From: Verrucomicrobiota bacterium JB022
GTDB lineage: Bacteria; Verrucomicrobiota; Verrucomicrobiia; Opitutales; Oceanipulchritudinaceae
Assembly (NCBI GenBank): GCA_030673845.1
Contig: JAUTCQ010000013.1
Location: 164,001 to 228,000 of the forward strand
Reading direction: 5' to 3'
Length of the DNA: 64,000 nt
The translations under genes were made by a program, and so were the position numbers. Positions 1 to 64,000 of this stretch are shown piece after piece. The notes beneath the pieces were generated by a model. It was not told the DNA's origin. It saw only the letters and a list, made by a program, of their open reading frames with translations, and ran no database searches. Numbering within the stretch: the stretch's first letter is position 1; each line of letters begins with the position of its first letter.

Positions 1-1
1 C

Positions 2-574
2 GCCCAGCTCGCCCGTGCCGCCGGCATCCACCTGATCCTCGCCACGCAGCGCCCGTCGGTGAACGTCATTACGGGTGTGATCAAGGCCAACCTGCCGAGC
101 CGGATCGCGTTCAAGGTGGCCTCGAAGGTCGACAGCCGCACCATTCTCGACACCGGCGGCGCCGACCACCTCATCGGCAAAGGCGACATGCTCTTCCTGC
201 CGCCCGGTAGCGCCGACCTGCTGCGCTCGCAAGGCGCCTTCGTGGGCGACGACGAGATCAACGGCATCGTGGAGTGGATCAAGCAGGAGAACGGCGAGCC
301 GGAGTTCGACGAAGCCTTCCAGCGCCAGGTGGAAGCCCCGGACGAAGAAGGTGGCGACGACGAGGAAGACGGCGACTTTGGCGACAACCTCACCAACAAG
401 GCCCTCGGCGTGATCAAGGCCGAGAAAAAGGCCTCCACCTCCATGCTCCAGCGTCGCCTCAAGATCGGCTATACCCGAGCCGCCCGCATCATGGACGAGC
501 TGGAAGAGAAAGGCTACGTGGGCCCCGACAACGGACCGCCCGTCGGTCGCGAAATCCTTTTCGACGTCGATTAG
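2..574 (+). CDS. ftsK: DNA translocase FtsK, C-terminal part (5' end outside window)
   Basis: This is the C-terminal end of an FtsK/SpoIIIE translocase, the hexameric ATPase that pumps chromosome ends through the division septum. The reading frame is open from base 2 with no start in the window. The first residues, AQLARAAGIHLILATQRPSV, continue through VITGVIKANLPSRIAFKV and GADHLIGKGDML, the conserved second half of the motor domain. An acidic linker (EEGGDDEEDGD) follows. The last about 60 residues, with MLQRRLKIGYTRAARIMDELE, are the winged-helix gamma domain that reads the polar KOPS/SRS sites. A strong terminator follows the stop. The family call is firm; the length of the missing N-terminus is unknown. 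Confidence 0.96.
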   Translation, partial: AQLARAAGIHLILATQRPSVNVITGVIKANLPSRIAFKVASKVDSRTILDTGGADHLIGKGDMLFLPPGSADLLRSQGAFVGDDEINGIVEWIKQENGEPEFDEAFQRQVEAPDEEGGDDEEDGDFGDNLTNKALGVIKAEKKASTSMLQRRLKIGYTRAARIMDELEEKGYVGPDNGPPVGREILFDVD

Positions 575-581
575 ACGAAGC

Positions 582-618
582 ACCCCCTCCCCCACCCCAG
601 CGGAGGGGTTCTTTTTTG
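582..618 (+). terminator. Rho-independent terminator of ftsK
   Basis: A CCCCTCC / GGAGGGG stem with a short C/A-rich loop is followed by TTCTTTTTTG, directly after the ftsK stop codon. Confidence 0.8.
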
Positions 619-705
619 TCCAAACGATGCGGCAGCAGCCTTCCACGATGTGCTCATGTCGCGCTTTCAGGTTGTGGCGCGGCGCAGGTTCCCTTGAATG
701 GGGGG

Positions 706-1296
706 ATGCCGCGTACCATCATCCTGATCATTTCCGGGCCCGCCGGTTCGGGCAAGACGACGCTCTGCGAAGCCTTGCTCGGGTACTACCCTGACCAGGT
801 GGAGCGCATCGTCACCACCACTACGCGTGCGCCCCGCGAAGGCGAAATCAACGGGCTCGACTACCACTTCCTGGAGCGCGAGACCTTCCAGAAGCGCGTC
901 GAGGCGGGCGAGTTCCTCGAATGGGCCGAGATTCACGGCAACCTTTACGGCAGCCAGAAGCGCCACCTCGTCGACAAGCTGCGGTCGGATGTCGACCTGC
1001 TGCTCAATATCGACGTGCAGGGCGCCGCCACCTTCCGTGAGGCCGCCCAGAGCGAGCCCTACCTGTCCGAACGCCTCGTCTCCATCTTCGTCCGCCCCAG
1101 CAGCCTCAGCCAGTTGCGCGACCGCCTGCAAGGCCGGGGCAGCGAAAACCCGGAAACCCTCGCCCGCCGCCTCAAGACCGCCGAAGAGGAAATCCCCCGC
1201 GCGGCCGAGTTCGACTACGTGATCGAAAGCCAGAGCCGTGAAGACGACTTCAACCGGCTCCTGCAATTCTACCACCGGGCCAAAGGTCTGGAGTAG
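706..1296 (+). CDS. gmk: Guanylate kinase
   Basis: Guanylate kinase phosphorylates GMP to GDP with ATP in the cytoplasm. The 196-residue product starts MPRTIILIISGPAGSGKTTL, with the P-loop GPAGSGKT at residues 10-17. It continues with TTTTRAPREGEINGLDYHF, the GMP-binding segment, and LLLNIDVQGA, the Walker B-like strand. The length is normal for the family. The frame stays open far upstream, into antisense of nothing recognisable and across the ftsK terminator, so the start was placed by homology at the ATG. A TTG four codons upstream (694) is the only close alternative, and no good Shine-Dalgarno decides between them. The gene stands alone between the ftsK terminator and a convergent PEP-CTERM gene. 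Confidence 0.95.
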   Translation: MPRTIILIISGPAGSGKTTLCEALLGYYPDQVERIVTTTTRAPREGEINGLDYHFLERETFQKRVEAGEFLEWAEIHGNLYGSQKRHLVDKLRSDVDLLLNIDVQGAATFREAAQSEPYLSERLVSIFVRPSSLSQLRDRLQGRGSENPETLARRLKTAEEEIPRAAEFDYVIESQSREDDFNRLLQFYHRAKGLE

Positions 1297-1301
1297 GCAT
1301 G

Positions 1302-1328
1302 AAAAAACCTGCCCCAAGACGGGACAGG
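1302..1328 (-). terminator. Terminator of the tandem PEP-CTERM genes
   Basis: Read on the minus strand, CCTGTCCC-GTCTT-GGGGCAGG (one G-U pair) is followed by TTTTTTC. It lies between the 3' ends of gmk and the PEP-CTERM gene and fits the latter's direction. Confidence 0.7.
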
Positions 1329-1360
1329 CGTTCAGGCAAAGGCTGCTGCAAAACCGACCT

Positions 1361-1939
1361 TTACGCGCGACGGCGGCGCCACGCGGCAAAGCCGAGGGCA
1401 GCCACGCCACCCAGCAGGGCATAGGTTGTGGGCTCGGGTACGACCGGGGCAGGATTGCCCACCGTCAAGATGATCGAATCCGTGTTTTCGCCGGAGCCGA
1501 AGGTCCAGGTGTAGACGCCTTCGCTGAGGCCGATATCGGCAAACGCAGCGTCGGGAAAAGTCGTCGAGCCGGAGAGCGGAGCGCCGGAAGTGTAACCGAC
1601 GGGCACCACCAGCCGGTTCGAATCGAGCATAATCCCAAAGTGATCGCCTGTGCCATAAGGGTTGGCGATCACGCTACCGGCACCGAAGGAAGGACCACTC
1701 ACCACCGTGTAATAATCGAACAACGTGGCTGGTCCCAAAATCAGCCAACCCCAGTCCGGGTAAATGACGCCGGAAACGCTGCTCGGCGAGCTGCCGGAAG
1801 ATACCGCCCCCGTAAGGTCGATGCTGCCGGAGCCTACGAGCAGGATGTCGCCATCGACCTCCTGCGCATTGAAGTAGATGATCGCGTGCGCGGCAGGCGA
1901 GAGCAACGCCGCCAAAAGAAGAGAGATAGAGTGCCTCAT
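1361..1939 (-). CDS. PEP-CTERM sorting domain protein (paralogue 1)
   Basis: This is an exported protein of 192 residues. It has an N-terminal signal peptide (MRHSISLLLAALLSPAAHA) and a C-terminal PEP-CTERM tail: VPEPTTYALLGG, a hydrophobic helix and the basic end WRRRRA. In known systems such tails are recognised by an exosortase (EpsH/XrtA type), which cleaves near the PEP motif and delivers the protein to the envelope or extracellular matrix. The middle has no motif I recognise, but it resembles the neighbour at 2011-2586 and the gene at 11562-12110 (shared VPVGYTSGAPLS...FPDAAF pattern). A GGAGGA Shine-Dalgarno precedes the ATG. It is probably co-transcribed with the upstream paralogue, 71 bases away. 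No exosortase gene lies in the window. Confidence 0.88.
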   Translation of the reverse strand: MRHSISLLLAALLSPAAHAIIYFNAQEVDGDILLVGSGSIDLTGAVSSGSSPSSVSGVIYPDWGWLILGPATLFDYYTVVSGPSFGAGSVIANPYGTGDHFGIMLDSNRLVVPVGYTSGAPLSGSTTFPDAAFADIGLSEGVYTWTFGSGENTDSIILTVGNPAPVVPEPTTYALLGGVAALGFAAWRRRRA

Positions 1940-2010
1940 GATTAGGTGGAGAAATCCTCCATACCAGAAGCCCTAACCCTGTCTACACTCTTCTCTCGCT
2001 CCTTCGCCGT

Positions 2011-2586
2011 TTACGCGCGCCGGCGGCGCCATGCGGCAAAGCCGAAGGCCGCCACGCCACCCAGCAGGGCGTACGTCGTCGGTTCCGGCACGGCGGGAGT
2101 ACCGCCAATCGTCAGCGTGGCCAGATCGGCATTGACACCGCTGCCCCAGTTATAGGTGTAGACGCCCGCGTCCATCCCCAGGGATTCGAAGGTAGCATTC
2201 TCGATCTTGAAGGTGCTCGACAGAGAGGCGCCGGACACATAGCCCACCGGGAGGAAGATGGACGTCGCATCGATGCCGAAAAGGGAACCTTCACTCGTAT
2301 CAAACGTCGTAGAAGCGCCGCTGCCAAAATCCATCGGGGCAGAGGTGATACCGACGAACACCAACATAGGCGTCAAATCAGTGCCGGGGGAATTGATGAA
2401 TGAGGCAAAAGAAGGCGTGAGGTTGCCGTGAAGCGAATACGTATCGACGAGGCTAAGCCCCGCAGTGTCCACACTGCCCGAAAGCGTAAAGACGACATCG
2501 TCCAGAGATTCGTAAGCGGTGATGTTGACCGCCCCGTGGGCCCAGGAAGTTGCGGCAAGCAGAGTAAGAAGGGAGAAGAATCGCAT
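2011..2586 (-). CDS. PEP-CTERM sorting domain protein (paralogue 2)
   Basis: This is a 191-residue exported protein with a signal peptide (MRFFSLLTLLAATSWAHGA) and a PEP-CTERM tail ending VPEPTTYALLGG...FAAWRRRRA. The mature part begins VNITAYESLDDVVFTLSGSV, very close to VNITALEVSGDVVFTAAGTL in the paralogue at 11562, and it contains the shared block LPVGYVSGASLSS. At DNA level the last about 75 bases are nearly identical to those of the downstream paralogue, so the pair looks like a tandem duplication whose middle has diverged. The cargo function is unknown. The upstream 190 bases separate it from purB and hold the purB terminator. Confidence 0.88.
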   Translation of the reverse strand: MRFFSLLTLLAATSWAHGAVNITAYESLDDVVFTLSGSVDTAGLSLVDTYSLHGNLTPSFASFINSPGTDLTPMLVFVGITSAPMDFGSGASTTFDTSEGSLFGIDATSIFLPVGYVSGASLSSTFKIENATFESLGMDAGVYTYNWGSGVNADLATLTIGGTPAVPEPTTYALLGGVAAFGFAAWRRRRA

Positions 2587-2712
2587 GTGTCGTTAAGTTG
2601 AAGTTGAGAAGGTCGAGATACCTACCCACCCCTTCGGCAAGGGGTTAACTCCACTTAAGCAAAAAATTACCCCTCAAGGCGTGATTCAGCCCGCCATAAC
2701 GTTTACCAACTG

Positions 2713-2748
2713 AGAAAACAAAAGCCGTAGGTGTTGTCACCCACGGCC
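2713..2748 (-). terminator. Terminator of purB
   Basis: On the minus strand a GCCGTGGGTG-ACAA-CACCTACGGC stem (one G-U pair) is followed by TTTTGTTTT, just after the purB stop. Confidence 0.8.
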
Positions 2749-2776
2749 TTGGAAAAGCTGAACGATCCTCGCGTTT

Positions 2777-4219
2777 TTACAAGATCGCGCCCGGCTCGTA
2801 TTTCGCGGCGTCGGGGTATTGTTCTGCAATCTGCCCGACGGCTTCGCTGAAGGCCTGGACTTGCGCTTCGGCCATGCCCACGAGGCTGGCGGCGCGGTCG
2901 AGGATGCTTTGGAGCTGCGGACGGCTGAGGCCGAGGCGCTCGTCGGCGGCAAGGCGGTCGAGCAAGTCGTTGTGGCTCGTCTGGCCGCCGCGCAGGTCGT
3001 TGACGGTCGCCACCGCGTGCTCCTTGATCGCCTCGTGCGCGGTCTCGCGACCGGCCCCGCGCTTCACCGCCTCCATCATGAAGGTGGTCGTGGCGAGGAA
3101 GGGCAGGTAGTAGGCCTTTTCGCGTTCGATCACTGCCGGGTAGACTTCCATCTGGTTGAGCACCGTGAGGAAGGTCTCCAGCAGGCCGTCGATGGCAAAG
3201 AAGGCGTCGGGCAGCATCACGCGGCGCACGACGCTGCAGGAGACGTCGCCCTCGTTCCACTGGTCGCCCGCGAGGCCACTGGCCATCGTGAGGTAGCCCT
3301 TGAGGATGTTGGCAAAACCGTTGATACGCTCGCAACTGCGGGCGTTCATCTTGTGCGGCATGGCGCTGGAGCCCACCTGGCCCTTGGCAAAGCCCTCGCT
3401 CGCCAGCTCGTGCCCGGCCATCAGGCGCAGGGTCTTGGCGAGGCTGCTGGGGGCGGCGGCGAGCTGATTGAGCGTGCTCACCACCTCGAAATCGAGGCTG
3501 CGCGGGTAGACCTGGCCGACGTTGGTGAAGTGCGCCGGCATGCCGAGGTGCTCGAAGATGCGGTTTTCGAGATCCGTGACCTGCTGCGCGTCGTTGGCGA
3601 ACAGCGAAAGCTGGTCGAGCTGGGTGCCCACGGCGCCCTTGAGGCCGCGCGCCGGGTAGGTGGCGGTCAGCGACTCCAGATGGCGGAAGGCGAGCAGCAT
3701 CTCTTCGCCAAACATGGCGATGCGCTTGCCGAAAGTGGTCGGCTGGGCCGCGACGTTGTGCGTGCGTGCGGTAAAGACGAGCTGCTTCCACTCGTCCGCA
3801 CGCTGGCTCAGCTTGTTCAGGGCCGCCACGACCTTGCCGCGGATCACTTCCAGCGAGCGGTAGACCTGCAGCTGCTCGACGTTTTCCGTCAAGTCGCGCG
3901 AAGTCATGCCCTTGTGGATGTGCTGGACGCCTGCCAAGCCGTTGAATGCCTCGATGCGGGCCTTCACGTCGTGACGCGTCACACGCTCGCGGGCCTCGAT
4001 CGCGGGCAAGTCCACCTGGTGCTTCACGCGCTCGTAGAGGTCGATCGCTTCGGCGGAGATTTCGAGCCCGAGGGAGCGCTGCGCCTTGAGCACGGCGATC
4101 CAGAATTCGCGCTCGAGCACGATCTTGCCGCGCGGCGACCAGATGTCGCGCATGGAAGTAGAAGCATAGCGCTCGGCGAGCACATTGGGAATACGGTCGG
4201 CAGCATTCGGATCAGCCAT
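2777..4219 (-). CDS. purB: Adenylosuccinate lyase
   Basis: PurB removes fumarate from SAICAR and from adenylosuccinate in purine biosynthesis. The chosen 480-residue product starts MADPNAADRIPNVLAERYAS. Family features are RIEAFNGLAGVQHIHKGMTS, the TARTHNVAAQPTTFGKRI block with its catalytic His, and the superfamily signature GSSAMPHKMNARSCERI carrying the catalytic Ser. The frame extends 20 codons further upstream (to 4279), but those residues (MTLAATLELAKRRD...) lack family character and overlap the promoter region of the divergent cupin gene. A strong terminator follows. Identification is firm; the start is likely. Confidence 0.95.
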   Translation of the reverse strand: MADPNAADRIPNVLAERYASTSMRDIWSPRGKIVLEREFWIAVLKAQRSLGLEISAEAIDLYERVKHQVDLPAIEARERVTRHDVKARIEAFNGLAGVQHIHKGMTSRDLTENVEQLQVYRSLEVIRGKVVAALNKLSQRADEWKQLVFTARTHNVAAQPTTFGKRIAMFGEEMLLAFRHLESLTATYPARGLKGAVGTQLDQLSLFANDAQQVTDLENRIFEHLGMPAHFTNVGQVYPRSLDFEVVSTLNQLAAAPSSLAKTLRLMAGHELASEGFAKGQVGSSAMPHKMNARSCERINGFANILKGYLTMASGLAGDQWNEGDVSCSVVRRVMLPDAFFAIDGLLETFLTVLNQMEVYPAVIEREKAYYLPFLATTTFMMEAVKRGAGRETAHEAIKEHAVATVNDLRGGQTSHNDLLDRLAADERLGLSRPQLQSILDRAASLVGMAEAQVQAFSEAVGQIAEQYPDAAKYEPGAIL

Positions 4220-4284
4220 GCGTGGCAGTCTTGGCGTGTCGCGACGCTTGGCAAGTTCCAAGGTGGCCGCTAAGGTCATTCGCC

Positions 4285-5205
4285 ATGCCTTCGGCCGCCC
4301 CCGACTACGCCACGCTGCCAGCAGCCGCCCAGCGCTGGGCCCGCCAGCTCCAGTTGCAACCGATCCCGCACGAGGGCGCGTGGTTCGCCCCCGGCTGCCG
4401 CACCGCCCATTACTCGACCATCTACGGGCTCGTCACCACGCAAGATTTCTCCGCCCTGCACCGCCTGAAGTGCGACGAGCTGTGGTTTTACCACGCCGGC
4501 AGCCCCATCGAGCTGTTACTGCTCCACCCCAACGGCGAGGGCGAAAAGGCAATCCTCGGGCCCGACCTCGCCGCCGGCCAACGCCCGCAACTGCAAGTGC
4601 CCGCCGGCACCTGGATGGGCGGCCGCCCGGTGGGTACGGGCGACGATGGCTGGTCCGTCTTCTCCAACGCCGTCATCCCGGCCTTCGAATATGATGCCTA
4701 CGAGCCCGGCCACCGCGAAGGCCTGCTCCGCGCCTACCCCGCCTGGGCCGATGCGATCAAGGCACTGACGCGAGTGGAGTTAAATCCTTCCTTCGTCGAA
4801 TATTTCAAGAAGGTCGACTTTAGCTGGCTCGGAGTGGATGAAAGCGATTGTCTGGCGGTGCTCTTTCCCAACGATTACATAGAGTTAGTTCCGGAGAGTG
4901 TAAAACTCGCGTTTAGCCCAGAGGCCTACCAGGCCTTCATGGATTATCTGCTTGATGATCTGCAACCCTATACTGCGATAGAAGCCCTTCCCGGGGACTA
5001 TCCGCCGGGGATCCTAAACGATGTAAAGAAAGGATTCTATGTTTACCAAGCAGATAATTCCGGTTCTCATTACCACCTCGTAGGCAAGCCTCTGATTCCT
5101 TTTAAGGCCTCTCGGATCCAGTCAGAGCATTACCTTGCAGGAGCGCCCCTTGTCCGCCTGAGATTCCAGGATACTCTTTCGATTACGAATGACTGTTGGA
5201 GATGA
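4285..5205 (+). CDS. DUF985-type cupin protein with an extra, AT-richer C-terminal domain
   Basis: Residues 1 to about 160 match the DUF985/Cupin_5 family: IPHEGAWFAPG, STIYGLVTTQDFSALHRLK, DELWFYHAGSPIELLLLHP and VPAGTWMGGRP, with metal-ligand-type His/Glu in the DELWFYH region. These cupins are small beta-barrel proteins of uncertain sugar-related function and usually end near here. This protein continues for about 145 more residues that I do not recognise (VELNPSFVEYFKKVDFSWLG...). From about base 4775 the DNA becomes visibly poorer in G+C, with codons such as TTA, ATA and TTT that are rare elsewhere in the window. The gene therefore looks like a fusion of a resident cupin with acquired DNA. 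It is divergent from purB and followed by an inverted-repeat element. Confidence 0.85.
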   Translation: MPSAAPDYATLPAAAQRWARQLQLQPIPHEGAWFAPGCRTAHYSTIYGLVTTQDFSALHRLKCDELWFYHAGSPIELLLLHPNGEGEKAILGPDLAAGQRPQLQVPAGTWMGGRPVGTGDDGWSVFSNAVIPAFEYDAYEPGHREGLLRAYPAWADAIKALTRVELNPSFVEYFKKVDFSWLGVDESDCLAVLFPNDYIELVPESVKLAFSPEAYQAFMDYLLDDLQPYTAIEALPGDYPPGILNDVKKGFYVYQADNSGSHYHLVGKPLIPFKASRIQSEHYLAGAPLVRLRFQDTLSITNDCWR

Positions 5206-5210
5206 TCTTT

Positions 5211-5420
5211 TAGCCGCAGATGAAACACGGATTTGCGCGGATGATTTTTCCTCACGCGAAGGCGCAAAGCCGCAAAGAGTTTATCTACACTCGAAAGCGT
5301 GTTTCTGATGATTTAAGGATAGATCGGATCCAGGGCATTCTTGGCGGCTTTGCGCCTTCGCGCGAGATCATCCCCATGCGTCCCCTTCATCCGCGCAAAT
5401 CCGCGTTTCATCCGTGGCCA
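5211..5420. repeat. Inverted-repeat intergenic element, about 210 bp
   Basis: The left end TAGCCGCAGATGAAACACGG and the reverse complement of the right end TGGCCACGGATGAAACGCGG match closely and continue through ATTTGCGCGGATGA. Inner segments CGAAGGCGCAAAGCCGC are also inverted copies. No convincing ORF lies inside. The rest of this roughly 290-base gap after the cupin gene is only the gnd terminator. Confidence 0.75.
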
Positions 5421-5431
5421 ACTTACCGTCA

Positions 5432-5465
5432 CAAAAAAAACCGGGAGCGCGTGTGCACTCCCGGC
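5432..5465 (-). terminator. Terminator of gnd
   Basis: On the minus strand a CCGGGAG / CTCCCGG stem is followed by eight T residues, 35 bases downstream of the gnd stop. Confidence 0.85.
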
Positions 5466-5499
5466 TGAAATGGATCGAAACGATACCTGTAAATGAAGC

Positions 5500-7005
<1,506 letters not shown>

Positions 7006-7048
7006 GTTGTGTCGGTAGTCGAGGTTTTGAAGGTGCTAAGATTGGAGC

Positions 7049-7468
7049 CTAGAACGGGGCGACAATGGGGATGACGCGGCGCCCGAGGCGTTTGTAAACG
7101 GTGAAATCGTGGTCGAAGGTGAGCACACGGGCCTCCGGGAAGAGCTCGCTCATGCGCACGAGGCAGGCGTCACCGAGCGACATGGGCTGGGAGGCGTATT
7201 TACGCATTAACTGCGTAATGGCTTCCCGCTCGCGCATCAAGTCGAAGTCGACCACCAGCAGGCCGCGCTCCAGCAGCTTGAAGAGCGCCTCTACCCCGCC
7301 AGGCAGTTGCCCCAGCAGGTGTGCGGCCTCCGTCAACACCGGGCCGCAGGTGATCCACGGGGTCGGCAGGTGCTGGGCCTGACGGCGCACCCACGCATGG
7401 TGATGGTCGCGGCGGTAAAGGAAGGCCACCAGCGGGCCTTCGTCGACGATGATCTGCCCGCTAGTCAT
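7049..7468 (-). CDS. PIN-domain toxin (VapC-like)
   Basis: This 139-residue protein has PIN-nuclease features: the first acidic residue in IIVDEGPLVAFL (Asp9), a Glu in GPVLTEAAHLLG, an Asp in MSLGDACLVRM and a final Asp in VLTFDHDFTVYKRLG. PIN toxins of type II systems cleave RNA and are neutralised by the upstream-encoded antitoxin. The start ATG overlaps the antitoxin stop codon by 8 bases, so translation is probably coupled. VapC-like is by fold and layout; the target RNA is unknown. Confidence 0.88.
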   Translation of the reverse strand: MTSGQIIVDEGPLVAFLYRRDHHHAWVRRQAQHLPTPWITCGPVLTEAAHLLGQLPGGVEALFKLLERGLLVVDFDLMREREAITQLMRKYASQPMSLGDACLVRMSELFPEARVLTFDHDFTVYKRLGRRVIPIVAPF

Positions 7469-7712
7469 GGCCGAAGGAGTCGAACCACTTCTTGTTGCTG
7501 GAGAGGTCCAGAGGGGACTCTTCGTCGTTCAGGATACCGCAGAGGTCGCGGGCCGCCTCGAAAAACGAGCCCGGCTCCGCCGCACCCTCTTCCTCCGGCG
7601 CCTGCCGGATCAGCTCGCGAATAATGTCGGACTTGGTGAGCGAGCGCGCGGCACAGAGCCGGTCCAGCCGGTTCAGCTCCTCGTCCGTCAGTTTTACGCT
7701 CACCGTAGGCAT
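7461..7712 (-). CDS. Ribbon-helix-helix antitoxin for the PIN toxin
   Basis: This is an 83-residue protein. Its N-terminus MPTVSVKLTDEELNRLDRL, followed by RSLTKSDIIRELI, is a CopG/Arc-type ribbon-helix-helix DNA-binding domain. The acidic C-terminal half (SFFEAARDLCGILNDEESP) would wrap the toxin. A longer open frame exists upstream, but the residues there have no family character, and the ATG at 7712 lies about 16 bases downstream of the predicted transcription start. As in other type II pairs, autoregulation by the antitoxin is expected but not visible as a clear operator. Confidence 0.85.
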   Translation of the reverse strand: MPTVSVKLTDEELNRLDRLCAARSLTKSDIIRELIRQAPEEEGAAEPGSFFEAARDLCGILNDEESPLDLSSNKKWFDSFGHD

Positions 7713-7734
7713 GGGTAATACGAAAGAGCCACTG

Positions 7735-7763
7735 AGGTAAGACAAGCTAATCAGCCAAGTCAA
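7735..7763 (-). promoter_or_regulatory. Promoter of the PIN/antitoxin pair
   Basis: On the minus strand TTGACT (7763-7758) and TTACCT (7740-7735) are separated by 17 bases. This sets a transcript start about 16 bases upstream of the antitoxin ATG. Confidence 0.5.
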
Positions 7764-7828
7764 GTACCGGGGAAAGGAAAAAGGGGGCGCTTGAGAATAT
7801 GACCCGGCGCTGGGGGGCTGGCGTAGAC

Positions 7829-7856
7829 TTGACTCCGGGAGGGCTTCAAGTAAGAT
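7829..7856 (+). promoter_or_regulatory. Predicted antisense promoter of small-peptide unit A
   Basis: TTGACT (7829-7834), 16 bases, TAAGAT (7851-7856). It points into the 3' end of the convergent small-peptide transcript and would start RNA near 7863. The same hexamers at the same spacing occur at unit B (8143-8170). Confidence 0.5.
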
Positions 7857-8096
7857 AACCCAACGAAAGACGAGGAGCCGGACCAACGGCCCCTCGGGAT
7901 GCTATAGGTTTTGCCCTTTATTCATCCTTCTGCCGGATGATCGACCCGACTGCCAAAACAATCAGGAAGATCACGAGCAGGATCAGGAACAGAACAATAA
8001 GGTATTCCATTCCAACCTCCTTTCGTTGGGATTATCTGAGAAGCCCCCTGTTAGCAGCAGGGGGTTTTCCGTTTCTTTACGGAAAGTAACCCAACG
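7854..8096 (-). other. Structured transcript unit A around a 30-residue membrane peptide
   Basis: This is the predicted mRNA from the promoter at 8102-8130 to the 3' arm. In 5'-3' order it has CGTTGGGTTA at the very start, a TTTCCG/CGGAAA hairpin, a CCCCCTG/CAGGGGG hairpin, GATAATCCCAACGAAAG leading straight into AGGAGG, the ORF, a GAGGGGCCG/CGGCTCCTC hairpin, and the 3' arm CTTTCGTTGGGTTATC. The segment just before the Shine-Dalgarno can pair with either the 5' start or the 3' arm. Unit B has the same order with covarying bases. I infer a conserved regulatory RNA fold; the RNA itself is not demonstrated. Confidence 0.6.
7918..8010 (-). CDS. 30-residue single-span membrane peptide (unit A)
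   Basis: The predicted peptide begins MEYLIVLFLILLVIFLIVLA and ends with the polar tail RQKDE: one transmembrane helix with a charged C-terminus. A near-perfect Shine-Dalgarno, AAAGGAGG, ends five bases before the ATG. The paralogue at 8236-8310 keeps the start MEYL, the LFLILLVI core and a charged tail, while much of the surrounding DNA differs; this supports a real gene. Size, hydrophobicity and RNA context resemble type I toxins (for example Ldr, TisB or TxpA families), but there is no family match I can name. A small membrane regulator is the alternative. Confidence 0.65.
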   Translation of the reverse strand: MEYLIVLFLILLVIFLIVLAVGSIIRQKDE

Positions 8097-8101
8097 TGCC
8101 C

Positions 8102-8130
8102 ATGTAAGCCGCTAGCGAAGATTCGGTCAA
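8102..8130 (-). promoter_or_regulatory. Promoter of small-peptide unit A
   Basis: On the minus strand TTGACC (8130-8125), 17 bases, TTACAT (8107-8102). The expected start (about 8096) falls on the first base of the CGTTGGGTTA motif. Identical hexamers and spacing recur at unit B. Confidence 0.6.
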
Positions 8131-8142
8131 GCCTGCACGGAC

Positions 8143-8170
8143 TTGACTCCGAGCGGCCTTCAAGTAAGAT
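8143..8170 (+). promoter_or_regulatory. Predicted antisense promoter of small-peptide unit B
   Basis: TTGACT (8143-8148), 16 bases, TAAGAT (8165-8170), convergent to the unit B peptide gene. It is an exact repeat of the arrangement at 7829-7856. Confidence 0.5.
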
Positions 8171-8394
8171 AACCCTACGAAAGGCGAGGAACCGTGCTCC
8201 ATCACGGCTCCCCGGAAGGCTAAAGGGCTCTCGCCCTATTGCTCCTTCAACTGCTTAATGATCAGATAGATCACCAGCAGGATCAGAAATAGAATAGTGA
8301 GATATTCCATTTCAGACCTCCTTTCGTTAGGGTTATCTATGAGCCCCCTGCTATAAACAGGGGGTTTCCCGTATCTACGGAAAATAACCCAACG
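8168..8394 (-). other. Structured transcript unit B around a 24-residue membrane peptide
   Basis: Same architecture as the unit at 7854-8096: 5' CGTTGGGTTAT, TTTCCGT/ACGGGAAA hairpin, CCCCCTG/CAGGGGG hairpin with a different loop, GATAACCCTAACGAAAG before AGGAGG, the ORF, a GAGCCGTG/CACGGTTC hairpin and the 3' arm CTTTCGTAGGGTTATC. Where unit A has CCCAAC in both ORF-flanking arms, unit B has CCCTA(A)C in both, a compensated change. Confidence 0.6.
8236..8310 (-). CDS. 24-residue single-span membrane peptide (unit B)
   Basis: The predicted peptide is MEYLTILFLILLVIYLIIKQ followed by LKEQ: one hydrophobic helix and a basic/polar tail. AAAGGAGG lies a few bases before the ATG. It is a shorter paralogue of the 30-residue peptide at 7918-8010; start, core and Shine-Dalgarno are conserved, and the tail differs in length and sequence. 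It is expressed from its own promoter (8400-8428). Function unknown; a type I toxin or a small membrane regulator is inferred. Confidence 0.65.
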   Translation of the reverse strand: MEYLTILFLILLVIYLIIKQLKEQ

Positions 8395-8399
8395 GCGGC

Positions 8400-8428
8400 A
8401 TGTAAGTCGCTTCTGTCTGGTTGGTCAA
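8400..8428 (-). promoter_or_regulatory. Promoter of small-peptide unit B
   Basis: On the minus strand TTGACC (8428-8423), 17 bases, TTACAT (8405-8400); expected start at about 8394, the first base of CGTTGGGTTAT. Confidence 0.6.
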
Positions 8429-8452
8429 GCGCGCCCGATGCCGCCTGAGTCC

Positions 8453-8923
8453 CTAGGCCAGATAGGCCCACAGCTTGTCCTGTGAGGCGGCGTCGAGCTC
8501 GGTGAGCACGGGGATGACGTAAAGGTCGCCCGCGATGTCGCGGATCAAGATCTGGCCGTTTTGCTTCTGCTCGGGCCAGTCTTCGAGCTTGGTGGTGAAG
8601 GTGCGCGGCCCCTGCCTGGTGTCGACCTTCCAGAGGCGCAGCTCGAAGCGGCGGCTGATGCTTCTTACTCGGGTAATGCAGAAGACGAACGTCGTCTGTT
8701 CGAGTGCTTTCTTGACGGCCTCGCAGCTCTCGCGGTCGAGGTGACTCAGTTTCTCGACCAGCGCCAGTTCCTTGTCGTCTTCATCGCGTAACGACAGGAA
8801 CTCCCCCGCCCGCGACCACGGGAAGCATGGTCGCAAGCGCACACTGATCCACTGCTCCCCTTGCTGCAGGAGCAGGCGGCCGTCGTCCGCGAGCTTGAGG
8901 TGAGGTTGTTCCGTCTTCGTCAT
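8453..8923 (-). CDS. DUF1854 family protein
   Basis: This 156-residue cytoplasmic protein matches the DUF1854 pattern: an N-terminal part with GEFLSLRDEDDKELALVEKL, a centre with FVFCITRVRSISRRFELRLW, and IRDIAGDLYVIP near the end. No catalytic motif is known for the family. In other genomes DUF1854 proteins sit beside, or are fused to, a PH-like/ABC exporter, sometimes near cyanophycin genes. Here the exporter is the next gene upstream on the same strand (9113-11395), so the two probably form one operon interrupted by a 163-bp palindromic element. No cyanophycin gene is in the window, so that link is not supported locally. Confidence 0.85.
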   Translation of the reverse strand: MTKTEQPHLKLADDGRLLLQQGEQWISVRLRPCFPWSRAGEFLSLRDEDDKELALVEKLSHLDRESCEAVKKALEQTTFVFCITRVRSISRRFELRLWKVDTRQGPRTFTTKLEDWPEQKQNGQILIRDIAGDLYVIPVLTELDAASQDKLWAYLA

Positions 8924-8936
8924 AAGAAATTTATTG

Positions 8937-9099
8937 GAACAGGAGTTTGGGGAGTGAAAGGAGTTTTAAACAGAAGAACACAAAGAGCGCCAAGACGGTA
9001 AATTGGCCTCACTCCTATTTGCTTTCTTTGTGCTCTTTGCGGTCTTCTGTTAAACCTTTTTCTGAAGAACTCCTTTTTATTCTTTTTAAACTCCTGTTC
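8937..9099. repeat. Palindromic intergenic element, copy 1
   Basis: The ends GAACAGGAGTTT and AAACTCCTGTTC are perfect inverted repeats. Inside, AACAGAAGAACACAAAGAGC is mirrored by GCTCTTTGTG and TCTTCTGTT. It lies between the ABC exporter and DUF1854 genes. A second copy is at 38648-38803. Confidence 0.8.
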
Positions 9100-9112
9100 A
9101 AAATCGAATTCC

Positions 9113-11395
9113 CTACACCGCGTACATCTCATGTAGCTCGCGCTGGATGTTGTGCAGCTTGGTGTAGACGCCGTCGGGGTTGTTCAATAGCTCGGCGTGG
9201 GTACCCGTTTCGACGAGCTTGCCGTCCTTCATCACAAAGAGGCGGTTGGCGCGGCTGAGGGTGCTGAGGCGGTGGGCGATGGCGATGACCGTGCGGCCAT
9301 GGATCAGGCGGTCGATGGCCTCCTGGATCTTGCGCTCGGTCTCGGTGTCGACACTGCTGGTGGCCTCGTCGAGGATCAACACCCGTGGGTTGTGCAAGAC
9401 AGCACGGGCAATCGACACCCGTTGGCGCTCGCCGCCGCTAAGCGTATGGCCGCGCTCGCCCACAATCGTGTCGTAGCCGTTGGGCAGCTTGCAGATAAAG
9501 TCGTGCGCGTTGGCGGCGCGGGCGGCCCCGATCACCTCGTCATAAGTGGCGTCCGGCTTCCCATAGCGAATGTTGTCGAGCACGCTGCCGTGGAAGAGAT
9601 ACGGGTCTTGCAACACCATACCGATCTGCTGACGCAGCGCGCCCAGCTCTACCTCGCGGATGTCGTGCCCATCGACGCGGATGGTGCCGGTGGTGGTGTC
9701 GAAGAAGCGCGCGATGAGGTTGATCACGGTCGTCTTGCCCGCGCCACTGGGGCCGACGAGGCCGATCATCTCACCCGGCTGGATCTCGAAGCTGACGCCC
9801 TTGAGGATCTGCCGCACCGGGTCGTAGCCAAAAGTAACGTCTTCGAAGACGATGTGGCCCTGCAGCGGGCGGATCTCGATGGGGTTCTCGACCTCGCGCA
9901 CCTCGGGCTCGGTATCGAGCACCTCGAAGACCCGCTGGGCGCTGGACACGCTGCGGTTGATCATGCGCGTGAGGTAGCCAAACATCTCCAGCGGCATCAC
10001 AAACATGCCCATGTAGAAGAGGAACGCCACAAACGTGCCTGTGCTCATCGAGCGGTAGCCCTCCACGCCCAACATGCGCGGGATGCCGAGGAACCACACG
10101 ACCACAATCAGGATGTTGACGCCCAGGTAGATCAACGGCCAGTGGCTCGTCCAGATCTGGTGCACCCGGCGCGCCTCCTCAAAGACCTTGTCGTTGCGCT
10201 GGTGAAAGCGGGCGCGCTCGTAGTCGCTCTGGTCGAAGGCCTGCACCACGCGGATGCCCGGCATGGTGTCAGACACGGTCGAAGTCATCTCGCTCCAACG
10301 CTGCCAGATGCGCAGGAACACGCGGTGCAGCTTGCGCCCCATCCACCAGAGCAGCAGGAAGAGCAGCGGCATGGGCAGCACGAGGATCAGGCCCAGTTGC
10401 CAGTCGAGGTACAGGAGGATGATGCCGAGCCCCGCCATCAGCGTGAGCCCAAAGAGCAGCTCGGCCACGCCAAACGCGATAAAGTCCCAGATACGGTCGG
10501 TATCGCTCGAGACGCGGCTGATGATGCTGCCCGTCTGGTGGCGCGAAAAAAAGCTGACCGACAGCCGGTGGAGGTGGTCGTAAAGCGTCCGGCGCAGGTC
10601 GCGCGCGATGTATTCGCCCAGGATCGAAAGCTGGTTGAGCCGCAGCCAGAGGAAAAATTCGCGGATCAGGTAGGTGCCGAGCAGGATGCCCGCGAGCCAC
10701 CACCCTTGCCGCAGGGCCTCGTTGGTCGTGATGTCGCCCTGCGTGGCCGGCGTCACCACATCGTCGATGATGTGACGCGTGAGGTAGGGCGGGACCAGCA
10801 TCATGGCGGTGAGGCCGATGGCGCCCAAAAGCCCTAGCGCGAGGTTGCGCCAATAGGGCTTGGCAAAGCCGGCCAGCCGCCGCAGCACCGAGGCCTGGTT
10901 TTGCGCTACTGTCGCCTGCGCGTCTCGGTTGGGCTTGGCCACGGCATCCGCATACAGGCTGTCGGGGTCGCCTTCGTAATGGATACGGTGCCCCTCCAGC
11001 GCCTGCTTGAGCACGAAGGCAATCGCGCCGACGGCGTTTTGCTGGCGAAAGCTGTAGCGCAGCGTGGCGAGGGCCGGCTGAGCCGGGTCCTTCCCCACCA
11101 GAATGAGCGTCGTGGCGCTGAGGCCCGTATGCTCCTCCACCTTGCCGATCTTGGCCCGCTGGATGAAGCGGATGTCGCCCTCGGCCCCGACCACCGCCAG
11201 CTGATGCTCGCTCATGGCCACCCAGCGCTCCGTTTGGTGCAAGTGCTCGTCGAGGTCGAGCAGGCCGTAGAGCATGACCGGCTCTCCGCCCCACCCTTCC
11301 TCGATCCGGGCCTTCAGCTCCGCCGGCATCGCCTCCGGTTGGTCCGTATAGGCGCGCAACATGGCGCGATCACGATCATGGGCGGCTGAAGGCAT
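9113..11395 (-). CDS. ABC exporter with N-terminal PH-like domain, DUF1854-associated
   Basis: This 760-residue protein is a half-size ABC exporter. Residues 1 to about 150 (GEPVMLYGLLDLDEHLHQTE...) form a PH-like regulatory domain found in the DUF1854-linked exporter family. About six membrane helices follow (roughly 170-470). The ATPase domain has Walker A GLVGPSGAGKTT, signature LSGGERQRVSIARA, Walker B VLILDEATSSVD and the switch His in IAIAHRLST. It should dimerise in the inner membrane and export an unknown, probably hydrophobic, substrate. The ATG at 11395 begins MPSAAHDRDRAMLRAYTDQP. Its partner gene is DUF1854 just downstream. Confidence 0.9.
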   Translation of the reverse strand: MPSAAHDRDRAMLRAYTDQPEAMPAELKARIEEGWGGEPVMLYGLLDLDEHLHQTERWVAMSEHQLAVVGAEGDIRFIQRAKIGKVEEHTGLSATTLILVGKDPAQPALATLRYSFRQQNAVGAIAFVLKQALEGHRIHYEGDPDSLYADAVAKPNRDAQATVAQNQASVLRRLAGFAKPYWRNLALGLLGAIGLTAMMLVPPYLTRHIIDDVVTPATQGDITTNEALRQGWWLAGILLGTYLIREFFLWLRLNQLSILGEYIARDLRRTLYDHLHRLSVSFFSRHQTGSIISRVSSDTDRIWDFIAFGVAELLFGLTLMAGLGIILLYLDWQLGLILVLPMPLLFLLLWWMGRKLHRVFLRIWQRWSEMTSTVSDTMPGIRVVQAFDQSDYERARFHQRNDKVFEEARRVHQIWTSHWPLIYLGVNILIVVVWFLGIPRMLGVEGYRSMSTGTFVAFLFYMGMFVMPLEMFGYLTRMINRSVSSAQRVFEVLDTEPEVREVENPIEIRPLQGHIVFEDVTFGYDPVRQILKGVSFEIQPGEMIGLVGPSGAGKTTVINLIARFFDTTTGTIRVDGHDIREVELGALRQQIGMVLQDPYLFHGSVLDNIRYGKPDATYDEVIGAARAANAHDFICKLPNGYDTIVGERGHTLSGGERQRVSIARAVLHNPRVLILDEATSSVDTETERKIQEAIDRLIHGRTVIAIAHRLSTLSRANRLFVMKDGKLVETGTHAELLNNPDGVYTKLHNIQRELHEMYAV

Positions 11396-11561
11396 AGCAA
11401 GAGGCAGGCTCGAAGCCGCAGCTAAGCACGAGATAGAGCCACTGTCGAATGAAACGCATGTTTAGGCCCTTGCGCACGGCTCACAACTTATAACCCCAAG
11501 AAGGGCTGTTTCTGGAATGGTGATTGACCCAACCGCGTTACCCGCTAAATCCGGAGGTGCA

Positions 11562-12110
11562 ATGCGCACATTGATTACGCTCTCTACCGTTTTCACCGTC
11601 TCTCTCACCGCCCACGCCGCCGTCAACATCACGGCTCTCGAAGTCTCGGGAGACGTCGTCTTCACCGCCGCTGGCACGCTCGACTTGAGCTCGCTGACTT
11701 TTGCGGGCTCAGGCCTGGCCTTTAACCAGATCAACGCCTCGGCGAGCTACCTCTCGATGGGGAGTGGTTTCGCGGACTCGTATATTTCGGTGACGGGGCC
11801 CTCCAGCTTTGGCACTAGTGAGTTTACCTCCTCCACCACCTTCAGCGGCGACGGCATCGTGTTCACGAGCACCAACTTGCTGGTCCCCGCTGGCTACGTC
11901 TCCGGCACCGCGCTCTCCAGCACGATGACTTTTGAAGACGCCACCCTCGAAAGCCTCGGACTGACACCCGGCAGCTATACCTGGTCGTGGGGTTCGGACT
12001 CAGCCACGCTCACCATCAGCGCCCCTGCGGTGCCCGAGCCCACCACCTACGCCCTGCTCGGTGGATTGGCGGCCTTGGGCTTCGCGGCATGGCGGCGGAG
12101 GCGCGGGTAA
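11562..12110 (+). CDS. PEP-CTERM sorting domain protein (paralogue 3)
   Basis: This is a 182-residue exported protein with a signal peptide (MRTLITLSTVFTVSLTAHAA) and the C-terminal tail VPEPTTYALLGGLAALGF ending WRRRRG. The mature start VNITALEVSGDVVFTAAG and the block LVPAGYVSGTALSSTMTFED tie it to the two tandem paralogues at 1361 and 2011. It is about 9 kb away and on the opposite strand, so it is a dispersed copy. GGAGGTG eight bases before the ATG fixes this start over an upstream in-frame ATG at 11517. Function as exosortase cargo is inferred from the tail only. Confidence 0.88.
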   Translation: MRTLITLSTVFTVSLTAHAAVNITALEVSGDVVFTAAGTLDLSSLTFAGSGLAFNQINASASYLSMGSGFADSYISVTGPSSFGTSEFTSSTTFSGDGIVFTSTNLLVPAGYVSGTALSSTMTFEDATLESLGLTPGSYTWSWGSDSATLTISAPAVPEPTTYALLGGLAALGFAAWRRRRG

Positions 12111-12187
12111 GCCCCCATCAGGTTCAGGTGCTCTCTTTCGCCACGGCGCTCGACTCGCCGGATGGCGGGGTGTTTTCGAGTAGCTGA

Positions 12188-13099
12188 TTACTGCGGCAGC
12201 TCCTCGCTGCGGGTCTTATCGACGAGGTTGGCGCGCTGGGGGCGACGGGCGGCGCGGATGCGGTCGGCCGAATAGAGCGCCAGCCCCGCCCAGATGAAGC
12301 CGAAGGCGAGTTGCTTATAGGGCGGGAAGGGCTCGTGGAACATGAAGACTGCGATCAGCATCGAGACGGTGGGCACCACATACTGGTAGAGCCCGAGCGA
12401 GGTGAGGCTGACCCGCTTGGCGGCTTCGGCATAGAGCAGCAGGGGCAGGGCCGTGATGAAGCCAGTTGAAACCAGCCAGAGCCAGGTACTGGCGGGCGCA
12501 TCGTTCATCATACTGTCGCCCTGCGCATACCAGTAGCCGAGGCCGGCCAGCGCGAGCGGCAGCGTGGCGATCACTTCGTGGCTGAGCGAGGTGACGGGGC
12601 CGAGCCGGGTCCGGCGTTTGACGAGGCTGTAAATGCCCCAGGTAAGCGCGATGAGCAGCGAATCGCGGGGCAGGCTCCCGCTGTGCCACGCCATCACGCC
12701 TACGCCGACCACCGCGCAGCCGACGGACGTCATTTGCACGCGCGTCAGCCGCTCTTGCTCGAAGATGCTGGCGAGGGCGATACTGAGCAGCGGGCTGAGG
12801 AAGTAGCCGAGGCTGGTGTCGAGAATGCGGTCCTGGCTGATGGCCCAGACGTAGACGAGCCAGTTGACGACCACCAGCAGGCCGTCGATGCCGCAAATGA
12901 GCCAGCCCTGGCGGCTGCGCAGGCTCGCCCACAGCTCGCCCAACTTGCCGCGCGCCGCCAGCAGCGGCAGCAGCCACAACAGCGTCCAGAAGACGCGGTG
13001 CGCCACCAGCTCCAGAGCCGCGTGCCCGGGGAAGAACTTCCAGTAGATCGCGGTGCAGGCCCAGATGAAGTAAGCGAGCAATGCCAGCAGTATGCCCAT
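12188..13099 (-). CDS. rarD: RarD-type EamA family transporter
   Basis: This 303-residue inner-membrane protein has about ten hydrophobic segments arranged as two EamA repeats. The N-terminus MGILLALLAYFIWACTAIYW and the motif ELVAHRVFWTLLWLLPLL are typical of RarD within the drug/metabolite transporter superfamily. Substrates of RarD proteins are poorly known; the name comes from chloramphenicol sensitivity. It is convergent with the PEP-CTERM gene at 11562 and separated from pfp upstream by a terminator, so it is probably a single transcription unit. Confidence 0.9.
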   Translation of the reverse strand: MGILLALLAYFIWACTAIYWKFFPGHAALELVAHRVFWTLLWLLPLLAARGKLGELWASLRSRQGWLICGIDGLLVVVNWLVYVWAISQDRILDTSLGYFLSPLLSIALASIFEQERLTRVQMTSVGCAVVGVGVMAWHSGSLPRDSLLIALTWGIYSLVKRRTRLGPVTSLSHEVIATLPLALAGLGYWYAQGDSMMNDAPASTWLWLVSTGFITALPLLLYAEAAKRVSLTSLGLYQYVVPTVSMLIAVFMFHEPFPPYKQLAFGFIWAGLALYSADRIRAARRPQRANLVDKTRSEELPQ

Positions 13100-13115
13100 G
13101 CGTTCGTTCCGGATT

Positions 13116-13152
13116 CAAAAAAGCCCTGCCTCCGGGAAGAAGGCAAGGGCTG
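13116..13152 (-). terminator. Terminator of the phosphofructokinase gene
   Basis: On the minus strand AGCCCTTGCC / GGCAGGGCT form a stem followed by TTTTTTG. Confidence 0.8.
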
Positions 13153-13180
13153 GGGTAAAAGAGATGTGGGCGGGAAGGGG

Positions 13181-14443
13181 CTATTCCCAGCGGTGGGCGC
13201 GCAGGCGCTTGTCGACCGGGATCTTGGAGAGGTGCACGAAGGCGGGCAGACCGTGCTCGTAGGGCACCTGAACTTCGCCCTGGATGAGCGGGGTGGCGTA
13301 CTTCACGTACTGGTAGCTCATCGAGATGCCGTCTTCGTTGATCCACTGGGGCGGCAGGTGCTTGATGCCGTTGGCGACTTCGTCGAGGTCGGCCAGGCCG
13401 GTTTCGCAGGTGTAGTAGTCGGTATCGCCGCGCATCAGGGTCACCATCTTGTCGGTCACGCCATTGAGCGCCGCCTTGACGGCAGCCTGGCCGGCCATGA
13501 AGGCCTCATTGTTGTCCGTCTGGCTGGCATGGGTAGCCGCAGCGCGCTGGGTGTGGCCCAGGCGGCTGGTGCGGGTCTTGACGCCCTGAATGTGACCGTC
13601 GATCATCTCCTTGAGGTAATCGCTGATCCCGCCGAGCTGGGAGTGGCCGAAATTGTCGGTCGAGGAAGAGGTGGAGATGTAGTTGCCTTCACCGTCCACG
13701 AGACCTTCGCCCACCACGATCATGCAGTAGCGCTGGCGCTTGAGCACCGCCGCCACGTCGTCGAGGAACTTGTTGGGGTCGAAGGCGACTTCGGGCAGCA
13801 GGATGATGTGGGGGGCATCGTGCGGGTGGTCGCGGCGCTTGGCCAGCGAGGCACCGGCGGCGACCCAGCCGGCGCTGCGGCCCATCACCTCGACGATGTG
13901 CACGAGGTCGTGGTTGGCCATCGAGTCGGCATCGCAGGCGAGCTGGCGCACGGTGGTGGCGACGTGCTTCACGATGCTGCCGTAGCCGGGCGTATGGTCG
14001 GTGCGGGGCAGGTCGTTGTCGACCGTCTTGGGGATGCCGATCACGCGCATTTCCCAGCCGCTGGCGTGGGCCATCTTGCTGATCTGGCTGGCGGTATCCT
14101 GGCTGTCGTTGCCGCCGATGTAGAAGAAGTAGCGGATGTTGTGCGCGTGGAAGACTTCCAGGATGCGCTGGTAGTCGGCCTCGCGGCGCAGCTTGTAGCG
14201 GCAGGTGCCGAGTGCCGAGGCGGGGGTGTAGCGCAGGCCGCGGATGGCCTGTTGCGACTCGCCGGCCAGGTCGATCAGGTCTTCGTTGAGAATACCCTGA
14301 ATGCCGTTGAGGCCGCCGTACACTTCCTCGATGCACTCGTGGTTGAGAGCTTCGGAGATCACGCCTGCGAGGCTTGCGTTGATCACCGCCGTCGGTCCGC
14401 CGCTTTGAGCGACCAAAATATTACCAGTCAATTCAGCTGCCAT
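13181..14443 (-). CDS. pfp: 6-phosphofructokinase, PPi-dependent type
   Basis: This enzyme phosphorylates fructose 6-phosphate in glycolysis; the PPi-dependent form is reversible. The 420-residue protein has N-terminal ILVAQSGGPTAVINASLAG, the IGGNDSQDTA loop (residues 109-118) and GIPKTVDNDL (136-145). Family knowledge: GGDG at the first site marks ATP enzymes, while an acidic residue there (GGND here) plus Lys in PKTVDND marks PPi enzymes. EVMGRSAGWVAAGA is the sugar-phosphate segment. Cofactor choice is therefore inferred from two residues. The neighbours are unrelated. Confidence 0.93.
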   Translation of the reverse strand: MAAELTGNILVAQSGGPTAVINASLAGVISEALNHECIEEVYGGLNGIQGILNEDLIDLAGESQQAIRGLRYTPASALGTCRYKLRREADYQRILEVFHAHNIRYFFYIGGNDSQDTASQISKMAHASGWEMRVIGIPKTVDNDLPRTDHTPGYGSIVKHVATTVRQLACDADSMANHDLVHIVEVMGRSAGWVAAGASLAKRRDHPHDAPHIILLPEVAFDPNKFLDDVAAVLKRQRYCMIVVGEGLVDGEGNYISTSSSTDNFGHSQLGGISDYLKEMIDGHIQGVKTRTSRLGHTQRAAATHASQTDNNEAFMAGQAAVKAALNGVTDKMVTLMRGDTDYYTCETGLADLDEVANGIKHLPPQWINEDGISMSYQYVKYATPLIQGEVQVPYEHGLPAFVHLSKIPVDKRLRAHRWE

Positions 14444-14651
14444 GGGTTAAGCACTATTTGGCTCCCTCGACGATTTGCAAGGCAGCGCTGCGCAGAGGCT
14501 GAAAACAACCGATGAATCGCTTGGCTTACCGGCCTCGAAGGCTTCACAGGGAGGGCCAAACCGCCCACGGCCCACCCCTGTTGCCGCCCACGCAGATTTC
14601 TTGCATCGCTCCGACTTGCATGGGCAGACAAATCGGTCTAGCTTGGAGGCC

Positions 14652-15674
14652 ATGAAAGCCGTCGCCCTCACTGAATACCTCCCGATCGACAACCCGCGCT
14701 CGCTCCTCGATACCGAGCTGCCCTCGCCGCCCGCCCCCACCGGTCACGACCTGCTGGTCGAAGTCCGCGCCGTGTCGGTCAACCCGGTGGACACCAAAGT
14801 CCGTGCGCCCAAGGACAAGCGCGAAGATGCCCCCAAGGTGCTCGGCTGGGACGCCGCCGGGGTGGTCAAGGCCGTTGGGCCGGGCGTGACCGCTTTCAAA
14901 CCGGGAGACGAGGTCTACTACGCGGGCGACCTCACCCGCCCGGGCAGCAACTCCCAGCAGCAGCTCGTCGACAGCCGCATCGTGGGCCGCAAGCCGAAGA
15001 GCCTCAGCTTTGCGCAGGCTTCCGCACTGCCGCTGGTCGCGATTACCGCCTGGGAAGCCTTTTTCCTTCACCTCGGCCTCGCGCCCGACGGCAGCGCACA
15101 GGGCAAGTCGCTCCTCATCATCGGCGGCGCAGGCGGGGTAGGCTCCATCGCGATCCAGCTGGCGAAGCTGGCCGGGCTCACGGTACTGGCGACCGCCTCT
15201 CGCGGTGAAACGCAGGCCTGGGTGCAGCAACTGGGCGCCGACCACGTCATCAACCACCGCGAGCCGCTGCCGCCCCAACTCAAGGCCGCTGGCTTCCCGC
15301 AAGTGGACTACATCGCCAATTTCAACAATACCGACGCCTACTGGGCCGTGATGGCCGAGGTGATCCGCCCCTTGGGCAAGATCGTCTCCATCGTCGAAAA
15401 CAGTGCCCCGCTCGACCTCAACCTGCTGAAGGCCAAGAGCGTCTCCTTTCACTGGGAGCTCATGTTTACGCGCTCGATGTTCCAGACGGCCGACCTCGCG
15501 GAGCAGGGTAAGCTGCTCGATGCCGTAGCCGAACTGATCGACCAGGGCCGCCTGCAACGCATCGACCGCGAGCACCACACCCCCATCAATGCCGCCAACC
15601 TCCGTGCCGTGCATGCCCGCCTCGAAAGCGGCAAAGCCATCGGCAAGATCGTGCTCGAAGGCTGGGAAGGGTAG
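14652..15674 (+). CDS. Zinc-type alcohol dehydrogenase-like oxidoreductase (MDR family)
   Basis: This 340-residue medium-chain dehydrogenase/reductase begins MKAVALTEYLPIDNPRSLLD. It has the GroES-like N-terminal half (VNPVDTKVRAP, LGWDAAGVVKAVGPGVT) and a Rossmann half with LLIIGGAGGVGSIAIQLAKL. Structural zinc-binding cysteines are absent, as in quinone oxidoreductase-like members that reduce quinones or enones with NADPH. GGAGG three bases before the ATG fixes the start, and the longer open frame upstream lacks family residues. It is a single gene divergent from pfp. The substrate cannot be told. Confidence 0.9.
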   Translation: MKAVALTEYLPIDNPRSLLDTELPSPPAPTGHDLLVEVRAVSVNPVDTKVRAPKDKREDAPKVLGWDAAGVVKAVGPGVTAFKPGDEVYYAGDLTRPGSNSQQQLVDSRIVGRKPKSLSFAQASALPLVAITAWEAFFLHLGLAPDGSAQGKSLLIIGGAGGVGSIAIQLAKLAGLTVLATASRGETQAWVQQLGADHVINHREPLPPQLKAAGFPQVDYIANFNNTDAYWAVMAEVIRPLGKIVSIVENSAPLDLNLLKAKSVSFHWELMFTRSMFQTADLAEQGKLLDAVAELIDQGRLQRIDREHHTPINAANLRAVHARLESGKAIGKIVLEGWEG

Positions 15675-15796
15675 AACCCCGATGAGGTGGCACCCGCTCC
15701 GGGGTGTCGGTTTACAAGTGAAACCTCGCCTCCGGGCCAAGGTCTGGCCAGCGTCCCACCCCGGCCTCAAACCAAAAACCGACTCCCCACTTCACA

Positions 15797-15832
15797 AAAA
15801 AACCCGCCGGGTGATTCCCGACGGGTTTTCCA
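15797..15832 (-). terminator. Terminator after sseB, probably bidirectional
   Basis: On the minus strand AACCCGTCGGG-AATCA-CCCGGCGGGTT is followed by TTTTTTG. On the plus strand the stem ends in a short TTTT run, so it may also serve the oxidoreductase gene. Confidence 0.8.
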
Positions 15833-15856
15833 AATCATAGGCGACTGCCTGCGCGC

Positions 15857-16672
15857 CTACGCCTTGCGGTAGATCGGCGTGGCGGAGGCGAAGACTTCGT
15901 CGACGTGGTCTTGCTGACCGAGGCGGTAGAAGTCGACCGGCGGCTTGACCGCATTCTTCGGGTTTTCGAAGTTCTTGGCGGCGGCCTGGCAAATCTTGTC
16001 CCAACTGCCCTTGGCATCGACGGCCACGATCGTCACGCGGCGGTTGTCGTTGGGGAAGACAAGCTCGGCGAGGAACGCGCGGTCCACCTTGGGCTGGCGA
16101 CGGAAGAACGTGCGGAGGTCTTCCGCCAGCGGGCCATGCTCGCCCTGATCGTCGAGCGCCTGCAGCTCGAAGCCTTCCGGGATCTCGTTGCGCAGGCTGC
16201 GGTTGAGCCACACGTCTTGCAGCAGTTGCTCGATTTCCTCCTTCTTGAAGATCTTGCCCGCCTGGTGGGAGGGGTTGAGGAAGAAGTCGACGCCGCGCGC
16301 CATGCGGAAGAGGTCGAAGCCGCGGATGGCGAGGAACTGAGCCTTGGGGCCGTGGGCCTGACGCAGGATGTTGGGCGAGGAGAACACGGAGAGGTAGCGC
16401 TGGCCCTTGTAGCCCACGGAGGGCAAGTGCAGCGTGGTCGTGTTCACGAGGCGGCCCTTGTCGTCGGTCTGCAGGTCTTCGTTGTCCTTGTTGACGAAGT
16501 AGAGCTGGCTGCCGAGCAGGGCGGTGAAAAAGGCGTTGGTGTCGGCCTTGCCCTTCATCGCCTTCCAGATCTGCTGTTCGAGATGGTTGGCGGGCTGGAA
16601 GGGTGCGCGGCTTTGCTGGAGGGCGGAGCCGGGGGCGGGCTTAGCGGGGAATGGGGTAGTCGATTCGGCCAT
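15857..16672 (-). CDS. sseB: SseB family protein
   Basis: This is a 271-residue soluble protein. Residues about 25-150 (NHLEQQIWKAMKGKADTNAF, LHLPSVGYKGQRYLSVFSS) match the SseB N-terminal domain. The C-terminal part from about 165 (RRQPKVDRAFLAELVFPN, VTIVAVDAKGSWDKICQAA) matches the SseB C-terminal domain. Escherichia coli SseB alters serine sensitivity when overproduced; the biochemical role is unknown. It lies 21 bases downstream of yebC and is probably transcribed with it. Confidence 0.85.
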   Translation of the reverse strand: MAESTTPFPAKPAPGSALQQSRAPFQPANHLEQQIWKAMKGKADTNAFFTALLGSQLYFVNKDNEDLQTDDKGRLVNTTTLHLPSVGYKGQRYLSVFSSPNILRQAHGPKAQFLAIRGFDLFRMARGVDFFLNPSHQAGKIFKKEEIEQLLQDVWLNRSLRNEIPEGFELQALDDQGEHGPLAEDLRTFFRRQPKVDRAFLAELVFPNDNRRVTIVAVDAKGSWDKICQAAAKNFENPKNAVKPPVDFYRLGQQDHVDEVFASATPIYRKA

Positions 16673-16693
16673 AGAAAAAGGGTTTGAAAAAGG

Positions 16694-17437
16694 TTACTCT
16701 TCGATGAGTTCGGGTGCGATTTCAGAGTTGTCGTAAACATTCTGGACGTCGTCGAGCATATCGAGCGCGTCGATCAGGCGCAGCACCTTGGCGGCGGTGT
16801 CCTTGTCCGTCACCGGCACGAGGTTGAGCGGGATGTAGACCAGCTCGGCGCTTTCGGCCTCGATCTTGGCCGCCTCCAGCGCACCGGAGACGTTCATGAA
16901 CTCCGTCACCGGGCAGCGCACTTCGAAGTGGTCCTCGTTGTCGATGATGTCTTCGGCCCCGGCTTCGAGCGCGACTTCCATCAGCTGCTCTTCGCTCGTC
17001 TTGTCGGCCGAGATGAGGAACTGGCCCATGCGGCTGAAGAAGGCCGCGGTGGAGCCCGGGCCACCGAGGCTGCCGCCGTGCTTGGTGAAGGTGGCGCGCA
17101 CTTCGCTGGCGGCGCGGTTCTTGTTGTCGGTGGTGGCTTCGACGATGATGCCGATACCGCCCGGGCCGAAGCCTTCGTAAAGGATTTCGAGGTATTCGAC
17201 GCCCGGGAGCTCGCCGGTGCCTTTTTTCACCGCGCGGTCGATATTGTCGGCCGGCATGTTGGAAGCCTTGGCCTTGTTGATGACCTGCCGCAGGCGCGGG
17301 TTGAAGTTAATATCCCCACCGCCGGCGCGGGCCGACATGGTGATTTCCTTGGCGATGGCGCTGAAGATCTTGCCGCGCTTCGCGTCAACCGCCGCCTTGT
17401 GGCGCTTGGTATTCGCCCATTTACTGTGTCCGGCCAT
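16694..17437 (-). CDS. yebC: YebC/PmpR family protein (TACO1-like)
   Basis: This 247-residue protein starts with the invariant family signature MAGHSKWANTKRHKAAVDAK and contains NMPADNIDRAVKKGTGE and YEGFGPGGIGIIVEATTDN. Family members were described as DNA-binding regulators; more recent work on YebC/TACO1 relatives points to relief of ribosome stalling. The sequence does not distinguish the two roles. It is the first gene of a probable two-gene unit with sseB. Confidence 0.95.
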   Translation of the reverse strand: MAGHSKWANTKRHKAAVDAKRGKIFSAIAKEITMSARAGGGDINFNPRLRQVINKAKASNMPADNIDRAVKKGTGELPGVEYLEILYEGFGPGGIGIIVEATTDNKNRAASEVRATFTKHGGSLGGPGSTAAFFSRMGQFLISADKTSEEQLMEVALEAGAEDIIDNEDHFEVRCPVTEFMNVSGALEAAKIEAESAELVYIPLNLVPVTDKDTAAKVLRLIDALDMLDDVQNVYDNSEIAPELIEE

Positions 17438-17600
17438 GTAGCTGTCTCTCGGGGGTTCGTCGGATAGAACGGAAAAATCCCAAACTGTGAGGTTTGCTCG
17501 CCTGAATCAATCGGAAAAGCGCGCCCCGTGCGGCCCGACGCCCACCCGCCCCGGGTAAGAAACCGCAGGGTCGGGTGGCGGGCGGCCAAGATCGCAAGCG

Positions 17601-20600
17601 TTACCGCGATTCGAGGCGCAGGTAGTAGAAGAGCGCCGTGGTGGCATCCACCGGCTGGGCCGAGCGATAACGACGCGTCTCGGTGCCGTCGTCGTGCAGC
17701 GTGGGGGGCTCGACCAGCACGGCATGGCCGGGCGTCCAGCTGCGGAGATCGTTACTACCTTGCACGGAGAAGGCCACGCCCTCGGCCAGCGGATCGTAGC
17801 GGAAGGTGAAGACGGCGTAGGTCGCAAGCCCAGCCCCGGCGTCGAGCGCCTCCAGGGTGATGAGCGGGCGGGCTTCGTAGGCCGTAGCCTCCTTCGGGTC
17901 GGTAGCGAGGAAGTGCTCTTCGAGGTTGGTCAGCCCATCGCCATCGGCATCGGCATCCGGGGCGGCGACCTGCGGGTAGCCCGGATCGGCGGCGGAGAAC
18001 CATGCGGCGGCCCAGGCGGCATAGGTCAGGTAATCGTCGGCGGCAGGGGAGCCGCTGTCGCTGATGCTTGCGCGCCAGTTCCAGCCCTGCGTATAGTCGC
18101 GCAGGCCCGGTTGGATCAAGACCAGCGAGGGGCCGTCGCCATCGGGCGAAGTCGGCCAGGGCGCACCGTCGTCGTATTCGAAATCGACGATGGTCGAGCC
18201 GTCTGCCGCGTTGAGCTGCAGCTGCTCGCCACCGTTGCTCAAGGCCGTATCGTTGATGAAGCGGCCCGCAATCGGGAAGCCCGGGCCGTAGCGCAGGGCA
18301 AATGCCTCGGGGTTCGAGACATACAGCGCGGTCGCACCTGGCGCGAGCACCGTCACGCCACCGTCGATCGCCTCGATGTCCGCGCCCCGGGGCATGGTGA
18401 TGCCTTCCAGCGAGATCACGACGCTGCCGATGTTGCGCACCTCGAAGTATTCAAAGAAGCCGTCGTCGTCGAAACCGGCGTCGACTTCCGCCTGCGAGGG
18501 GTTGGCGGGGTGGTAGTGCACCTCGGAGATCACGAGGTTGCCCGCTGCGGCCGGCTCGACCACGTCGCCCACCTGGAAGGTAGCCTCGTTGAGTGCGCTC
18601 CACTCGCCGTTGAGCAGCACGCGCGACTTGACCGTGGTTGTGGCGTCGAGCGTAACGGGCACACCATAGAGCTGCGCGGTGTCGTTGACCGTGCCGGAGA
18701 AGTACGCGCCGGTGCCGGAGCCCGGTTTGCGCGGGTCGCTACCGTCGAGCGTGTAATAGACTTCGCCCGCGCCACTGGCGTTGGGGTTGAGGATTGAGAG
18801 CGCGAAGCCCTCCGCCACCTGACCGCCGTGCTGGCTGAAGGCGGGCGCGTCGGTCTGCGGGTAAAGCGGGTTGGCCTGCAGGCTTTTCGGGTGGTCTTCG
18901 TGGTAAGTCGCGTTGCGCATCTGGGCCACAAAGCGCGTGATGCGGTTGGGCTCTGCGCCGAGCACTTTGGTGCGGATGCGCTCGCGCTCGTGCCACCACG
19001 AGGCAAAGTCGGTCGTGTCGCTCTGGCCGAAAGAACTCGGGTTCACGCCGCTGCTGGGCACGTTGGTGTAGCGCAGGTGCAGCTCGCCCGGGATCGGCGG
19101 ATTGTCGCCCCAGCGCGCGGATTCGGCCCGCACGGCCTCGTCGATGTCGTTGAAGCGGCGCTCGAAGGCGGCCCAGACACGCTCGGCCGAAAGCGGCCCG
19201 CCGTTAAAGAGCAGGCAGTGAGCGGTGTCGGCAAAGAGGAAGCGGTATTCCGCGTTTTCCAGCAGCTGGAGGTTGATCCCGTCGGGGCGGTCCCAACCCT
19301 CGAACTTGTTCGTCACGTCGTCGAAGCGCGGGTAATCCTCGTATTTGAAGACGTGCTCGGCGTCCCAGGAGTGGAAGCGCCATTTGCCCTCCCCGCTCTC
19401 GCGGTTATAGCTGGCGTACCAGTTGTGCTGCGGCCAGTCGTAATTGCCGCCCGCGAAGTTACCGAGGATGTGGACGATGAAGGCGGGGATGTCGAGCACC
19501 TCGGCCAACGCGTCGTAATTGGCCGGTACGCTCAGGTCTTGCTGCGAGAGCGCGACCATCGCGAGGTAGTTGACGCCCGCCGAGTAATTGCTGTTGGAGA
19601 TCGAGCGGGTCGGGTCGAGCCGCACGCCATCGACGAGGAACCCTTCGTTGCTCGGCCCGTGCTTCACGATGTCGTAGTCGTCGGAATCGCCGCCGAAATA
19701 CGCCTCCGCAAAGTGGTTATCGGGCCGCTCGTGCAGGGTATAGATGCCCCAGTAGAGCCCGTTGAGATAGAGGTGCACGTGCTGGCTGTGCACGGCGGGG
19801 GCCACACCGATCTCGTTCTCCAGGTCCGTCAGTACGGCGTCGCGCGCAAAGTCCGAAAACTGACGCTGTTCGAGGTTTTGCGACTGGTTCCAGACGTTGT
19901 TGAGGCGTGCGTCGAGCACCAGGCGGTCGTACTCGCCGATGGCGCCCTCGCCCAAGACGTCGCTCTCGAAATTGTCCCAGAAATTGAAGCGGAACGACAA
20001 CTTGTCGGTCTTCCAGCGCGTCGTGCTCGAGCCGCCGAAGACGCGGATCATGCCGCGCCCGAGCTGCCCGGCCAGCGCATTGGGGTCAAAGTCATTGCCA
20101 TCGGGGTTGAGCAGCTCGAACGAGGCCGGCTTGTCCACGCCTTCGCCCAAGATGTAGATGCCGCGCCCGGCGCTGCCAAAGAGGTCCGTCCAGCTCATGG
20201 CGACGGAGACGGTGGGGATCTTCTCCAGGTCGCTGGCCACCGCGCGGTCTTCAGGGTTCGGGTGACCCGTCACCCGCGGGTCCATCGCCCAGTCCGGGCC
20301 GCTGTGGCCCCAGTTGGCGTATGCCTGCTTGACCGAGGCATTCGACTGCTGGAGCACGTGGGCCGGGAAGAGGAAGGTCTGCGTGTCGATATTTGTCGGT
20401 GCCATCCCGTCTTTCACCGCACGAGCACGTACGATGGTAGTGGTCGATACCTCCAGAGTCGCGACCGGGGTCGCTTCCGCATTGGCCGGGTTGACCAGAT
20501 AGCCGTTGCCGTTGCCCGGTTCGCTGCCATCGAGCGTGTAGACGATGCTCGCGCCGGGCGTGGGGGACGTGACCGTAAGCGTGAATGCCGCGTCGTAAAA

Positions 20601-21170
20601 GCCCCGATGGTGGCTGAAGGCCGTGTCTTCTACAAACTCGTGCACGACTGCCGAAACGTTGACGAAACCGGGCGTGGGCGTGACGAGGTAGCCCGCTTCC
20701 CCGCTTTCGACCGACCCGGCCAGCCCGTAGGTAAAGCCGTTGAACTGCTCCGGGAAGTCGACGAACGCATGCTCCGTAATCCAGCCGCCAGAGCCGTCGG
20801 GTCGGCTGAGCACAAGGTCTTCCCCGCCGTCGGAAAGGCTGAAATTGGTGTGCAGCTGGACGCCCGCGATGCTCCAGTCTTTGCTCGAAGCGAAGACGAT
20901 CAGGTAACCGCCTGCCGGGATGCTGACCGACGGGAAGACCCACTTGCCGGGGTTGTCGGCCTTGTCGCTGATCGCCCAGCCGGCGAGGTTGACGCTGCTG
21001 GCGCCGGTATTGCGCAGCTCGATCCAGTCATTCGTGCTGCCGTCGGCGTCGTCGAGGATGTTACGGTTGGTGGCGTCGAATTCGGTGATGATGACTTTGG
21101 CGGTCGCCTGACCCGCCAGACAGGCGGCAAGCAGACACACCGGCAGACGCGAGAGCCGGGAGAGCAACAT
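17601..21170 (-). CDS. Large exported CotH kinase-like / lamin-tail domain protein
   Basis: This is a 1189-residue exported protein. Domains in order: signal peptide (1-24); lamin tail domain (about 25-140, VIITEFDATNRNI..WIELRNTG); a chitobiase-like sandwich (about 185-265, IVYTLDGSEPGNG); a CotH-like kinase region (about 310-660, with VHLYLNGLYWGIYTLHERPD and WRFHSWDAEHVFKYEDY); a second sandwich (about 785-870, VYYTLDGSDPRKPG); a second lamin tail domain (about 880-1010, VISEVHYHPANPSQ); and a calcium-loop segment DADADGDGLTNLEE near 1090. CotH proteins phosphorylate other surface or spore-coat proteins; here a role in envelope or matrix is inferred. No PEP-CTERM tail is present. Confidence 0.9.
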   Translation of the reverse strand: MLLSRLSRLPVCLLAACLAGQATAKVIITEFDATNRNILDDADGSTNDWIELRNTGASSVNLAGWAISDKADNPGKWVFPSVSIPAGGYLIVFASSKDWSIAGVQLHTNFSLSDGGEDLVLSRPDGSGGWITEHAFVDFPEQFNGFTYGLAGSVESGEAGYLVTPTPGFVNVSAVVHEFVEDTAFSHHRGFYDAAFTLTVTSPTPGASIVYTLDGSEPGNGNGYLVNPANAEATPVATLEVSTTTIVRARAVKDGMAPTNIDTQTFLFPAHVLQQSNASVKQAYANWGHSGPDWAMDPRVTGHPNPEDRAVASDLEKIPTVSVAMSWTDLFGSAGRGIYILGEGVDKPASFELLNPDGNDFDPNALAGQLGRGMIRVFGGSSTTRWKTDKLSFRFNFWDNFESDVLGEGAIGEYDRLVLDARLNNVWNQSQNLEQRQFSDFARDAVLTDLENEIGVAPAVHSQHVHLYLNGLYWGIYTLHERPDNHFAEAYFGGDSDDYDIVKHGPSNEGFLVDGVRLDPTRSISNSNYSAGVNYLAMVALSQQDLSVPANYDALAEVLDIPAFIVHILGNFAGGNYDWPQHNWYASYNRESGEGKWRFHSWDAEHVFKYEDYPRFDDVTNKFEGWDRPDGINLQLLENAEYRFLFADTAHCLLFNGGPLSAERVWAAFERRFNDIDEAVRAESARWGDNPPIPGELHLRYTNVPSSGVNPSSFGQSDTTDFASWWHERERIRTKVLGAEPNRITRFVAQMRNATYHEDHPKSLQANPLYPQTDAPAFSQHGGQVAEGFALSILNPNASGAGEVYYTLDGSDPRKPGSGTGAYFSGTVNDTAQLYGVPVTLDATTTVKSRVLLNGEWSALNEATFQVGDVVEPAAAGNLVISEVHYHPANPSQAEVDAGFDDDGFFEYFEVRNIGSVVISLEGITMPRGADIEAIDGGVTVLAPGATALYVSNPEAFALRYGPGFPIAGRFINDTALSNGGEQLQLNAADGSTIVDFEYDDGAPWPTSPDGDGPSLVLIQPGLRDYTQGWNWRASISDSGSPAADDYLTYAAWAAAWFSAADPGYPQVAAPDADADGDGLTNLEEHFLATDPKEATAYEARPLITLEALDAGAGLATYAVFTFRYDPLAEGVAFSVQGSNDLRSWTPGHAVLVEPPTLHDDGTETRRYRSAQPVDATTALFYYLRLESR

Positions 21171-21349
21171 AGGATAAAGGGGAGTAGGTGGGGGATGAGC
21201 CGACGCATAGGGGGTGCGCCGGGGTCTCTATTAGTTGGAGGTGTTTGCGGGTAACGTAAAGGTGAAATTGAGGTTACGACCGCATGACAGGCCGAAAGGC
21301 ACGATTTCAGGCCGCCGCCAGAGCACCCTCGCCACTTTTTGCAGAAACG

Positions 21350-21376
21350 TGTAACAATTCGCGCCGCTGTTTCGTC
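21350..21376 (+). promoter_or_regulatory. Candidate ECF-type autoregulated promoter
   Basis: TGTAACA (21350-21356) and CGTC (21373-21376), with 17 bases between AAC and CGTC, is the layout of many ECF sigma promoters. It lies directly upstream of the ECF gene, with the expected start only a few bases before the ATG. Confidence 0.4.
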
Positions 21377-21389
21377 TCCTCCACAGAAC

Positions 21390-21956
21390 ATGCCGAAGAC
21401 CCTCCAGTTCAAGGCGCTTTGCCACCTCTACGCGGACGACGTCTACCGCTTTGCCCGCCACCTGCTCGGCAGCGAGGCAGACGCGGAAGATGCCTCGCAA
21501 GAAGTGCTGCTGAAGCTCTGGCACGGGCTGGGCGACGTAAACCTGCTCAAAGCCCGCTCGTGGCTGATGCAGACGACGCGCAACCACTGCCTCGACCTGC
21601 TGCGCCGGCGACAGCGCCACGGCCTCGAGCCGCTGCCGGAGGACGACTTCGCCCACGACCACGCCCGCTCCAGCGAGCCCGACCCGCGCGAAAGTACCCA
21701 ATGGGCCGACCTCCGCGAGGATCTGGCCGCCGCCCTGCAGCTCCTCCCCGAGAAGCAGCGCAGCGTCTTTGTCCTCGTCGAGATCAACGGCCTGCGCTAC
21801 CGCGAAGTCGCAACCACGCTCGAATTGCCGCTCAACAGCGTCAAAGTCTACCTCAGCCGGGCCAAACAAACCCTGCAGGGCCACCTGCAACGCCACCACC
21901 CTTCCACCTCCAACGCCAAAGACCATGAAACGGCCTCTGAACAAGCTCACGCGTGA
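21390..21956 (+). CDS. ECF-type RNA polymerase sigma factor (RpoE-like)
   Basis: This is a 188-residue sigma-70 family protein of the ECF class. Region 2 is LCHLYADDVYRFARHLLG..ADAEDASQEVLLKLW and region 4 is LPEKQRSVFVLVEINGLRYR..LNSVKVYLSRAKQTL; regions 1 and 3 are lacking, as in all ECF factors. The start MPKTLQFKALCHL is preceded by an in-frame ATG at 21339, rejected because those residues lie upstream of region 2 and across the candidate promoter. Its 3' end overlaps the next gene by 32 bases. The likely regulator is the membrane protein encoded there. Confidence 0.92.
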   Translation: MPKTLQFKALCHLYADDVYRFARHLLGSEADAEDASQEVLLKLWHGLGDVNLLKARSWLMQTTRNHCLDLLRRRQRHGLEPLPEDDFAHDHARSSEPDPRESTQWADLREDLAAALQLLPEKQRSVFVLVEINGLRYREVATTLELPLNSVKVYLSRAKQTLQGHLQRHHPSTSNAKDHETASEQAHA

Positions 21957-22344
21957 GTTGCGCCGCGAAAAGTGCCCGCCGCAGGTGCTCGACCGGGTCT
22001 TCGCCGAAGTCGACCGTGCCCCCCGCCAGTCGGGTGCCTGGTGGTGGCTCGCCCCCGCGCTGACCCTCGGTGCGCTCGCCCTCGCCTTCGCTCTCTGGCC
22101 CGAGCCGACCGCCCCCCAAGCCCCGGCCATCGCCACCGTGCCCGACACCACTTCCACCCAGGCCCAGGCCGCCGAAGTCGAAGCCTCGCTGGTGCTCGTC
22201 GGCCACCTGCTGCGCGAAAACGGGCTCAAAGGCGGCCAGCAAGCCATCGACGGTGCGCTACCTCAGCTCCAGTCGAGCCTCCAGACTTTACAATCCATTC
22301 TCCAGACCGAAACCACCGAACAAACGCCGAACAATGAAACGTAA
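21925..22344 (+). CDS. Small membrane protein, probable anti-sigma factor
   Basis: This 139-residue protein has a basic N-terminal cytoplasmic part (MKRPLNKLTRELRREKCPPQ), a single membrane helix (about 38-60, WWWLAPALTLGALALAFALW) and a periplasmic tail rich in Gln/Thr/Ser that ends in repeated LQSSLQTLQSILQ. No zinc-binding HxxxCxxC motif is seen. Position decides the call: it overlaps the ECF gene by 32 bases and the following gene by 11, the arrangement of sigma/anti-sigma pairs. The family is not recognised, so this is inference from topology and context. Confidence 0.7.
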   Translation: MKRPLNKLTRELRREKCPPQVLDRVFAEVDRAPRQSGAWWWLAPALTLGALALAFALWPEPTAPQAPAIATVPDTTSTQAQAAEVEASLVLVGHLLRENGLKGGQQAIDGALPQLQSSLQTLQSILQTETTEQTPNNET

Positions 22345-22951
22345 TTACCTGCTGCTAGCCATCGTGCTCCTGACCGGGCTCTCCCTCTTCGGGCAAGCCC
22401 CCGCCAAGATCAAGAGCGACCCGGCCTACCTCGACATCGACGCCGTGATCGACGTCAACGCCGCTCAGCCCAAGGTCAACATCAACCTCCCCCGCTTCCT
22501 GCTGCTCAACGCCACGCAAGACCTCGCGGCTCAGAATGCGGATGTCGCCAGCATCGTCCAAGGCATCCAGCACCTCCGGCTGGTCGTCTTCGAGCCCAGC
22601 AACGCCAACCGCGACAAGGTCCTCGCCGGGGCCGACAAGATTCGCGCCACACTCAAGCAAAACTGGATGCCGCTCGTGAGCGTGCCGGATGATGGCGTCG
22701 GCATCTACGTGATGAGCGACGAAAGCGGCGACGAAATGGCCGGCCTCGCCGCCCTCATTGCCAACGGATCCGGCGAAGTCGTCTTCATCAACCTCGTGGG
22801 CAATGTGCCGATCGCCAAGGTCATCAACCTCGCCCAGCAGATGGACAATCCGGAGATCCAGAAGGCGCTCGCCAACATCCAGGGCCAGATCGGCGGCGGC
22901 ACCCCTCCGCCAGCCGCCGAGTCCGAAAAACCGGAGACCTCCAATAACTAA
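22334..22951 (+). CDS. Exported DUF4252 protein
   Basis: This is a 205-residue protein with a signal peptide (MKRNYLLLAIVLLTGLSLFG). The body fits DUF4252: INLPRFLLLNATQDLAAQN, LRLVVFEPSNANRDKV, GVGIYVMSDESGDEMAGLA and EVVFINLVGNVPIAKVINLA. Such proteins often follow an ECF sigma factor and a membrane anti-sigma protein and are thought to belong to the envelope sensing module. It overlaps the upstream gene by 11 bases, so the three genes form one translationally linked operon. Molecular role unknown. Confidence 0.85.
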   Translation: MKRNYLLLAIVLLTGLSLFGQAPAKIKSDPAYLDIDAVIDVNAAQPKVNINLPRFLLLNATQDLAAQNADVASIVQGIQHLRLVVFEPSNANRDKVLAGADKIRATLKQNWMPLVSVPDDGVGIYVMSDESGDEMAGLAALIANGSGEVVFINLVGNVPIAKVINLAQQMDNPEIQKALANIQGQIGGGTPPPAAESEKPETSNN

Positions 22952-23038
22952 CTGCACACACTTTTGATTGGGTATCACTAGTTCAGGGTTAGAAACTACA
23001 GTGTAACAGGAGCCGGCCGCTCTGACGAGAGTGGCCCG

Positions 23039-23067
23039 ACCAGACCGAGCTAGCGCGGTCTGGTTTT
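23039..23067 (+). terminator. Terminator of the ECF operon
   Basis: An ACCAGACCG / CGGTCTGGT perfect stem is followed by TTTT, 88 bases after the DUF4252 stop. Nothing else is seen in this 220-base gap. Confidence 0.75.
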
Positions 23068-23172
23068 CCGGCGTTCGGTGGCCGGAGATGGAGAAGATTG
23101 CGATAGGAGAATTGGCTTTTCGCGGTATCGGGATCCGTTTAGCTTCGTGGTAAACCTCAACCTGTTTACGCA

Positions 23173-23874
23173 ATGCAGCTCGACTCTTCCTGGCGTTACG
23201 ACGAATTCAAACAGATCGGCAAGGACTACGGCGACCCGGCAGAAGTGGCGGTCTACGACTCCAGCCACGCCGATTTTCGCGACATCGCGGCCGAAGCCCG
23301 TAAGGTGCTCGACCGCCTCGGCGTGGGCGCGAGCGACGTCCTGATCGACTTTGGCGCGGGCACGGGGATCTTCGCGCGGGAAGCCGCCAAGCGTTGCGCG
23401 CGCGTCTACGCCGTCGACGTCTCGGAAACGATGATCGCGCATGCCAGCGCGCAAGCTCAGGCCGAAGGGCTCGACAACCTGGTGTTCGCGCACCGAGGCT
23501 TTCTCACCTACGAGCACGAGAGCGCCCCCGCCGCCGCCATCACCAGCACCTTTGCCTTTCACCACCTGCCCGATTTCTGGAAGGGCATCGCCCTGCAGCG
23601 CATGTTTGCGATGCTCAAGCCCGGAGGCCGCCTCTACCTGCACGACGTGGTGCTGCCCTCCGAGCAGCCGCTGGAGACGATCGCCGCCTTCGTCGAAGCC
23701 CAGGCCGCCGCCGGAGGCGACTTCCTCCGCGACGACGCCGAAGGCCACTTCCGCGAAGAGTTCTCCACCTACGACTGGGTGATGGAGGGCCTGCTGACCC
23801 GCGCCGGCTTTACCATCCTCGAAGCCGACTACGACGGCGTCATGGCCACCTACCTCTGCGCGAAGGAGGAGTAA
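23173..23874 (+). CDS. Class I SAM-dependent methyltransferase
   Basis: This 233-residue protein has a Rossmann methyltransferase fold. Motif I is VLIDFGAGTGIFAREAA, the acidic ribose-binding residue is in VYAVDVSETMI, motif IV is ITSTFAFHHLPDFW, and the post motif is LKPGGRLYLHDVVLP. The substrate cannot be told; small-molecule methyltransferases of the Methyltransf_11/25 group look like this. It is a single gene, convergent with yidC. Confidence 0.88.
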   Translation: MQLDSSWRYDEFKQIGKDYGDPAEVAVYDSSHADFRDIAAEARKVLDRLGVGASDVLIDFGAGTGIFAREAAKRCARVYAVDVSETMIAHASAQAQAEGLDNLVFAHRGFLTYEHESAPAAAITSTFAFHHLPDFWKGIALQRMFAMLKPGGRLYLHDVVLPSEQPLETIAAFVEAQAAAGGDFLRDDAEGHFREEFSTYDWVMEGLLTRAGFTILEADYDGVMATYLCAKEE

Positions 23875-23883
23875 ATTCCGGCC

Positions 23884-23917
23884 ACAAAAAAGCCCGGGTC
23901 GCGTTGATCCGGGCTTG
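23884..23917 (-). terminator. Terminator of the rpmH-yidC operon
   Basis: On the minus strand AAGCCCGG and CCGGGCTT flank a short loop and run into TTTTTT, just after the yidC stop. Confidence 0.8.
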
Positions 23918-23930
23918 GTAGAAAAGACGG

Positions 23931-25871
23931 TTACTTCTTTTGCCAGGGCAGACGGGGCTGCTCGGGCTCCTTTTTCTTCTTCTTTTTGATCAGGGGCTCG
24001 GTCGAAGAAGACTTCTTGTGGCTTTCGACTTCGGCCACTTCGGCCTCGATGATCTCATCTTCGCGGTCCTTGTGGCGGTTGATGTACCAGCCCTGGAAGA
24101 TCGAGAAGGTGTTGGTCGTCGTCCAGTAGAGCACGAGGCCGCTGGAGAAGTGATAGGTGAAGAAGAAGAACACGAAGGGCATGTACTTCATCACCTTGTA
24201 GGCCGGGTTGTCGGCGGCGGCAGCCGGCTGCGGGGTGAACTTCATCAGCAGCACCATACTCACGAGCCAGAAGAACGGCAGGATGTTGATCGCGTCGCCC
24301 ACCAGCGGGACGACGGTGCCGAGCGGGATCGTAGCGTCGGGCATCGAGAGGTCCGAAATCCAGAGGAAGTCGGAGTAACGCAGCTCGCTGGCATTGCGCA
24401 GCAGGTTGAAGAACGCGATGAAGATCGGGAACTGGATCAGGATGGGCCAGCAGCCGGAGAGCGGGTTGATCTTGTGCTTCTTCCAGAGCTTGGCCATCTC
24501 CTGGTTGAGCGCCATCGGGTCGTCCGCGTACTTTTCGCGCAGCTCCTTGAGGGGGGCTTGCAGCTCTTGCATGCGCTTGCTGGAGCGCGCGGCCTTGGCC
24601 GTGAGCGGCAGCAGCACGAGGCGGATCGTGAGCGTGGCGGCGATGATCGCGAAGCCCCAGCTACCGAGGAAGCCTTGATAGAAGGCGAGCAGCTTGAGGA
24701 ACGCCTTCGCGATAAAGGAGATCAGGCCGACGGTGAGGCCGATGAACCAGCCGAGCTGCAGCACGGCGTCCTGGCCCGGGTCGAGCTCTTCGAGGTGGCT
24801 GTAGTCCTTCGGGCCGGCATAAAGCTCAACCTCCAGCGTGTGGCTGGCATTGGGCGCCAGATCCGGCAAAAGGAACTCCAGCGCGGCGGCTACCCCTACC
24901 GGGGCTTCTCCGCTGACAGGATCGACCATGAAGCGGCGCGGCACTGCGACCAGCGCCGTGGCGGGCTGGTCGGGCGTGGCGATCATCGCAAAAAACTGGT
25001 TCTTGACCGCGCCCCAAAGGATCGGGGCCTGCTCTTCGATCCGGTCGCGGGGCGCACCGCCGCCGAGCCCAAGGAAGCCGCCGCCCCCGCGGAACTTCGA
25101 AGAGGAGATGGCGTGGTAGTCCTTGTCGGTATCGTAATAGCTGGCGTTGAGGTTCTGGCCCGTCGGGTCGGCATCGCTGGGGGCGCTGGTGCCAATGTGC
25201 AGGAACTGACCGCTGAGCGGGCGAGGCGTGCTGCCGGTGTTGATGTATTCCACCGTGTGGTGCACGATGTAAGGCGCAGCGCCCGTCGTGCCGGCCACAA
25301 TCTCGTAGGTGCGGCGCAGCTTCAGCGAATCGTCGGCCTGGCCTTCCAGCACCACGCGCATCGGCGATTGCTCAACCACGTCGTAATAGCGCACGACGTC
25401 GGGCCCGAAGCGCTGGCCGCTCTCGTAGGTCAGCCCAAGGATCGGGTACTGGCCGCCTCGGTTGAGCACCACCGGGTCGGGGTTCTCGACCTTGGAGGGG
25501 TTTTGCGCCGGGTAATTCTTGAGCGTAATCGTGCCGATACCGCCCCCAAGGGTGCTGATCTCGGCGCGAATGACCTCGTTTTCCAACACCAGCGTTTGCT
25601 CTTCGACTTCGAAGGCCGGCTGCTCTTGCTCCGGCGTCGGGCGCGGGGGCAAGCCGGGGCCGGAGCCATCGGGCGAGCGCAGCTCATCGGGGCGCGTGCC
25701 GGGGGCAGCAGCCTCGGCGGTCGCACGCTCTTGCTCGTCGATCGCGGCCTGTTCGGCGCGCTGGCGGGCCTGCTCCTGGTCGTACGAAGCTTGCTGGGTG
25801 GTGTGCCAAAACATCAGGCCCAACCCCGCAAGCAGCAGGGCGATGCCTAGAAACAGGTTCTTCTTATCCAT
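23931..25871 (-). CDS. yidC: Membrane protein insertase YidC
   Basis: YidC inserts proteins into the inner membrane alone or with SecYEG. This 646-residue protein starts [20 protein letters not shown] (signal-anchor) and has a large periplasmic domain (about 80-400). The Oxa1/YidC core follows, with [57 protein letters not shown] and [20 protein letters not shown]. The C-terminus is strongly basic ([12 protein letters not shown]), as in ribosome-contacting forms. The frame extends 63 codons upstream through yidD; the ATG at 25871 is set by homology and overlaps yidD by 8 bases. Confidence 0.96.
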
Positions 25872-26193
25872 GATGTGCCAAAGTCTGGGGATCCGGGCGC
25901 TCCGGCGGTTGGGACGCGGAGGCGCGGGGTGGGACGGGGTCGAAGCCGCAGCCACCCCACGGATGGCAGCGGGAGAGCCGCCGGATGGCAAGCCAACTCC
26001 CGTACAAGGGTCCATGTTCCTGCAGCGCCTGCAGCGCATAGCGCGAACATGTGGGCTCAAAACGACAACCGCTGCCCGGCACGAGCGTGTGCAGCAGCGG
26101 CGACAAAAACCAGCGGTAGAGGGTTACGAGCACCACCAGCGGGAACGCCAGAATGCGCCCCACCCCGCTCACGGTGCGGCGGCGGGCGCTCAT
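25864..26193 (-). CDS. yidD: Membrane protein insertion efficiency factor YidD
   Basis: This 109-residue protein has the YidD signature: [40 protein letters not shown] and [20 protein letters not shown], with conserved cysteines and an amphipathic N-terminus. YidD aids membrane protein insertion next to YidC. Its ATG overlaps the rnpA stop by 4 bases (ATGA), and its end overlaps the yidC start, so the cluster is translationally coupled. Confidence 0.95.
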
Positions 26194-26564
26194 GATGAGG
26201 CCTCCGGGGCAGGTATGCTGGCGGGCAGGCGCTCGGCCGTAAGGCAAAAGCGGTGCACGCAGGTCTCCCAATCCATTTCGAGGATGCGGCGGCGGGCGAC
26301 CAGCACCACGTCGCAATTCGGCGGCAGGCGGTCCTGATACAAGCGAAACAGCTCGCGCAGGCGGCGCTTGGCGCGGTTGCGGTGCACGGCATTGCCCGTG
26401 CGCTTGGAGGCGATTACGCCTACGCGCCGCAACGGGGGGCGTTCCGCCTCCGGCACCACGTGCAGTTGAAACAAAAAAGGGCCGCATTCGCGGCCACGAC
26501 CATGTTGGCGGACAACTTCAAATTCCGCCGTCCGTCGGATATGCTGGCGTGGGTGGAACCGCAT
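26190..26564 (-). CDS. rnpA: Ribonuclease P protein component
   Basis: This 124-residue basic protein is the protein subunit of RNase P, which matures tRNA 5' ends. Typical features are the N-terminal [20 protein letters not shown], the RNR motif region [20 protein letters not shown] and the following [14 protein letters not shown] strand. Size and position between rpmH and yidD are standard. The last about 20 residues ([15 protein letters not shown]) are a poorly conserved tail. Confidence 0.95.
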
Positions 26565-26585
26565 GGCCAGCGCCTCCGGGAAAAA

Positions 26586-26717
26586 TTAGGCGCTCAGGCG
26601 CTTGCGACCACGGGCGCGACGGGCGTTCAGCACCTTGCGGCCGCCACGGGTGGCCATACGGGCACGGAAGCCAAACTTGCGTTGGCGCTTGAGACGGTGG
26701 GGGCGATAAGTCGGCAT
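26586..26717 (-). CDS. rpmH: 50S ribosomal protein L34
   Basis: This is a 43-residue, very basic protein: [20 protein letters not shown], then [20 protein letters not shown] and LSA. This is the complete L34 sequence pattern of the large ribosomal subunit. Two ATGs in tandem (26720 and 26717) both read into it; AAGGAT upstream suits the inner one slightly better. It is the first gene of the rpmH-rnpA-yidD-yidC cluster. Confidence 0.97.
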
Positions 26718-26752
26718 CATGGCGATCCTTGGGCTGAAAGATAAAAACGGGT

Positions 26753-26781
26753 AGAACAGCGCAGCCCAGTTAGTACGTCAA
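26753..26781 (-). promoter_or_regulatory. Candidate promoter of the rpmH cluster
   Basis: On the minus strand TTGACG (26781-26776), 17 bases, TGTTCT (26758-26753). The leader to rpmH is about 30 bases. The -10 match is weak. Confidence 0.4.
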
Positions 26782-26857
26782 GGGGAAAAGGTACAGTTGT
26801 TCACAGTCGACGGGCCATATCCATCTAGTGCCGCGTAGAGTGGACGTTTCCGCAGTA

Positions 26858-27077
26858 GCACCCATCCAGGGTGCATCTTTTCTTCAACCCATTACCTGCA
26901 GTATCGGTTCCTTTCGGGAACCTCAACTGCAGGCAAAGGGATGGCATCCTTCCAGGATGCTGGATCATCCAGCAAGCCAGAGGCTTGCCAGATCTTAGCG
27001 CGGGGTTGAGGTCCGCATCAGCGGACCGACACCCCGGGTATTTTGCCCTCGCCTCATAGCACCCTGGAAGGGGTGCC
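26858..27077. repeat. Dispersed structured repeat, copy 1 (GCACCC...GGGTGC type)
   Basis: This occupies most of the 480-base gap between rpmH and hrpB. It is a chain of short inverted repeats: GCACCCATCCAGGGTGC, GGTTCCTTTCGGGAACC, GCATCCTTCCAGGATGC, GGTCCGCATCAGCGGACC and GCACCCTGGAAGGGGTGC. The segment from GGATGGCATCC to GCGCGGGGTTGAGG is similar in order and sequence to 40460-40525. No ORF inside is credible. Confidence 0.7.
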
Positions 27078-27204
27078 ACGGTGAAGGTCCACACGATGAG
27101 CCACTACAATGTGAAGATTCTGGTCCGTGAAAATCCGTGCTCTATCTGTGGCTCGCGAAATTTCTCCTTGGCCGAACGGCGCGGCTTGGCTTGAGATGGG
27201 GGCG

Positions 27205-29748
27205 ATGCCGTCTACCGATCTGCCCGTCTGGCAAGTGCGCGAGGCCCTGCTGGCCGCCTGTCGCGACTCCCGCCGTTTTGCCCTCGCCGCGCCCACGGGC
27301 TCCGGCAAGTCCACCCAAGTGCCCTCCATCCTGCTCGATGGCGGTGTGGCGGGCGACGGCCAGATCGTAATCCTCCAGCCTCGGCGCATGGCCGCCCGCC
27401 TGCTGGCCAAGCGCGTGGCCTACGAGCGCGGCGGGCAAGTCGGCGGCGAGGTGGGCTACTCCGTCCGCCTCGAAAACCGTACCAGCGCCGACACCCGGAT
27501 CGTTTACCTGACGGAGGGCCTCTTGCTGCGCCGCCTGCAGAGCGATCCCCTGCTGCGCGGCGTGAGCGTGATCCTGTTCGACGAATTCCACGAGCGCCAC
27601 CTCGATGGCGACCTCTCCCTCGCGCTGGCCCGGCAGGTGCAGGAGCGTCGCCCGGAGCTGATCCTCGGCGTGATGTCGGCCACGCTCGACATCGACCGCG
27701 TGGTCTCCTACCTCGGCCCCTGCGCGAAGGTCGAGGCGATGGGCCGGGCCTACCCAGTGGATGTGCAATACGTGAAGCCGGGCGACACCGCCGAAGCCGT
27801 GCCGATGTGGGAGGCCGTGGCGAAGGCTTTCAAGCGCTCCGGCCCCAGTCTGCCTGCGGGCGACGTGCTGGTCTTCATGCCCGGCAGCTACGAGATCCGC
27901 CGCACGATCGAGGTGCTGGGCCAGCTCAGCCAGACGCGCGGCTACGAGATTTTGCCCCTGCACGGCGAATTGCCCCCCGAGCAGCAGGACGCCGCCGTCA
28001 CGCCCGGCCCGCAGCCCAAGATCATTGTCTCGACCAATGTGGCGGAAACGTCGCTCACGATCGAGGGCGTACGGGTGGTGATCGACGCCGGTTACGCCCG
28101 CCAGGCTGCCCACGACCCGCGTCGCGGCCTCGACACGCTGCTGACGGAGAAGATTTCCATCGCCTCGGCCGAGCAGCGCACCGGTCGCGCGGGCCGCGTG
28201 GCCGCAGGCCTGGCGATTCGCCTGTGGACGGAGGCGGAGCATGCGAGCCGCCCGTTGCAGACGGCCCCCGAGATCCAGCGCCTCGACCTCGCCGGTGCCG
28301 TGCTCTCTTTAAAAAGAGCGGGCATCAGCGATCTGCAGGCCTTCCCGTGGTTCGAGAAGCCCGAAGCGCTGCGGCTGGAACGCGCGGTGGCCCTGCTGCA
28401 CGACCTGGGCGCGCTCGACCACGACGAGCGCCTGACGCGCGTAGGCCAGCAGATGGCCGCCTTCCCCGCCGCCCCACGGCTCGCCCGGATGCTGATTGCC
28501 GCCAGCGAACACCGTTGCCTGCCCTCCATTGCCCTGCTCGCCGCCTTGAGCGAAGGCCGCCGCATCGTGATGCCACTCGGTCAGCGCCGCGACGAAGACG
28601 CCCGCGAGCGTGAACTGCTGCTGCCCGACGACCCGCCCTCGGACCACATCATGGCCCTGCGCGCGTGGCAGGCCGCTTACCAGCAGCGCTTCGACCTCGG
28701 CTACTGCCAACGGCTGGGCATCCATGCCGGGGCGGCGCGCGAAGCCGGGCGTATGGCGGGTCAGTACCTCCGGCTCGCCCACAGCCAGAGCCTGAACACC
28801 GAGGAAGACTGTGCGACGGCCGACGCCATCATCCCCGCCATCCTCGCCGGCTTCTCCGACCAAGTGGGCAAGCGGCTCAACGAAACCAACCTGCGCTGCG
28901 CCTTGCCCCACGGGCGACGCGGCGAAGTGGGCCGCCACAGCCTCGTCAAGGACGCCCCCCTGCTCGTCTCGACCGAAATCGAAGAGCGCGAAGCCAAGGG
29001 GGAGGTCACCACACTGCTGCAGCTCAACTCGCCGGTGGAAGAGGCGTGGCTGCAGGAGTTCTTCCCCGACGACTTTACCGAGCAGACGCAGACGGCGTTC
29101 CGCCCGGGCAGCAAACGGGTCGTGACCGTGCGGCAGCGCATGTTCCGCGACCTCGTGCTGGAGTCCAAGGAGCTGAACGAGCCCGACCCGGAGGAGGCTG
29201 CGGCGATCATCGCCCGCGAGGTGCAGGCGGGCAACCTGCAGCTGAAGCACTGGAACGAGAAGGTCGAAAACTACATCGCCCGCGTCAACGTCCTCGCCAA
29301 GGCGATGCCCGACTACGGCTTCACCCCCATCGACGACGAAGCGCGCCAGCTGATCCTGGAGCAACTCTGCCTCGGCCTGAAGAGCGTGCGCGACCTGGCC
29401 GACGTGCAGGTAATGCCGGCGGTGCAGGAGTGGCTGCCCGTTGCGGTGCGCTGGGAAGTCGACCCCCTCGCGCCCGAACGCTTTACCCTGCCCAACGGCT
29501 TCAACGCCCGCCTGCGCTACGAAGCCGACGGCACCGTCGTGCTCTCGGCCAAGATCCAGCAGCTCTACGACTGCCCGCAAGCCAAGCTCAAGATCGCTGA
29601 CGGCCGCATCTCGCTCGTACTCGAGCTGCTTGCCCCCAACATGCGGCCCGTGCAAAAGACGGCCGATCTCGACGCCTTCTGGGGCAGTAGCTACTTGCAG
29701 ATCAAGAAAGACCTGCGGGGCCGCTACCCGAAACATGAGTGGCGTTAG
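27205..29748 (+). CDS. hrpB: ATP-dependent helicase HrpB
   Basis: This is an 847-residue DEAH-box-type RNA helicase. Motifs in order: I APTGSGKSTQVP, Ia LQPRRMAAR, II LFDEFHERH (DEFH instead of DEAH, usual for HrpB), III GVMSATLD, V STNVAETSLTIEGV and VI EQRTGRAGR. The HrpB-specific C-terminal region follows, including LALKSVRDLADVQ-like segments near 750. Cellular role in bacteria is uncertain; HrpB is linked to RNA processing and stress. The frame is open to 27127 in the repeat, but MPSTDLPVWQVREALL is where family similarity begins. Confidence 0.92.
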   Translation: MPSTDLPVWQVREALLAACRDSRRFALAAPTGSGKSTQVPSILLDGGVAGDGQIVILQPRRMAARLLAKRVAYERGGQVGGEVGYSVRLENRTSADTRIVYLTEGLLLRRLQSDPLLRGVSVILFDEFHERHLDGDLSLALARQVQERRPELILGVMSATLDIDRVVSYLGPCAKVEAMGRAYPVDVQYVKPGDTAEAVPMWEAVAKAFKRSGPSLPAGDVLVFMPGSYEIRRTIEVLGQLSQTRGYEILPLHGELPPEQQDAAVTPGPQPKIIVSTNVAETSLTIEGVRVVIDAGYARQAAHDPRRGLDTLLTEKISIASAEQRTGRAGRVAAGLAIRLWTEAEHASRPLQTAPEIQRLDLAGAVLSLKRAGISDLQAFPWFEKPEALRLERAVALLHDLGALDHDERLTRVGQQMAAFPAAPRLARMLIAASEHRCLPSIALLAALSEGRRIVMPLGQRRDEDARERELLLPDDPPSDHIMALRAWQAAYQQRFDLGYCQRLGIHAGAAREAGRMAGQYLRLAHSQSLNTEEDCATADAIIPAILAGFSDQVGKRLNETNLRCALPHGRRGEVGRHSLVKDAPLLVSTEIEEREAKGEVTTLLQLNSPVEEAWLQEFFPDDFTEQTQTAFRPGSKRVVTVRQRMFRDLVLESKELNEPDPEEAAAIIAREVQAGNLQLKHWNEKVENYIARVNVLAKAMPDYGFTPIDDEARQLILEQLCLGLKSVRDLADVQVMPAVQEWLPVAVRWEVDPLAPERFTLPNGFNARLRYEADGTVVLSAKIQQLYDCPQAKLKIADGRISLVLELLAPNMRPVQKTADLDAFWGSSYLQIKKDLRGRYPKHEWR

Positions 29749-29849
29749 CATACGGGGCATCTACCCAAAAAATTTCAAAAATCGGTTGCATTATGGCCGT
29801 TTGGATGGATGGTACGGCGATTCAGTCTTTGAACCACTTGAACTGAGCA

Positions 29850-30464
29850 ATGATGAAAACTCTCTCGACTCTCGCTTCCCTCACGCTGTTGGCGGCTTCC
29901 AGCCAAGCTGCGATCCTCGGCCTCGACCTGCAAGGGCTTGGCGGCTACGGGCTGAAGACCTCCAATCAGGTCCCGGCCGTCTCCGGCAGTGCTTCCGGCG
30001 GTGAAATTGGGGACGGTATCTATTACAATACCGAAACCAATATCCTCTATATCAACTTTGCCTGGGGCAGCGCTTTCGGCTTCAACGACCTCAGCTCTGA
30101 GATCGACACCAGCATTGCAGGCGGCCTGCACATCCACGCCTTGGCCGGCTTCGACGAAACCGCCAACGTGGCCTACCAGCTGTTCGAAGACGGCCCGAGC
30201 GACAACGGCAGCTTTGTCCGCGTCGACAACGGCCTCTCCGGCTCCTTTAGCGGCAGCATCGTGCTGGACGACAAAAAGGAAGCCAACCTGCTGAACGGCC
30301 TCTACTACATCAACCTGCACACGCTGAACAACCCGAGCGGCGAAATCCGTGGCAACATCGTGTGGGGCCCGAACGTGCCCGAGCCCAGCACCTACGCCGC
30401 CATCGCCGGCCTGCTGACCCTCGGTGCAGTGGCTTACGCCCGCCGTCGCCAGCGCCAGAGCTAG
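29850..30464 (+). CDS. CHRD domain protein with PEP-CTERM tail
   Basis: This is a 204-residue exported protein. A signal peptide (MMKTLSTLASLTLLAASSQA) is followed by a CHRD-type domain: HIHALAGFDETANVAYQLF in the centre and YYINLHTLNNPSGEIRGNI at the end, the latter diagnostic for CHRD. The tail VPEPSTYAAIAGLLTLGA with terminal ARRRQRQS is a PEP-CTERM signal of a slightly different subtype (PEPST rather than PEPTT) from the three small paralogues. Probably surface-delivered by an exosortase. It is followed by a strong terminator. Confidence 0.88.
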   Translation: MMKTLSTLASLTLLAASSQAAILGLDLQGLGGYGLKTSNQVPAVSGSASGGEIGDGIYYNTETNILYINFAWGSAFGFNDLSSEIDTSIAGGLHIHALAGFDETANVAYQLFEDGPSDNGSFVRVDNGLSGSFSGSIVLDDKKEANLLNGLYYINLHTLNNPSGEIRGNIVWGPNVPEPSTYAAIAGLLTLGAVAYARRRQRQS

Positions 30465-30492
30465 GGCATTTCTACGCAGCATCCATCACTTT

Positions 30493-30528
30493 CGCCGCCA
30501 ACGGAGACCCGTCGGCGGCTTTTTTTTT
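30493..30528 (+). terminator. Terminator of the CHRD/PEP-CTERM gene
   Basis: A GCCGCC / GGCGGC stem is followed by nine T residues. Confidence 0.85.
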
Positions 30529-30595
30529 GGACAGAGTACGGCAAAACGCCGCCATACATAGAATCCTGCACGTCTCCTGCTGCAGCTACTCCTGC

Positions 30596-31489
30596 ATGCA
30601 CCGCTGTTTGATCCTGTTCACGCTACTGACCCTGTGGCTCAACGCTGCCCGCGCCCAAGACGTCTATCGAGAGCCACCGCTCGGCTTCCTGTTCTATGCC
30701 CCCTACGTGCTAATCGAGGGGCAGGCCTGCCGCATCGTCCACTTCGACCGTGATATTCCCATCGCTCTCGTCCGCGAAGGGGAGACCCAACGGGTGCGCG
30801 GCAAACCGAAATACCTGTTTCTTCCCTCCGGCAGCGCTTACCCGGCAGGAATCAAACGTGAAAGATCGGTTCACTTGTCCGCAAATACGAACTCGCTTGA
30901 GTTCGAGATCGAAGTCGATCGTGAGGTGGAAGACCTCTTCTATTTCGTAATCACCACCGACAACCAGAGCGGGGACGAGTTCTGGATCAACGGCTACGAT
31001 CTGGGCGATGCACAGCCGGACAAGATGCTGGCCTTCCGGGCGAAAGCAGGGCGGATGGGTGATGATTTTAGCGGCAACCGTATCTACACCTGCGTCACCT
31101 ACTTCAAGGATGGGCTTCCCCTCTACCAACAGTACAGCACGCAGGCCCTCCACCTGTTCAAGCAAAGCTCCGATGCCTTCTTCCGCGCTCTGCTCGCCGA
31201 ATATCTGGAGACTCAGCAGGGCCAAACACGCCCGATGAAGCTGGTCCACGCGCCTTTACCCGGCCTGCCGCCCGAAGTACGGGACGAGCTGGAACCCCGC
31301 CGGCTGGTATTCAAAGTCACCTTCGATGACAAAGGTGAGGTGACGCAAGTCGAGCCGCAGGACCAAACGGGTGTACCCCACGCCCAGACCTCTGCCGCCA
31401 TCCAAGCCCTGTTTGGCTGGCGCTGTCTACCGCCGCGGGAAGATGGCCAGCCGACCGGATACAGCGTGCTCGTACCGATCAAGATCTAG
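30596..31489 (+). CDS. Exported protein with a TonB C-terminal-like end, function unknown
   Basis: This is a 297-residue protein with a signal peptide (MHRCLILFTLLTLWLNAARA). Residues about 20-200 are not recognised (YREPPLGFLFYAPYVLIEGQ..). The C-terminal about 85 residues, PRRLVFKVTFDDKGEVTQVE..AAIQALFGWRCLPPREDGQP..VPIKI, follow the pattern of TonB C-terminal-like energy-transducer domains. There is no membrane anchor beyond the signal peptide, so it is not a functional TonB. The open frame reaches back into the CHRD gene; the ATG in front of the signal peptide was chosen. A GCCGGGT/ACCCGGC hairpin follows the stop. Confidence 0.7.
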   Translation: MHRCLILFTLLTLWLNAARAQDVYREPPLGFLFYAPYVLIEGQACRIVHFDRDIPIALVREGETQRVRGKPKYLFLPSGSAYPAGIKRERSVHLSANTNSLEFEIEVDREVEDLFYFVITTDNQSGDEFWINGYDLGDAQPDKMLAFRAKAGRMGDDFSGNRIYTCVTYFKDGLPLYQQYSTQALHLFKQSSDAFFRALLAEYLETQQGQTRPMKLVHAPLPGLPPEVRDELEPRRLVFKVTFDDKGEVTQVEPQDQTGVPHAQTSAAIQALFGWRCLPPREDGQPTGYSVLVPIKI

Positions 31490-31538
31490 CGAGAGCCGGG
31501 TTTGACGGCACACCCGGCACTGCCCATCCTCGAGCGCG

Positions 31539-32474
31539 ATGCACACGTCTGAATTTCACCATGCCTGGCTAACGGCGGAAGGCGACAACGGCCACTCCGG
31601 TCAGCCGGAAGCGACCTTCCCGTGGTGGAGCTTTACCAAGACGGTGCTCGCCGCCGCCGTCCTGCGGCTGGTCGAAGCCGGTCGCCTGCAGCTGGATACG
31701 CCGTGGCGGGGCAAGCCGTTTACGCTGCGCCAGCTATTGCAACACCGGGCAGGGCTGCCCGATTACGGTCATCTGGAGGCTTACAAACACGCCGTAGCCG
31801 CCGGGGAAGAGCCCTGGCCGCGTAAGCGCCTGCTGGCGGAAGCCGAGGCCGACCGCCTGCGCTACGAGCCCGACACCGGCTGGGCTTACAGCAACGTAGG
31901 CTACCTCTACGTACGGGAGGCGGTCGAAGAAGCGACGGGGCAGCACCTTGGCGCGGCGCTGCGGACGCTGGTGCTGGAGCCGCTGGGCTTCACCCGCCCC
32001 TATTTGGCGGAGACAGTCGCAGATTTACAGCAAACCGCCACGCCTCCCCCGGCAGGTTACGCGCCGGGCTGGGTCTACCATGGCTCGCTCATCGGCACGC
32101 TACCGGATGCGGCGGGCCTCCTGCAGGCCCTCCTCACGACCGATTTTCTCCGTCCGGAGACGCGGGCCCAGTTTACCGCGCGCCACCCGCTCGACTTCAT
32201 GATGCCCGACCGCCCATGGAGCGCCTGTGGTTACGGGCTGGGTCTCATGGCCGGCGCGATCGACGACCTGGGGCCGACCTTCGGGCATACGGGCCAAGGC
32301 CCCGGCTCGGTCATCGGCGTCTGCCACTTCCCAGAGGCTCACCCTCCGGTGACGGCGGCGGTTGCCTGCGCATCGGAGCCGATGGGCGTAATGGAGTTCG
32401 AGCTGGTGCGGGTAGCCGCTAGGCGTTCAGAGGCAGCGAATCACGCTTTTGCCCCAAGTCGGCTTCAAGATTGA
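31539..32474 (+). CDS. Serine hydrolase of the beta-lactamase/penicillin-binding family
   Basis: This is a 311-residue protein with the class C/esterase-type active site: S31-F-T-K34 (SxxK), Y117-S-N119 (YxN), and HTG in FGHTGQGPGS near residue 250 in place of KTG. LLQHRAGLPDYGH is the typical following block. No signal peptide is visible, so it is probably cytoplasmic and more likely an esterase or peptidase than an antibiotic-destroying enzyme. Its 3' end overlaps the convergent ion channel gene by 56 bases, so neither gene can be changed there independently. Confidence 0.87.
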   Translation: MHTSEFHHAWLTAEGDNGHSGQPEATFPWWSFTKTVLAAAVLRLVEAGRLQLDTPWRGKPFTLRQLLQHRAGLPDYGHLEAYKHAVAAGEEPWPRKRLLAEAEADRLRYEPDTGWAYSNVGYLYVREAVEEATGQHLGAALRTLVLEPLGFTRPYLAETVADLQQTATPPPAGYAPGWVYHGSLIGTLPDAAGLLQALLTTDFLRPETRAQFTARHPLDFMMPDRPWSACGYGLGLMAGAIDDLGPTFGHTGQGPGSVIGVCHFPEAHPPVTAAVACASEPMGVMEFELVRVAARRSEAANHAFAPSRLQD

Positions 32475-33465
32475 GGTCGCCCACGTCCCAGCCGTCGTGG
32501 TGGAGCATGCTGGCCAAGGTGCGGCGGCGTTCATCGAGGCGGCGGTAGCCTTCCCGGATCGTCGCTTCGTCTTCCAAGGGGATGCCCGCATGGCGCAGCG
32601 AATCGAGCTCCGGTAGTGGCAGCGCCGCATCGCTGCGCCGGGTAACGCCGTGTTCGAGCGTTTCCAGGTAGGCATCGAGAGCGCCCCGCATGTTTTGCAA
32701 CACCCGGTCGTTGGGCCGCACGTCGCGGTGCACTGCCACTTCGAGCAGCGTCACGACCTCATCGAGCTTGGCAATGGCGAGGTAGATCGACTTGCGCGGC
32801 TCGCGCTGGTGGAAGTAGTTGAGGATCGGGTAAACGAGGTGCGACTGGCCCTGCAGGATCACTTGCTGGCTGAGCGAGGGGCCGAGGAAAGGCGGGTCGC
32901 CGAAGTCGCTACCGCTCCACTCACGCGTGATCATGTCTTGCGGGCTGCGCCCAAAGCAGGCGAGCTGGATCGCAAGGCACTTGCCACTGAGCACGTTGGA
33001 CACCACCGGCACAAAGTAGGTGATGGCCACCGTGAGGTAGGTAATGCCGCAGAACGAGAGAAAGGCGGCGTAGAGCTGCCAGGCGCCCCCGGCAGGCGTG
33101 TAGCCGCCCAGCCCGAGGGTGGAAATCGTATAGCCGACGAAGTAGATCGTCTCGTCCACGCCGGCCACCTCGCCGGTGCTGGAGTGCGTCACCGCGCCCG
33201 GCTGGGCCAGAAAGATCAGGCTGTTACCCGCCCAAATCCAGAACGTCCAGTGCGCAAAGAGCAGCACGAGGATGATCATGCCGCCCTGGCTGAGCAGGCC
33301 GCTGTCGCTGCGGTGGCCGCTGAGCTTGAGCAACAGGCGCCACAAGGCGTGCCCCAGGCGTGCCGTGATCGGGCCCGCTCCGGTCGACGAGATGGCAGTG
33401 AGCGCAAAATCGTAGGCGATGAGCACGAAAATCAGGACCCCCAGCCCCAGGAACAGCCAATTCAT
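32419..33465 (-). CDS. Two-pore-segment ion channel family protein
   Basis: This is a 348-residue membrane protein. Hydrophobic segments lie at about 1-25, 62-88 and 128-158. Between the last two is a re-entrant pore loop with YTISTLGLGGYTP (112-124), which resembles the K+ channel filter T-x-G-[YFL]-G but reads TLGLGG. The C-terminal 190 residues are soluble and contain LAIAKLDEVVTLLEVAVHRD. It belongs to the Ion_trans_2-type channels; selectivity is uncertain given the altered filter. Convergent 56-base overlap with the hydrolase gene. Confidence 0.8.
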   Translation of the reverse strand: MNWLFLGLGVLIFVLIAYDFALTAISSTGAGPITARLGHALWRLLLKLSGHRSDSGLLSQGGMIILVLLFAHWTFWIWAGNSLIFLAQPGAVTHSSTGEVAGVDETIYFVGYTISTLGLGGYTPAGGAWQLYAAFLSFCGITYLTVAITYFVPVVSNVLSGKCLAIQLACFGRSPQDMITREWSGSDFGDPPFLGPSLSQQVILQGQSHLVYPILNYFHQREPRKSIYLAIAKLDEVVTLLEVAVHRDVRPNDRVLQNMRGALDAYLETLEHGVTRRSDAALPLPELDSLRHAGIPLEDEATIREGYRRLDERRRTLASMLHHDGWDVGDLNLEADLGQKRDSLPLNA

Positions 33466-33511
33466 ACCGTTCCATGAGGCTGGTTTCGTGCCAGTTTGGC
33501 CAAATGGGCCG

Positions 33512-34282
33512 TTAGCGCGTCACATCGGTAGTGTCGCCGCGCAGCGCCACCGGCCTGCCGAAGATCTCGGCCAGCACGATGCCTTTGCGGGCGGCTTCCG
33601 GATCGTGCAGGATCTGGTGCATCGCCTCCTGGATCGGCACGTCGCTACCGCCCCAGCCTTCCAGCCCCGGAGACGCAGCCGCACTCTGGCCGTGCCCCCA
33701 TGAGTCGGATTTGGCGCGCGAGCGTCGAGAGATTTCCTCCGCCTTTGCACGCGCGATTTGATGTTCGCGTTCGGCCTCACGAATGCGTTGCTGCTGCTCG
33801 CGCAGGCGCTGCATCACATCTTCCTGCGGGCGAGGCTCGGCCGGCATACTGCGCGGCGCTGGCACCGGCCGCTCGCGGGCAATGTCGCGCACCGGGCGTG
33901 GCAGCGGCGGGGGCGCATCCACTTCTGCGGGGCGAGACTGCTCGGCGTCGGACTTGAAGGGATCGTAGCGGCGCTGCGAGCCTTCGACAGGCTCGGGAGC
34001 ATGCACCGGACGGATCTCGCCCGTACGCTCCTGGCGCTGCTCGGCGTAGCGGCGACGCAGCTCTTCCTGCAAGCGGCGGGCTTCGTCTTCGGAAGTCTCC
34101 CGCCTCTCCTCCATGCGCCGCTTCACCTCGGCCCATTCGCCGCCCGTGCTTTGCTCGGAGGGTTCCTCTTCGCCGTCGTTTTTCTTCTTTTGCGACGACG
34201 CGAACATCTGGAACAGCACCCAGAGGATCACGAAGATCACCGGGAGCAGCTCCTCGAAGTTGAATGCGAGATAAGGCATCAT
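33512..34282 (-). CDS. Membrane-anchored coiled-coil protein, function unknown
   Basis: This is a 256-residue protein. One membrane helix near the start (LLPVIFVILWVLFQMFA) is followed by a highly charged, Glu/Arg-rich coiled-coil stretch (about 45-90 and 150-190) and proline-rich linkers (DAPPPLPRPVR). The end, DVPIQEAMHQILHDPEAARKGIVLAEIFGRPVALR, looks like a small conserved domain. Residues PEPVEGSQRR near 98 come from a 17-base sequence, CCTTCGACAGGCTCGGG, known as a dispersed DNA repeat type in many genomes. It is downstream of floA on the same strand (43 bases) and may be part of that operon. Confidence 0.65.
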   Translation of the reverse strand: MMPYLAFNFEELLPVIFVILWVLFQMFASSQKKKNDGEEEPSEQSTGGEWAEVKRRMEERRETSEDEARRLQEELRRRYAEQRQERTGEIRPVHAPEPVEGSQRRYDPFKSDAEQSRPAEVDAPPPLPRPVRDIARERPVPAPRSMPAEPRPQEDVMQRLREQQQRIREAEREHQIARAKAEEISRRSRAKSDSWGHGQSAAASPGLEGWGGSDVPIQEAMHQILHDPEAARKGIVLAEIFGRPVALRGDTTDVTR

Positions 34283-34325
34283 GCGTCAAAGAGCCGGGCG
34301 CGATGGGCACGCCCGGCAGAGGGGC

Positions 34326-35354
34326 TTACAGTTTGCCTTGCTCGCTGCCCTTGCCCGGCTTGGCGATAGAGCCGCGCATGTCGGTGTCGGACTCGATGTT
34401 CTTGATGCGCATGTAGTCCATCACGCCGAGGTTGCCGCTGCGGAAGGCTTCGGCGATGGCCAGCGGCACTTCGGCCTGAGCTTCGACCACCTTGGCCTGC
34501 ATCTCCTGCACCTTGGCGCGCATTTCCTGCTCGAGCGCCACGGCGGCGGCACGGCGGATTTCGGCCTGGGCCTGCGCCATGTTCTTGTTGGCCACAGCCT
34601 GGGCTTCCTGCAGCTGGGCGCCGATGTTTTCGCCCACGTCCACGTCGGCGATGTCGATGGAAAGGATTTCGAAGGCCGTACCCTTGTCGAGGCCGCGGCC
34701 CAGCACGTTGCGGGAAATCGAGTCCGGGTTTTCGAGCACCCACTTGTAGGAATCGGCCGAGCCGATAGTGGTGACGATGCCTTCGCCCACCCGTGCGATA
34801 ATGGTCTCTTCCTGCGCGCTACCCACGTAATCCTTCAGGTTGGTGCGCACGGTCACACGGGCCCGCGCCTTCACTTGAATGCCGTCCTTGGCCACACCGT
34901 CGATTGTGACGCGCCCGGAGCTTGCTGCCGGGCAGTCGATCACCTTGGGATTGATGGAGGTGCGCACCGCCTCCATCACGCTCTTTTCGGTGCCCTTGGT
35001 CGCGAGGTCGATGCCGCAGGCGGTGTCCCAATCGAGGGGGATGTTGGCCTTCTGGGCGTTGATCAGCGCGGCAGTGGTGCGGATGATATCGCCACCCGCC
35101 ATGTAGTGGGTCTCGATCTCGTCGGTGCTGATGTTGAGGCCGGCCTTGACCGCCATGATGCGCGCATCGACGATGGCGGAATACGGCAGCTTACGAAACA
35201 GCGCCATCACCACGATGCGGAAGAACGGGACCTCCGCACCGGAAGACTTGGCCTTGATCCACGCGCTGCCAAACGACAGGGCGAGGAAAATAAATACCAA
35301 GAGGAAAAGACCGAGCAAACCGAGGCCGATCAGAGAGAGAAACGTCATGTCCAT
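34326..35354 (-). CDS. floA: Flotillin-like protein FloA
   Basis: FloA is a bacterial flotillin that organises membrane microdomains. This 342-residue protein has an N-terminal membrane hairpin ([20 protein letters not shown]), the PHB/SPFH domain (about 35-200, [37 protein letters not shown]) and a Glu/Ala-rich C-terminal coiled coil ([19 protein letters not shown]). Size and sequence match the YqfA/FloA group rather than the longer FloT. It lies 43 bases downstream of two NfeD genes, the usual partners. Confidence 0.95.
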
Positions 35355-35397
35355 AGGGTCGGGAATCAGGAAGTTGATAGATTAACGCGCAATAAAT

Positions 35398-35871
35398 TCA
35401 GGATGAACGGAGCGGACGCACCACGATGTGAAAGACGGTCTGGCCAATGACTTCCACTTCGGTGCCGCGCGTCAGATAGTCGCCCTCGGAGCGGGCGGTG
35501 TAGGAGCCCTCGCCTACGCGCACCGTGCCGGTGGGCGAAAGATCGCTGATCACGTGGCCACGCTGGCCGATCAGCTCGGCCGGGGCCGTGGTGGCTTCGC
35601 GGCCGGTGCCGGTCGACTGGCTGGAGTGGCGGAACCACTTGGCCACGCGCGAGCTGGAGAGGAACTTCAGCTCCGCCACGAACATGCCGATCGTGACCAC
35701 CAGCCCGGCGAAGAGTACCCAGAAGCCCGTGGCCAGGCCGTCCGTAAAAGTGGCGGTGGCGGCGGCGATAAAAATCAGGAAGACGGCGATGAGCCCAAGG
35801 ATCCCGCCCGGCAGCAGGAACTCCATGGCGAAAAGGACGCCGGCGATACCCAGGATGACAAGCCAACTCAT
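35398..35871 (-). CDS. NfeD family membrane protein (short form)
   Basis: This is a 157-residue protein with several membrane helices (MSWLVILGIAGVLFAMEFLL to about residue 70). It ends in an OB-fold NfeD domain (AELIGQRGHVISDLSPTGTV, GEGSYTARSEGDYLTRGTEV) exposed to the cytoplasm. NfeD proteins partner flotillins and stomatins. Its ATG overlaps the stop of the longer NfeD gene by four bases (ATGA), so translation is coupled. The in-frame extension further upstream lies inside that gene and was not used. Confidence 0.9.
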   Translation of the reverse strand: MSWLVILGIAGVLFAMEFLLPGGILGLIAVFLIFIAAATATFTDGLATGFWVLFAGLVVTIGMFVAELKFLSSSRVAKWFRHSSQSTGTGREATTAPAELIGQRGHVISDLSPTGTVRVGEGSYTARSEGDYLTRGTEVEVIGQTVFHIVVRPLRSS

Positions 35872-37463
35872 GCGTCCTCGCGCTCCACGATAAGGTTGAA
35901 GGTGCCGTAGGCGGTCACCTTGATGCGTTCGCCGCGCTTGAGCAGGCCTACCGGCACGCTGGCGGCAAAGCGCTGGCCGTCGACCTCCACCTCGCCCAGC
36001 GGGTGCAAGTCGCGCGTGACGACGCCGCAGGTGCCGAGGTCGGGCCAGTCGGGCCGTTTGCGCTGGCTGCCCAACTGCACGGCGGGGATGTCTTGCGCGG
36101 CCCCGGCGGGGGTAGGCGCGCTCGTCAGCACCAGATCGCGGTGGAAGGGCAGTCGGTGCATGTTTTTGACCGCCAAGGCGAAAAGTATGATCGCCGCGAT
36201 GACGATGGCCACCAGCTCCCACGCTGCCGCCAGCACGCTGCCGAGCGATACGGTGACGCCCACCGGGCTGGTGTCGCTCGGCCAGACGTCGGCCAGGCCC
36301 CAAACGAGGCTGCCCAGCAGCATACACGCACCGATCAGCCCCAGTACGAAGCCGCCGGGCGTGATGAAAATCTCGACAAAGAGGAGGATACAGCCGACCG
36401 CGAAAATCACGAATACCTCGTAGCCCGCGAGGCCCGCCACAAACTGACTGGCGAAAAAGACGCCGATCAGCGTCAGCCCCGTCGCACCAAAGACGCCGAA
36501 GCCGGGCGTCTTGAACTCGATGAAGAGCAACATGATGCCGATCGTCAGGAGCAGCGGCGACACCATGTCGAGGTACTTGGCAAAATGCTCCGCCGCGCTC
36601 ACCTCGTAGCGTTCGAGCGTCCAGATGCCCTCGCCGAAACGCTGATCGAGCAGGGCCTCGACGCCCGGGGCGATGCCGACGCCAAAGAGCGGCACGGGCG
36701 GCTCGCCGTAGCGGGCCATCGCCTCCTCTGCCGTCAGCGAAAGCAGGCTGCCGGAGGTCTTGAGCACCTGGCCGTCGCGCTCCAGCACAAAATCGGGGTC
36801 GCTCATCGCTCGCATCACGTCGGCCTTGTGCGGGTGCTCGGCCTGCATGGCGCGCATCTTGGCCTGCATGTAACTGTCGAGCTTGCGCTTCATGCCGCCC
36901 TCGATGGATTCGCCGGTAGAGGTAATGGCTTCGGCCGCCCCGATCACCGCGCCGGGGGCATACCAGATTTCGTCGGCCGCAAAGGCAATAAACGCCCCTG
37001 CCGACACCGCCTCCTTGTTGACGTAAGCGATGGTCAGCCCGTCGAAGCTCTGCAGTCCTTCCATGATCTCCAGCATCACATCGAGCCGACCACCCGGGGT
37101 GTTCATGTCGAGCACCAGCACATCGACATTGTGTGCGATGGCTTCCTTGCTCGCCCGGCGCAGGATAAACTCGTTGGGCTTGGAGATGACGTCCGTAATA
37201 GGCACGACGTAGACCGTAAGAGGCGAGCCGTCGTGGGCCTCAAAGGCTGGGGACAGGTCGTCTGCACTCGAAACGCGGCGCAAAGGCTCGGCAGCGGGAG
37301 TGTTGGCAGGATCGGCAGCGGGCTCCGGGTCAGATGGCTGCTCGGTGATTTCGTCCTCGCCCTTGAGACGGTCGAGCAACGATTGGGCGGTCAGGGCCGG
37401 GCTCAAACCGAGCCAGCAACCGACCACCAATCCCAAAAACGCCGTCCAGCTCCTCAGGTGCAT
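35868..37463 (-). CDS. NfeD family protein with ClpP-like serine protease domain
   Basis: This is a 531-residue exported/membrane protein (NfeD1b type). A signal peptide is followed by a ClpP-class protease domain (about 80-300): VLVLDMNTPGGRLDVMLEI and the Ser nucleophile in NKEAVSAGAFIAFAADEI, with Lys expected further on. A four- to five-helix membrane region (about 320-450) and a C-terminal NfeD OB-fold (GTCGVVTRDLHPLGEVEV) follow. Such proteases process stomatin-like proteins in archaea; a role on FloA is inferred. AGGA before the ATG at 37463 favours this start over a TTG at 37478. Confidence 0.9.
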   Translation of the reverse strand: MHLRSWTAFLGLVVGCWLGLSPALTAQSLLDRLKGEDEITEQPSDPEPAADPANTPAAEPLRRVSSADDLSPAFEAHDGSPLTVYVVPITDVISKPNEFILRRASKEAIAHNVDVLVLDMNTPGGRLDVMLEIMEGLQSFDGLTIAYVNKEAVSAGAFIAFAADEIWYAPGAVIGAAEAITSTGESIEGGMKRKLDSYMQAKMRAMQAEHPHKADVMRAMSDPDFVLERDGQVLKTSGSLLSLTAEEAMARYGEPPVPLFGVGIAPGVEALLDQRFGEGIWTLERYEVSAAEHFAKYLDMVSPLLLTIGIMLLFIEFKTPGFGVFGATGLTLIGVFFASQFVAGLAGYEVFVIFAVGCILLFVEIFITPGGFVLGLIGACMLLGSLVWGLADVWPSDTSPVGVTVSLGSVLAAAWELVAIVIAAIILFALAVKNMHRLPFHRDLVLTSAPTPAGAAQDIPAVQLGSQRKRPDWPDLGTCGVVTRDLHPLGEVEVDGQRFAASVPVGLLKRGERIKVTAYGTFNLIVEREDA

Positions 37464-37524
37464 AACTCTATCCTGCAAAAGAAAAAGCGTGGAAGCAAGT
37501 CAACCCGTGCGAGTTCCGACGCGA

Positions 37525-38649
37525 ATGGCATTACAACTTTGCGCCGTTTCTGGAATCGGCCGCGCTGACGCAATCCGATTTGATCCGCCGCCGCTTTTGC
37601 CCCAGCGTGTCTTCCCCTTGGAAACCGACGCCACAGTTGCCGCCGCCCGCAAGGACGCCCTGCGCGCCCAAGCCCTCGAATTGGGGGTCGATGCCTTTGG
37701 CGTGGCCCCCATCCGCCCCGAGCTGCGCCGCGAGTATTTCCTGCAGTGGCTCGCGGAGGGCCAGCATGCCGAAATGGCCTGGATGGCGCGCGATCCGGAG
37801 CGCCGCCTCGACCCGCAACTCGTCTTGCCCGAGGCGCGCTCGATCATCGTCTGCGGCTTCAATTACCTGCAGCCTGAGCCCGAGCGCCGGGGCCGCATCG
37901 CCAAGTACGCCCTGGGCAAAGACTACCACAACGTATTGCTCAAGAAGCTGAAGCGGCTCTGCCAGACGCTGCGCGAGTGGGGCGGTATCAACAAGCCCTA
38001 CGTCGACACCGGGCCCGTGCTCGAAAAACCCATCGCCGAAGCCGCCGGGCTGGGCTGGCAGGCCAAGAATACCCTGGTGATCAACCCCGACAACGGCCAG
38101 TACCTCTTCCTCGCGCTGATCCTGACCAGTATCGAGCTACCGGAAGACGTGGCGCCGCGCGAACGTTGCGGCTCCTGCACGCGCTGCATCGACGTCTGCC
38201 CCACCCGCGCCATCACCGCACCCTTCCAACTGGATGCGCGCCGCTGCATCGCGTACCTCACGATCGAGCACCAGGGCAGCATCCCGCTGGAGTTCCGCCG
38301 CGCGATGGGCGACCACCTTTTCGGCTGCGACGAGTGCCTCGACGTCTGCCCGTGGAACCGCTGGGCGCAAGCCACCCGCGAAGAAAAATTCGAGGCGCGC
38401 ACCTACCCGGACTTGCGCGAAATGCTCGCTTGGCAGGACGAGGATTTCAACTCCGCCACCTCCGGCACTCCCATCCGGCGCCTGAAGCTGCCCCGCTGGA
38501 AGCGCAACATCTGCATCGTCCTCGGCAACACCGGCACCCCCGCCGACCTCCCCGCCCTCCAGCGCACGGCAACCGACCCCGACCCCATGATCGCCGAACA
38601 CGCGCAATGGGCCATCGAAGAAATCAGGCTGAGAAACGAGGTTGTTTGA
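37525..38649 (+). CDS. queG: Epoxyqueuosine reductase QueG
   Basis: QueG reduces epoxyqueuosine to queuosine in the wobble base of tRNAs, using cobalamin and two [4Fe-4S] clusters. The 374-residue protein has an N-terminal cobalamin-binding domain (FGVAPIRPELRREYFLQWLA, KPYVDTGPVLEKPIAEAAGL, GWQAKNTLVI). Ferredoxin-type clusters follow: CGSCTRCIDVCPTRAI and CDECLDVCPWNRWA. A HEAT-like C-terminal end (ICIVLGNTGTPADLPALQR) completes it. The true start may lie slightly downstream, since the first about 30 residues are not conserved in type. A palindromic element begins at its stop codon. Confidence 0.95.
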   Translation: MALQLCAVSGIGRADAIRFDPPPLLPQRVFPLETDATVAAARKDALRAQALELGVDAFGVAPIRPELRREYFLQWLAEGQHAEMAWMARDPERRLDPQLVLPEARSIIVCGFNYLQPEPERRGRIAKYALGKDYHNVLLKKLKRLCQTLREWGGINKPYVDTGPVLEKPIAEAAGLGWQAKNTLVINPDNGQYLFLALILTSIELPEDVAPRERCGSCTRCIDVCPTRAITAPFQLDARRCIAYLTIEHQGSIPLEFRRAMGDHLFGCDECLDVCPWNRWAQATREEKFEARTYPDLREMLAWQDEDFNSATSGTPIRRLKLPRWKRNICIVLGNTGTPADLPALQRTATDPDPMIAEHAQWAIEEIRLRNEVV

Positions 38650-38803
38650 ACAGGAGTTTGAGGAGTAAAAGAAGTTCCCAGCAATGAAAGAGGTGGAACA
38701 GAAGAACTCAAAGGACGCGAAGACTGAGCATTGAATCCGGGCTTTGCGCTCTTCGTGTTCTTCTGTTGAAATTCAACTCCCTCAACTTCCTAAACTCCTG
38801 TTC
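38648..38803. repeat. Palindromic intergenic element, copy 2
   Basis: The ends GAACAGGAGTTT and AAACTCCTGTTC are identical to those of the element at 8937-9099. Inner arms AACAGAAGAACTCAAAGGACG and GCTCTTCGTGTTCTTCTGTT are related too. It begins inside the queG stop codon and ends 14 bases before the smr start. Confidence 0.8.
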
Positions 38804-38817
38804 AATCCTCCCTTCCT

Positions 38818-39084
38818 ATGTCCGACGAACCGATCCACCTCCCGATTGATGGCGTGCTGGATTTGCACCAGTTCATGCCGAAGGAGGCCATTGCGGTGGT
38901 GGAGGCGTATCTGGAAGAGTGCCAGAAGGCCGGGATCAAGGTGGTGCGGATCATCCACGGCAAGGGCAAGGGCGTGATGCGCGACCAGGTGCACGCCTAC
39001 CTCAAGCGCCACCCCGAAGTGATCGGTTACAAGCTGGGCGGCGAGATCGGCGGCTGGGGGGCCACGGTCGCCCGCCTACGGTAG
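38818..39084 (+). CDS. Smr domain protein
   Basis: This 88-residue protein is essentially one Smr domain: the LDLHQFMPKEAIAVVEAYLE motif with LDLH, and the glycine-rich VRIIHGKGKGVMRDQVHAYL loop. Smr domains have nicking nuclease or RNA-binding activity and occur at MutS2 C-termini or, as here, alone. GGWGATVARLR closes the domain. It may be cotranscribed with queG across the palindromic element. Confidence 0.9.
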   Translation: MSDEPIHLPIDGVLDLHQFMPKEAIAVVEAYLEECQKAGIKVVRIIHGKGKGVMRDQVHAYLKRHPEVIGYKLGGEIGGWGATVARLR

Positions 39085-39200
39085 CGTCATTGTGACACAG
39101 CGGACGAGCTGACATACGAGCGTGCCAAAATGTCTCACATGGGTTTTAAAGGCAGCGGCAGCTTTTGTTGTAAATCAACGACTTAAGCATGCCATTTCGT

Positions 39201-39217
39201 CTGGCATCGCGCCTGCA
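39201..39217 (+). promoter_or_regulatory. Candidate sigma-54 promoter of the hsp20 pair
   Basis: CTGGCATCGCGCCTGCA keeps the GG and GC doublets exactly 10 bases apart, as in the -24/-12 consensus YTGGCACG-N4-TTGCA. The expected start near 39228 gives a leader of about 38 bases to the first hsp20 gene. Confidence 0.5.
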
Positions 39218-39265
39218 TTATAGGTCGGCATCAACTGAAACCGAACCTTTAACACCTGAACTACC

Positions 39266-39676
39266 ATGACCTTGATCCGCTACCCGCAAAACGTCTTCAA
39301 CAGCATCCAGGAACTCGACCGCTTCTTTGACGAAGCGTTCACTGCCTTCTCTCGCGGCAACGGCACCGCAGCCGGCGTCCAGCGCCCGGCGGCCGACTGG
39401 CTCGAGGAAGACAAGAATTACCTCGTCCACCTCGAACTGCCCGGCGTGCCCAAGGAAGCCGTCAACATCTCCGTCCAGGACGGCGTGCTGACGGTCGAAG
39501 CCAAGCAGGAGGCGAAGGAAGAAAATCGCCAGCGCCGCTTCCACTACCGCCGCAGCTTCCACCTGCCCGACACGGTGGATGCCGAGGCCGTAACCGCCAA
39601 GCTGGAACACGGCGTCTTGCAGCTGACTTTGCCCAAAGCAGAAAAAGCGCAACCGCGACAAATTGCCGTGGAATAA
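39266..39676 (+). CDS. Small heat-shock protein, Hsp20/alpha-crystallin family (1)
   Basis: This 136-residue holdase chaperone binds unfolding proteins without ATP. The alpha-crystallin domain spans about 38-128 (DWLEEDKNYLVHLELPGVPK, VNISVQDGVLTVEAKQE, then LEHGVLQLTLPKAE, the conserved GVLxLTLPK end). The N-terminal arm (NVFNSIQELDRFFDEAFTAF) is typical. It precedes a second hsp20 gene by 34 bases, probably in one operon from the sigma-54-like promoter. Confidence 0.94.
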   Translation: MTLIRYPQNVFNSIQELDRFFDEAFTAFSRGNGTAAGVQRPAADWLEEDKNYLVHLELPGVPKEAVNISVQDGVLTVEAKQEAKEENRQRRFHYRRSFHLPDTVDAEAVTAKLEHGVLQLTLPKAEKAQPRQIAVE

Positions 39677-39710
39677 ACAAATGTTTTGCAACTCTTACCT
39701 TTATTCGACG

Positions 39711-40085
39711 ATGAATAACTTAGTTCCTTCCCAGTCGAATCGTATCGCTGACTCCGCTACCGCCCTGCGCCGCCCTCAATATGAAGCTGAGCGCCGGGAT
39801 TCCGGTTACCAAGTGCAGGTTTACCTCCCTGGGGTAGCCCGCGATGCGATCCAGCTCACCTTCGAAAACGAAGTGCTCAGCGTCCGTGGACGCCGCCTTG
39901 CGACGGTCGGCGAACAGCAGAAAGTGCTGCACCGGGAAACTTTTCTCGGAGAATATCGCCTCGATTTGAACGTTGACGCAAAGATCGACGTCGAAGGTAT
40001 TAAAGCAACTTACGAAAATGGCGTGTTAAGCGTCGAGCTGCCCTTCGCTCCGGAGGTCCAGCCCCGCCAAATCGCCATCCAGTAA
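39711..40085 (+). CDS. Small heat-shock protein, Hsp20/alpha-crystallin family (2)
   Basis: This is a 124-residue protein from the chosen ATG. The alpha-crystallin domain is YEAERRDSGYQVQVYLPGVA, ENEVLSVRGRRL and YENGVLSVELPFAP with the GVLxVxLP motif. It is clearly diverged from its neighbour, so the two may form hetero-oligomers. An alternative start at 39681 (MFCNSYLYSTMNNL) adds ten residues; neither has a strong Shine-Dalgarno. Second gene of the heat-shock pair. Confidence 0.92.
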   Translation: MNNLVPSQSNRIADSATALRRPQYEAERRDSGYQVQVYLPGVARDAIQLTFENEVLSVRGRRLATVGEQQKVLHRETFLGEYRLDLNVDAKIDVEGIKATYENGVLSVELPFAPEVQPRQIAIQ

Positions 40086-40098
40086 AAAAGAGAATTTT

Positions 40099-40203
40099 AT
40101 GCAGCTGCGGCGTGAGACACCGCAAGACTGCCAGCGACCAACAGACAGACAGCGACAGGACAGAGAGAAAGCAGAGAGTAAGCGAGACAGGGTAACCGGG
40201 TAA
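40099..40203 (+). CDS. Possible 34-residue Arg-rich microprotein behind hsp20
   Basis: ATG 13 bases after the hsp20 stop opens a 34-codon ORF: MQLRRETPQDCQRPTDRQRQ, then DREKAESKRDRVTG. It is almost entirely Arg, Gln, Asp, Glu and Lys, so a disordered, nucleic-acid-binding-like peptide would result. AAGAGA precedes the ATG at workable distance, and a strong terminator follows the stop, which puts the ORF inside the hsp20 transcript. The stretch is purine-rich, so chance is possible. Confidence 0.35.
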   Translation: MQLRRETPQDCQRPTDRQRQDREKAESKRDRVTG

Positions 40204-40221
40204 TTTTACCTGGAAACCAAG

Positions 40222-40253
40222 GGCCGGTCCGAAAGCAGCGGACCGGCCTTCTT
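40222..40253 (+). terminator. Terminator of the hsp20 operon
   Basis: A perfect GGCCGGTCCG / CGGACCGGCC stem with a 7-base loop is followed by TTCTT. Confidence 0.85.
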
Positions 40254-40294
40254 ATGTACCGGTTTAGCCGCCCCCCGCAAAAGTCCACGCGCGC

Positions 40295-40325
40295 AAAAAA
40301 AAATGCATCACCGTTTGGGGATGCA
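40295..40325 (-). terminator. Probable terminator of cinA
   Basis: On the minus strand TGCATC / GATGCA form a stem followed by nine T residues. It lies 234 bases past the cinA stop, beyond the dispersed repeat at 40380-40530. Confidence 0.65.
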
Positions 40326-40379
40326 GCTAGAATGTAGTGGCAGTGGGCTTACGATTGCTCCGAGACCATCCGGTGGCGT

Positions 40380-40530
40380 GGCACACCCTCCGAGGTGCAT
40401 TTTGGAGAGGAAACGGCCCGGGGGTCTTCGCTTCGCTCGACGCCCCGGCTAAGCGATGGCGTCCCTCACGGGATACCTGGATCACGCAGCAAGCGGAAGT
40501 TGGCCAGACCTTTGGCGCGGGGTGAGGCCA
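40380..40530. repeat. Dispersed structured repeat, copy 2
   Basis: The segment with GGATCACGCAGCAAGCGGAA and GGCGCGGGGTGAGG matches the order of the element at 26858-27077, and CACCCTCCGAGGTGC corresponds to its GCACCC hairpin. With the two terminators it accounts for the gap between the hsp20 genes and cinA. Confidence 0.65.
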
Positions 40531-40558
40531 CGGGTGGTTTCTCAACGCCCGCTCTTAC

Positions 40559-41839
40559 CTAGCACCGCAGGCACTCGAGCAGATCGTAGGCGGCGTATTT
40601 CTTCAGCTTGCGGTAGATGAAGTCGAGGGAGCTGTTCACGGCGCGCTGCTTCACCGCCTGGCGCTGGCCAGGGTGGATCAGCTTGCACGACCACACGCCG
40701 ACGGGGCTGTGGTAGCCGATGTAAATCGTGCCGGGCGGTTCGCCATTGCCGCCTTCCGGGCCGGCAAAACCGGTGATTGCCACCGCGTAGTCTGCCTCCA
40801 GCCGTTCGGCGACGCCCGTCGCCATGGCGACCGCGCACTCCGCACTGACCGCTCCGTGCTGCTCCAGCAGGCAACCAGGCACGCCCAACAGGGCTTCCTT
40901 TACCTCGTTCTGGTAGCACACGATGCCGCCGGCAAAGACCTGCGAAGCCCCGGGCACATCGGTAAAGCGGCTGGCCAGCAGGCCTCCGGTGCACGATTCG
41001 GCCACCGCGAGGCGGCTGTTGAGACTGCGCAGCTTGCGCAAGATCCAGTCTTCAACTTCGGGCGTACCATAGCCGAGGAAACCGTCGCCAAGCAGCTCCG
41101 CACATTCTTCGCCGATGTCTTGAAGCTGGCTCCACTCCACGCGACCGCCGATGGGGCGCAACCGCAGGTCGACCAAGCCGTTGTGGGCGCAGTAGGCCGT
41201 ACTGATCTGCCCGGCGTGGCGGTTGAAAATAGGCTCCAGGCGCGTCTGCAAGTAGCTCTCGCCCACCCCGATGGTGCGCAGTTGCAGGTAGGCAGGCCGC
41301 TCGAGCGCGAGGCCTCGGTTGATCAGGCGCGGCAACACCTGCTCTTCGAACATCGGCTTCAGCTCGTGGGCGGGGCCGGGCAGCATGATCAGCAGCTTGC
41401 CGTCGATCTCCAGCCACTGGCCGGGCGCCGTCCCGTTGCTGTTTTTCAAGCGCTCGGCGCCGTCGACCACGTAGCACTGCCGCAGATTGTTGGGCGTCAC
41501 TTCTCGACCGCGCAGGGCGAAAAATTCGTGCAACTCTTTGCCTTGGGCTTCGTTGAATACCAGGTCGCGGCCCAACGAGGCGGCGATCGTCTCGCGCGTC
41601 AGGTCATCCGTCGTGGGGCCCAGGCCACCGGTGGTGATCACGATGTCCGAGCGCTCCCAGGCGGAGAGGAAGGCGGTGCGGATATCGTCCTCCTCATCGC
41701 GGATTTCCTGCGTGCGCTGGATGGGCAGGCCATGACGCGTCAACCTGTCGCCCAGGTAGACCAGATGGCCGTTGCTGCGGATGCCGAGCAAAAGCTCGTC
41801 GCCTAAAAAAATGATTTCGAGGTGCTTGGGAGAGTCCAT
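40559..41839 (-). CDS. cinA: CinA family protein (NMN deamidase / competence-damage inducible)
   Basis: This is a 426-residue protein. The N-terminal molybdopterin-binding-like (COG1058) domain spans about 1-175: IIFLGDELLLGIRSNGHLVY, ITTGGLGPTTDDLTRETIA, LPGPAHELKPMFEE. The C-terminal CinA deamidase domain spans about 265-420: VAESCTGGLLASRFTDVPGA, ITGFAGPEGGNGEPPGTIYI. The enzyme recycles NMN to nicotinate mononucleotide and may hydrolyse ADP-ribose. The ATG at 41839 (MDSPKHLEII) fits the family; the longer frame runs across the divergent uvrC start. Confidence 0.94.
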   Translation of the reverse strand: MDSPKHLEIIFLGDELLLGIRSNGHLVYLGDRLTRHGLPIQRTQEIRDEEDDIRTAFLSAWERSDIVITTGGLGPTTDDLTRETIAASLGRDLVFNEAQGKELHEFFALRGREVTPNNLRQCYVVDGAERLKNSNGTAPGQWLEIDGKLLIMLPGPAHELKPMFEEQVLPRLINRGLALERPAYLQLRTIGVGESYLQTRLEPIFNRHAGQISTAYCAHNGLVDLRLRPIGGRVEWSQLQDIGEECAELLGDGFLGYGTPEVEDWILRKLRSLNSRLAVAESCTGGLLASRFTDVPGASQVFAGGIVCYQNEVKEALLGVPGCLLEQHGAVSAECAVAMATGVAERLEADYAVAITGFAGPEGGNGEPPGTIYIGYHSPVGVWSCKLIHPGQRQAVKQRAVNSSLDFIYRKLKKYAAYDLLECLRC

Positions 41840-41919
41840 ACCAGCGAGCTTGCGTGATGGAAACGCGGGCGTTTGCGTTGTGCCGCCCTCTGTGACTACT
41901 ATATTACGAAAAGTGCGGG

Positions 41920-43401
41920 ATGCCACCCCCTGACCAGAGTAAACTCAAGGAAAAAGTTCGCCGCCTGCCGGAGAGCCCGGGCGTATACCTGATGAAGGAC
42001 CGCTTTGGCTCCGTCTTGTACGTCGGCAAGGCGAAGCGGCTGAAGCACCGCGTGAGCAGCTATTTCCAGCGTTCGCGCCGCCACCAGCTGCAACAACCCA
42101 AGGTCGTGGCCATGCTCGACCTGATCTACGACTTCGACTACATCGAGGTAAACAGCGAGAGCGAAGCCCTGTTGCTCGAAGGTCGGCTGATCAAGGAGTG
42201 GAAGCCGAAGTACAATACCGACTTTACCGACGACAAGCGCTTCCTGCTCGTACGCGTCGACGTGGAAAACCCGCTGCCCCGCTTCCGCCTCGTGCGCTTT
42301 CGGCAAAGCGAGCAGAGCCTCTACTTCGGGCCCTTTGCCCACGCCGGGCGCCTGCGCAAGACGCTGGGCGAGCTGCGCCTGAAATACGGCATCCTCCTCA
42401 GTGACGCCTCCCCCACCCGTCAGGAAGACGGCACCTGGCGGCTCTACGACGACGTGCGCGCGGAGATCTACGGTCACGAAAACGTGCTGACCGAAGAGGA
42501 TTACCAGGAGCGGGTGCGCGCAGCCTGCGTCTTCCTCGAAGGCAAGAGCCGCGAATGGCTGGCCGATCTGGAAGACGAGATGCGCAAGGCGGCCGAAAAT
42601 CGCGAGTTCGAGCGGGCGGCGGAGCTGCGCGACGTGCTCTTTGCCCTCAAGGGCACGATCGAACGCACCCGCAAATTTACCCGACGCGACGTGCTCAAGC
42701 CGACCAATACCAATACCGAGCCGGTGCTGGACGCACTCGCGGAAGCCCTCAAGCTGCCCCACCCGCCCAAGCACATCGAGTGCTTCGACATCTCGCACGT
42801 CAGCGGCACCTTCTGCGTCGCCTCGATGGTCCACTTTACCGACGGCCTGCCCGACAAGGCCAATTACCGCCGCTTCAAGATCAAGACCTTCATCGGCAAC
42901 GACGACTTTCGCTCGATGGAAGAAGTGGTGGGCCGCCGCTACCGCCGCCTGCACGAGGAAGGCAAGCCCTTCCCCGACCTGGTGGTGATCGACGGCGGGC
43001 GTGGGCAAGTCGGCGCGGCCCTGAAGGCCTTCCTGATGCACGAGCTGGAGCCTCCCCCCTTGATCGGCCTCGCCAAAAAGGAGGAAACCATCCACTTCAG
43101 CGACGCACGAGAGCCCTTGCAGCTCCCCAACCACAGCGCGCCCCGCCTCTTGCTGCAGCGCATCCGCGACGAGGCTCACCGTTTTGCCAACACCTTTAAT
43201 GCCGAGCTGCGCCGCAAACGCATGAAAGAGACGGTGCTGCACGAGTTTGATGGACTCGGCCCCGTCCGCCGGGAAGCGTTATGGGAGCGCTTCAAAAATC
43301 TCCCCCGCCTCAAGCAGGCGACCGTGGATGAGTTGCAACTGGTCGAAGGCATAGGCCCAAAGCTTGCGCAACGCCTCCATGAATTTCTGCAGAAGGCTTG
43401 A
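41920..43401 (+). CDS. uvrC: Excinuclease ABC subunit C
   Basis: UvrC makes both incisions in nucleotide excision repair. The 493-residue protein has an N-terminal GIY-YIG nuclease (PESPGVYLMKD..GSVLYVGKAKRLKHRV), the UvrB-binding UVR motif (EDEMRKAAENREFERAAELR, about 205-240), an RNase H-like nuclease (IECFDISHVSGTFCVASMVH, VVIDGGRGQVGAAL) and C-terminal helix-hairpin-helices (EFDGLGPVRREALWERF, VEGIGPKLAQRL). It is about 100 residues shorter than the E. coli protein, mostly between domains. No key motif is missing. Confidence 0.96.
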   Translation: MPPPDQSKLKEKVRRLPESPGVYLMKDRFGSVLYVGKAKRLKHRVSSYFQRSRRHQLQQPKVVAMLDLIYDFDYIEVNSESEALLLEGRLIKEWKPKYNTDFTDDKRFLLVRVDVENPLPRFRLVRFRQSEQSLYFGPFAHAGRLRKTLGELRLKYGILLSDASPTRQEDGTWRLYDDVRAEIYGHENVLTEEDYQERVRAACVFLEGKSREWLADLEDEMRKAAENREFERAAELRDVLFALKGTIERTRKFTRRDVLKPTNTNTEPVLDALAEALKLPHPPKHIECFDISHVSGTFCVASMVHFTDGLPDKANYRRFKIKTFIGNDDFRSMEEVVGRRYRRLHEEGKPFPDLVVIDGGRGQVGAALKAFLMHELEPPPLIGLAKKEETIHFSDAREPLQLPNHSAPRLLLQRIRDEAHRFANTFNAELRRKRMKETVLHEFDGLGPVRREALWERFKNLPRLKQATVDELQLVEGIGPKLAQRLHEFLQKA

Positions 43402-43413
43402 GAAATATACCTA

Positions 43414-43707
43414 ATGCTAGGAATTCCTCCTATTATGAGGGATGCTCTTGTTAAAATGCACGAGCAAAGGCCGATTAGCCATACTGTGGAACGAGAGTCG
43501 CCAACTATGATCAGTTATCCCGGCACCCATTTGCCGCAGGCACGCCGCGCGGAGCTGAGAAATCAGTTGAGCGACGCGCTTTCGGTCATCCTTCTGCAGA
43601 CGGACCTCCTGCAGGACGACCATCTAACGGTCGACCTGGCCCATGAAACGGCTCTGGAAATCCGCCGCTCCGTCCAGCAGATGCGCAGCCTTCTGCGTTA
43701 CCTGTAA
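43414..43707 (+). CDS. Small protein of unknown function with a DHp-like helix
   Basis: This is a 97-residue protein from the first ATG; a shorter start at 43507 gives 66 residues. The C-terminal part, LRNQLSDALSVILLQTDLLQ..LALEIRRSVQQMRSLLRYL-like, forms two amphipathic helices like the dimerisation/phosphoacceptor hairpin of histidine kinases (N-x-L-S-D-A-L replacing H-E-x-R), but no phosphorylatable His is at the usual place and no ATPase domain follows. It starts 12 bases after uvrC. Function unknown; a degenerate kinase fragment or a docking protein are both possible. Confidence 0.6.
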   Translation: MLGIPPIMRDALVKMHEQRPISHTVERESPTMISYPGTHLPQARRAELRNQLSDALSVILLQTDLLQDDHLTVDLAHETALEIRRSVQQMRSLLRYL

Positions 43708-43837
43708 GCGGCATATCTGGGCCTGAATCCTCAGGCCATGCCTAAGCGCTTGCCACCCGGGCCGGTCTGGCAAGAATCCCGGCGTTGCAGGCGCAGATGC
43801 CTGCACGTGTCTCCACTTCTCACCTCCCGCTCGGACC

Positions 43838-44209
43838 ATGCAGCAAGAGATCGAAGTCTCGCCCGGCCAAACGATCATTCAGCAAGGCGAAGAGGGTATT
43901 GGCTTTTTCATCCTCAAAAGCGGCACCCTCGAAGTCTACAAGGACGACGTGCTGCTCGCGATGCTGATGTATCCCGGCACCGTCTTCGGCGAAATGGGCG
44001 GCATCCTCGGCCGCCCCCGCACCTGTACCATCCGCGCCAAGACGCAGGTCTCCATCATCCACGTGCAGATGGAGACGGTGGAAGAGCTGGTGCACGAGCA
44101 GCCCGAGATCGCGATCAAGATCATCAAGACCCTCGCCAACCGCCTCGACCGCACGACGCAAAAGCTGATCGACACCGCGCTCGAAAACCCGGTGTGGGCG
44201 GCGCGGTAG
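43838..44209 (+). CDS. Cyclic nucleotide-binding domain protein
   Basis: This 123-residue protein is a single CNBD. It has the beta-roll (VSPGQTIIQQGEEGIGFFIL, LEVYKDDVLLAML) and a phosphate-binding cassette FGEMGGILGRPRTCTIRAKT with Glu and Arg as in cAMP receptors. C-terminal helices (IAIKIIKTLANRLDRTTQKL) follow. No HTH is present, so it is not a CRP-type regulator by itself. Nucleotide ligand and partner are unknown. Confidence 0.88.
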   Translation: MQQEIEVSPGQTIIQQGEEGIGFFILKSGTLEVYKDDVLLAMLMYPGTVFGEMGGILGRPRTCTIRAKTQVSIIHVQMETVEELVHEQPEIAIKIIKTLANRLDRTTQKLIDTALENPVWAAR

Positions 44210-44212
44210 CCC

Positions 44213-44674
44213 TTAGGGCATCACCAGGCGCGGATCAAAATTAAAGGGTTCTGGCCCGCGTACCACCCATTTCAGGTCGAAATCGGGATGCTCTGGATTC
44301 ACGAGCATATTCTGCTCGGTCGGCACGATGACGCTAGGCACCAGCACAGCCGGAGCATCCTTGCTTGCTGCCCATGCCTCACCCCAGGCCCGGGTCGCTT
44401 CCAGATTGGTCGCCCAGTCTTCCGGAAGGTTGGTTGCCGCAGTCACCGCGTTGTCCGGCAGCTTCGCTTCCCAAAAGACGAACTCGCGCGATACCTTTCC
44501 CTGACGCAGGTGGACCAGCACCTCCAGGGCGCTGAGCGACAGCACCTCCGCCAGATAAACCATGCGGCAGCCGGGAGGATTCCAACGGCCTCCCGCATAA
44601 AACGCACCCATTCCGCCAAATGCATCCTTCACCGCCGAGGCGAAGGGTTTCGTCCCAAGTCTAAAGCCACGCAT
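44213..44674 (-). CDS. RES domain toxin (NAD+-degrading type II toxin)
   Basis: This 153-residue protein matches the RES family: FRLGTKPFASA with the conserved Arg, YAGGRWNPPGCRMVYLAEVL with Tyr, and LSALEVLVHLRQGK with Glu. RES toxins deplete NAD+ by phosphorolysis or hydrolysis. The end has PEHPDFDLKWVVRGPEPFNF. It lies five bases downstream of its cognate Xre antitoxin gene and is convergent with the CNBD gene, only three bases away. Confidence 0.92.
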   Translation of the reverse strand: MRGFRLGTKPFASAVKDAFGGMGAFYAGGRWNPPGCRMVYLAEVLSLSALEVLVHLRQGKVSREFVFWEAKLPDNAVTAATNLPEDWATNLEATRAWGEAWAASKDAPAVLVPSVIVPTEQNMLVNPEHPDFDLKWVVRGPEPFNFDPRLVMP

Positions 44675-44679
44675 GTCGT

Positions 44680-45081
44680 TTACTGGAAGACGCCATGGGC
44701 GAGGCCGAGCACGTAGCCGTGGACTTGATCGTAGCCGATGTCGGTATCGACGAGCTCCAGCATGGCAGCCCCGCCGAAAGCCGGCGTGGGTTCGCTCAAC
44801 CAGGCGCCTGCAGCCTCGTCCGTCGCATACAGGATACGCGCGAGGTGGTGCAGACGGGCAGCTCGCAACACCCGCTCCGACTCAACGTGGCCGAGGTGCG
44901 CACCGTCTTTCTTCTTACGGTTGACCGTACGGATCGAGAGCCCAAGCTTGTCGGCAAAAGCCTCGCGCGAGAGGCCATAAGTCTCCGCCACCGCGTCAAA
45001 CACAGCAGTCGAAATCCCCGCGCGGATTAGATTGATCTGCTCCTTGGGCGACAGTTCCACCAGTTCTTGAATCGCGCTCAT
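44680..45081 (-). CDS. Xre/MbcA/ParS family antitoxin
   Basis: This is a 133-residue antitoxin. The N-terminal half has a Xre-type HTH (YGLSREAFADKLGLSIRTVN). The C-terminal toxin-binding domain includes LARILYATDEAAGAWLSEPT, FGGAAMLELVDTDIGYDQVH, the DUF2384 pattern. It pairs with the RES toxin next door and should repress the operon; a perfect palindrome sits in the promoter. First gene of the unit. Confidence 0.92.
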   Translation of the reverse strand: MSAIQELVELSPKEQINLIRAGISTAVFDAVAETYGLSREAFADKLGLSIRTVNRKKKDGAHLGHVESERVLRAARLHHLARILYATDEAAGAWLSEPTPAFGGAAMLELVDTDIGYDQVHGYVLGLAHGVFQ

Positions 45082-45091
45082 GAGGTCAACC

Positions 45092-45120
45092 TAAGACAGA
45101 TGTCTTATTTTTCAAGTCAA
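45092..45120 (-). promoter_or_regulatory. Promoter with palindromic operator of the RES/Xre pair
   Basis: On the minus strand TTGACT (45120-45115) is followed after 16-17 bases by a -10 region that overlaps the perfect palindrome AAGACA-GA-TGTCTT (45093-45106). Placement suits antitoxin autorepression. Confidence 0.5.
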
Positions 45121-45244
45121 ATCGCCCAATTCCTGCTGATTGTAGATCACCACTCGCCGCCCGTGGAGCCACCTCTGGCGGGCGGTTTTGTCCATTTGGA
45201 GAACGTAGCTTGCCGCTCCCTCTATTCGGCGTGATAATCGGAGG

Positions 45245-45769
45245 ATGAAAAAGATCTTCTGGTTGTTGATGGGATTGTTTAGCCTACCTTTCATGCTTAA
45301 AGCCGAGCCACTTTCCAAGGGTGCCGAAGCTCCGGCGCTGCAAGTGACCACGCACGAGGGCAAGACGCTCGACCTTGCCGAGGCCTATGCCGAAGGCCCC
45401 GTGCTCGTCTATTTCTACCCGAAGGCCGATACGCCCGGCTGCACGGCCCAGGCCTGCAACCTGCGCGACCACTTCGAAGCCGTGAAAGACGCCGGCATCA
45501 CCGTGATCGGCGTCAGTGCCGACGGCGTGGACGCCCAAAAGGCCTTCGCCGAGAAATACCACCTGCCCTTTACCCTCGTGGCCGACCACGACAAGAAGCT
45601 TGGCAAGGCCTTCGGTGTCGACTCGATTATGGGCCGCGTCTTCTCGCGCCAGTCATTCCTCGTCGTCGACGGCAAGGTCGTGTGGAGCGACCTCAAGGCC
45701 ACGCCCGATTCCCAGGCCCAGGACGCCGTCGCCGCCCTCGAAAGCTACCGCAAAGAGCACCACAGCTGA
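45245..45769 (+). CDS. Exported peroxiredoxin (Bcp/PrxQ type)
   Basis: This is a 174-residue thiol peroxidase with a signal peptide (MKKIFWLLMGLFSLPFMLKA). The active site YFYPKADTPGCTAQACNLRD has the peroxidatic Cys66 and a second Cys71 five residues on, as in atypical two-cysteine PrxQ/Bcp. GVSADGVDAQKAFAEKYHLP and RQSFLVVDGKVVW complete the family blocks. Export suggests detoxification of peroxides outside the cytoplasm. Single gene. Confidence 0.92.
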   Translation: MKKIFWLLMGLFSLPFMLKAEPLSKGAEAPALQVTTHEGKTLDLAEAYAEGPVLVYFYPKADTPGCTAQACNLRDHFEAVKDAGITVIGVSADGVDAQKAFAEKYHLPFTLVADHDKKLGKAFGVDSIMGRVFSRQSFLVVDGKVVWSDLKATPDSQAQDAVAALESYRKEHHS

Positions 45770-45797
45770 GGCTCCCCCCTTGCAGCGTGATCTTTCT

Positions 45798-46757
45798 CTA
45801 AGCCGCCTCGATTGCCGGGGCGGTTTTTTCGTGCGCAGCGGCCCGCTGCTGGCCACGTTGCCAAAGCAGTCGACCGGCCCAGATCAGCAGGAAGTAGCCG
45901 AGGGCAACAGTCGCCACCGCCCCCGAAGTGGTCGTATCGAGCCATACGGCGAGGTGGAAGCCGCTGATCGCATATAGCGCCGACAGTAGAACGCTGACCA
46001 GCAGCACGTGCGGCAGGCGACTCGCCACCAGCAACGCGCTCGCGCCCGGGATGATCAGCATGGCGATGACCACGATCGGCCCGACTGCCTCGAAGGCGCT
46101 GACGATGACGAGCGAGAGCACGAACATCATGCCGTAGTGGAAGGTCTTGGGCTTGAGGCCCAGCGAACGCCCCAGCCCAGGGTCGAAGGTATTGACCACC
46201 AGCGGACGATAAAACGCCACGATCAGCGCCACCAGCCCGAGCAGCACCAGCCCCATCCGTACCAACGGCACAGTCCCCAAGGGCAGCCCCAGGAACTCTA
46301 CCGGGTAGAAGAGCGGGATAAACTCCAGCTCGCCATACAGCACGCAGTCCGCATCCAAGTCGATCTGGTCGGCAAAGACGGCAATCGCCAGCACCCCCAG
46401 CGCAAAGAAGCTGGAAAAGGTGATGCCCATGGCGGCGTCGGCCTTCACGCGACTGCTCTTGTGGATGTATTCGACCAGCAGCACCGTGAGGATGCCCGCC
46501 ACCGCCGCCCCGATGAACATCGGCAGTGTCGCCCGGGAGCCCGAAATGAAGAACGCCGCCACGATGCCCGGCAACAGGCTGTGGCTGATCGTATCGCCCA
46601 TCAGCGCCATGCGACGCAGGAGCAGAAAGGTGCCGATGAGCCCGCTGGCGGCCGAGACGAAGAACGCCATCAGCACCATCTGCAGACTGCCGGCAAAGTC
46701 GATCTGCCAAGGCTCCACGAATACACGTTGAAAATCGAAGGCGGGAATCAAGTCCAT
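45798..46757 (-). CDS. Metal ABC transporter permease (YtgD/MntD-like)
   Basis: This is a 319-residue inner-membrane permease of the ABC-3 family for Mn/Fe/Zn uptake, with about nine helices. Family blocks are LRRMALMGDTISHSLLPGIV, ADAAMGITFSSFFALGVLA, EAVGPIVVIAMLIIPGASAL. Last gene of the four-gene operon; starts four bases after the fused permease gene. Position equals ytgD in chlamydiae. Confidence 0.92.
   Translation of the reverse strand: MDLIPAFDFQRVFVEPWQIDFAGSLQMVLMAFFVSAASGLIGTFLLLRRMALMGDTISHSLLPGIVAAFFISGSRATLPMFIGAAVAGILTVLLVEYIHKSSRVKADAAMGITFSSFFALGVLAIAVFADQIDLDADCVLYGELEFIPLFYPVEFLGLPLGTVPLVRMGLVLLGLVALIVAFYRPLVVNTFDPGLGRSLGLKPKTFHYGMMFVLSLVIVSAFEAVGPIVVIAMLIIPGASALLVASRLPHVLLVSVLLSALYAISGFHLAVWLDTTTSGAVATVALGYFLLIWAGRLLWQRGQQRAAAHEKTAPAIEAA
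45803..45829 (+). terminator. Terminator of the peroxiredoxin gene, inside the opposing CDS
   Basis: CCGCC / GGCGG stem plus TTTTTT. The hairpin overlaps the last codons of the convergent permease gene, where it encodes part of KTAPAIEAA. Confidence 0.75.
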
Positions 46758-46761
46758 GGCA

Positions 46762-48204
46762 TCAATGGGTATGCGGGTGCGGATCGAGGTCTTGACGCCC
46801 CGGGATCAGCTTGCCGTGGGGGTCGCGCGAAGGGTAGTCGAGTCGACGTTCGAGCTGCCGCACCACGTCGTCGCCCAGGATGTGCTCGATAATGTCGGCA
46901 TCGTCGTGCACGTGGTCGGACTGGATGGAGGCCGCGTGCGTCAGGTAGAGCTCCCAGAGGCGGTGGTTGCGCACGATGCGGCAAGCCTCCTCCCAACCCT
47001 TTGGGGTCAGCATCAAACGGCGCTGGTCGACCATGCCGCCCGCTTGCGAAGCGTCGAACGTAGCCAATCCCGCCTGCAAGAGCTGCCGCACGTCGTGCTC
47101 AGCATCGTTGAGCGACTGGTTGCGGCGCTGCGCCAGCTCCCCCAGCGTGACGGCAGCATGAGCAAAGTCGGCGTTCTCGCGCACCTGGAAGATCGCCTTG
47201 AGCGTGTTCTCGCGCTGGATCTTGCGGTCGCGGTGGAAACGGCGAACCAGTCGCGGAACCACCCCGTGGTGCGGGCCGAAGAGGAACGCCACGATAAAGA
47301 CCAGCGTGGCGGAGAGCACGATCAGCGGCCCCGTCGGCAGGCTGTTTTCGAGGAATGACAGGAAGGCGCCCAAGATACCCGAAACGAGCCCGAAAGCCGC
47401 CGCCAGCCACAGCATCCGGTGCATGCGATCGGTCAAAAGGTAGGCCGTCGCCGCCGGAGTGATCAGGAGTGCCGAAACGAGCACGATGCCCACCGCCTGC
47501 AGCGACACGACCACCGCAAACGTGAGCAGCAGCATCACGAGGTAGTGGAACACGCCCGCGGGCAGGCCCAGTGCGCGCGCAAAGTCCATGTCGAAGCTCG
47601 TTGCCAGCAGCTCCTTGTAGCAGAGCAGCACGAGCAGCACCGCGAGGCCGGTGACGGTGGCGATCAGCACCACGTCGCCCTGCCCCAGTGCAGCCGCCTG
47701 ACCGAAGAAAAACTTGTCGAGGCCCGCCTTGTTGCCCTCCGGCAGGTTCTGGACCATGCGAACGAGCATGATACCCGCGCCGTAAAACCCGCCCAGCACC
47801 AGCCCGAGCGCGGCATCTTCCTTGAGCAGCGTGGTCCGCCGCACGAGGTTAGTCAGCAGCGTGCCAATCAAGCCCACCACCACCGCGCCGACGAAGATCG
47901 CCAGCGGGTCTTTGGTCATGTTCCACATGAAGCCGAGCGCGACCCCCGGCAACACAGCGTGCGAGAGCGTGTCGCCCATCAGCGAGAGCTTGCGCACGAG
48001 GATGAAGCTGCCCATGAGCCCGCAGGAGAGCCCGAGCAGACCACAGCCGACCACGACGTAGCGCACGCTCGCGTCCTGAAAACTCAGGAAACGCAGCGCC
48101 TGGTCTTGCCAGTTCACGTCGGTCAGGTCGCCGATCTTCGCGCCCCAGAGCAGCGCGGGCAGCAGCAGCCATAAGCCGAGAAGGAAAATGCGTCGCCGGG
48201 ACAT
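46762..48204 (-). CDS. Metal ABC permease fused to a DtxR/MntR-type repressor (YtgCR-like)
   Basis: This is a 480-residue fusion. Residues 1 to about 300 are an ABC-3 permease (LVRKLSLMGDTLSHAVLPGV, LQAVGIVLVSALLITPAATA). From about 310 follows a soluble region with a winged helix (IFQVRENADFAHAAVTLGEL, LMLTPKGWEEACRIVRNHRL) and a DtxR dimerisation/metal domain (WELYLTHAASIQSDHVHDDA, DIIEHILGDDVVRQLERRL). It ends His-rich (DLDPHPHTH). Chlamydial YtgCR has this layout and is cleaved to release a repressor of its own operon; the same is inferred here. The start MSRRRIFLLG at 48204 directly abuts the ATPase gene. Confidence 0.92.
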   Translation of the reverse strand: MSRRRIFLLGLWLLLPALLWGAKIGDLTDVNWQDQALRFLSFQDASVRYVVVGCGLLGLSCGLMGSFILVRKLSLMGDTLSHAVLPGVALGFMWNMTKDPLAIFVGAVVVGLIGTLLTNLVRRTTLLKEDAALGLVLGGFYGAGIMLVRMVQNLPEGNKAGLDKFFFGQAAALGQGDVVLIATVTGLAVLLVLLCYKELLATSFDMDFARALGLPAGVFHYLVMLLLTFAVVVSLQAVGIVLVSALLITPAATAYLLTDRMHRMLWLAAAFGLVSGILGAFLSFLENSLPTGPLIVLSATLVFIVAFLFGPHHGVVPRLVRRFHRDRKIQRENTLKAIFQVRENADFAHAAVTLGELAQRRNQSLNDAEHDVRQLLQAGLATFDASQAGGMVDQRRLMLTPKGWEEACRIVRNHRLWELYLTHAASIQSDHVHDDADIIEHILGDDVVRQLERRLDYPSRDPHGKLIPGRQDLDPHPHTH

Positions 48205-48205
48205 A

Positions 48206-49027
48206 CTAACCGCGCAGGTTGGTTTCGCGGGAGCGCGTATCAGCCACGGAACTGAGGATCGTGAGCCGCCCGCCGTAGGCCCGCTGCAGATTTTCCTCCG
48301 TAAAGACGTCTTCCGTCTTCCCATAGGTGACGAGGCGCATGTTGATCAGCACCAGCCGGTCGAAATAAGTCTGGGCAGTCGGCAAGTCGTGGTGCACCAC
48401 GAGGATCGTCTTCCCGCGGTCGCGCAGCTCGCGCAGGATTTCGATGATGGCCGATTCCGTCGCCGCATCCACCCCAACAAACGGCTCGTCCATGAAGTAG
48501 AGGTCGCTCTCCTGGGCGAGGGCGCGCGCGAGGAAGACCCGTTGCTGCTGGCCGCCGGAAAGGTTCGCGATCTGGCGGTCGGCGTAAGGCAGCATCTTGA
48601 CGCGATCGAGACAGGCGCGGGCGATCTCGATATCGTCCTTGCCCGGGCGGCGGAACAGGCCGAGCCGCCCAAAGCGACCCATCAACACCACATCGAGCGC
48701 GTTGACCGGGAAGTCCCAGTCGACGCTCTCCCGCTGCGGCACGTAGCCGATGCGCGTCACGGCCTTCTTGAAGGGCAGGCCGAAAAACTTCACCCAACCG
48801 CTACTGGCCGGCACGATGCCCATGCAGGCCTTGATCAGTGTCGATTTGCCCGCGCCGTTGGGGCCTACGATGCCCACGAGTTGCCCGGCCGGCACCTGCA
48901 AGTCGATCCCGTAGAGCACGGGTTTCTTGCGGTAGGCGACCGTGAGGTCGTGGATTTCGAGCGGCGGCGCTCCGCTTTGCGGGGCAGAGGCGGCGGGGTT
49001 GGCGGTATCAGCGCGCGAAAAGAGCAT
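48206..49027 (-). CDS. Metal ABC transporter ATPase (YtgB/MntB-like)
   Basis: This 273-residue ATPase has Walker A GIVGPNGAGKSTLIKACMG, Q-loop GYVPQRESVDWDFPVNALDV (the VDWDFPV block is typical of Mn/Fe/Zn uptake ATPases), signature LSGGQQQRVFLARAL, Walker B LYFMDEPFVGVDAA and switch His in ILVVHHDLPTA. The first 22 residues are a low-complexity leader. It powers the two permeases downstream. Second gene of the operon. Confidence 0.95.
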   Translation of the reverse strand: MLFSRADTANPAASAPQSGAPPLEIHDLTVAYRKKPVLYGIDLQVPAGQLVGIVGPNGAGKSTLIKACMGIVPASSGWVKFFGLPFKKAVTRIGYVPQRESVDWDFPVNALDVVLMGRFGRLGLFRRPGKDDIEIARACLDRVKMLPYADRQIANLSGGQQQRVFLARALAQESDLYFMDEPFVGVDAATESAIIEILRELRDRGKTILVVHHDLPTAQTYFDRLVLINMRLVTYGKTEDVFTEENLQRAYGGRLTILSSVADTRSRETNLRG

Positions 49028-49056
49028 AGGCGGTAACGGAAACGGCAGCGCGGCGG

Positions 49057-49986
49057 CTATTTGAGCGCGTCCACGATGGTGTTGACGTTGTGTTTGATCA
49101 TGCCCCGGTAGGTTCCGAGGTCATATGTCTCGCCGTGGGCCTCGGCCATGTCGCCAAGGGTGCCCAAGGCATCGGAAAAGAGTTCGCCGCCGACCTTCGC
49201 CCCCGAGTCTTCGCTGACGCGGCGGATCGTGCGGGGCGAGACCGAGCTTTCGACAAAGATGGCGGGGATCTTCTTGTCGCGGATGTAGTCGATCAACCGC
49301 GCCACGTCGGCCAGCCCGGCCTCGGTCACGGTCGAGATGCCCTGCACCCCGATCACTTCAAAGCCGAAGGAGCGGCCAAAATAGTTGTAGGCGTCGTGGC
49401 TCGTGATGAGGACGCGGCGCTCGGGCGGCAGCTCGTCTACGCGGCCCTGCGCCCAGGCGTGCAGCGCGTCCAGCTCGGCCTCGGCCCGCTGGCCGCGCTC
49501 GCGGTAGGCGGCAGCATTGGCGGGGTCGGCCTTGGCAAAGGCCTCCACGACGGCGGGCACCGTGCGCTTCCACAGCAGCGGATCGCCCCAGATATGCGGG
49601 TCGGGATGGCCTTCAAAAGCCTCTGGATGCAGCCGCAGATCCTCCGGGACCGCTTCGCCAATCGCAGCCACCGGCCGCCCGGAGCCCTCCATCACCCGCA
49701 GCACATCAGTCATGCGCCCTTCGAGGTGCAGCCCGTTGAAGAGCACCACATCGGCCCGGCGCAGCGCCACGATGTCGCGACGGGTCGGCTTGTAAAGGTG
49801 CGGGTCGACGCCCGCGCCCATCAACGCTTCGACTTCTACGGCATCTTCCCCCACCTGACGGGCGAGATCGGCCACCATCGTCGTCGTGGCGACCACTTGC
49901 AGCTTGGCCGCCAGGCCCGGAGCCAGCACACCCAGCAGGGCCGCCAGACCCAACAGCCTTCCAATCCAAAATACGCTTGCTCGCAT
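49057..49986 (-). CDS. Metal-binding lipoprotein-type periplasmic protein (YtgA/MntA-like)
   Basis: This is a 309-residue cluster A-I solute-binding protein with a signal peptide (RLLGLAALLGVLAPGLAAK). Ligand candidates form the His-His-Glu-Asp set of Mn/Fe binders: His in VDPHLYKPTRRD, His in DPHIWGDPLLWKR, Glu in AIFVESSVSPRTI and Asp in ELFSDALGTLGD. The His-rich loop of zinc proteins is absent. First gene of the uptake operon, 29 bases before the ATPase gene. ATG at 49986; the TTG one codon upstream is unlikely. Confidence 0.93.
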   Translation of the reverse strand: MRASVFWIGRLLGLAALLGVLAPGLAAKLQVVATTTMVADLARQVGEDAVEVEALMGAGVDPHLYKPTRRDIVALRRADVVLFNGLHLEGRMTDVLRVMEGSGRPVAAIGEAVPEDLRLHPEAFEGHPDPHIWGDPLLWKRTVPAVVEAFAKADPANAAAYRERGQRAEAELDALHAWAQGRVDELPPERRVLITSHDAYNYFGRSFGFEVIGVQGISTVTEAGLADVARLIDYIRDKKIPAIFVESSVSPRTIRRVSEDSGAKVGGELFSDALGTLGDMAEAHGETYDLGTYRGMIKHNVNTIVDALK

Positions 49987-50039
49987 CAAGCCCTAATCAA
50001 GCAGCAACGAAAGCCCTTTTGCAAGCGGTAGCGGAAAGT

Positions 50040-50057
50040 ATTTTGATGAATCAAAAT
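50040..50057. promoter_or_regulatory. Candidate operator of the metal uptake operon
   Basis: An 18-base palindrome, ATTTTGAT-GA-ATCAAAAT, lies 54 bases upstream of the first gene of the uptake operon. It is the obvious target for the fused repressor or the free MntR-like regulator. Confidence 0.5.
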
Positions 50058-50088
50058 AGCGAATCGAGCAAACGCCCGCTGACTGAAA

Positions 50089-50409
50089 CTAGAGACTTCC
50101 CCCTTCCATACGCCGATACAGCTCAAAGTACCGATGTCGCCCATATAGGTCGAGCAGACGAACCTCCTTCTGCCGCTCATCGATTTCAAAAAGGATCAGA
50201 TGCCCTTTCCATTTCAGGTAGCCGGTGCCGGGTACACGTGGCCGACTAAAAGCGGAGGGTGCACTGCCCAAAACGGAACGGCAGTGTAGCTCCAGTTCGG
50301 CAAAATACTGCTTTGAGTGCGCATCGCCCCACTGTTTGCGGGAATAGAGCACTTCTTTCCGCAACTCAGCGATGAATTCGTCGGAAAGCGAGACCCTATA
50401 TGTGCTCAT
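50089..50409 (-). CDS. RelE/ParE family toxin
   Basis: This is a 106-residue protein with the ParE-type pattern YRVSLSDEFIAELRKEVLYS, RKQWGDAHSKQYFAELELHC and RRYFELYRRM-like C-terminal strands after FEIDERQKEVRLLDLYGRHR. Toxins of this superfamily attack gyrase or ribosome-bound mRNA; which one is not decided by sequence. ATG at 50409 overlaps the antitoxin gene by 14 bases. Confidence 0.83.
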   Translation of the reverse strand: MSTYRVSLSDEFIAELRKEVLYSRKQWGDAHSKQYFAELELHCRSVLGSAPSAFSRPRVPGTGYLKWKGHLILFEIDERQKEVRLLDLYGRHRYFELYRRMEGGSL

Positions 50410-50659
50410 CGTCCGCACTCTCCAAGGCTTCGTTGACTGTCGCCGCGAAGGCACTGAAGTCGTGGAAATTGCGGTAACGCCCTTTTTGGCGCTCTTCTTC
50501 GATCAGTTCAAAAGCACGATCCATCACCTCTTCCTCGGTGGGGCGGGCGAAATACTGATGCAGGGCCGCTTCCACCACTTCGCTGGCCGAGCGGTAGCGC
50601 CCGGCCGCGATCCGGCGGCGGATCTGTTCCTCCAACTGCGGCGGCAAATCGACCTGCAT
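50396..50659 (-). CDS. ParD-like ribbon-helix-helix antitoxin
   Basis: This is an 87-residue antitoxin. The N-terminal ribbon-helix-helix domain reads MQVDLPPQLEEQIRRRIAAG, RYRSASEVVEAALHQYF, the ParD pattern. The charged C-terminal part (ELIEEERQKGRYRNFHDFSA) would bind the toxin. First gene of the pair. Confidence 0.87.
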   Translation of the reverse strand: MQVDLPPQLEEQIRRRIAAGRYRSASEVVEAALHQYFARPTEEEVMDRAFELIEEERQKGRYRNFHDFSAFAATVNEALESADDEHI

Positions 50660-50665
50660 GCCCGA

Positions 50666-50694
50666 AACCTAGCGAAAGTGGGGGGCGTCGTCAA
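50666..50694 (-). promoter_or_regulatory. Promoter of the ParDE-like pair, possibly leaderless
   Basis: On the minus strand TTGACG (50694-50689), 17 bases, TAGGTT (50671-50666). The expected start about 7 bases on falls on the A of the antitoxin ATG (50659). Confidence 0.45.
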
Positions 50695-50757
50695 TGCGGT
50701 GAGGAAGCTCCGGAACCGAATCTTGCCAATCGGCTTTGGGCCACCAAAATACGGAGG

Positions 50758-51216
50758 ATGATGCCGCGTTGCGTTCGCTACCTGATGATCCTGGCCGGGC
50801 TCTGCCTCGCCCTGCCCTTGCGGGCGGCGGAGTGGCGGGAGACCCAGGACCTGCCAACCGTGCTGCAGGAGGCCCAAGCCAAGGGCCGCTACGTCTACCT
50901 TGCCTTTCTCGGGCTGGAGTGGTCGGTCGCGAGTCGCAAATGGTGGCAGGAAGTCGGTCAGCAGCCGGAGTTTCTGAAGTTTGCCGACGAACGCATGATT
51001 CTCGTGCTGGCCAACGGCACCGCGCGCAAGCTGCCCAAGGAGGAGGAAGCCGCCTACCAGGCCCTCGTGCAGCATTACGACGTGCAGGCCTACCCCGCGT
51101 TTTACATCCTCGCGCCCGATGGCTCGGTGCTGTTGCAACACGGCACCACCCCGGCCAGCCCCGCCCAATACCTCCAGGCGCTCGACACCCTGCTCGTTCC
51201 CCTTTCGCCCCAGTAG
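50758..51216 (+). CDS. Exported thioredoxin-fold protein lacking the CxxC motif
   Basis: This is a 152-residue protein with a signal peptide (YLMILAGLCLALPLRAA). The rest has the thioredoxin-fold pattern: YVYLAFLGLEWSVASRKWWQ where redox proteins have WCxxC, and VQAYPAFYILAPDG with the cis-Pro. The only cysteines are in the signal peptide, so it cannot be a disulfide oxidoreductase; a binding or structural role is inferred. It precedes the mntR-like gene by seven bases and is probably cotranscribed. Either of two tandem ATGs may start it. Confidence 0.75.
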   Translation: MMPRCVRYLMILAGLCLALPLRAAEWRETQDLPTVLQEAQAKGRYVYLAFLGLEWSVASRKWWQEVGQQPEFLKFADERMILVLANGTARKLPKEEEAAYQALVQHYDVQAYPAFYILAPDGSVLLQHGTTPASPAQYLQALDTLLVPLSPQ

Positions 51217-51223
51217 GCACCGC

Positions 51224-51889
51224 ATGGCGACTCCCACTTCCACCGTCGAAGATTACCTGAAGGAGATCTACCTCGCGCAGGAGCGGCAGGGCGACCGACC
51301 CGTCGCAATGGGCGAAGTGGCGCGCAGCCTGGGCGTCGTGCCCGGTACCGCCACCGCCATGATCAAGAACCTCGCACGCCGCGGCTGGGCCGAGTATTCC
51401 CCCCGCGTGGGGGTGCGGCTGACGGACGACGGCGAGGCGATGGCACTCAACATGATCCGCCGCCACCGCCTGCTGGAACTCTTCCTCGTGAAAACGCTCG
51501 GGCTCGACTGGTCGGAGATCCACGAAGAGGCGGAGCAGCTCGAGCACGCCATCTCCGAGCGGGTGCTGGATGCGATGGACAATTTCCTTGGCCGCCCGAC
51601 CACCGACCCGCATGGCGACCCGATCCCGAGCGCCAACGGCAAGATGCGCAAGCGCAAGCTGGTGGCGCTGCACGAGTGCCCGGTGGGTGAAAGCGCCAAA
51701 GTGGCCCGCATCACCGATCAGGACAGTGATTTCCTGCAATTCGTTGAAGTCCAGGGGCTCAAACCCGGCACCGAGCTGACGGTCAAGGGTCGCCTGCCCG
51801 GTGCCGACGCTACCACGATCGAACTCGGCACGACCACCGTCACCCTCGGCACCCGCGCGGCCGAGAAGATCCTCGTGGAAGTACAGTAG
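51224..51889 (+). CDS. DtxR/MntR family metal-dependent repressor
   Basis: This is a 221-residue regulator. The winged helix spans about 5-65 (TVEDYLKEIYLAQE, GEVARSLGVVPGTATAMIKN, PRVGVRLTDDGEAMALNMIR), and the dimerisation/metal domain about 70-140 (RRHRLLELFLVKTLGLDWSE, HEEAEQLEHAISERVLDAMD with E..EH ligands). A C-terminal FeoA-like SH3 domain (LHECPVGESAKVARITDQDS) completes it. Family members sense Mn2+ or Fe2+ and repress uptake genes. Close to, but not in, the metal operon, whose own repressor lacks the SH3 domain. Confidence 0.92.
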   Translation: MATPTSTVEDYLKEIYLAQERQGDRPVAMGEVARSLGVVPGTATAMIKNLARRGWAEYSPRVGVRLTDDGEAMALNMIRRHRLLELFLVKTLGLDWSEIHEEAEQLEHAISERVLDAMDNFLGRPTTDPHGDPIPSANGKMRKRKLVALHECPVGESAKVARITDQDSDFLQFVEVQGLKPGTELTVKGRLPGADATTIELGTTTVTLGTRAAEKILVEVQ

Positions 51890-51907
51890 TTCGGGCCGTC
51901 GCCCAAG

Positions 51908-51936
51908 AAAAAGGCGACTCCGTCTCCGAAGCCGCC
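51908..51936 (-). terminator. Probable terminator of the RND operon
   Basis: On the minus strand an imperfect GGCGGCTTC / GAGTCGCC stem is followed by TTTTTC, 25-50 bases after the permease stop. Confidence 0.5.
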
Positions 51937-51960
51937 TGAAGTGGTAAACTATCGCCCGGA

Positions 51961-54900
51961 TCAATCCGGCATTTCGACGCGGCGGGGCCCGCCTTCGAGG
52001 CGTTGCTGTTCGAGGTGCTCTTCGCGCGAGATTTCGCCGCTGAGGCGGGCACCGAGCACCAGCAGGCAGGGCGTCAGTACGAGCGTCAGCACGGTGGCGA
52101 AGGCCAGGCCGAAGGCGATCGAGGTCGAAAGCTGCACCCACCATTGGCTCGACGGCGCGTTGTAGCTGACCTTGAAGTTCACGAAGTCGATATTGAGCTT
52201 CAGCACCATCGGCATCAGGCCGAGAATCGTCGTCACGGTCGTCAGCATCACCGGGCGCAAACGTTGCGCGCAGCAGCGCAGCGCCGCCTCAAAGCTGTGG
52301 AGGCCGCGTTTGTGCAGGCTGTCGAAGGTGTCGATGAGCACGATGTTGTTGTTGACCACGATACCCGCCAGCGCGATGACCCCGATGCCGTTCATGACCA
52401 CGCCAAAGGGCTGGTGCGTGATGAGCAGGCCGAGGAACACCCCGATGGTCGAAAACAACACCGCCAGCAGGATCAACAGCGACTGGTAGATGCTGTTGAA
52501 CTGCGTGACGAGGATGATGAACATGATCGCCATGGCGACGAGGAAGGCCTGCGAGAGGAACGCCATCGACTCGGCCTGGTCTTCGTTCTGGCCGCGGAAG
52601 CGCACGCTGAGGCCCTCCGGGATGTCGTAGTTCTGCGCCCAGTCCTGCAGCTCGCGCACCTTCGTGTCGGTCAGGTAGCCCTCATCGACATTGGCGGTCA
52701 CGCGGAGCACCCGGCGGGCGTCGACGCGTTCGATCTGGCCGACTTTCTCCGCCGGGGCGAAATCGACGAAGTTCTTGAGCGGCACGACGCCTTGGGTGGT
52801 CGTCACCTTGAGGTTGCCGATCTCGGTCAAGTGGCGGTTGCCTTCGGGGAAGCGGACGCGGATATCGACCTCGTCGTCGGCATAATCCGGGCGGTAAGTG
52901 CCCAGCATGAGGCCATTGGTAACAAACTGCACGTAGCTGCCCACCGTCGCGATGTCGGCCCCGTAACGGGCGGCTTCCGAGCGGTCGACCAACACCTGCC
53001 ACTCCACACCGGGCACCGGGCGGCTGTCGTCCACGTCTTTCAGGCCCTCGGTCGTTTCGAGGATGCCGCGCACGGTGCGCACGGCCTGTTCCAGCAGCTC
53101 GGGGCTGTGGCTGGAAAGCTCGATCTGCACGTCCTTGCCCTGGGGCGGGCCGGCCTCGGCCGCCTGTTGCTCCACCACCACCCCGGGGATGCCCACGAGG
53201 AAGGGCTTTACGTTGGCCAAGATACTCTCCCATTGGGCCTGCTGCCCGGAAACGCCGTCGCCAAAGTTCAGGTAAACGCGGCCGACCAAGGTATTTTCTT
53301 CCAACAGGCCGCCATCCGGCACCGGGCCCATGCGGTAGGAGACGAAGCGGATCTCGTCCGTCTTCTCCAGCGCAGCCTTCAGGTCTTTAAGAATTGCGCC
53401 ATCACTCTGCAGCGAGCCGCCCTTATCGGTGCGGACGACGCGGATGTGGCCGCGCGCCGCTTCGCCTTCCGGCTCCACAAAGGAAATCGAGAGGTTCTCG
53501 CGCTCTTCCATCACCTCGCGGGCCGCTTCCTTGAGCTGCGCCCAGGTGTAGGTGGGCGGCGGAGACGCCTCTTCACCTTCCTTGGCAGGAGGCACAATCG
53601 GCTTTCTCATCATCTTCTCGAGCAAGTTACGGTTGTCGACTACGCCAGGGATCAGCGTCATGTCGCCGATCATCTTTTCGCCCGTCTGCAACTGAGAGCC
53701 GCTTTCGATCAGAGAGCCTGCCACCGGGCGCACCAGCGCGATACGGTCGACCAGCCCTTGCAGGTTGCGCTCGAGGCGGGTACCGCCCAGCGGCACGCGG
53801 CTGCGCACCGCCAAGCCAAGGTCGTAGCCCTCGGCGGCGGGGATCGTCTCGTAGGCAAAGTCCGTAATGCCGTTGGAGCGCAGCTCGATTTCGCGCAGGA
53901 GGGCAAAGCCGGTCTGGCGCTGGTCCCAATCGAGGAAATTGAGCTGGATGAGGCCGTGGGTGTCTTCCGTGACGCCGTCGCCCGTGAGGCTGATGCCAGA
54001 GCGGGCCACCACCGACTCGATGCCGGGCACTTGCGCGATCCGGCGCTCCACTTCCTGCACCTGGCGGTCGATCTCGTCGATCGAAAGATTGCCGCGCGTA
54101 CGGACTTTGATCGTCGCCGTCTCCGGGTCGACGTTGGGGAAGAATTCCACGCCCTTGCCAAAGGTAAAGTAGATCGGAATGACCAGCAGGAAGAGCAGGA
54201 TCATGCCGAACAGGATCTTGACCGGGTGGTGCAGCGCACGATTGAGCACGCGCACGTAGGTGCCCGTGAGGCCGCCGATGGAGAGGATGTCGCCACCCTC
54301 CGCCGCCGCGAGCGACTTCATTTGCGCCTCGCTGGCCGGGCCGGGCTTACCCCAGAAGGAGCCCATCACCGGCACGAAAATAAGGGCCATCACGAGCGAA
54401 GCCGAGAGTGTGGCGATGAGCGTGATGGGCAGGAACTTCATGAACTCGCCCACGATGCCGGGCCAGAAGAGCAGCGGCATGAAGGCGGCCAGCGTCGTGG
54501 CGGTCGAGGAAATGATCGGCCAGGCCATGCGTTGAGAGGCGATGGCGTAGGCCTCCTTGCGGTGCAGACCCTCGTTCATCTTCCGGTCGGCCAGCTCCGT
54601 CACCACAATGGCGCCGTCGACGAGCATCCCCACCGCCATGATCAGCGAGAAGAGCACGATCATATTGACCGTTAGCCCCATGAAATAAAGGATGAGAATG
54701 CCAGCGAGGAACGAACCGGGGATCGCGATGCCCACCAGCAGACCGCCCCGGATGCCGAGCGCGATGATGCACACCACCATCACCAGCAGGATCGCGCTGA
54801 TGACGTTGTTCTGCAGATCGAGCAACATGCTGCGGATGTCGTCGGACTGGTCTTGCGAAAACGTGACCTCCATGCCTTCGGGCCAACGCGCACTCTCCTG

Positions 54901-55809
54901 CTTCACTACCTCACGCACCTGGTCGACCGCGCTGACGAGGTTTTCGCCCACGCGCTTTTTCACGTAGAGGTTGAGCGCGGGCTGCCCGTTGAGGCGCGAA
55001 AAGCCGTCCGGGTCCTTGAAAGTCGGGCGCACCGTGGCGATGTCGCGCACGCGGATCACCGTATCGCCCACCGTTTTGATCGGCAGATTGAAAAACTCCT
55101 CCGGCGCCTCGAAGAGGCCAGGGACCTTCACCGGCAGCCGGCCCGTGCCGCTGTCGAGGTCGCCCGCAGCCACCAGCACGTTGTTGCGCGAAGCGGCCTG
55201 GCCGATTTCGTTGAGGTTGAGCTGGTAGGTGTCGAACATCAGCGGATCGACCACGATCTCGACCACTTCTTCGCGCAGGCCGCCGATGTCGACTTCGAGC
55301 ACTTCGGAAATGCCTTCGATCGCGTCGCGCAAGTCCTTGGCCGTGCGGACGAGCTGGCGCTCGGGGATGTTGCCGGAGAGCGAGACCACGACCACGGGCA
55401 TGAGGGCGAGGTTGACTTCGTTGACCGTCGGCTCGTCGGTCTCTTCCGGCAGCTCGGCCTTGGCGATGTCGACCGCCTCCCGCACGTCCTGCAGGGCGGT
55501 GTCGATGTCCATCCCGGCCTGGAATTCGAGCATGACGTTGGCACCGCTCTGGTAGGCGGTGGCGGTCATTTCCTTGAGCCCGTCCATGCCGCGCAGCTCT
55601 TTTTCCATCGGCCGGATCAGCATGCGCTCCGCGTCTTCGGGCGAGATGCCCTCGTGGTGCATGCTGACGTATACGATCGGGATCGTGATGTCGGGCTGCG
55701 ACTCCTTGGGAATGGAGACGTAGGCAATGGTACCGGCCACGAGGACCAGCAGGAAGACGAGCATCACCGTGCGCCCACGCGAGAGGACGCCTGAAATTAT
55801 CTGGTTCAT
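51961..55809 (-). CDS. Efflux RND transporter permease
   Basis: This is a 1282-residue inner-membrane RND pump (AcrB/hydrophobe type), longer than the usual about 1030 residues because of extended periplasmic loops (for example around 680-830). Landmarks are the N-terminus MNQIISGVLSRGRTVMLVFL, TM4 GMLVDGAIVVTELADRKM with the proton-relay Asp region, and the C-terminal half with FGVVMNGIGVIALAGIVVNN. It exports drugs or other amphiphiles with the adaptor encoded just upstream and an outer-membrane channel not in the window. Forms an operon with the adaptor gene (39 bases). Confidence 0.93.
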   Translation of the reverse strand: MNQIISGVLSRGRTVMLVFLLVLVAGTIAYVSIPKESQPDITIPIVYVSMHHEGISPEDAERMLIRPMEKELRGMDGLKEMTATAYQSGANVMLEFQAGMDIDTALQDVREAVDIAKAELPEETDEPTVNEVNLALMPVVVVSLSGNIPERQLVRTAKDLRDAIEGISEVLEVDIGGLREEVVEIVVDPLMFDTYQLNLNEIGQAASRNNVLVAAGDLDSGTGRLPVKVPGLFEAPEEFFNLPIKTVGDTVIRVRDIATVRPTFKDPDGFSRLNGQPALNLYVKKRVGENLVSAVDQVREVVKQESARWPEGMEVTFSQDQSDDIRSMLLDLQNNVISAILLVMVVCIIALGIRGGLLVGIAIPGSFLAGILILYFMGLTVNMIVLFSLIMAVGMLVDGAIVVTELADRKMNEGLHRKEAYAIASQRMAWPIISSTATTLAAFMPLLFWPGIVGEFMKFLPITLIATLSASLVMALIFVPVMGSFWGKPGPASEAQMKSLAAAEGGDILSIGGLTGTYVRVLNRALHHPVKILFGMILLFLLVIPIYFTFGKGVEFFPNVDPETATIKVRTRGNLSIDEIDRQVQEVERRIAQVPGIESVVARSGISLTGDGVTEDTHGLIQLNFLDWDQRQTGFALLREIELRSNGITDFAYETIPAAEGYDLGLAVRSRVPLGGTRLERNLQGLVDRIALVRPVAGSLIESGSQLQTGEKMIGDMTLIPGVVDNRNLLEKMMRKPIVPPAKEGEEASPPPTYTWAQLKEAAREVMEERENLSISFVEPEGEAARGHIRVVRTDKGGSLQSDGAILKDLKAALEKTDEIRFVSYRMGPVPDGGLLEENTLVGRVYLNFGDGVSGQQAQWESILANVKPFLVGIPGVVVEQQAAEAGPPQGKDVQIELSSHSPELLEQAVRTVRGILETTEGLKDVDDSRPVPGVEWQVLVDRSEAARYGADIATVGSYVQFVTNGLMLGTYRPDYADDEVDIRVRFPEGNRHLTEIGNLKVTTTQGVVPLKNFVDFAPAEKVGQIERVDARRVLRVTANVDEGYLTDTKVRELQDWAQNYDIPEGLSVRFRGQNEDQAESMAFLSQAFLVAMAIMFIILVTQFNSIYQSLLILLAVLFSTIGVFLGLLITHQPFGVVMNGIGVIALAGIVVNNNIVLIDTFDSLHKRGLHSFEAALRCCAQRLRPVMLTTVTTILGLMPMVLKLNIDFVNFKVSYNAPSSQWWVQLSTSIAFGLAFATVLTLVLTPCLLVLGARLSGEISREEHLEQQRLEGGPRRVEMPD

Positions 55810-55848
55810 AGGAGCGAGGTAGGCCCGGCGAGCGGGCGAGATGAGACC

Positions 55849-56931
55849 CTATTGAAGAAAGGCGGTATTTTCCGCCTCAGGCTCTACGAGGTCACCTTCC
55901 TTGGTGAACCCTTGGCCCGAGGTGATAAGCTGGATCTGGTCGGGCAGGCCCGTGACCCAGATCGCATCGGGGGTGGAGCGGACGAGGTCGGCCTCGACGA
56001 AGCGCACCCGCTGCTCGTCGTCGACGTACTTGACGCCGAAGCGCCCGTCGTCGTCGATCGACACGTAGGCGATGGAGACGCGGTGGGCGGGCACCCGATC
56101 GGTCTCGATCACGATTTCGGCCGATTGGCCGGCGGGGATGCGCAGGTCGGAATTCGGCACCGTCAGCTCGACCGTAAAGGTGCGGGTCTGCGCATTGGCG
56201 AGGGCCGAGACATACGTGATCTCGCCCTGCACGCGGCGTCCGCCGGGCAGCACCGCTGCGGCCGACTCGCCCTCGTGCACCTGATTGATCTGCAGCTCCG
56301 TCACTTCGCCACGCACCACAATGGGGTCGAGCTCGAGCACCTGGGCCACCTGATCGCCCACGCCCACGTAGTCGCCCACTTCGACAAAGCGCTCCTGAAA
56401 GATGCCGGCGAAGGGAGCCTTGACCGTCGTCTTGCCGAGGTCGAGCTGCAGCGCCTCCAGCTCTTGCTGCGCCTGGCGGAAGGTCGCCCGCGCCTGCGCC
56501 ACACCAGACTCCGCCGTCAACGAACGCTCGGCCAGCCGCTGGGAGGCCTCGTATTGCAAGCGGGCCTGCTCCAGCGAAGCCTCTGCGCGCGCCACACGGG
56601 CCGCACGATCTTCGGGCGAAAGCCGGGCGAGCACGGTGCCCGCCTCGACGCGGGAGCCTTCGGCCGCCGGCGTCTCCTGGACCTGCCCCGGCGTCTCCGC
56701 CCGGATGGTCACCGCGCGATTAGCCGCAGTGTAACCAGCGGCGCGGATTTCACGGGCGATTTCTTCGGCTTGCAGTTCCACCACTTTTACCTTCATGATG
56801 GGAGGAGCTTGGGTATCGCCCAGTGGACCTTCTGCGGCAGGGGCTCCCCCACCGCAACCGGCATACAATAAAGTCAAGGCAAGGCCAGCGACAGCCAACA
56901 AGACACGGTTTGAAGAGATGCGAGCCTTCAT
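55849..56931 (-). CDS. Efflux RND transporter periplasmic adaptor (lipoprotein)
   Basis: This is a 360-residue membrane-fusion protein. A lipobox, TLLYAGC with the acylated Cys about residue 21, anchors it. It has the split lipoyl domain (AVTIRAETPGQVQETPAAEG, TVKAPFAGIFQERFVEVGDY), an alpha-helical hairpin between (ASLEQARLQYEASQRLAERS) and beta-barrel domains after. It bridges the RND pump to an outer-membrane channel. The start at 56931 is set by the signal sequence; the longer open frame lies in the AT-rich leader. Confidence 0.93.
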   Translation of the reverse strand: MKARISSNRVLLAVAGLALTLLYAGCGGGAPAAEGPLGDTQAPPIMKVKVVELQAEEIAREIRAAGYTAANRAVTIRAETPGQVQETPAAEGSRVEAGTVLARLSPEDRAARVARAEASLEQARLQYEASQRLAERSLTAESGVAQARATFRQAQQELEALQLDLGKTTVKAPFAGIFQERFVEVGDYVGVGDQVAQVLELDPIVVRGEVTELQINQVHEGESAAAVLPGGRRVQGEITYVSALANAQTRTFTVELTVPNSDLRIPAGQSAEIVIETDRVPAHRVSIAYVSIDDDGRFGVKYVDDEQRVRFVEADLVRSTPDAIWVTGLPDQIQLITSGQGFTKEGDLVEPEAENTAFLQ

Positions 56932-57139
56932 ACTAGTTTGAAACAAATGATCGTTTGAATCACCGAGGATAGGACGAGCCGGGGAAAAATCAATGGTAGA
57001 GACCGAGAAAGTGCAAGCAGTTCGTGGTACCGTCATGCTTCTTGAAGCCCAGCGCGGCTTCCACGCAGGAAAAAACAAAAAAACGCAGATTTTCTAAAAT
57101 AAGCCTTGCACAGGACGATCTATCATGTAGGTTAAGCAT

Positions 57140-57237
57140 CAAGAAATTTCCCGTAAGGGAGTTTTGGGGTAACATATAAGGAGTAGTGAAATAGAAAATA
57201 ATGGCTGGTAGTCTAGGGGTAGACTACCAGCCTTCTT
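57140..57237 (+). ncRNA. Candidate small RNA
   Basis: TTGCAC (57106-57111), 16 bases, TAGGTT (57128-57133) would start a plus-strand RNA near 57140. It contains a TCCC-GTAA-GGGA hairpin and ends in a 13-bp perfect stem GGCTGGTAGTCTA / TAGACTACCAGCC with TTCTT. No plus-strand gene follows. The stem could instead end the kinase transcript coming from the other side. Confidence 0.35.
57203..57237 (+). terminator. Strong terminator, possibly bidirectional
   Basis: A 13-bp perfect stem with a GGGG loop. T-rich sequence follows on the plus strand (TTCTTAATTTT) and also on the minus strand (ATTATTTTC), so it may also end the kinase mRNA. Confidence 0.75.
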
Positions 57238-57410
57238 AATTTTAAAGCCGGAGAATCGAGGCACGGCGGGTGCGTGCAAATCTCCGACTGCCACGAGACG
57301 ATGGGGATGCCGAGAGCACCCAAGGCAGTAGCGCAAAAGCCCTCTAAAACGGCCCTGGGCTCTGAACGCGCCTGGATGAAGCGCAGCGAGGCTCCTTTAC
57401 GACAACGGCT

Positions 57411-60269
57411 CTAGTAAGCCGGGATCCACTTTTCCAGCAGCTGGCGCAGCGTTTCGATCTGCACGGGCTTGCTGATATAGTCGTCCATCCCCACGGCGAG
57501 GCAGCGGTCGCGATCGCCTTCCAGGCGGTGGGCCGTCATGGCGACGATCGGGCGCAGGTGTTCAGGGTCGTGCTCTTTGCGGATGCGGCGGGCCACTTCA
57601 AAGCCGTCGATGTCCGGCAACTGGCAGTCGAGCAGCATCAGCTGGTGGCGGCCTTCCTTCCAGCGCTCGATCCCTTCCCGGCCGCTGCGCGCAATGTCCA
57701 CGCTGTAGCCGAGCTTGTTCAGGATCAAAGTGGCGACGCGCTGGTTGACCTGGTTGTCTTCCACCACGAGGACGCAGCCCCGGGCGTGGCCGTTGGCCGA
57801 AGGTGCCTCGACCATGATGGGCGGAATCGCCGGCGCTTCCTGCATCCGTGCGAGGCTCAGCTGCTGCAGGCGCTCGACCGTCGACTCCACCTCGGAAGCG
57901 TCCATTGGCGGGCCCTCCGGCAGCTCCACCTCAAAGAAAAAGCTCGTGCCCTTGCCCTCTTCGCTCTCGAACCACAGGCGCGCGTCCATCGCCTCCGCGA
58001 TCTGGCGCGAGATCGCGAGGCCGAGGCCGGTCCCTTCGCTGCTATTGGCGCGGTGCGCCTGCTGGAAGGCCTGGAACAGCTTGCCCTGTTGCTCCTGCGG
58101 GATGCCGAGACCGGAGTCCTGCACCTCATAGACAATGCGGATACGGCCACGCGTGGGCCGTTCCAGTACGCAGCGCAGGGCCACGAAGCCGTAGGGCGTG
58201 AACTTGAGGGCGTTGCCCAACAGGTTGATCACGATCTGGCTGATCCGGGCGGGATCTCCCAGCGCCACGTGGTCGTCCGCCGGGGCCGGCAGTTCGAGAT
58301 TGAAGGCGAGGCCACGCTGGCGGGCGTTGACGGTAAAGATCGAGGCAATCTGACGCGCCAGATCACCCGGCATGAAGGGCCGCTCGTCCAGCTCCAGCTT
58401 GCCTGCCTCCAGTTTGCTGTAGTCGAGAATGTCGTTGATGATCGCCAGCAGGACGTTCGAGCTCTGGTGGATGATGTCGGCGTACTCGCGCTGCGTGGCG
58501 CGCAGGTCGGACTCGCGCAACAGCTCGCTCGTGGCGATGATGCCGTTGAGCGGAGTGCGGATCTCGTGGCTCATGGTGGCCAGGAAGGTGCCTTTGGCCT
58601 GAGTCAGCTGCTCGGCCTTTTCCTTGGCTTCGGCCAGCTGCTGGGTGCGCTGCCGCACCTCGTGCTGGATGGCCTCGTGCCGCTGGAACATGGCCAGGCA
58701 AAGCAGCGAAAGCAGCGTGGTAAAGCCCACGCTGCCCAAAGTGATCGTCAAAGGGATCGACTCTTCAAACCACGGGATGTCGGGCATCTCGCCATCGAGC
58801 ATCAGGCCCCAGGTGCGGCCCGAGCTGGTGATCTCGACCCAGTTGCAATAGGCGCTACGACACTCCGCCGGCGCAGGCTGGCTCTCCAGCGGCAGTACCT
58901 CGCCCGGCATCACGGCCGAGAGCAGGATGGGCGACTTTCGATCCGTCACATCGTAGGCGATGACGCGGTAGCCCTGCTCGGGGCGTTCCTTCAACAGGCC
59001 GAGCAACACGTCGTCGATCCGCAGCACGACAGAAAAGAGCGCCACCCGGCCCGTCGGCATCTCGTTCAGCTCCGCCAGGTCGGGCACCGCCTCGGTCGCA
59101 AGGTAAATCACCGCCCCACGTCGCCCGTCACGCTCCTGCACCAGCTCCATCGGAGGAGACATGCGCGACTCGCCCGCCACCAAAGTGCCAAAAATGGCTT
59201 CGCCCGCCTCCCGGTGGTGCAACACGTCCAGCCCGAGAGAAGCCATGTTGCCGTCGAGCGGGTAGGTATAGGCGATCGGCACATGTGCCTTCACCGGAGA
59301 AGCAGCAGCGGCGGCCTCGTCCTGCGGGCGGATATAAATACGGTAATGGCGCCCATAGAGGGCGCGCTCCTCCGCCTCAAAAGCCTCGACACCGTCTGGT
59401 GCGACGATTGGCATCCACGTCACCGCCTGCACATCGCGCACCGATTGATGGATGTCGGTCGCCAGATTGCGAAACAGCTCCGGCGGCAGCTCATGGTTTA
59501 CGGCGTAGTGCCGGGCGAGCAGCTGGAGGTCTTGCGCGGCATTGTCGAGGCGCTGCTGCAGGCCCTTCTCGATCAGGCGCATCTCGCTCGCGTAGTAGGC
59601 CTCCTGCCGCTCCACATGCTGGCGGCAGTAGATCGCAAAAACGAGTGTCACGATGAGGATTGCCCCGCTGAGGAGACTGCCGAACGACAAGAGCCGGGTG
59701 GCCCATTCGTTGCGCGGCGTGCGGCTGAGGATCACCGCCAGCGGCAGCAACGCCACCAGACCCATCGTATCGCCTACCCACCACACGTTCCAGAAGTGCA
59801 GCGTCACGCCCGAGCGGTTGAAGACCATGAGCACGACGGCCACCCAGGTACAGCTGATCAGACCGCCGCCGGGCCCGGCCTTGAAGTAGAGTTCCAGCCA
59901 GTCCTTCGGGTTGCTGAGACGACCGCCCTTGACCATCAGGGGCCGCGTCCAGGCGTAGATGGCGGCCATCATCACGACGGGCCCGAGGGCCATCAGCGCG
60001 TATTCCAGAAAGTAATCCCACGGGCTCTCCTGCCACCGCGAGGGGATGTTGGTGATGTTGACCAGAAACTGCCCCAGGAACACGCCCGGCAGGATGCCGT
60101 AGCCATAGCGCATCACGCCGATCAAGGCGATGCCAGCCGCCGGCCAGAAAGGCGAAGGCAGGTTGGCAATGCCGAGCAGCCCCTGCGGGATCGTCAACCA
60201 TAGGCTAGCCGTCCCTACCAACCAGTAGAGGATCCCGAGTGCTATGGCATGAGGTAAGAGGCGGCCCAC
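57411..60269 (-). CDS. Hybrid sensor histidine kinase with MASE1 and CHASE domains
   Basis: This is a 952-residue inner-membrane kinase. The MASE1 sensor spans about 1-220 with eight helices (LGIANLPSPFWPAAGIALIG); then a CHASE-type extracellular loop (about 225-480, QAVTWMPIVAPDGVEAF, AYTYPLDGNMASLGLD) and another helix. The phosphoacceptor is His in FLATMSHEIRTPLNGIIATS. The ATPase domain has LLGNALKFTPYGFV, DSGLGIPQE and GTGLGLAISRQIAEAM. The C-terminal receiver has LVVEDNQVNQRVATLILNKL and the phospho-Asp in LMLLDCQLPDIDG. Start is GTG (60269) or TTG (60272). No response regulator gene is adjacent. Confidence 0.92.
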   Translation of the reverse strand: MGRLLPHAIALGILYWLVGTASLWLTIPQGLLGIANLPSPFWPAAGIALIGVMRYGYGILPGVFLGQFLVNITNIPSRWQESPWDYFLEYALMALGPVVMMAAIYAWTRPLMVKGGRLSNPKDWLELYFKAGPGGGLISCTWVAVVLMVFNRSGVTLHFWNVWWVGDTMGLVALLPLAVILSRTPRNEWATRLLSFGSLLSGAILIVTLVFAIYCRQHVERQEAYYASEMRLIEKGLQQRLDNAAQDLQLLARHYAVNHELPPELFRNLATDIHQSVRDVQAVTWMPIVAPDGVEAFEAEERALYGRHYRIYIRPQDEAAAAASPVKAHVPIAYTYPLDGNMASLGLDVLHHREAGEAIFGTLVAGESRMSPPMELVQERDGRRGAVIYLATEAVPDLAELNEMPTGRVALFSVVLRIDDVLLGLLKERPEQGYRVIAYDVTDRKSPILLSAVMPGEVLPLESQPAPAECRSAYCNWVEITSSGRTWGLMLDGEMPDIPWFEESIPLTITLGSVGFTTLLSLLCLAMFQRHEAIQHEVRQRTQQLAEAKEKAEQLTQAKGTFLATMSHEIRTPLNGIIATSELLRESDLRATQREYADIIHQSSNVLLAIINDILDYSKLEAGKLELDERPFMPGDLARQIASIFTVNARQRGLAFNLELPAPADDHVALGDPARISQIVINLLGNALKFTPYGFVALRCVLERPTRGRIRIVYEVQDSGLGIPQEQQGKLFQAFQQAHRANSSEGTGLGLAISRQIAEAMDARLWFESEEGKGTSFFFEVELPEGPPMDASEVESTVERLQQLSLARMQEAPAIPPIMVEAPSANGHARGCVLVVEDNQVNQRVATLILNKLGYSVDIARSGREGIERWKEGRHQLMLLDCQLPDIDGFEVARRIRKEHDPEHLRPIVAMTAHRLEGDRDRCLAVGMDDYISKPVQIETLRQLLEKWIPAY

Positions 60270-60417
60270 CAAAAGATAAGATCGTTTCGATCCGTGCCCA
60301 ATAAAGCCGGAGGTGAGAAATAATCAGTGGTTTTACCCTACATTTGCTGAAAACGCAGCAAATACTTATACTTTATAGTGAAACAGCTTACCCAAAAGCA
60401 AGATATACGCTATTACG

Positions 60418-63400
60418 TTACTGAACTTTCATCAAACGGCCCAGTCGGGTACTGTAAACGCACGCGTGGAGCGCCGCGCCGCCATGCCTTTGCAAGCCAG
60501 CAAGATAAGCGCGAATTTGCGGACCGTAACGCTCTATTAGATCGGATCCTTCGCCCGCAGTGAGATCCGTCTTCCAATCGACGAGCAATAATTCGTCCGG
60601 CTCCTCCAGCCAGCCCAGCCAGTCGATGATCCCCTCCATCGCGATCCCCCCGTCGGCGGGGTCGAGGAAGGGCACCTCGCAGCGTACCTGACGCGGGCGG
60701 TCGCCCAGCAAGGTCGCAAAGTCGCTCTGCTCCAGCAATTCCAGCTCGCGTTGGCCCCGCTCGGCATCCGGGCAGGCGGGCAAACAGCCCTCCCAATGTG
60801 CCCGCCAGGCCTCCCGCGCCTGCTCCCACGGCGTATGCTCCATCGTCTCGTGCCACCAGTTGCCGTAGGCCGTTGGGTCGAAGGGCACGGTGGCGGTTTC
60901 TTCGTCGAAATCGTTGGCCACCCGCCGCTCGCGCCGCGTCTCCTCGGGGGCCGCATGGTGGGCCAGCGAGCTGGGTAAAGTCCGCTGCCACCCCTCTGCG
61001 GCCGCCGCCCGGGCCTGTTCCAGCTCAAAGGACACCTCGGGCAGCTCCGGGGCTGGGGTGGGCGCGACGCGCGGCGGGGCAGCTTCGGCCACCGCCGCCA
61101 ATTCCGTCGGCAAAGCCTGCCAGAGCTTCCGGTTTTCGCCCCCCAAGGGCACGCGTAGCAGGGCGCCGAGCGAACGGTCGGGCTTTTTCATCCACGCCTC
61201 GTCGTCGACAAAGACCAACGTCTGGCGCGCACGGGTGCAGGCGACATACAGCAAGCGCTCCAGCTCGCGCTCGCGACGCAGGTTCTTGTCGTCCTTCCAG
61301 TTATCCGGCTGCCAGTGCTTGGTCAGCGCCACCTGCGCGCCCTCCCGCGAATCCCAGAGCACGCGGGGGAAGCGGTCTTCCATGAAGCCGATGGGGCGGA
61401 AAAAATATGGCAGCACCACGGCGTCCCAGCCCAGCCCCTTGGCCTTGAAGCAGGTCAGCAGATTGCAGGCGGTCAGCTCTTCTCCCGCCTCAACCGCGGT
61501 ACGCTCGACCCAGCTGCGCAACTTCGCCACCCACTCGGGCAAGGTCACGCGCTGCTCTTCGGCCTCTGCCGACTGGCGCAAGATCGCCTGCACGACGGCC
61601 TCGGCCTCCCCCGCCACCGATTCCGGCAGCGAAGCCAGCCGCTCGACCAGTTGCAGGCCCTCCAGCCAGCGGCGCACCCGCACATAAAGCGGCGCTTCCT
61701 CCAGCTCTTGCCAGCGCTGCCGCAGCGCCTCCAATACCTTGCCCACCGGGTGACCGATCCACGGCTGCGGTGCCTGCAGGCTCAGCGGGTGGACGGCGGG
61801 CCAAGTGCCGTTGCGGCGGAAGCGGCGGGTGTAGGTCGCAATCGCGTCGTCCGAAAAACCGAGGATTTCGCGCAGCAGGCCGTACATCTCAAACGCGTTG
61901 TCTGGATCGGCCAGCACTTCGAGCGCGGCCACCGTCCACGCCCACGCGGGCTGATCGCGGCGTTGCAGGCGCGTGGTGAGTAGCTGCACGGGCAACCCCC
62001 GGTGCTTCAGCTCGCGAGAGAGGGGGGTCAGCCACTCGTTGCGCGGGCACAGGATCGCCACCTGGCTCCAACTGCGCGCCCGCCATGCTTCGAGCCCCAC
62101 CCCTTCCAGCCGGTCCACCAGCGCCCGGGCGTAATCGCGCTCCAGGTCCGGCTTTTCGTCTTCCGGCGCCGCGAGTTCCAGCCGCACGACCTGCCCCTCG
62201 TCCGCGTCCGGGCGGGCGTGCAGCGTGATGTAAGGCACCTGACTGCCCGGCTCGTCGCCACCCGCCAAAACGAGCGGCAAGAGAGCGTTCAGGCTGTCGA
62301 CCACCGTTTGCTGGCAGCGCATCGTCACCTCAAAACGCAGCTCCTCGCCCCCGTCGTCGAGCAGGCGACGGTGCAGCGCGCGGTAGAAGCCCAAGTCGGC
62401 CCGGTCGCTGTAAATACTCTGCTGCGGGTCGCCCACCATGCAGAAAAAGCCGGCGCGCGGCCCCTGCCCTGCTCCGTCGGCCCAGCAATCGGTAGCGTCG
62501 GGCGCGCGGGTAATCTCGGTGAGGATGCGGAACTGCAGCGGGTCGGTGTCCTGCGCCTCGTCTAGCAGCACCCGCAGGCCCTGCTGGCGGATCTCCTTGA
62601 CCGTCTCCGGGTGACGCACGAGCCGGAAGGCGAGCGAAATGGCGTCGTCGAAGCTCGCGCGGCCTCGGGCCAGCTTGAAGGCCTGAAAACGGCGCGCCAG
62701 CAACACCGCGAGTTGAAAGACCGCCTCCGTGTACCAGCCCTGCAAGGGAGCACAGGCCGCACGGGCGGCGCCCACGATCTCGCTGCCGCCGCTCGATACC
62801 TCCGGCAAGGGTAGCGACGGAGCCTCGCCGGGCGGCGTCTCCGGGTGCGCCAACAGCTCCAGCCAGCCCTCACGCCAGGCTCGCAACTGCTGCTTGTAGG
62901 CCTCCTGCGTCTCCTTTTTGCCACGCCCCCCGGCCGCCATCACCTCCTGCAAGTCGACGGGCGGCGGCGCGCCGAGCTGTTGCAGAGCCGCAACGGGATC
63001 GGGCGAAAGCGCCAGCACCTCCGGCGGCAGCTTCGGCGCGAGCCCAAACACCTCCGACACGGCTCCGAGCGCTGCCAAGGGCGCGCGCCAGGCCTCCGGG
63101 GCAGGCTCCAGCAGCCCGGCCACCTCACGGCGAAACGTCTCCCACAGCTCCTCGCTCTCGGCCTCCATCTCCAGTTGAGCCGGGAGGTTGAGCCGCCATC
63201 CGTGGAGCTGCACCAGACGCAGGCAAAAGCTATGGATCGTGCCGAAAAACGCCTGCCCCAGCTCACCCAGCGCACGCGGGCCGGATCCACGCTCGACGAG
63301 CGCATACTTGGCGCGCTGGTACATCTCGTCCGCCGCCTGCCGGGTATACGTCACCACCACGAGGTCGCGCAACGACTGGCCTTCGCGGGCCGCCTGCTCG

Positions 63401-63528
63401 GCCAGCGCCACGATGCGGTTGACGATCGAAGTCGTCTTGCCGACCCCCGCCGGGGCCAACACGGAAAAATTGCGGGCGTGCTCCGCCACAAAGCGGTCGC
63501 GCGCGGATTGGTCGACAAGCGGCAACAT
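60418..63528 (-). CDS. AddA-like UvrD helicase with C-terminal nuclease
   Basis: This is a 1036-residue UvrD/RecB-type helicase-nuclease for double-strand break resection. Motifs: I FSVLAPAGVGKTTSIVNRIV, Ia VVVTYTRQAADEM, II VLLDEAQDTDPLQFRIL, III VGDPQQSIYSDRADL and V CFKAKGLGWDAVVLPYFF. The last about 110 residues form a PD-(D/E)XK nuclease (GIIDWLGWLEEPDELLLVDW, KTD, YGPQIRAY). The ATG overlaps the upstream stop as TGATG, typical translational coupling, which favours 63528 over 63567. With its neighbour it forms an AddAB-type pair. Confidence 0.9.
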   Translation of the reverse strand: MLPLVDQSARDRFVAEHARNFSVLAPAGVGKTTSIVNRIVALAEQAAREGQSLRDLVVVTYTRQAADEMYQRAKYALVERGSGPRALGELGQAFFGTIHSFCLRLVQLHGWRLNLPAQLEMEAESEELWETFRREVAGLLEPAPEAWRAPLAALGAVSEVFGLAPKLPPEVLALSPDPVAALQQLGAPPPVDLQEVMAAGGRGKKETQEAYKQQLRAWREGWLELLAHPETPPGEAPSLPLPEVSSGGSEIVGAARAACAPLQGWYTEAVFQLAVLLARRFQAFKLARGRASFDDAISLAFRLVRHPETVKEIRQQGLRVLLDEAQDTDPLQFRILTEITRAPDATDCWADGAGQGPRAGFFCMVGDPQQSIYSDRADLGFYRALHRRLLDDGGEELRFEVTMRCQQTVVDSLNALLPLVLAGGDEPGSQVPYITLHARPDADEGQVVRLELAAPEDEKPDLERDYARALVDRLEGVGLEAWRARSWSQVAILCPRNEWLTPLSRELKHRGLPVQLLTTRLQRRDQPAWAWTVAALEVLADPDNAFEMYGLLREILGFSDDAIATYTRRFRRNGTWPAVHPLSLQAPQPWIGHPVGKVLEALRQRWQELEEAPLYVRVRRWLEGLQLVERLASLPESVAGEAEAVVQAILRQSAEAEEQRVTLPEWVAKLRSWVERTAVEAGEELTACNLLTCFKAKGLGWDAVVLPYFFRPIGFMEDRFPRVLWDSREGAQVALTKHWQPDNWKDDKNLRRERELERLLYVACTRARQTLVFVDDEAWMKKPDRSLGALLRVPLGGENRKLWQALPTELAAVAEAAPPRVAPTPAPELPEVSFELEQARAAAAEGWQRTLPSSLAHHAAPEETRRERRVANDFDEETATVPFDPTAYGNWWHETMEHTPWEQAREAWRAHWEGCLPACPDAERGQRELELLEQSDFATLLGDRPRQVRCEVPFLDPADGGIAMEGIIDWLGWLEEPDELLLVDWKTDLTAGEGSDLIERYGPQIRAYLAGLQRHGGAALHACVYSTRLGRLMKVQ

Positions 63529-64000
63529 CAGGCGGGGCAGGCGAGGTTGGGGTGCGTGAGGGTCCATTTGGCCTGCACCACCCAGGGTGGCAGCGGCAGC
63601 AGGGCGAACGGGTAAGGCTCGGCAAAGCCCCAGCGCGCCCGCACCGGGCCCGTGAAGCCGAAAGTGCCGGTGCGTTGGATCGCGGCCAGCGTTTCAAGGA
63701 CCGGCGCAAGGTCTTCCAGCTCGCCGGTATGGATCTGCACCACGTCGGAGACCTGCTCCGAGAGCAGCGAAACCCGCGTGGGCCCGACCGCCGGCGGCAT
63801 CGCCAGCGCGTAGAGCAGCAGTTGCAGGCTATCGCCCTGGACGGCTTGCCTGGCCTTGAGCGCGGCACGGTTGCCCGTTTTGTAATCCACGATCCAGTAT
63901 TCCGGACCGCTCGCGCTCTGCCGCTCGAGGATCAAGTCGACCTTGCCCGTGATCTGCAGGCGATGGCCCGCGAGCACCGCTGCGCTGCCGTCGGGCAGGC
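63528..64000 (-). CDS. AddB-like PD-(D/E)XK nuclease, C-terminal part (5' end outside window)
   Basis: This is the C-terminal about 157 residues of a protein that runs off the window end. LPDGSAAVLAGHRLQITGKV, then DLILERQ..YWIVDYKTGNRAAL, is a RecB-type nuclease core with the Asp and the D-x-K (VDYKTG) motif; SLQLLLYALAM is the following helix. The stop overlaps the helicase start, so the two are coupled as subunits. AddB is inferred from the arrangement; the helicase-like part that would confirm it is not visible. Confidence 0.8.
   Translation of the reverse strand, partial: LPDGSAAVLAGHRLQITGKVDLILERQSASGPEYWIVDYKTGNRAALKARQAVQGDSLQLLLYALAMPPAVGPTRVSLLSEQVSDVVQIHTGELEDLAPVLETLAAIQRTGTFGFTGPVRARWGFAEPYPFALLPLPPWVVQAKWTLTHPNLACPA

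Follow-up and report, generated by a model that had tools for sequence, protein, structure and literature searches.

The DNA considered here is a window of 64,000 nucleotides from Verrucomicrobiota bacterium JB022, and it holds two small units in tandem on the reverse strand, unit A, spanning about 8130-7829, and unit B, spanning about 8428-8143, which are diverged direct repeats of each other with 79-89% identity across five blocks, just as the tandem duplication proposed by the initial annotation would have it. All the elements which that annotation listed are present where it had placed them, including ORFs of 30 aa (8010..7918) and 24 aa (8310..8236) with AAAGGAGG upstream of each and, by folding, two leader hairpins and one 3' hairpin per unit. 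The features of the two units, with SD standing for Shine-Dalgarno, are:

Unit A, 8102..8130, reverse strand: sense promoter-like site TTGACC-N17-TTACAT (8/12)
Unit A, 8087..8096, reverse strand: predicted mRNA 5' end, X' (CGUUGGGUUA), complementary to the stretch upstream of the SD (21/500 shuffles as good)
Unit A, 8066..8085, reverse strand: leader hairpin 1 (folding)
Unit A, 8044..8064, reverse strand: leader hairpin 2, CCCCCTG/CAGGGGG (folding)
Unit A, 8019..8037, reverse strand: 5' arm of the long-distance helix, extending into the SD (18 pairs)
Unit A, 8016..8023, reverse strand: SD AAAGGAGG (sequence)
Unit A, 7918..8010, reverse strand: ORF of 30 aa, MEYLIVLFLILLVIFLIVLAVGSIIRQKDE, stop included
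Unit A, 7871..7896, reverse strand: 3' hairpin of 10 pairs with a terminator-like score, then TCTTTC (folding)
Unit A, 7853..7870, reverse strand: 3' arm of the long-distance helix, the anti-SD side (0/500 shuffles as good)
Unit A, 7829..7856, forward strand: antisense promoter-like site TTGACT-N16-TAAGAT, expected start about 7863 (9/12)
Unit B, 8400..8428, reverse strand: sense promoter-like site TTGACC-N17-TTACAT (8/12)
Unit B, 8385..8394, reverse strand: predicted mRNA 5' end, X' (6/500 shuffles as good)
Unit B, 8365..8384, reverse strand: leader hairpin 1 (folding)
Unit B, 8344..8364, reverse strand: leader hairpin 2 (folding)
Unit B, 8320..8338, reverse strand: 5' arm of the long-distance helix (18 pairs)
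Unit B, 8317..8324, reverse strand: SD AAAGGAGG (sequence)
Unit B, 8236..8310, reverse strand: ORF of 24 aa, MEYLTILFLILLVIYLIIKQLKEQ, stop included
Unit B, 8185..8214, reverse strand: 3' hairpin of 12 pairs (folding)
Unit B, 8167..8184, reverse strand: 3' arm of the long-distance helix (1/500 shuffles as good)
Unit B, 8143..8170, forward strand: antisense promoter-like site TTGACT-N16-TAAGAT, expected start about 8177 (9/12)

The two antisense-directed sites are the sole promoter-like sites of 9/12 in 7700-8460, where 50 shuffles give an expectation of 0.5 (sd 0.7), while the sense site, although it occurs in both units, reaches only 8/12 and lies below the 9/12 listing of the scan. At 8125-8148 the sense site of unit A adjoins the antisense site of unit B back to back, with 12 bases between the two -35 elements. 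Downstream of both units there is a vapBC-like type II toxin-antitoxin pair (7049-7712, reverse strand), composed of a PIN-domain protein (7049-7468) and, upstream of it, a ribbon-helix-helix protein (7461-7712), and this type II pair directly adjoins the candidate type I pair A/B. The other neighbor is a DUF1854 gene (8453-8923, reverse strand), related to a cyanophycin-metabolism-associated family at a score below that model's cut-off, and it adjoins in its turn an ABC-transporter-like frame (9113-11395, by eye); a long imperfect intergenic palindrome, perhaps a dispersed repeat, was also seen by eye at 8957-9090 (AGGAGTTTTAAACAGAAGA...CACAAAGAGCGCCAAGACGG / CTTTGTGCTCTTTGCGGTCTTCTGTTAAA), as were three predicted secreted proteins with a PEP-CTERM-like tail (VPEPTTYALLGG...RRRR) at 1361-1939 (reverse), 2011-2586 (reverse) and 11517-12110 (forward).

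What goes beyond the initial annotation is a pairing between the SD region and the mRNA 3' end, a 5' leader that competes with it, and additional copies of the unit, which occupies eight places across two species: intact A, B, C and F with decayed D, E and H in its own genome, and an intact G in a second species of the same genus (genome G001). The five intact units all have a stretch, here called X, that lies upstream of the SD, extends into it and pairs with the predicted mRNA 3' end, through helices of 18, 18, 19, 16 and 16 pairs in A, B, C, F and G that were equalled by 0, 1, 0, 0 and 0 of 500 dinucleotide-shuffled tails, respectively. The pairs were counted from the folds and the compensatory changes found by eye (the MAFFT alignment is off by one base in the 3' arm of C and is also wrong for F against G), and the helix proved to be altered on both sides at several places among A, B and C, as in CCCAACG/CGTTGGG (A), CCCTAACG/CGTAGGG (B) and CCTCAATG/CATTGAGG (C), while F and G make the same helix from other letters. 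Since A, B and C are close relatives (as are D and E), their agreement is not fully independent, and it is F and G that provide the more independent support. The whole folds of A, B and C have z scores of -8.2, -10.3 and -6.8, with 0/200 shuffles as good in each case. Thus, in the computed folds of five units, with shuffles and covariation in agreement, the mRNA structure hides the ribosome-binding site, and these folds, all of them thermodynamic predictions, predict that the complete mRNA of A-C is locked and that the SD opens on loss of the 3' arm.

The competitor is found at the other end of the same molecule, where X', the predicted mRNA 5' end, is complementary to X in A, B, C, F and the relic D. 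Shuffles matched this complementarity in 21, 6, 9 and 3 of 500 trials (A, B, C and F), which is modest in A; for relic D the leader complement scores 22, a figure that stands as a score alone, without shuffle comparison. A leader complement was not found in relic H (148/500 shuffles as good), and neither shuffles nor folds revealed a leader competitor in G. When the mRNAs of A, B, C and F were folded from their predicted start, the mean probability of the leader pairing with the SD region rose upon removal of the arm from 0.09 to 0.88 in A, from 0.27 to 0.97 in B, from 0.00 to 0.93 in C and from 0.11 to 0.88 in F, and the SD became unpaired from 0.19 to 0.68 (A), 0.13 to 0.73 (B) and 0.38 to 0.59 (C). 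With 8 nt of the arm retained, the SD is still closed in A (0.21) and B (0.13) and half open in C (0.51), so nearly all of the arm must go before the flip occurs. The leader of F masks part of the SD as well, leaving it mostly closed (0.15 to 0.28 unpaired), and in G removal of 20 nt raises the unpaired SD from 0.13 to 0.77. The combination expected of an AapA/IsoA-like mechanism, a 3' anti-SD and an SD opened by 3' truncation, is therefore seen in the computed folds of A, B, C and G, with F largely closed. The start codon lies inside a coding hairpin and is paired in most computed states, C being partly excepted; an open SD may therefore not be enough for ribosome access.

An opposing promoter-like site with a spacer of 16 is located at the end of the 3' arm at 9/12 in A, B, C and F, at 8/12 in relic E and at 7/12 in G, a stretch that also has two higher-scoring sites of 8/12; the background for at least 9/12 with spacer 16 is 3.2e-5 per position in the rest of the window. 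The antisense RNA predicted from this site would start inside the 3' arm and include the complement of the 3' hairpin. A convincing sense promoter was not found in F or G (best 8/12 and 7/12), nor was a clear terminator, either for the predicted antisense RNA or, past the 3' arm, for the mRNA. In unit A the 3' hairpin is itself terminator-like, and if it is used the mRNA would stop short of the complete arm.

The peptides of the five intact units are 22-30 aa long, with a 12-residue hydropathy maximum of 3.56-4.07, a common core of L, I and V, a charged tail and, in A, B and C, a start of ME or MD. They are also conserved in comparison with random change: when the same number of changes was simulated, 8 (A-C), 3 (A-B), 0 (C-B) and 17 (F-H) of 5000 simulations preserved the peptide as well, over 30 codons for A-C, the first 17 for A-B and C-B and the first 23 for F-H. 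Third positions account for 8/11 changes between F and H, 7/10 between A and B and 9/15 between B and C; between A and C they make up just 6/15 and are not concentrated, with replacements that are conservative. Length, hydropathy and conservative substitutions are those expected of a short hydrophobic toxin ORF under purifying selection. The PXXXGC motif, named for Fst/Ldr in the excerpted text of PMC8309996, is absent from all five peptides.

The additional copies came from several searches. A DNA search of the own genome recovered C (intact), D and E, and a covariance model (R1) built from the leader and ORF start of A-C, much as the initial annotation had suggested, was run against 17 genomes of the family and gave matches at E 0.03 and 0.35 that on reading are the divergent units G (G001, which has this one intact unit) and F (own genome). 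A peptide profile led to H, an F-like copy 1 kb from F that has lost its 3' side, and a second covariance model built without H (R2) recovered it at E 3.5e-5. F and G have little sequence in common with A-C, and blastn with unit A finds neither, yet they share the same anatomy: leader hairpin(s), a strong SD, a hydrophobic ORF of 22-30 codons with a charged tail, a 3' hairpin (in which F and G are alike) and an opposing promoter-like site.

Dispersed copies and a tandem pair are also what a structured non-autonomous mobile repeat would leave behind, with the ORF incidental, and relic E, in which one leader hairpin, the 3' hairpin and a weakened form of the antisense promoter survive and SD and ORF are both gone, could be read in that way. 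I consider this very improbable: the substitutions in the ORF conserve the protein; peptide, SD and helix persist in F and G, which blastn with unit A does not match; and in relics D and H it is the 3' side that is gone, while the SD and the start of the ORF remain. The initial annotation had named persisting flanks around a disrupted ORF as the pattern that would count against a toxin, and E shows this in part; D, however, has kept leader, SD and start codon with an ORF down to nine codons and no 3' side, H has kept the SD and ORF start with the 3' side lost, and because these two decayed in the opposite way to E the relics look like ordinary decay.

A short ORF with an SD, mutually exclusive hairpins and an intergenic position would likewise suit a leader peptide or attenuator governing the next downstream gene. 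Here the neighbors differ between units, which argues against it, since there is no common downstream gene: A/B are followed by the vapBC-like pair, C lies by an acetyl-CoA-synthetase-like frame and a convergent frame (products by eye), and F, next to ABC-ATPase-like and rpsP-like frames (by eye), precedes the rpsP-like one. Attenuation also leaves the opposing promoter unexplained, and I find it hardly conceivable as the function of these units. The neighbor of G is a tRNA about 230 bases upstream of its leader. In the own genome (C15, locus L043, 1380-2700) the decayed H and the intact F sit on either side of a single ABC-ATPase-like frame.

No convincing match was obtained in Rfam, Pfam, NCBIfam, PHROGs or PADLOC, in keeping with the initial statement that no named family is recognized, and hok/Sok and other type I families are curated in Pfam, NCBIfam or Rfam. 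Rfam gave no family at gathering score anywhere in the window and none at E 1 over 7780-8460, and in the loci L002, L020 and L010 its output was limited to the tRNA next to G and two sub-threshold matches, both on one stretch. Pfam had no family at cut-off for peptides A, B, C, F and G, nor NCBIfam for peptides A, B and C; profile matches were weak and below cut-off (e.g., Tad at E 0.016 and SMIM43 at E 0.0086), PADLOC had no match and PHROGs had weak matches only, the best at E 0.01.

The architecture itself can be used as a query, and a scan for an SD, a hydrophobic ORF of 12-50 aa and a 3' complement of the SD region was run on 329 kb (the window and fetched loci, partly overlapping), where it returned seven distinct candidates: A, B, C, F, G, H and L029, the last of these a viral contig with an unrelated ORF and a scan score of 36.0, above the 35 of G. 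On 654 kb from the two species, a sample in which some stretches had been picked for known units, it returned five candidates, namely C, F, G, H and one of 18.5, with a pairing score of at least 35 in three of them, C, F and G (intact units score 35-50.5).

Many sequence matches were pursued and set aside. Blastn with unit A in 37 genomes, the own one included, gave two short matches outside the own genome, and R1 gave weak matches in five other genomes of the 17 in the family besides the units and G, as well as two matches outside the own genome among 372 genomes of the order, all read as chance. The peptide profile A4 gave six weak loci in the family besides the units, without the architecture, and a match at E 0.3 or better in 22 of 372 genomes of the order (own and G001 included), with 0/23 other loci passing the architecture scan. 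With R2, run on 37 relatives and on 387 phylum genomes, 47 loci went into the architecture scan, among which is the own H/F locus, and three weak scan hits came up elsewhere, L078 (23.0), L092 (22.5) and L110 (28.5), with scores lower than the 35-50.5 of intact units. Among phages, blastn gave three short matches that were taken to be chance; among plasmids, tblastn searches with the A and F peptides came back empty; two patterns gave 0 and 7 viral contigs, the seven without the architecture at the site; and the 3' hairpin pattern of F and G in genome contigs gave five records, unit G and four Actinobacteria without the architecture. Neither the sampled order (372 genomes) nor the sampled phylum (387 genomes) yielded a further secure member, and as the searches were based on sequence and covered part of the phylum, they could have overlooked distant units of the same anatomy. 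Among the genomes sampled, the candidate family was found in two species of one genus, so that the new family for the Verrucomicrobiota proposed initially is narrowed in scope.

One of these matches deserves description in its own right. The locus L092 (1500-1705), to which R2 led at E 0.24, comes from genome G032 in a different family of the order and has a leader hairpin, an SD, a 24-residue hydrophobic ORF without a charged tail, a 3' hairpin and then CCTCCTCCTTTTTTT, which is T-rich and complementary to the SD (3/500 shuffles as good). Its whole fold is at -65.4 against -40.4 (sd 4.2) for shuffled sequence, with 0/200 as low. It lacks an antisense promoter-like site of 9/12, and a second copy was not found in 19 genomes of its family, where there was one other match of 19 bases. 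The pairing stretch may simply be its terminator; it is also possible that L092 is a real look-alike, and it is left outside the unit count.

Taken together, I consider it probable that A and B are two tandem members of a new candidate type I toxin-antitoxin family acting by the predicted lock and switch and an antisense RNA. The initial type I reading is strengthened by copies of unlike sequence with the same anatomy, by ORF changes that conserve the peptide, by an SD region that pairs with the mRNA 3' end in 5/5 intact units and by the opposing spacer-16 promoter-like site at the end of the 3' arm, again in 5/5 though weak in G. On the evidence of sequence, covariation and computed folds, the reverse-strand mRNA would have X' (CGUUGGGUUA) at its start and form two leader hairpins; in the complete mRNA the 3' end would pair with X and part of the SD over 16-19 bp, stacked on the 3' hairpin, so that the full-length mRNA would be translationally inert; and on loss of the 3' arm X' would take X, leaving the SD largely open in A, B and C for production of a single-span membrane peptide. 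From the promoter-like sites and by analogy with known systems, an antisense RNA begun on the forward strand at about 7863 and 8177 would pair with the 3' part of the mRNA, leading to decay or preventing activation, and once the antisense supply stops the peptide would damage the membrane or halt growth.

Small hydrophobic proteins are not necessarily toxic, and all the features seen (peptide, SD lock and opposing promoter) concern translation control, so the product could instead be a non-toxic small membrane protein, such as a stress-induced regulator of a membrane complex, kept under tight control by mRNA folding and antisense RNA. This seems rather unlikely to me, since dispersed copies, a tandem pair, relics and an occurrence in only two species of those sampled point more toward selfish or addictive modules than toward a housekeeping regulator, and a lock of this kind would suit a product that must never arise by accident.

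Comparison of the candidate toxin-antitoxin units with known type I systems reveals both likeness and difference. In txpA/RatA and bsrG/SR4 of Bacillus subtilis the antisense RNA convergently overlaps the 3' end of the toxin mRNA, a placement that is predicted here as well; these systems belong to an unrelated phylum and are set apart by the lack of a Pfam, NCBIfam or Rfam match and of recognized terminators in the units. Hok is a peptide of about 50 aa, in contrast to the 22-30 aa here, and hok/Sok differs further in that no Pfam or Rfam match was obtained and the antisense site of the units is at the 3' end. The likeness to hok/Sok lies in a very stable full-length fold, activation by 3' processing and a metastable 5' structure, all three predicted for the units, and in multiple chromosomal copies including inactivated ones (in part from excerpts of PMC6733600 and in part general background). 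AapA/IsoA of Helicobacter pylori, as portrayed in the same excerpts, shares with the intact units a small membrane peptide, long-distance pairing by a 3' anti-SD, activation by 3' truncation and an antisense RNA, the last three predicted here (PMC6733600). There, the full-length AapA mRNA is described as inert through its 3' anti-SD and hok as following the same logic of activation by 3' processing (PMC6733600), and a two-step rule appears in the excerpted text of PMC11228461 for type I mRNAs in general. Where AapA3 is described in those excerpts as hiding its SD in transient hairpins during transcription, in the computed folds of A, B and C it is the 5' leader that frees the SD after loss of the arm (PMC6733600). 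Hence what we have looks like a family without recognized relatives and with a 5'-end competitor, the mechanism itself looking to be of a known kind, as the same logic has been described for AapA and hok. To the fuller statement I would give even weight for and against, namely that X, lying shortly before the SD, has two competing complements in the predicted mRNA, one at its extreme 5' end and the other in its 3' arm, that a 3' loss of about 20 nt flips it from locked to open, that an antisense RNA starting inside the arm carries part of X, and that this is a type I family of Verrucomicrobiota which independently reached a minimal hok/AapA logic.

As for the wider setting, a paper from 2025 gives type I systems, in its excerpted text, as known only from Proteobacteria, Firmicutes and Tenericutes, with one proposed in Cyanobacteria, and attributes this apparent narrowness to bias in the search methods (PMC12390103). 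That proposal, MsoT1/MsoA1 of Microcystis, is like the units a type I candidate outside the three classical phyla, in a phylum different from theirs (PMC12390103, in excerpt). Full-text literature searches for type I toxin-antitoxin in Verrucomicrobia yielded no report among the matches listed. If confirmed, the units would extend type I systems to another phylum and provide a case of convergent evolution of an mRNA switch that is inert until trimmed, and the combination of an SD, a tiny hydrophobic ORF and a 3' complement of the SD region would offer a search recipe that is independent of similarity to known toxins.
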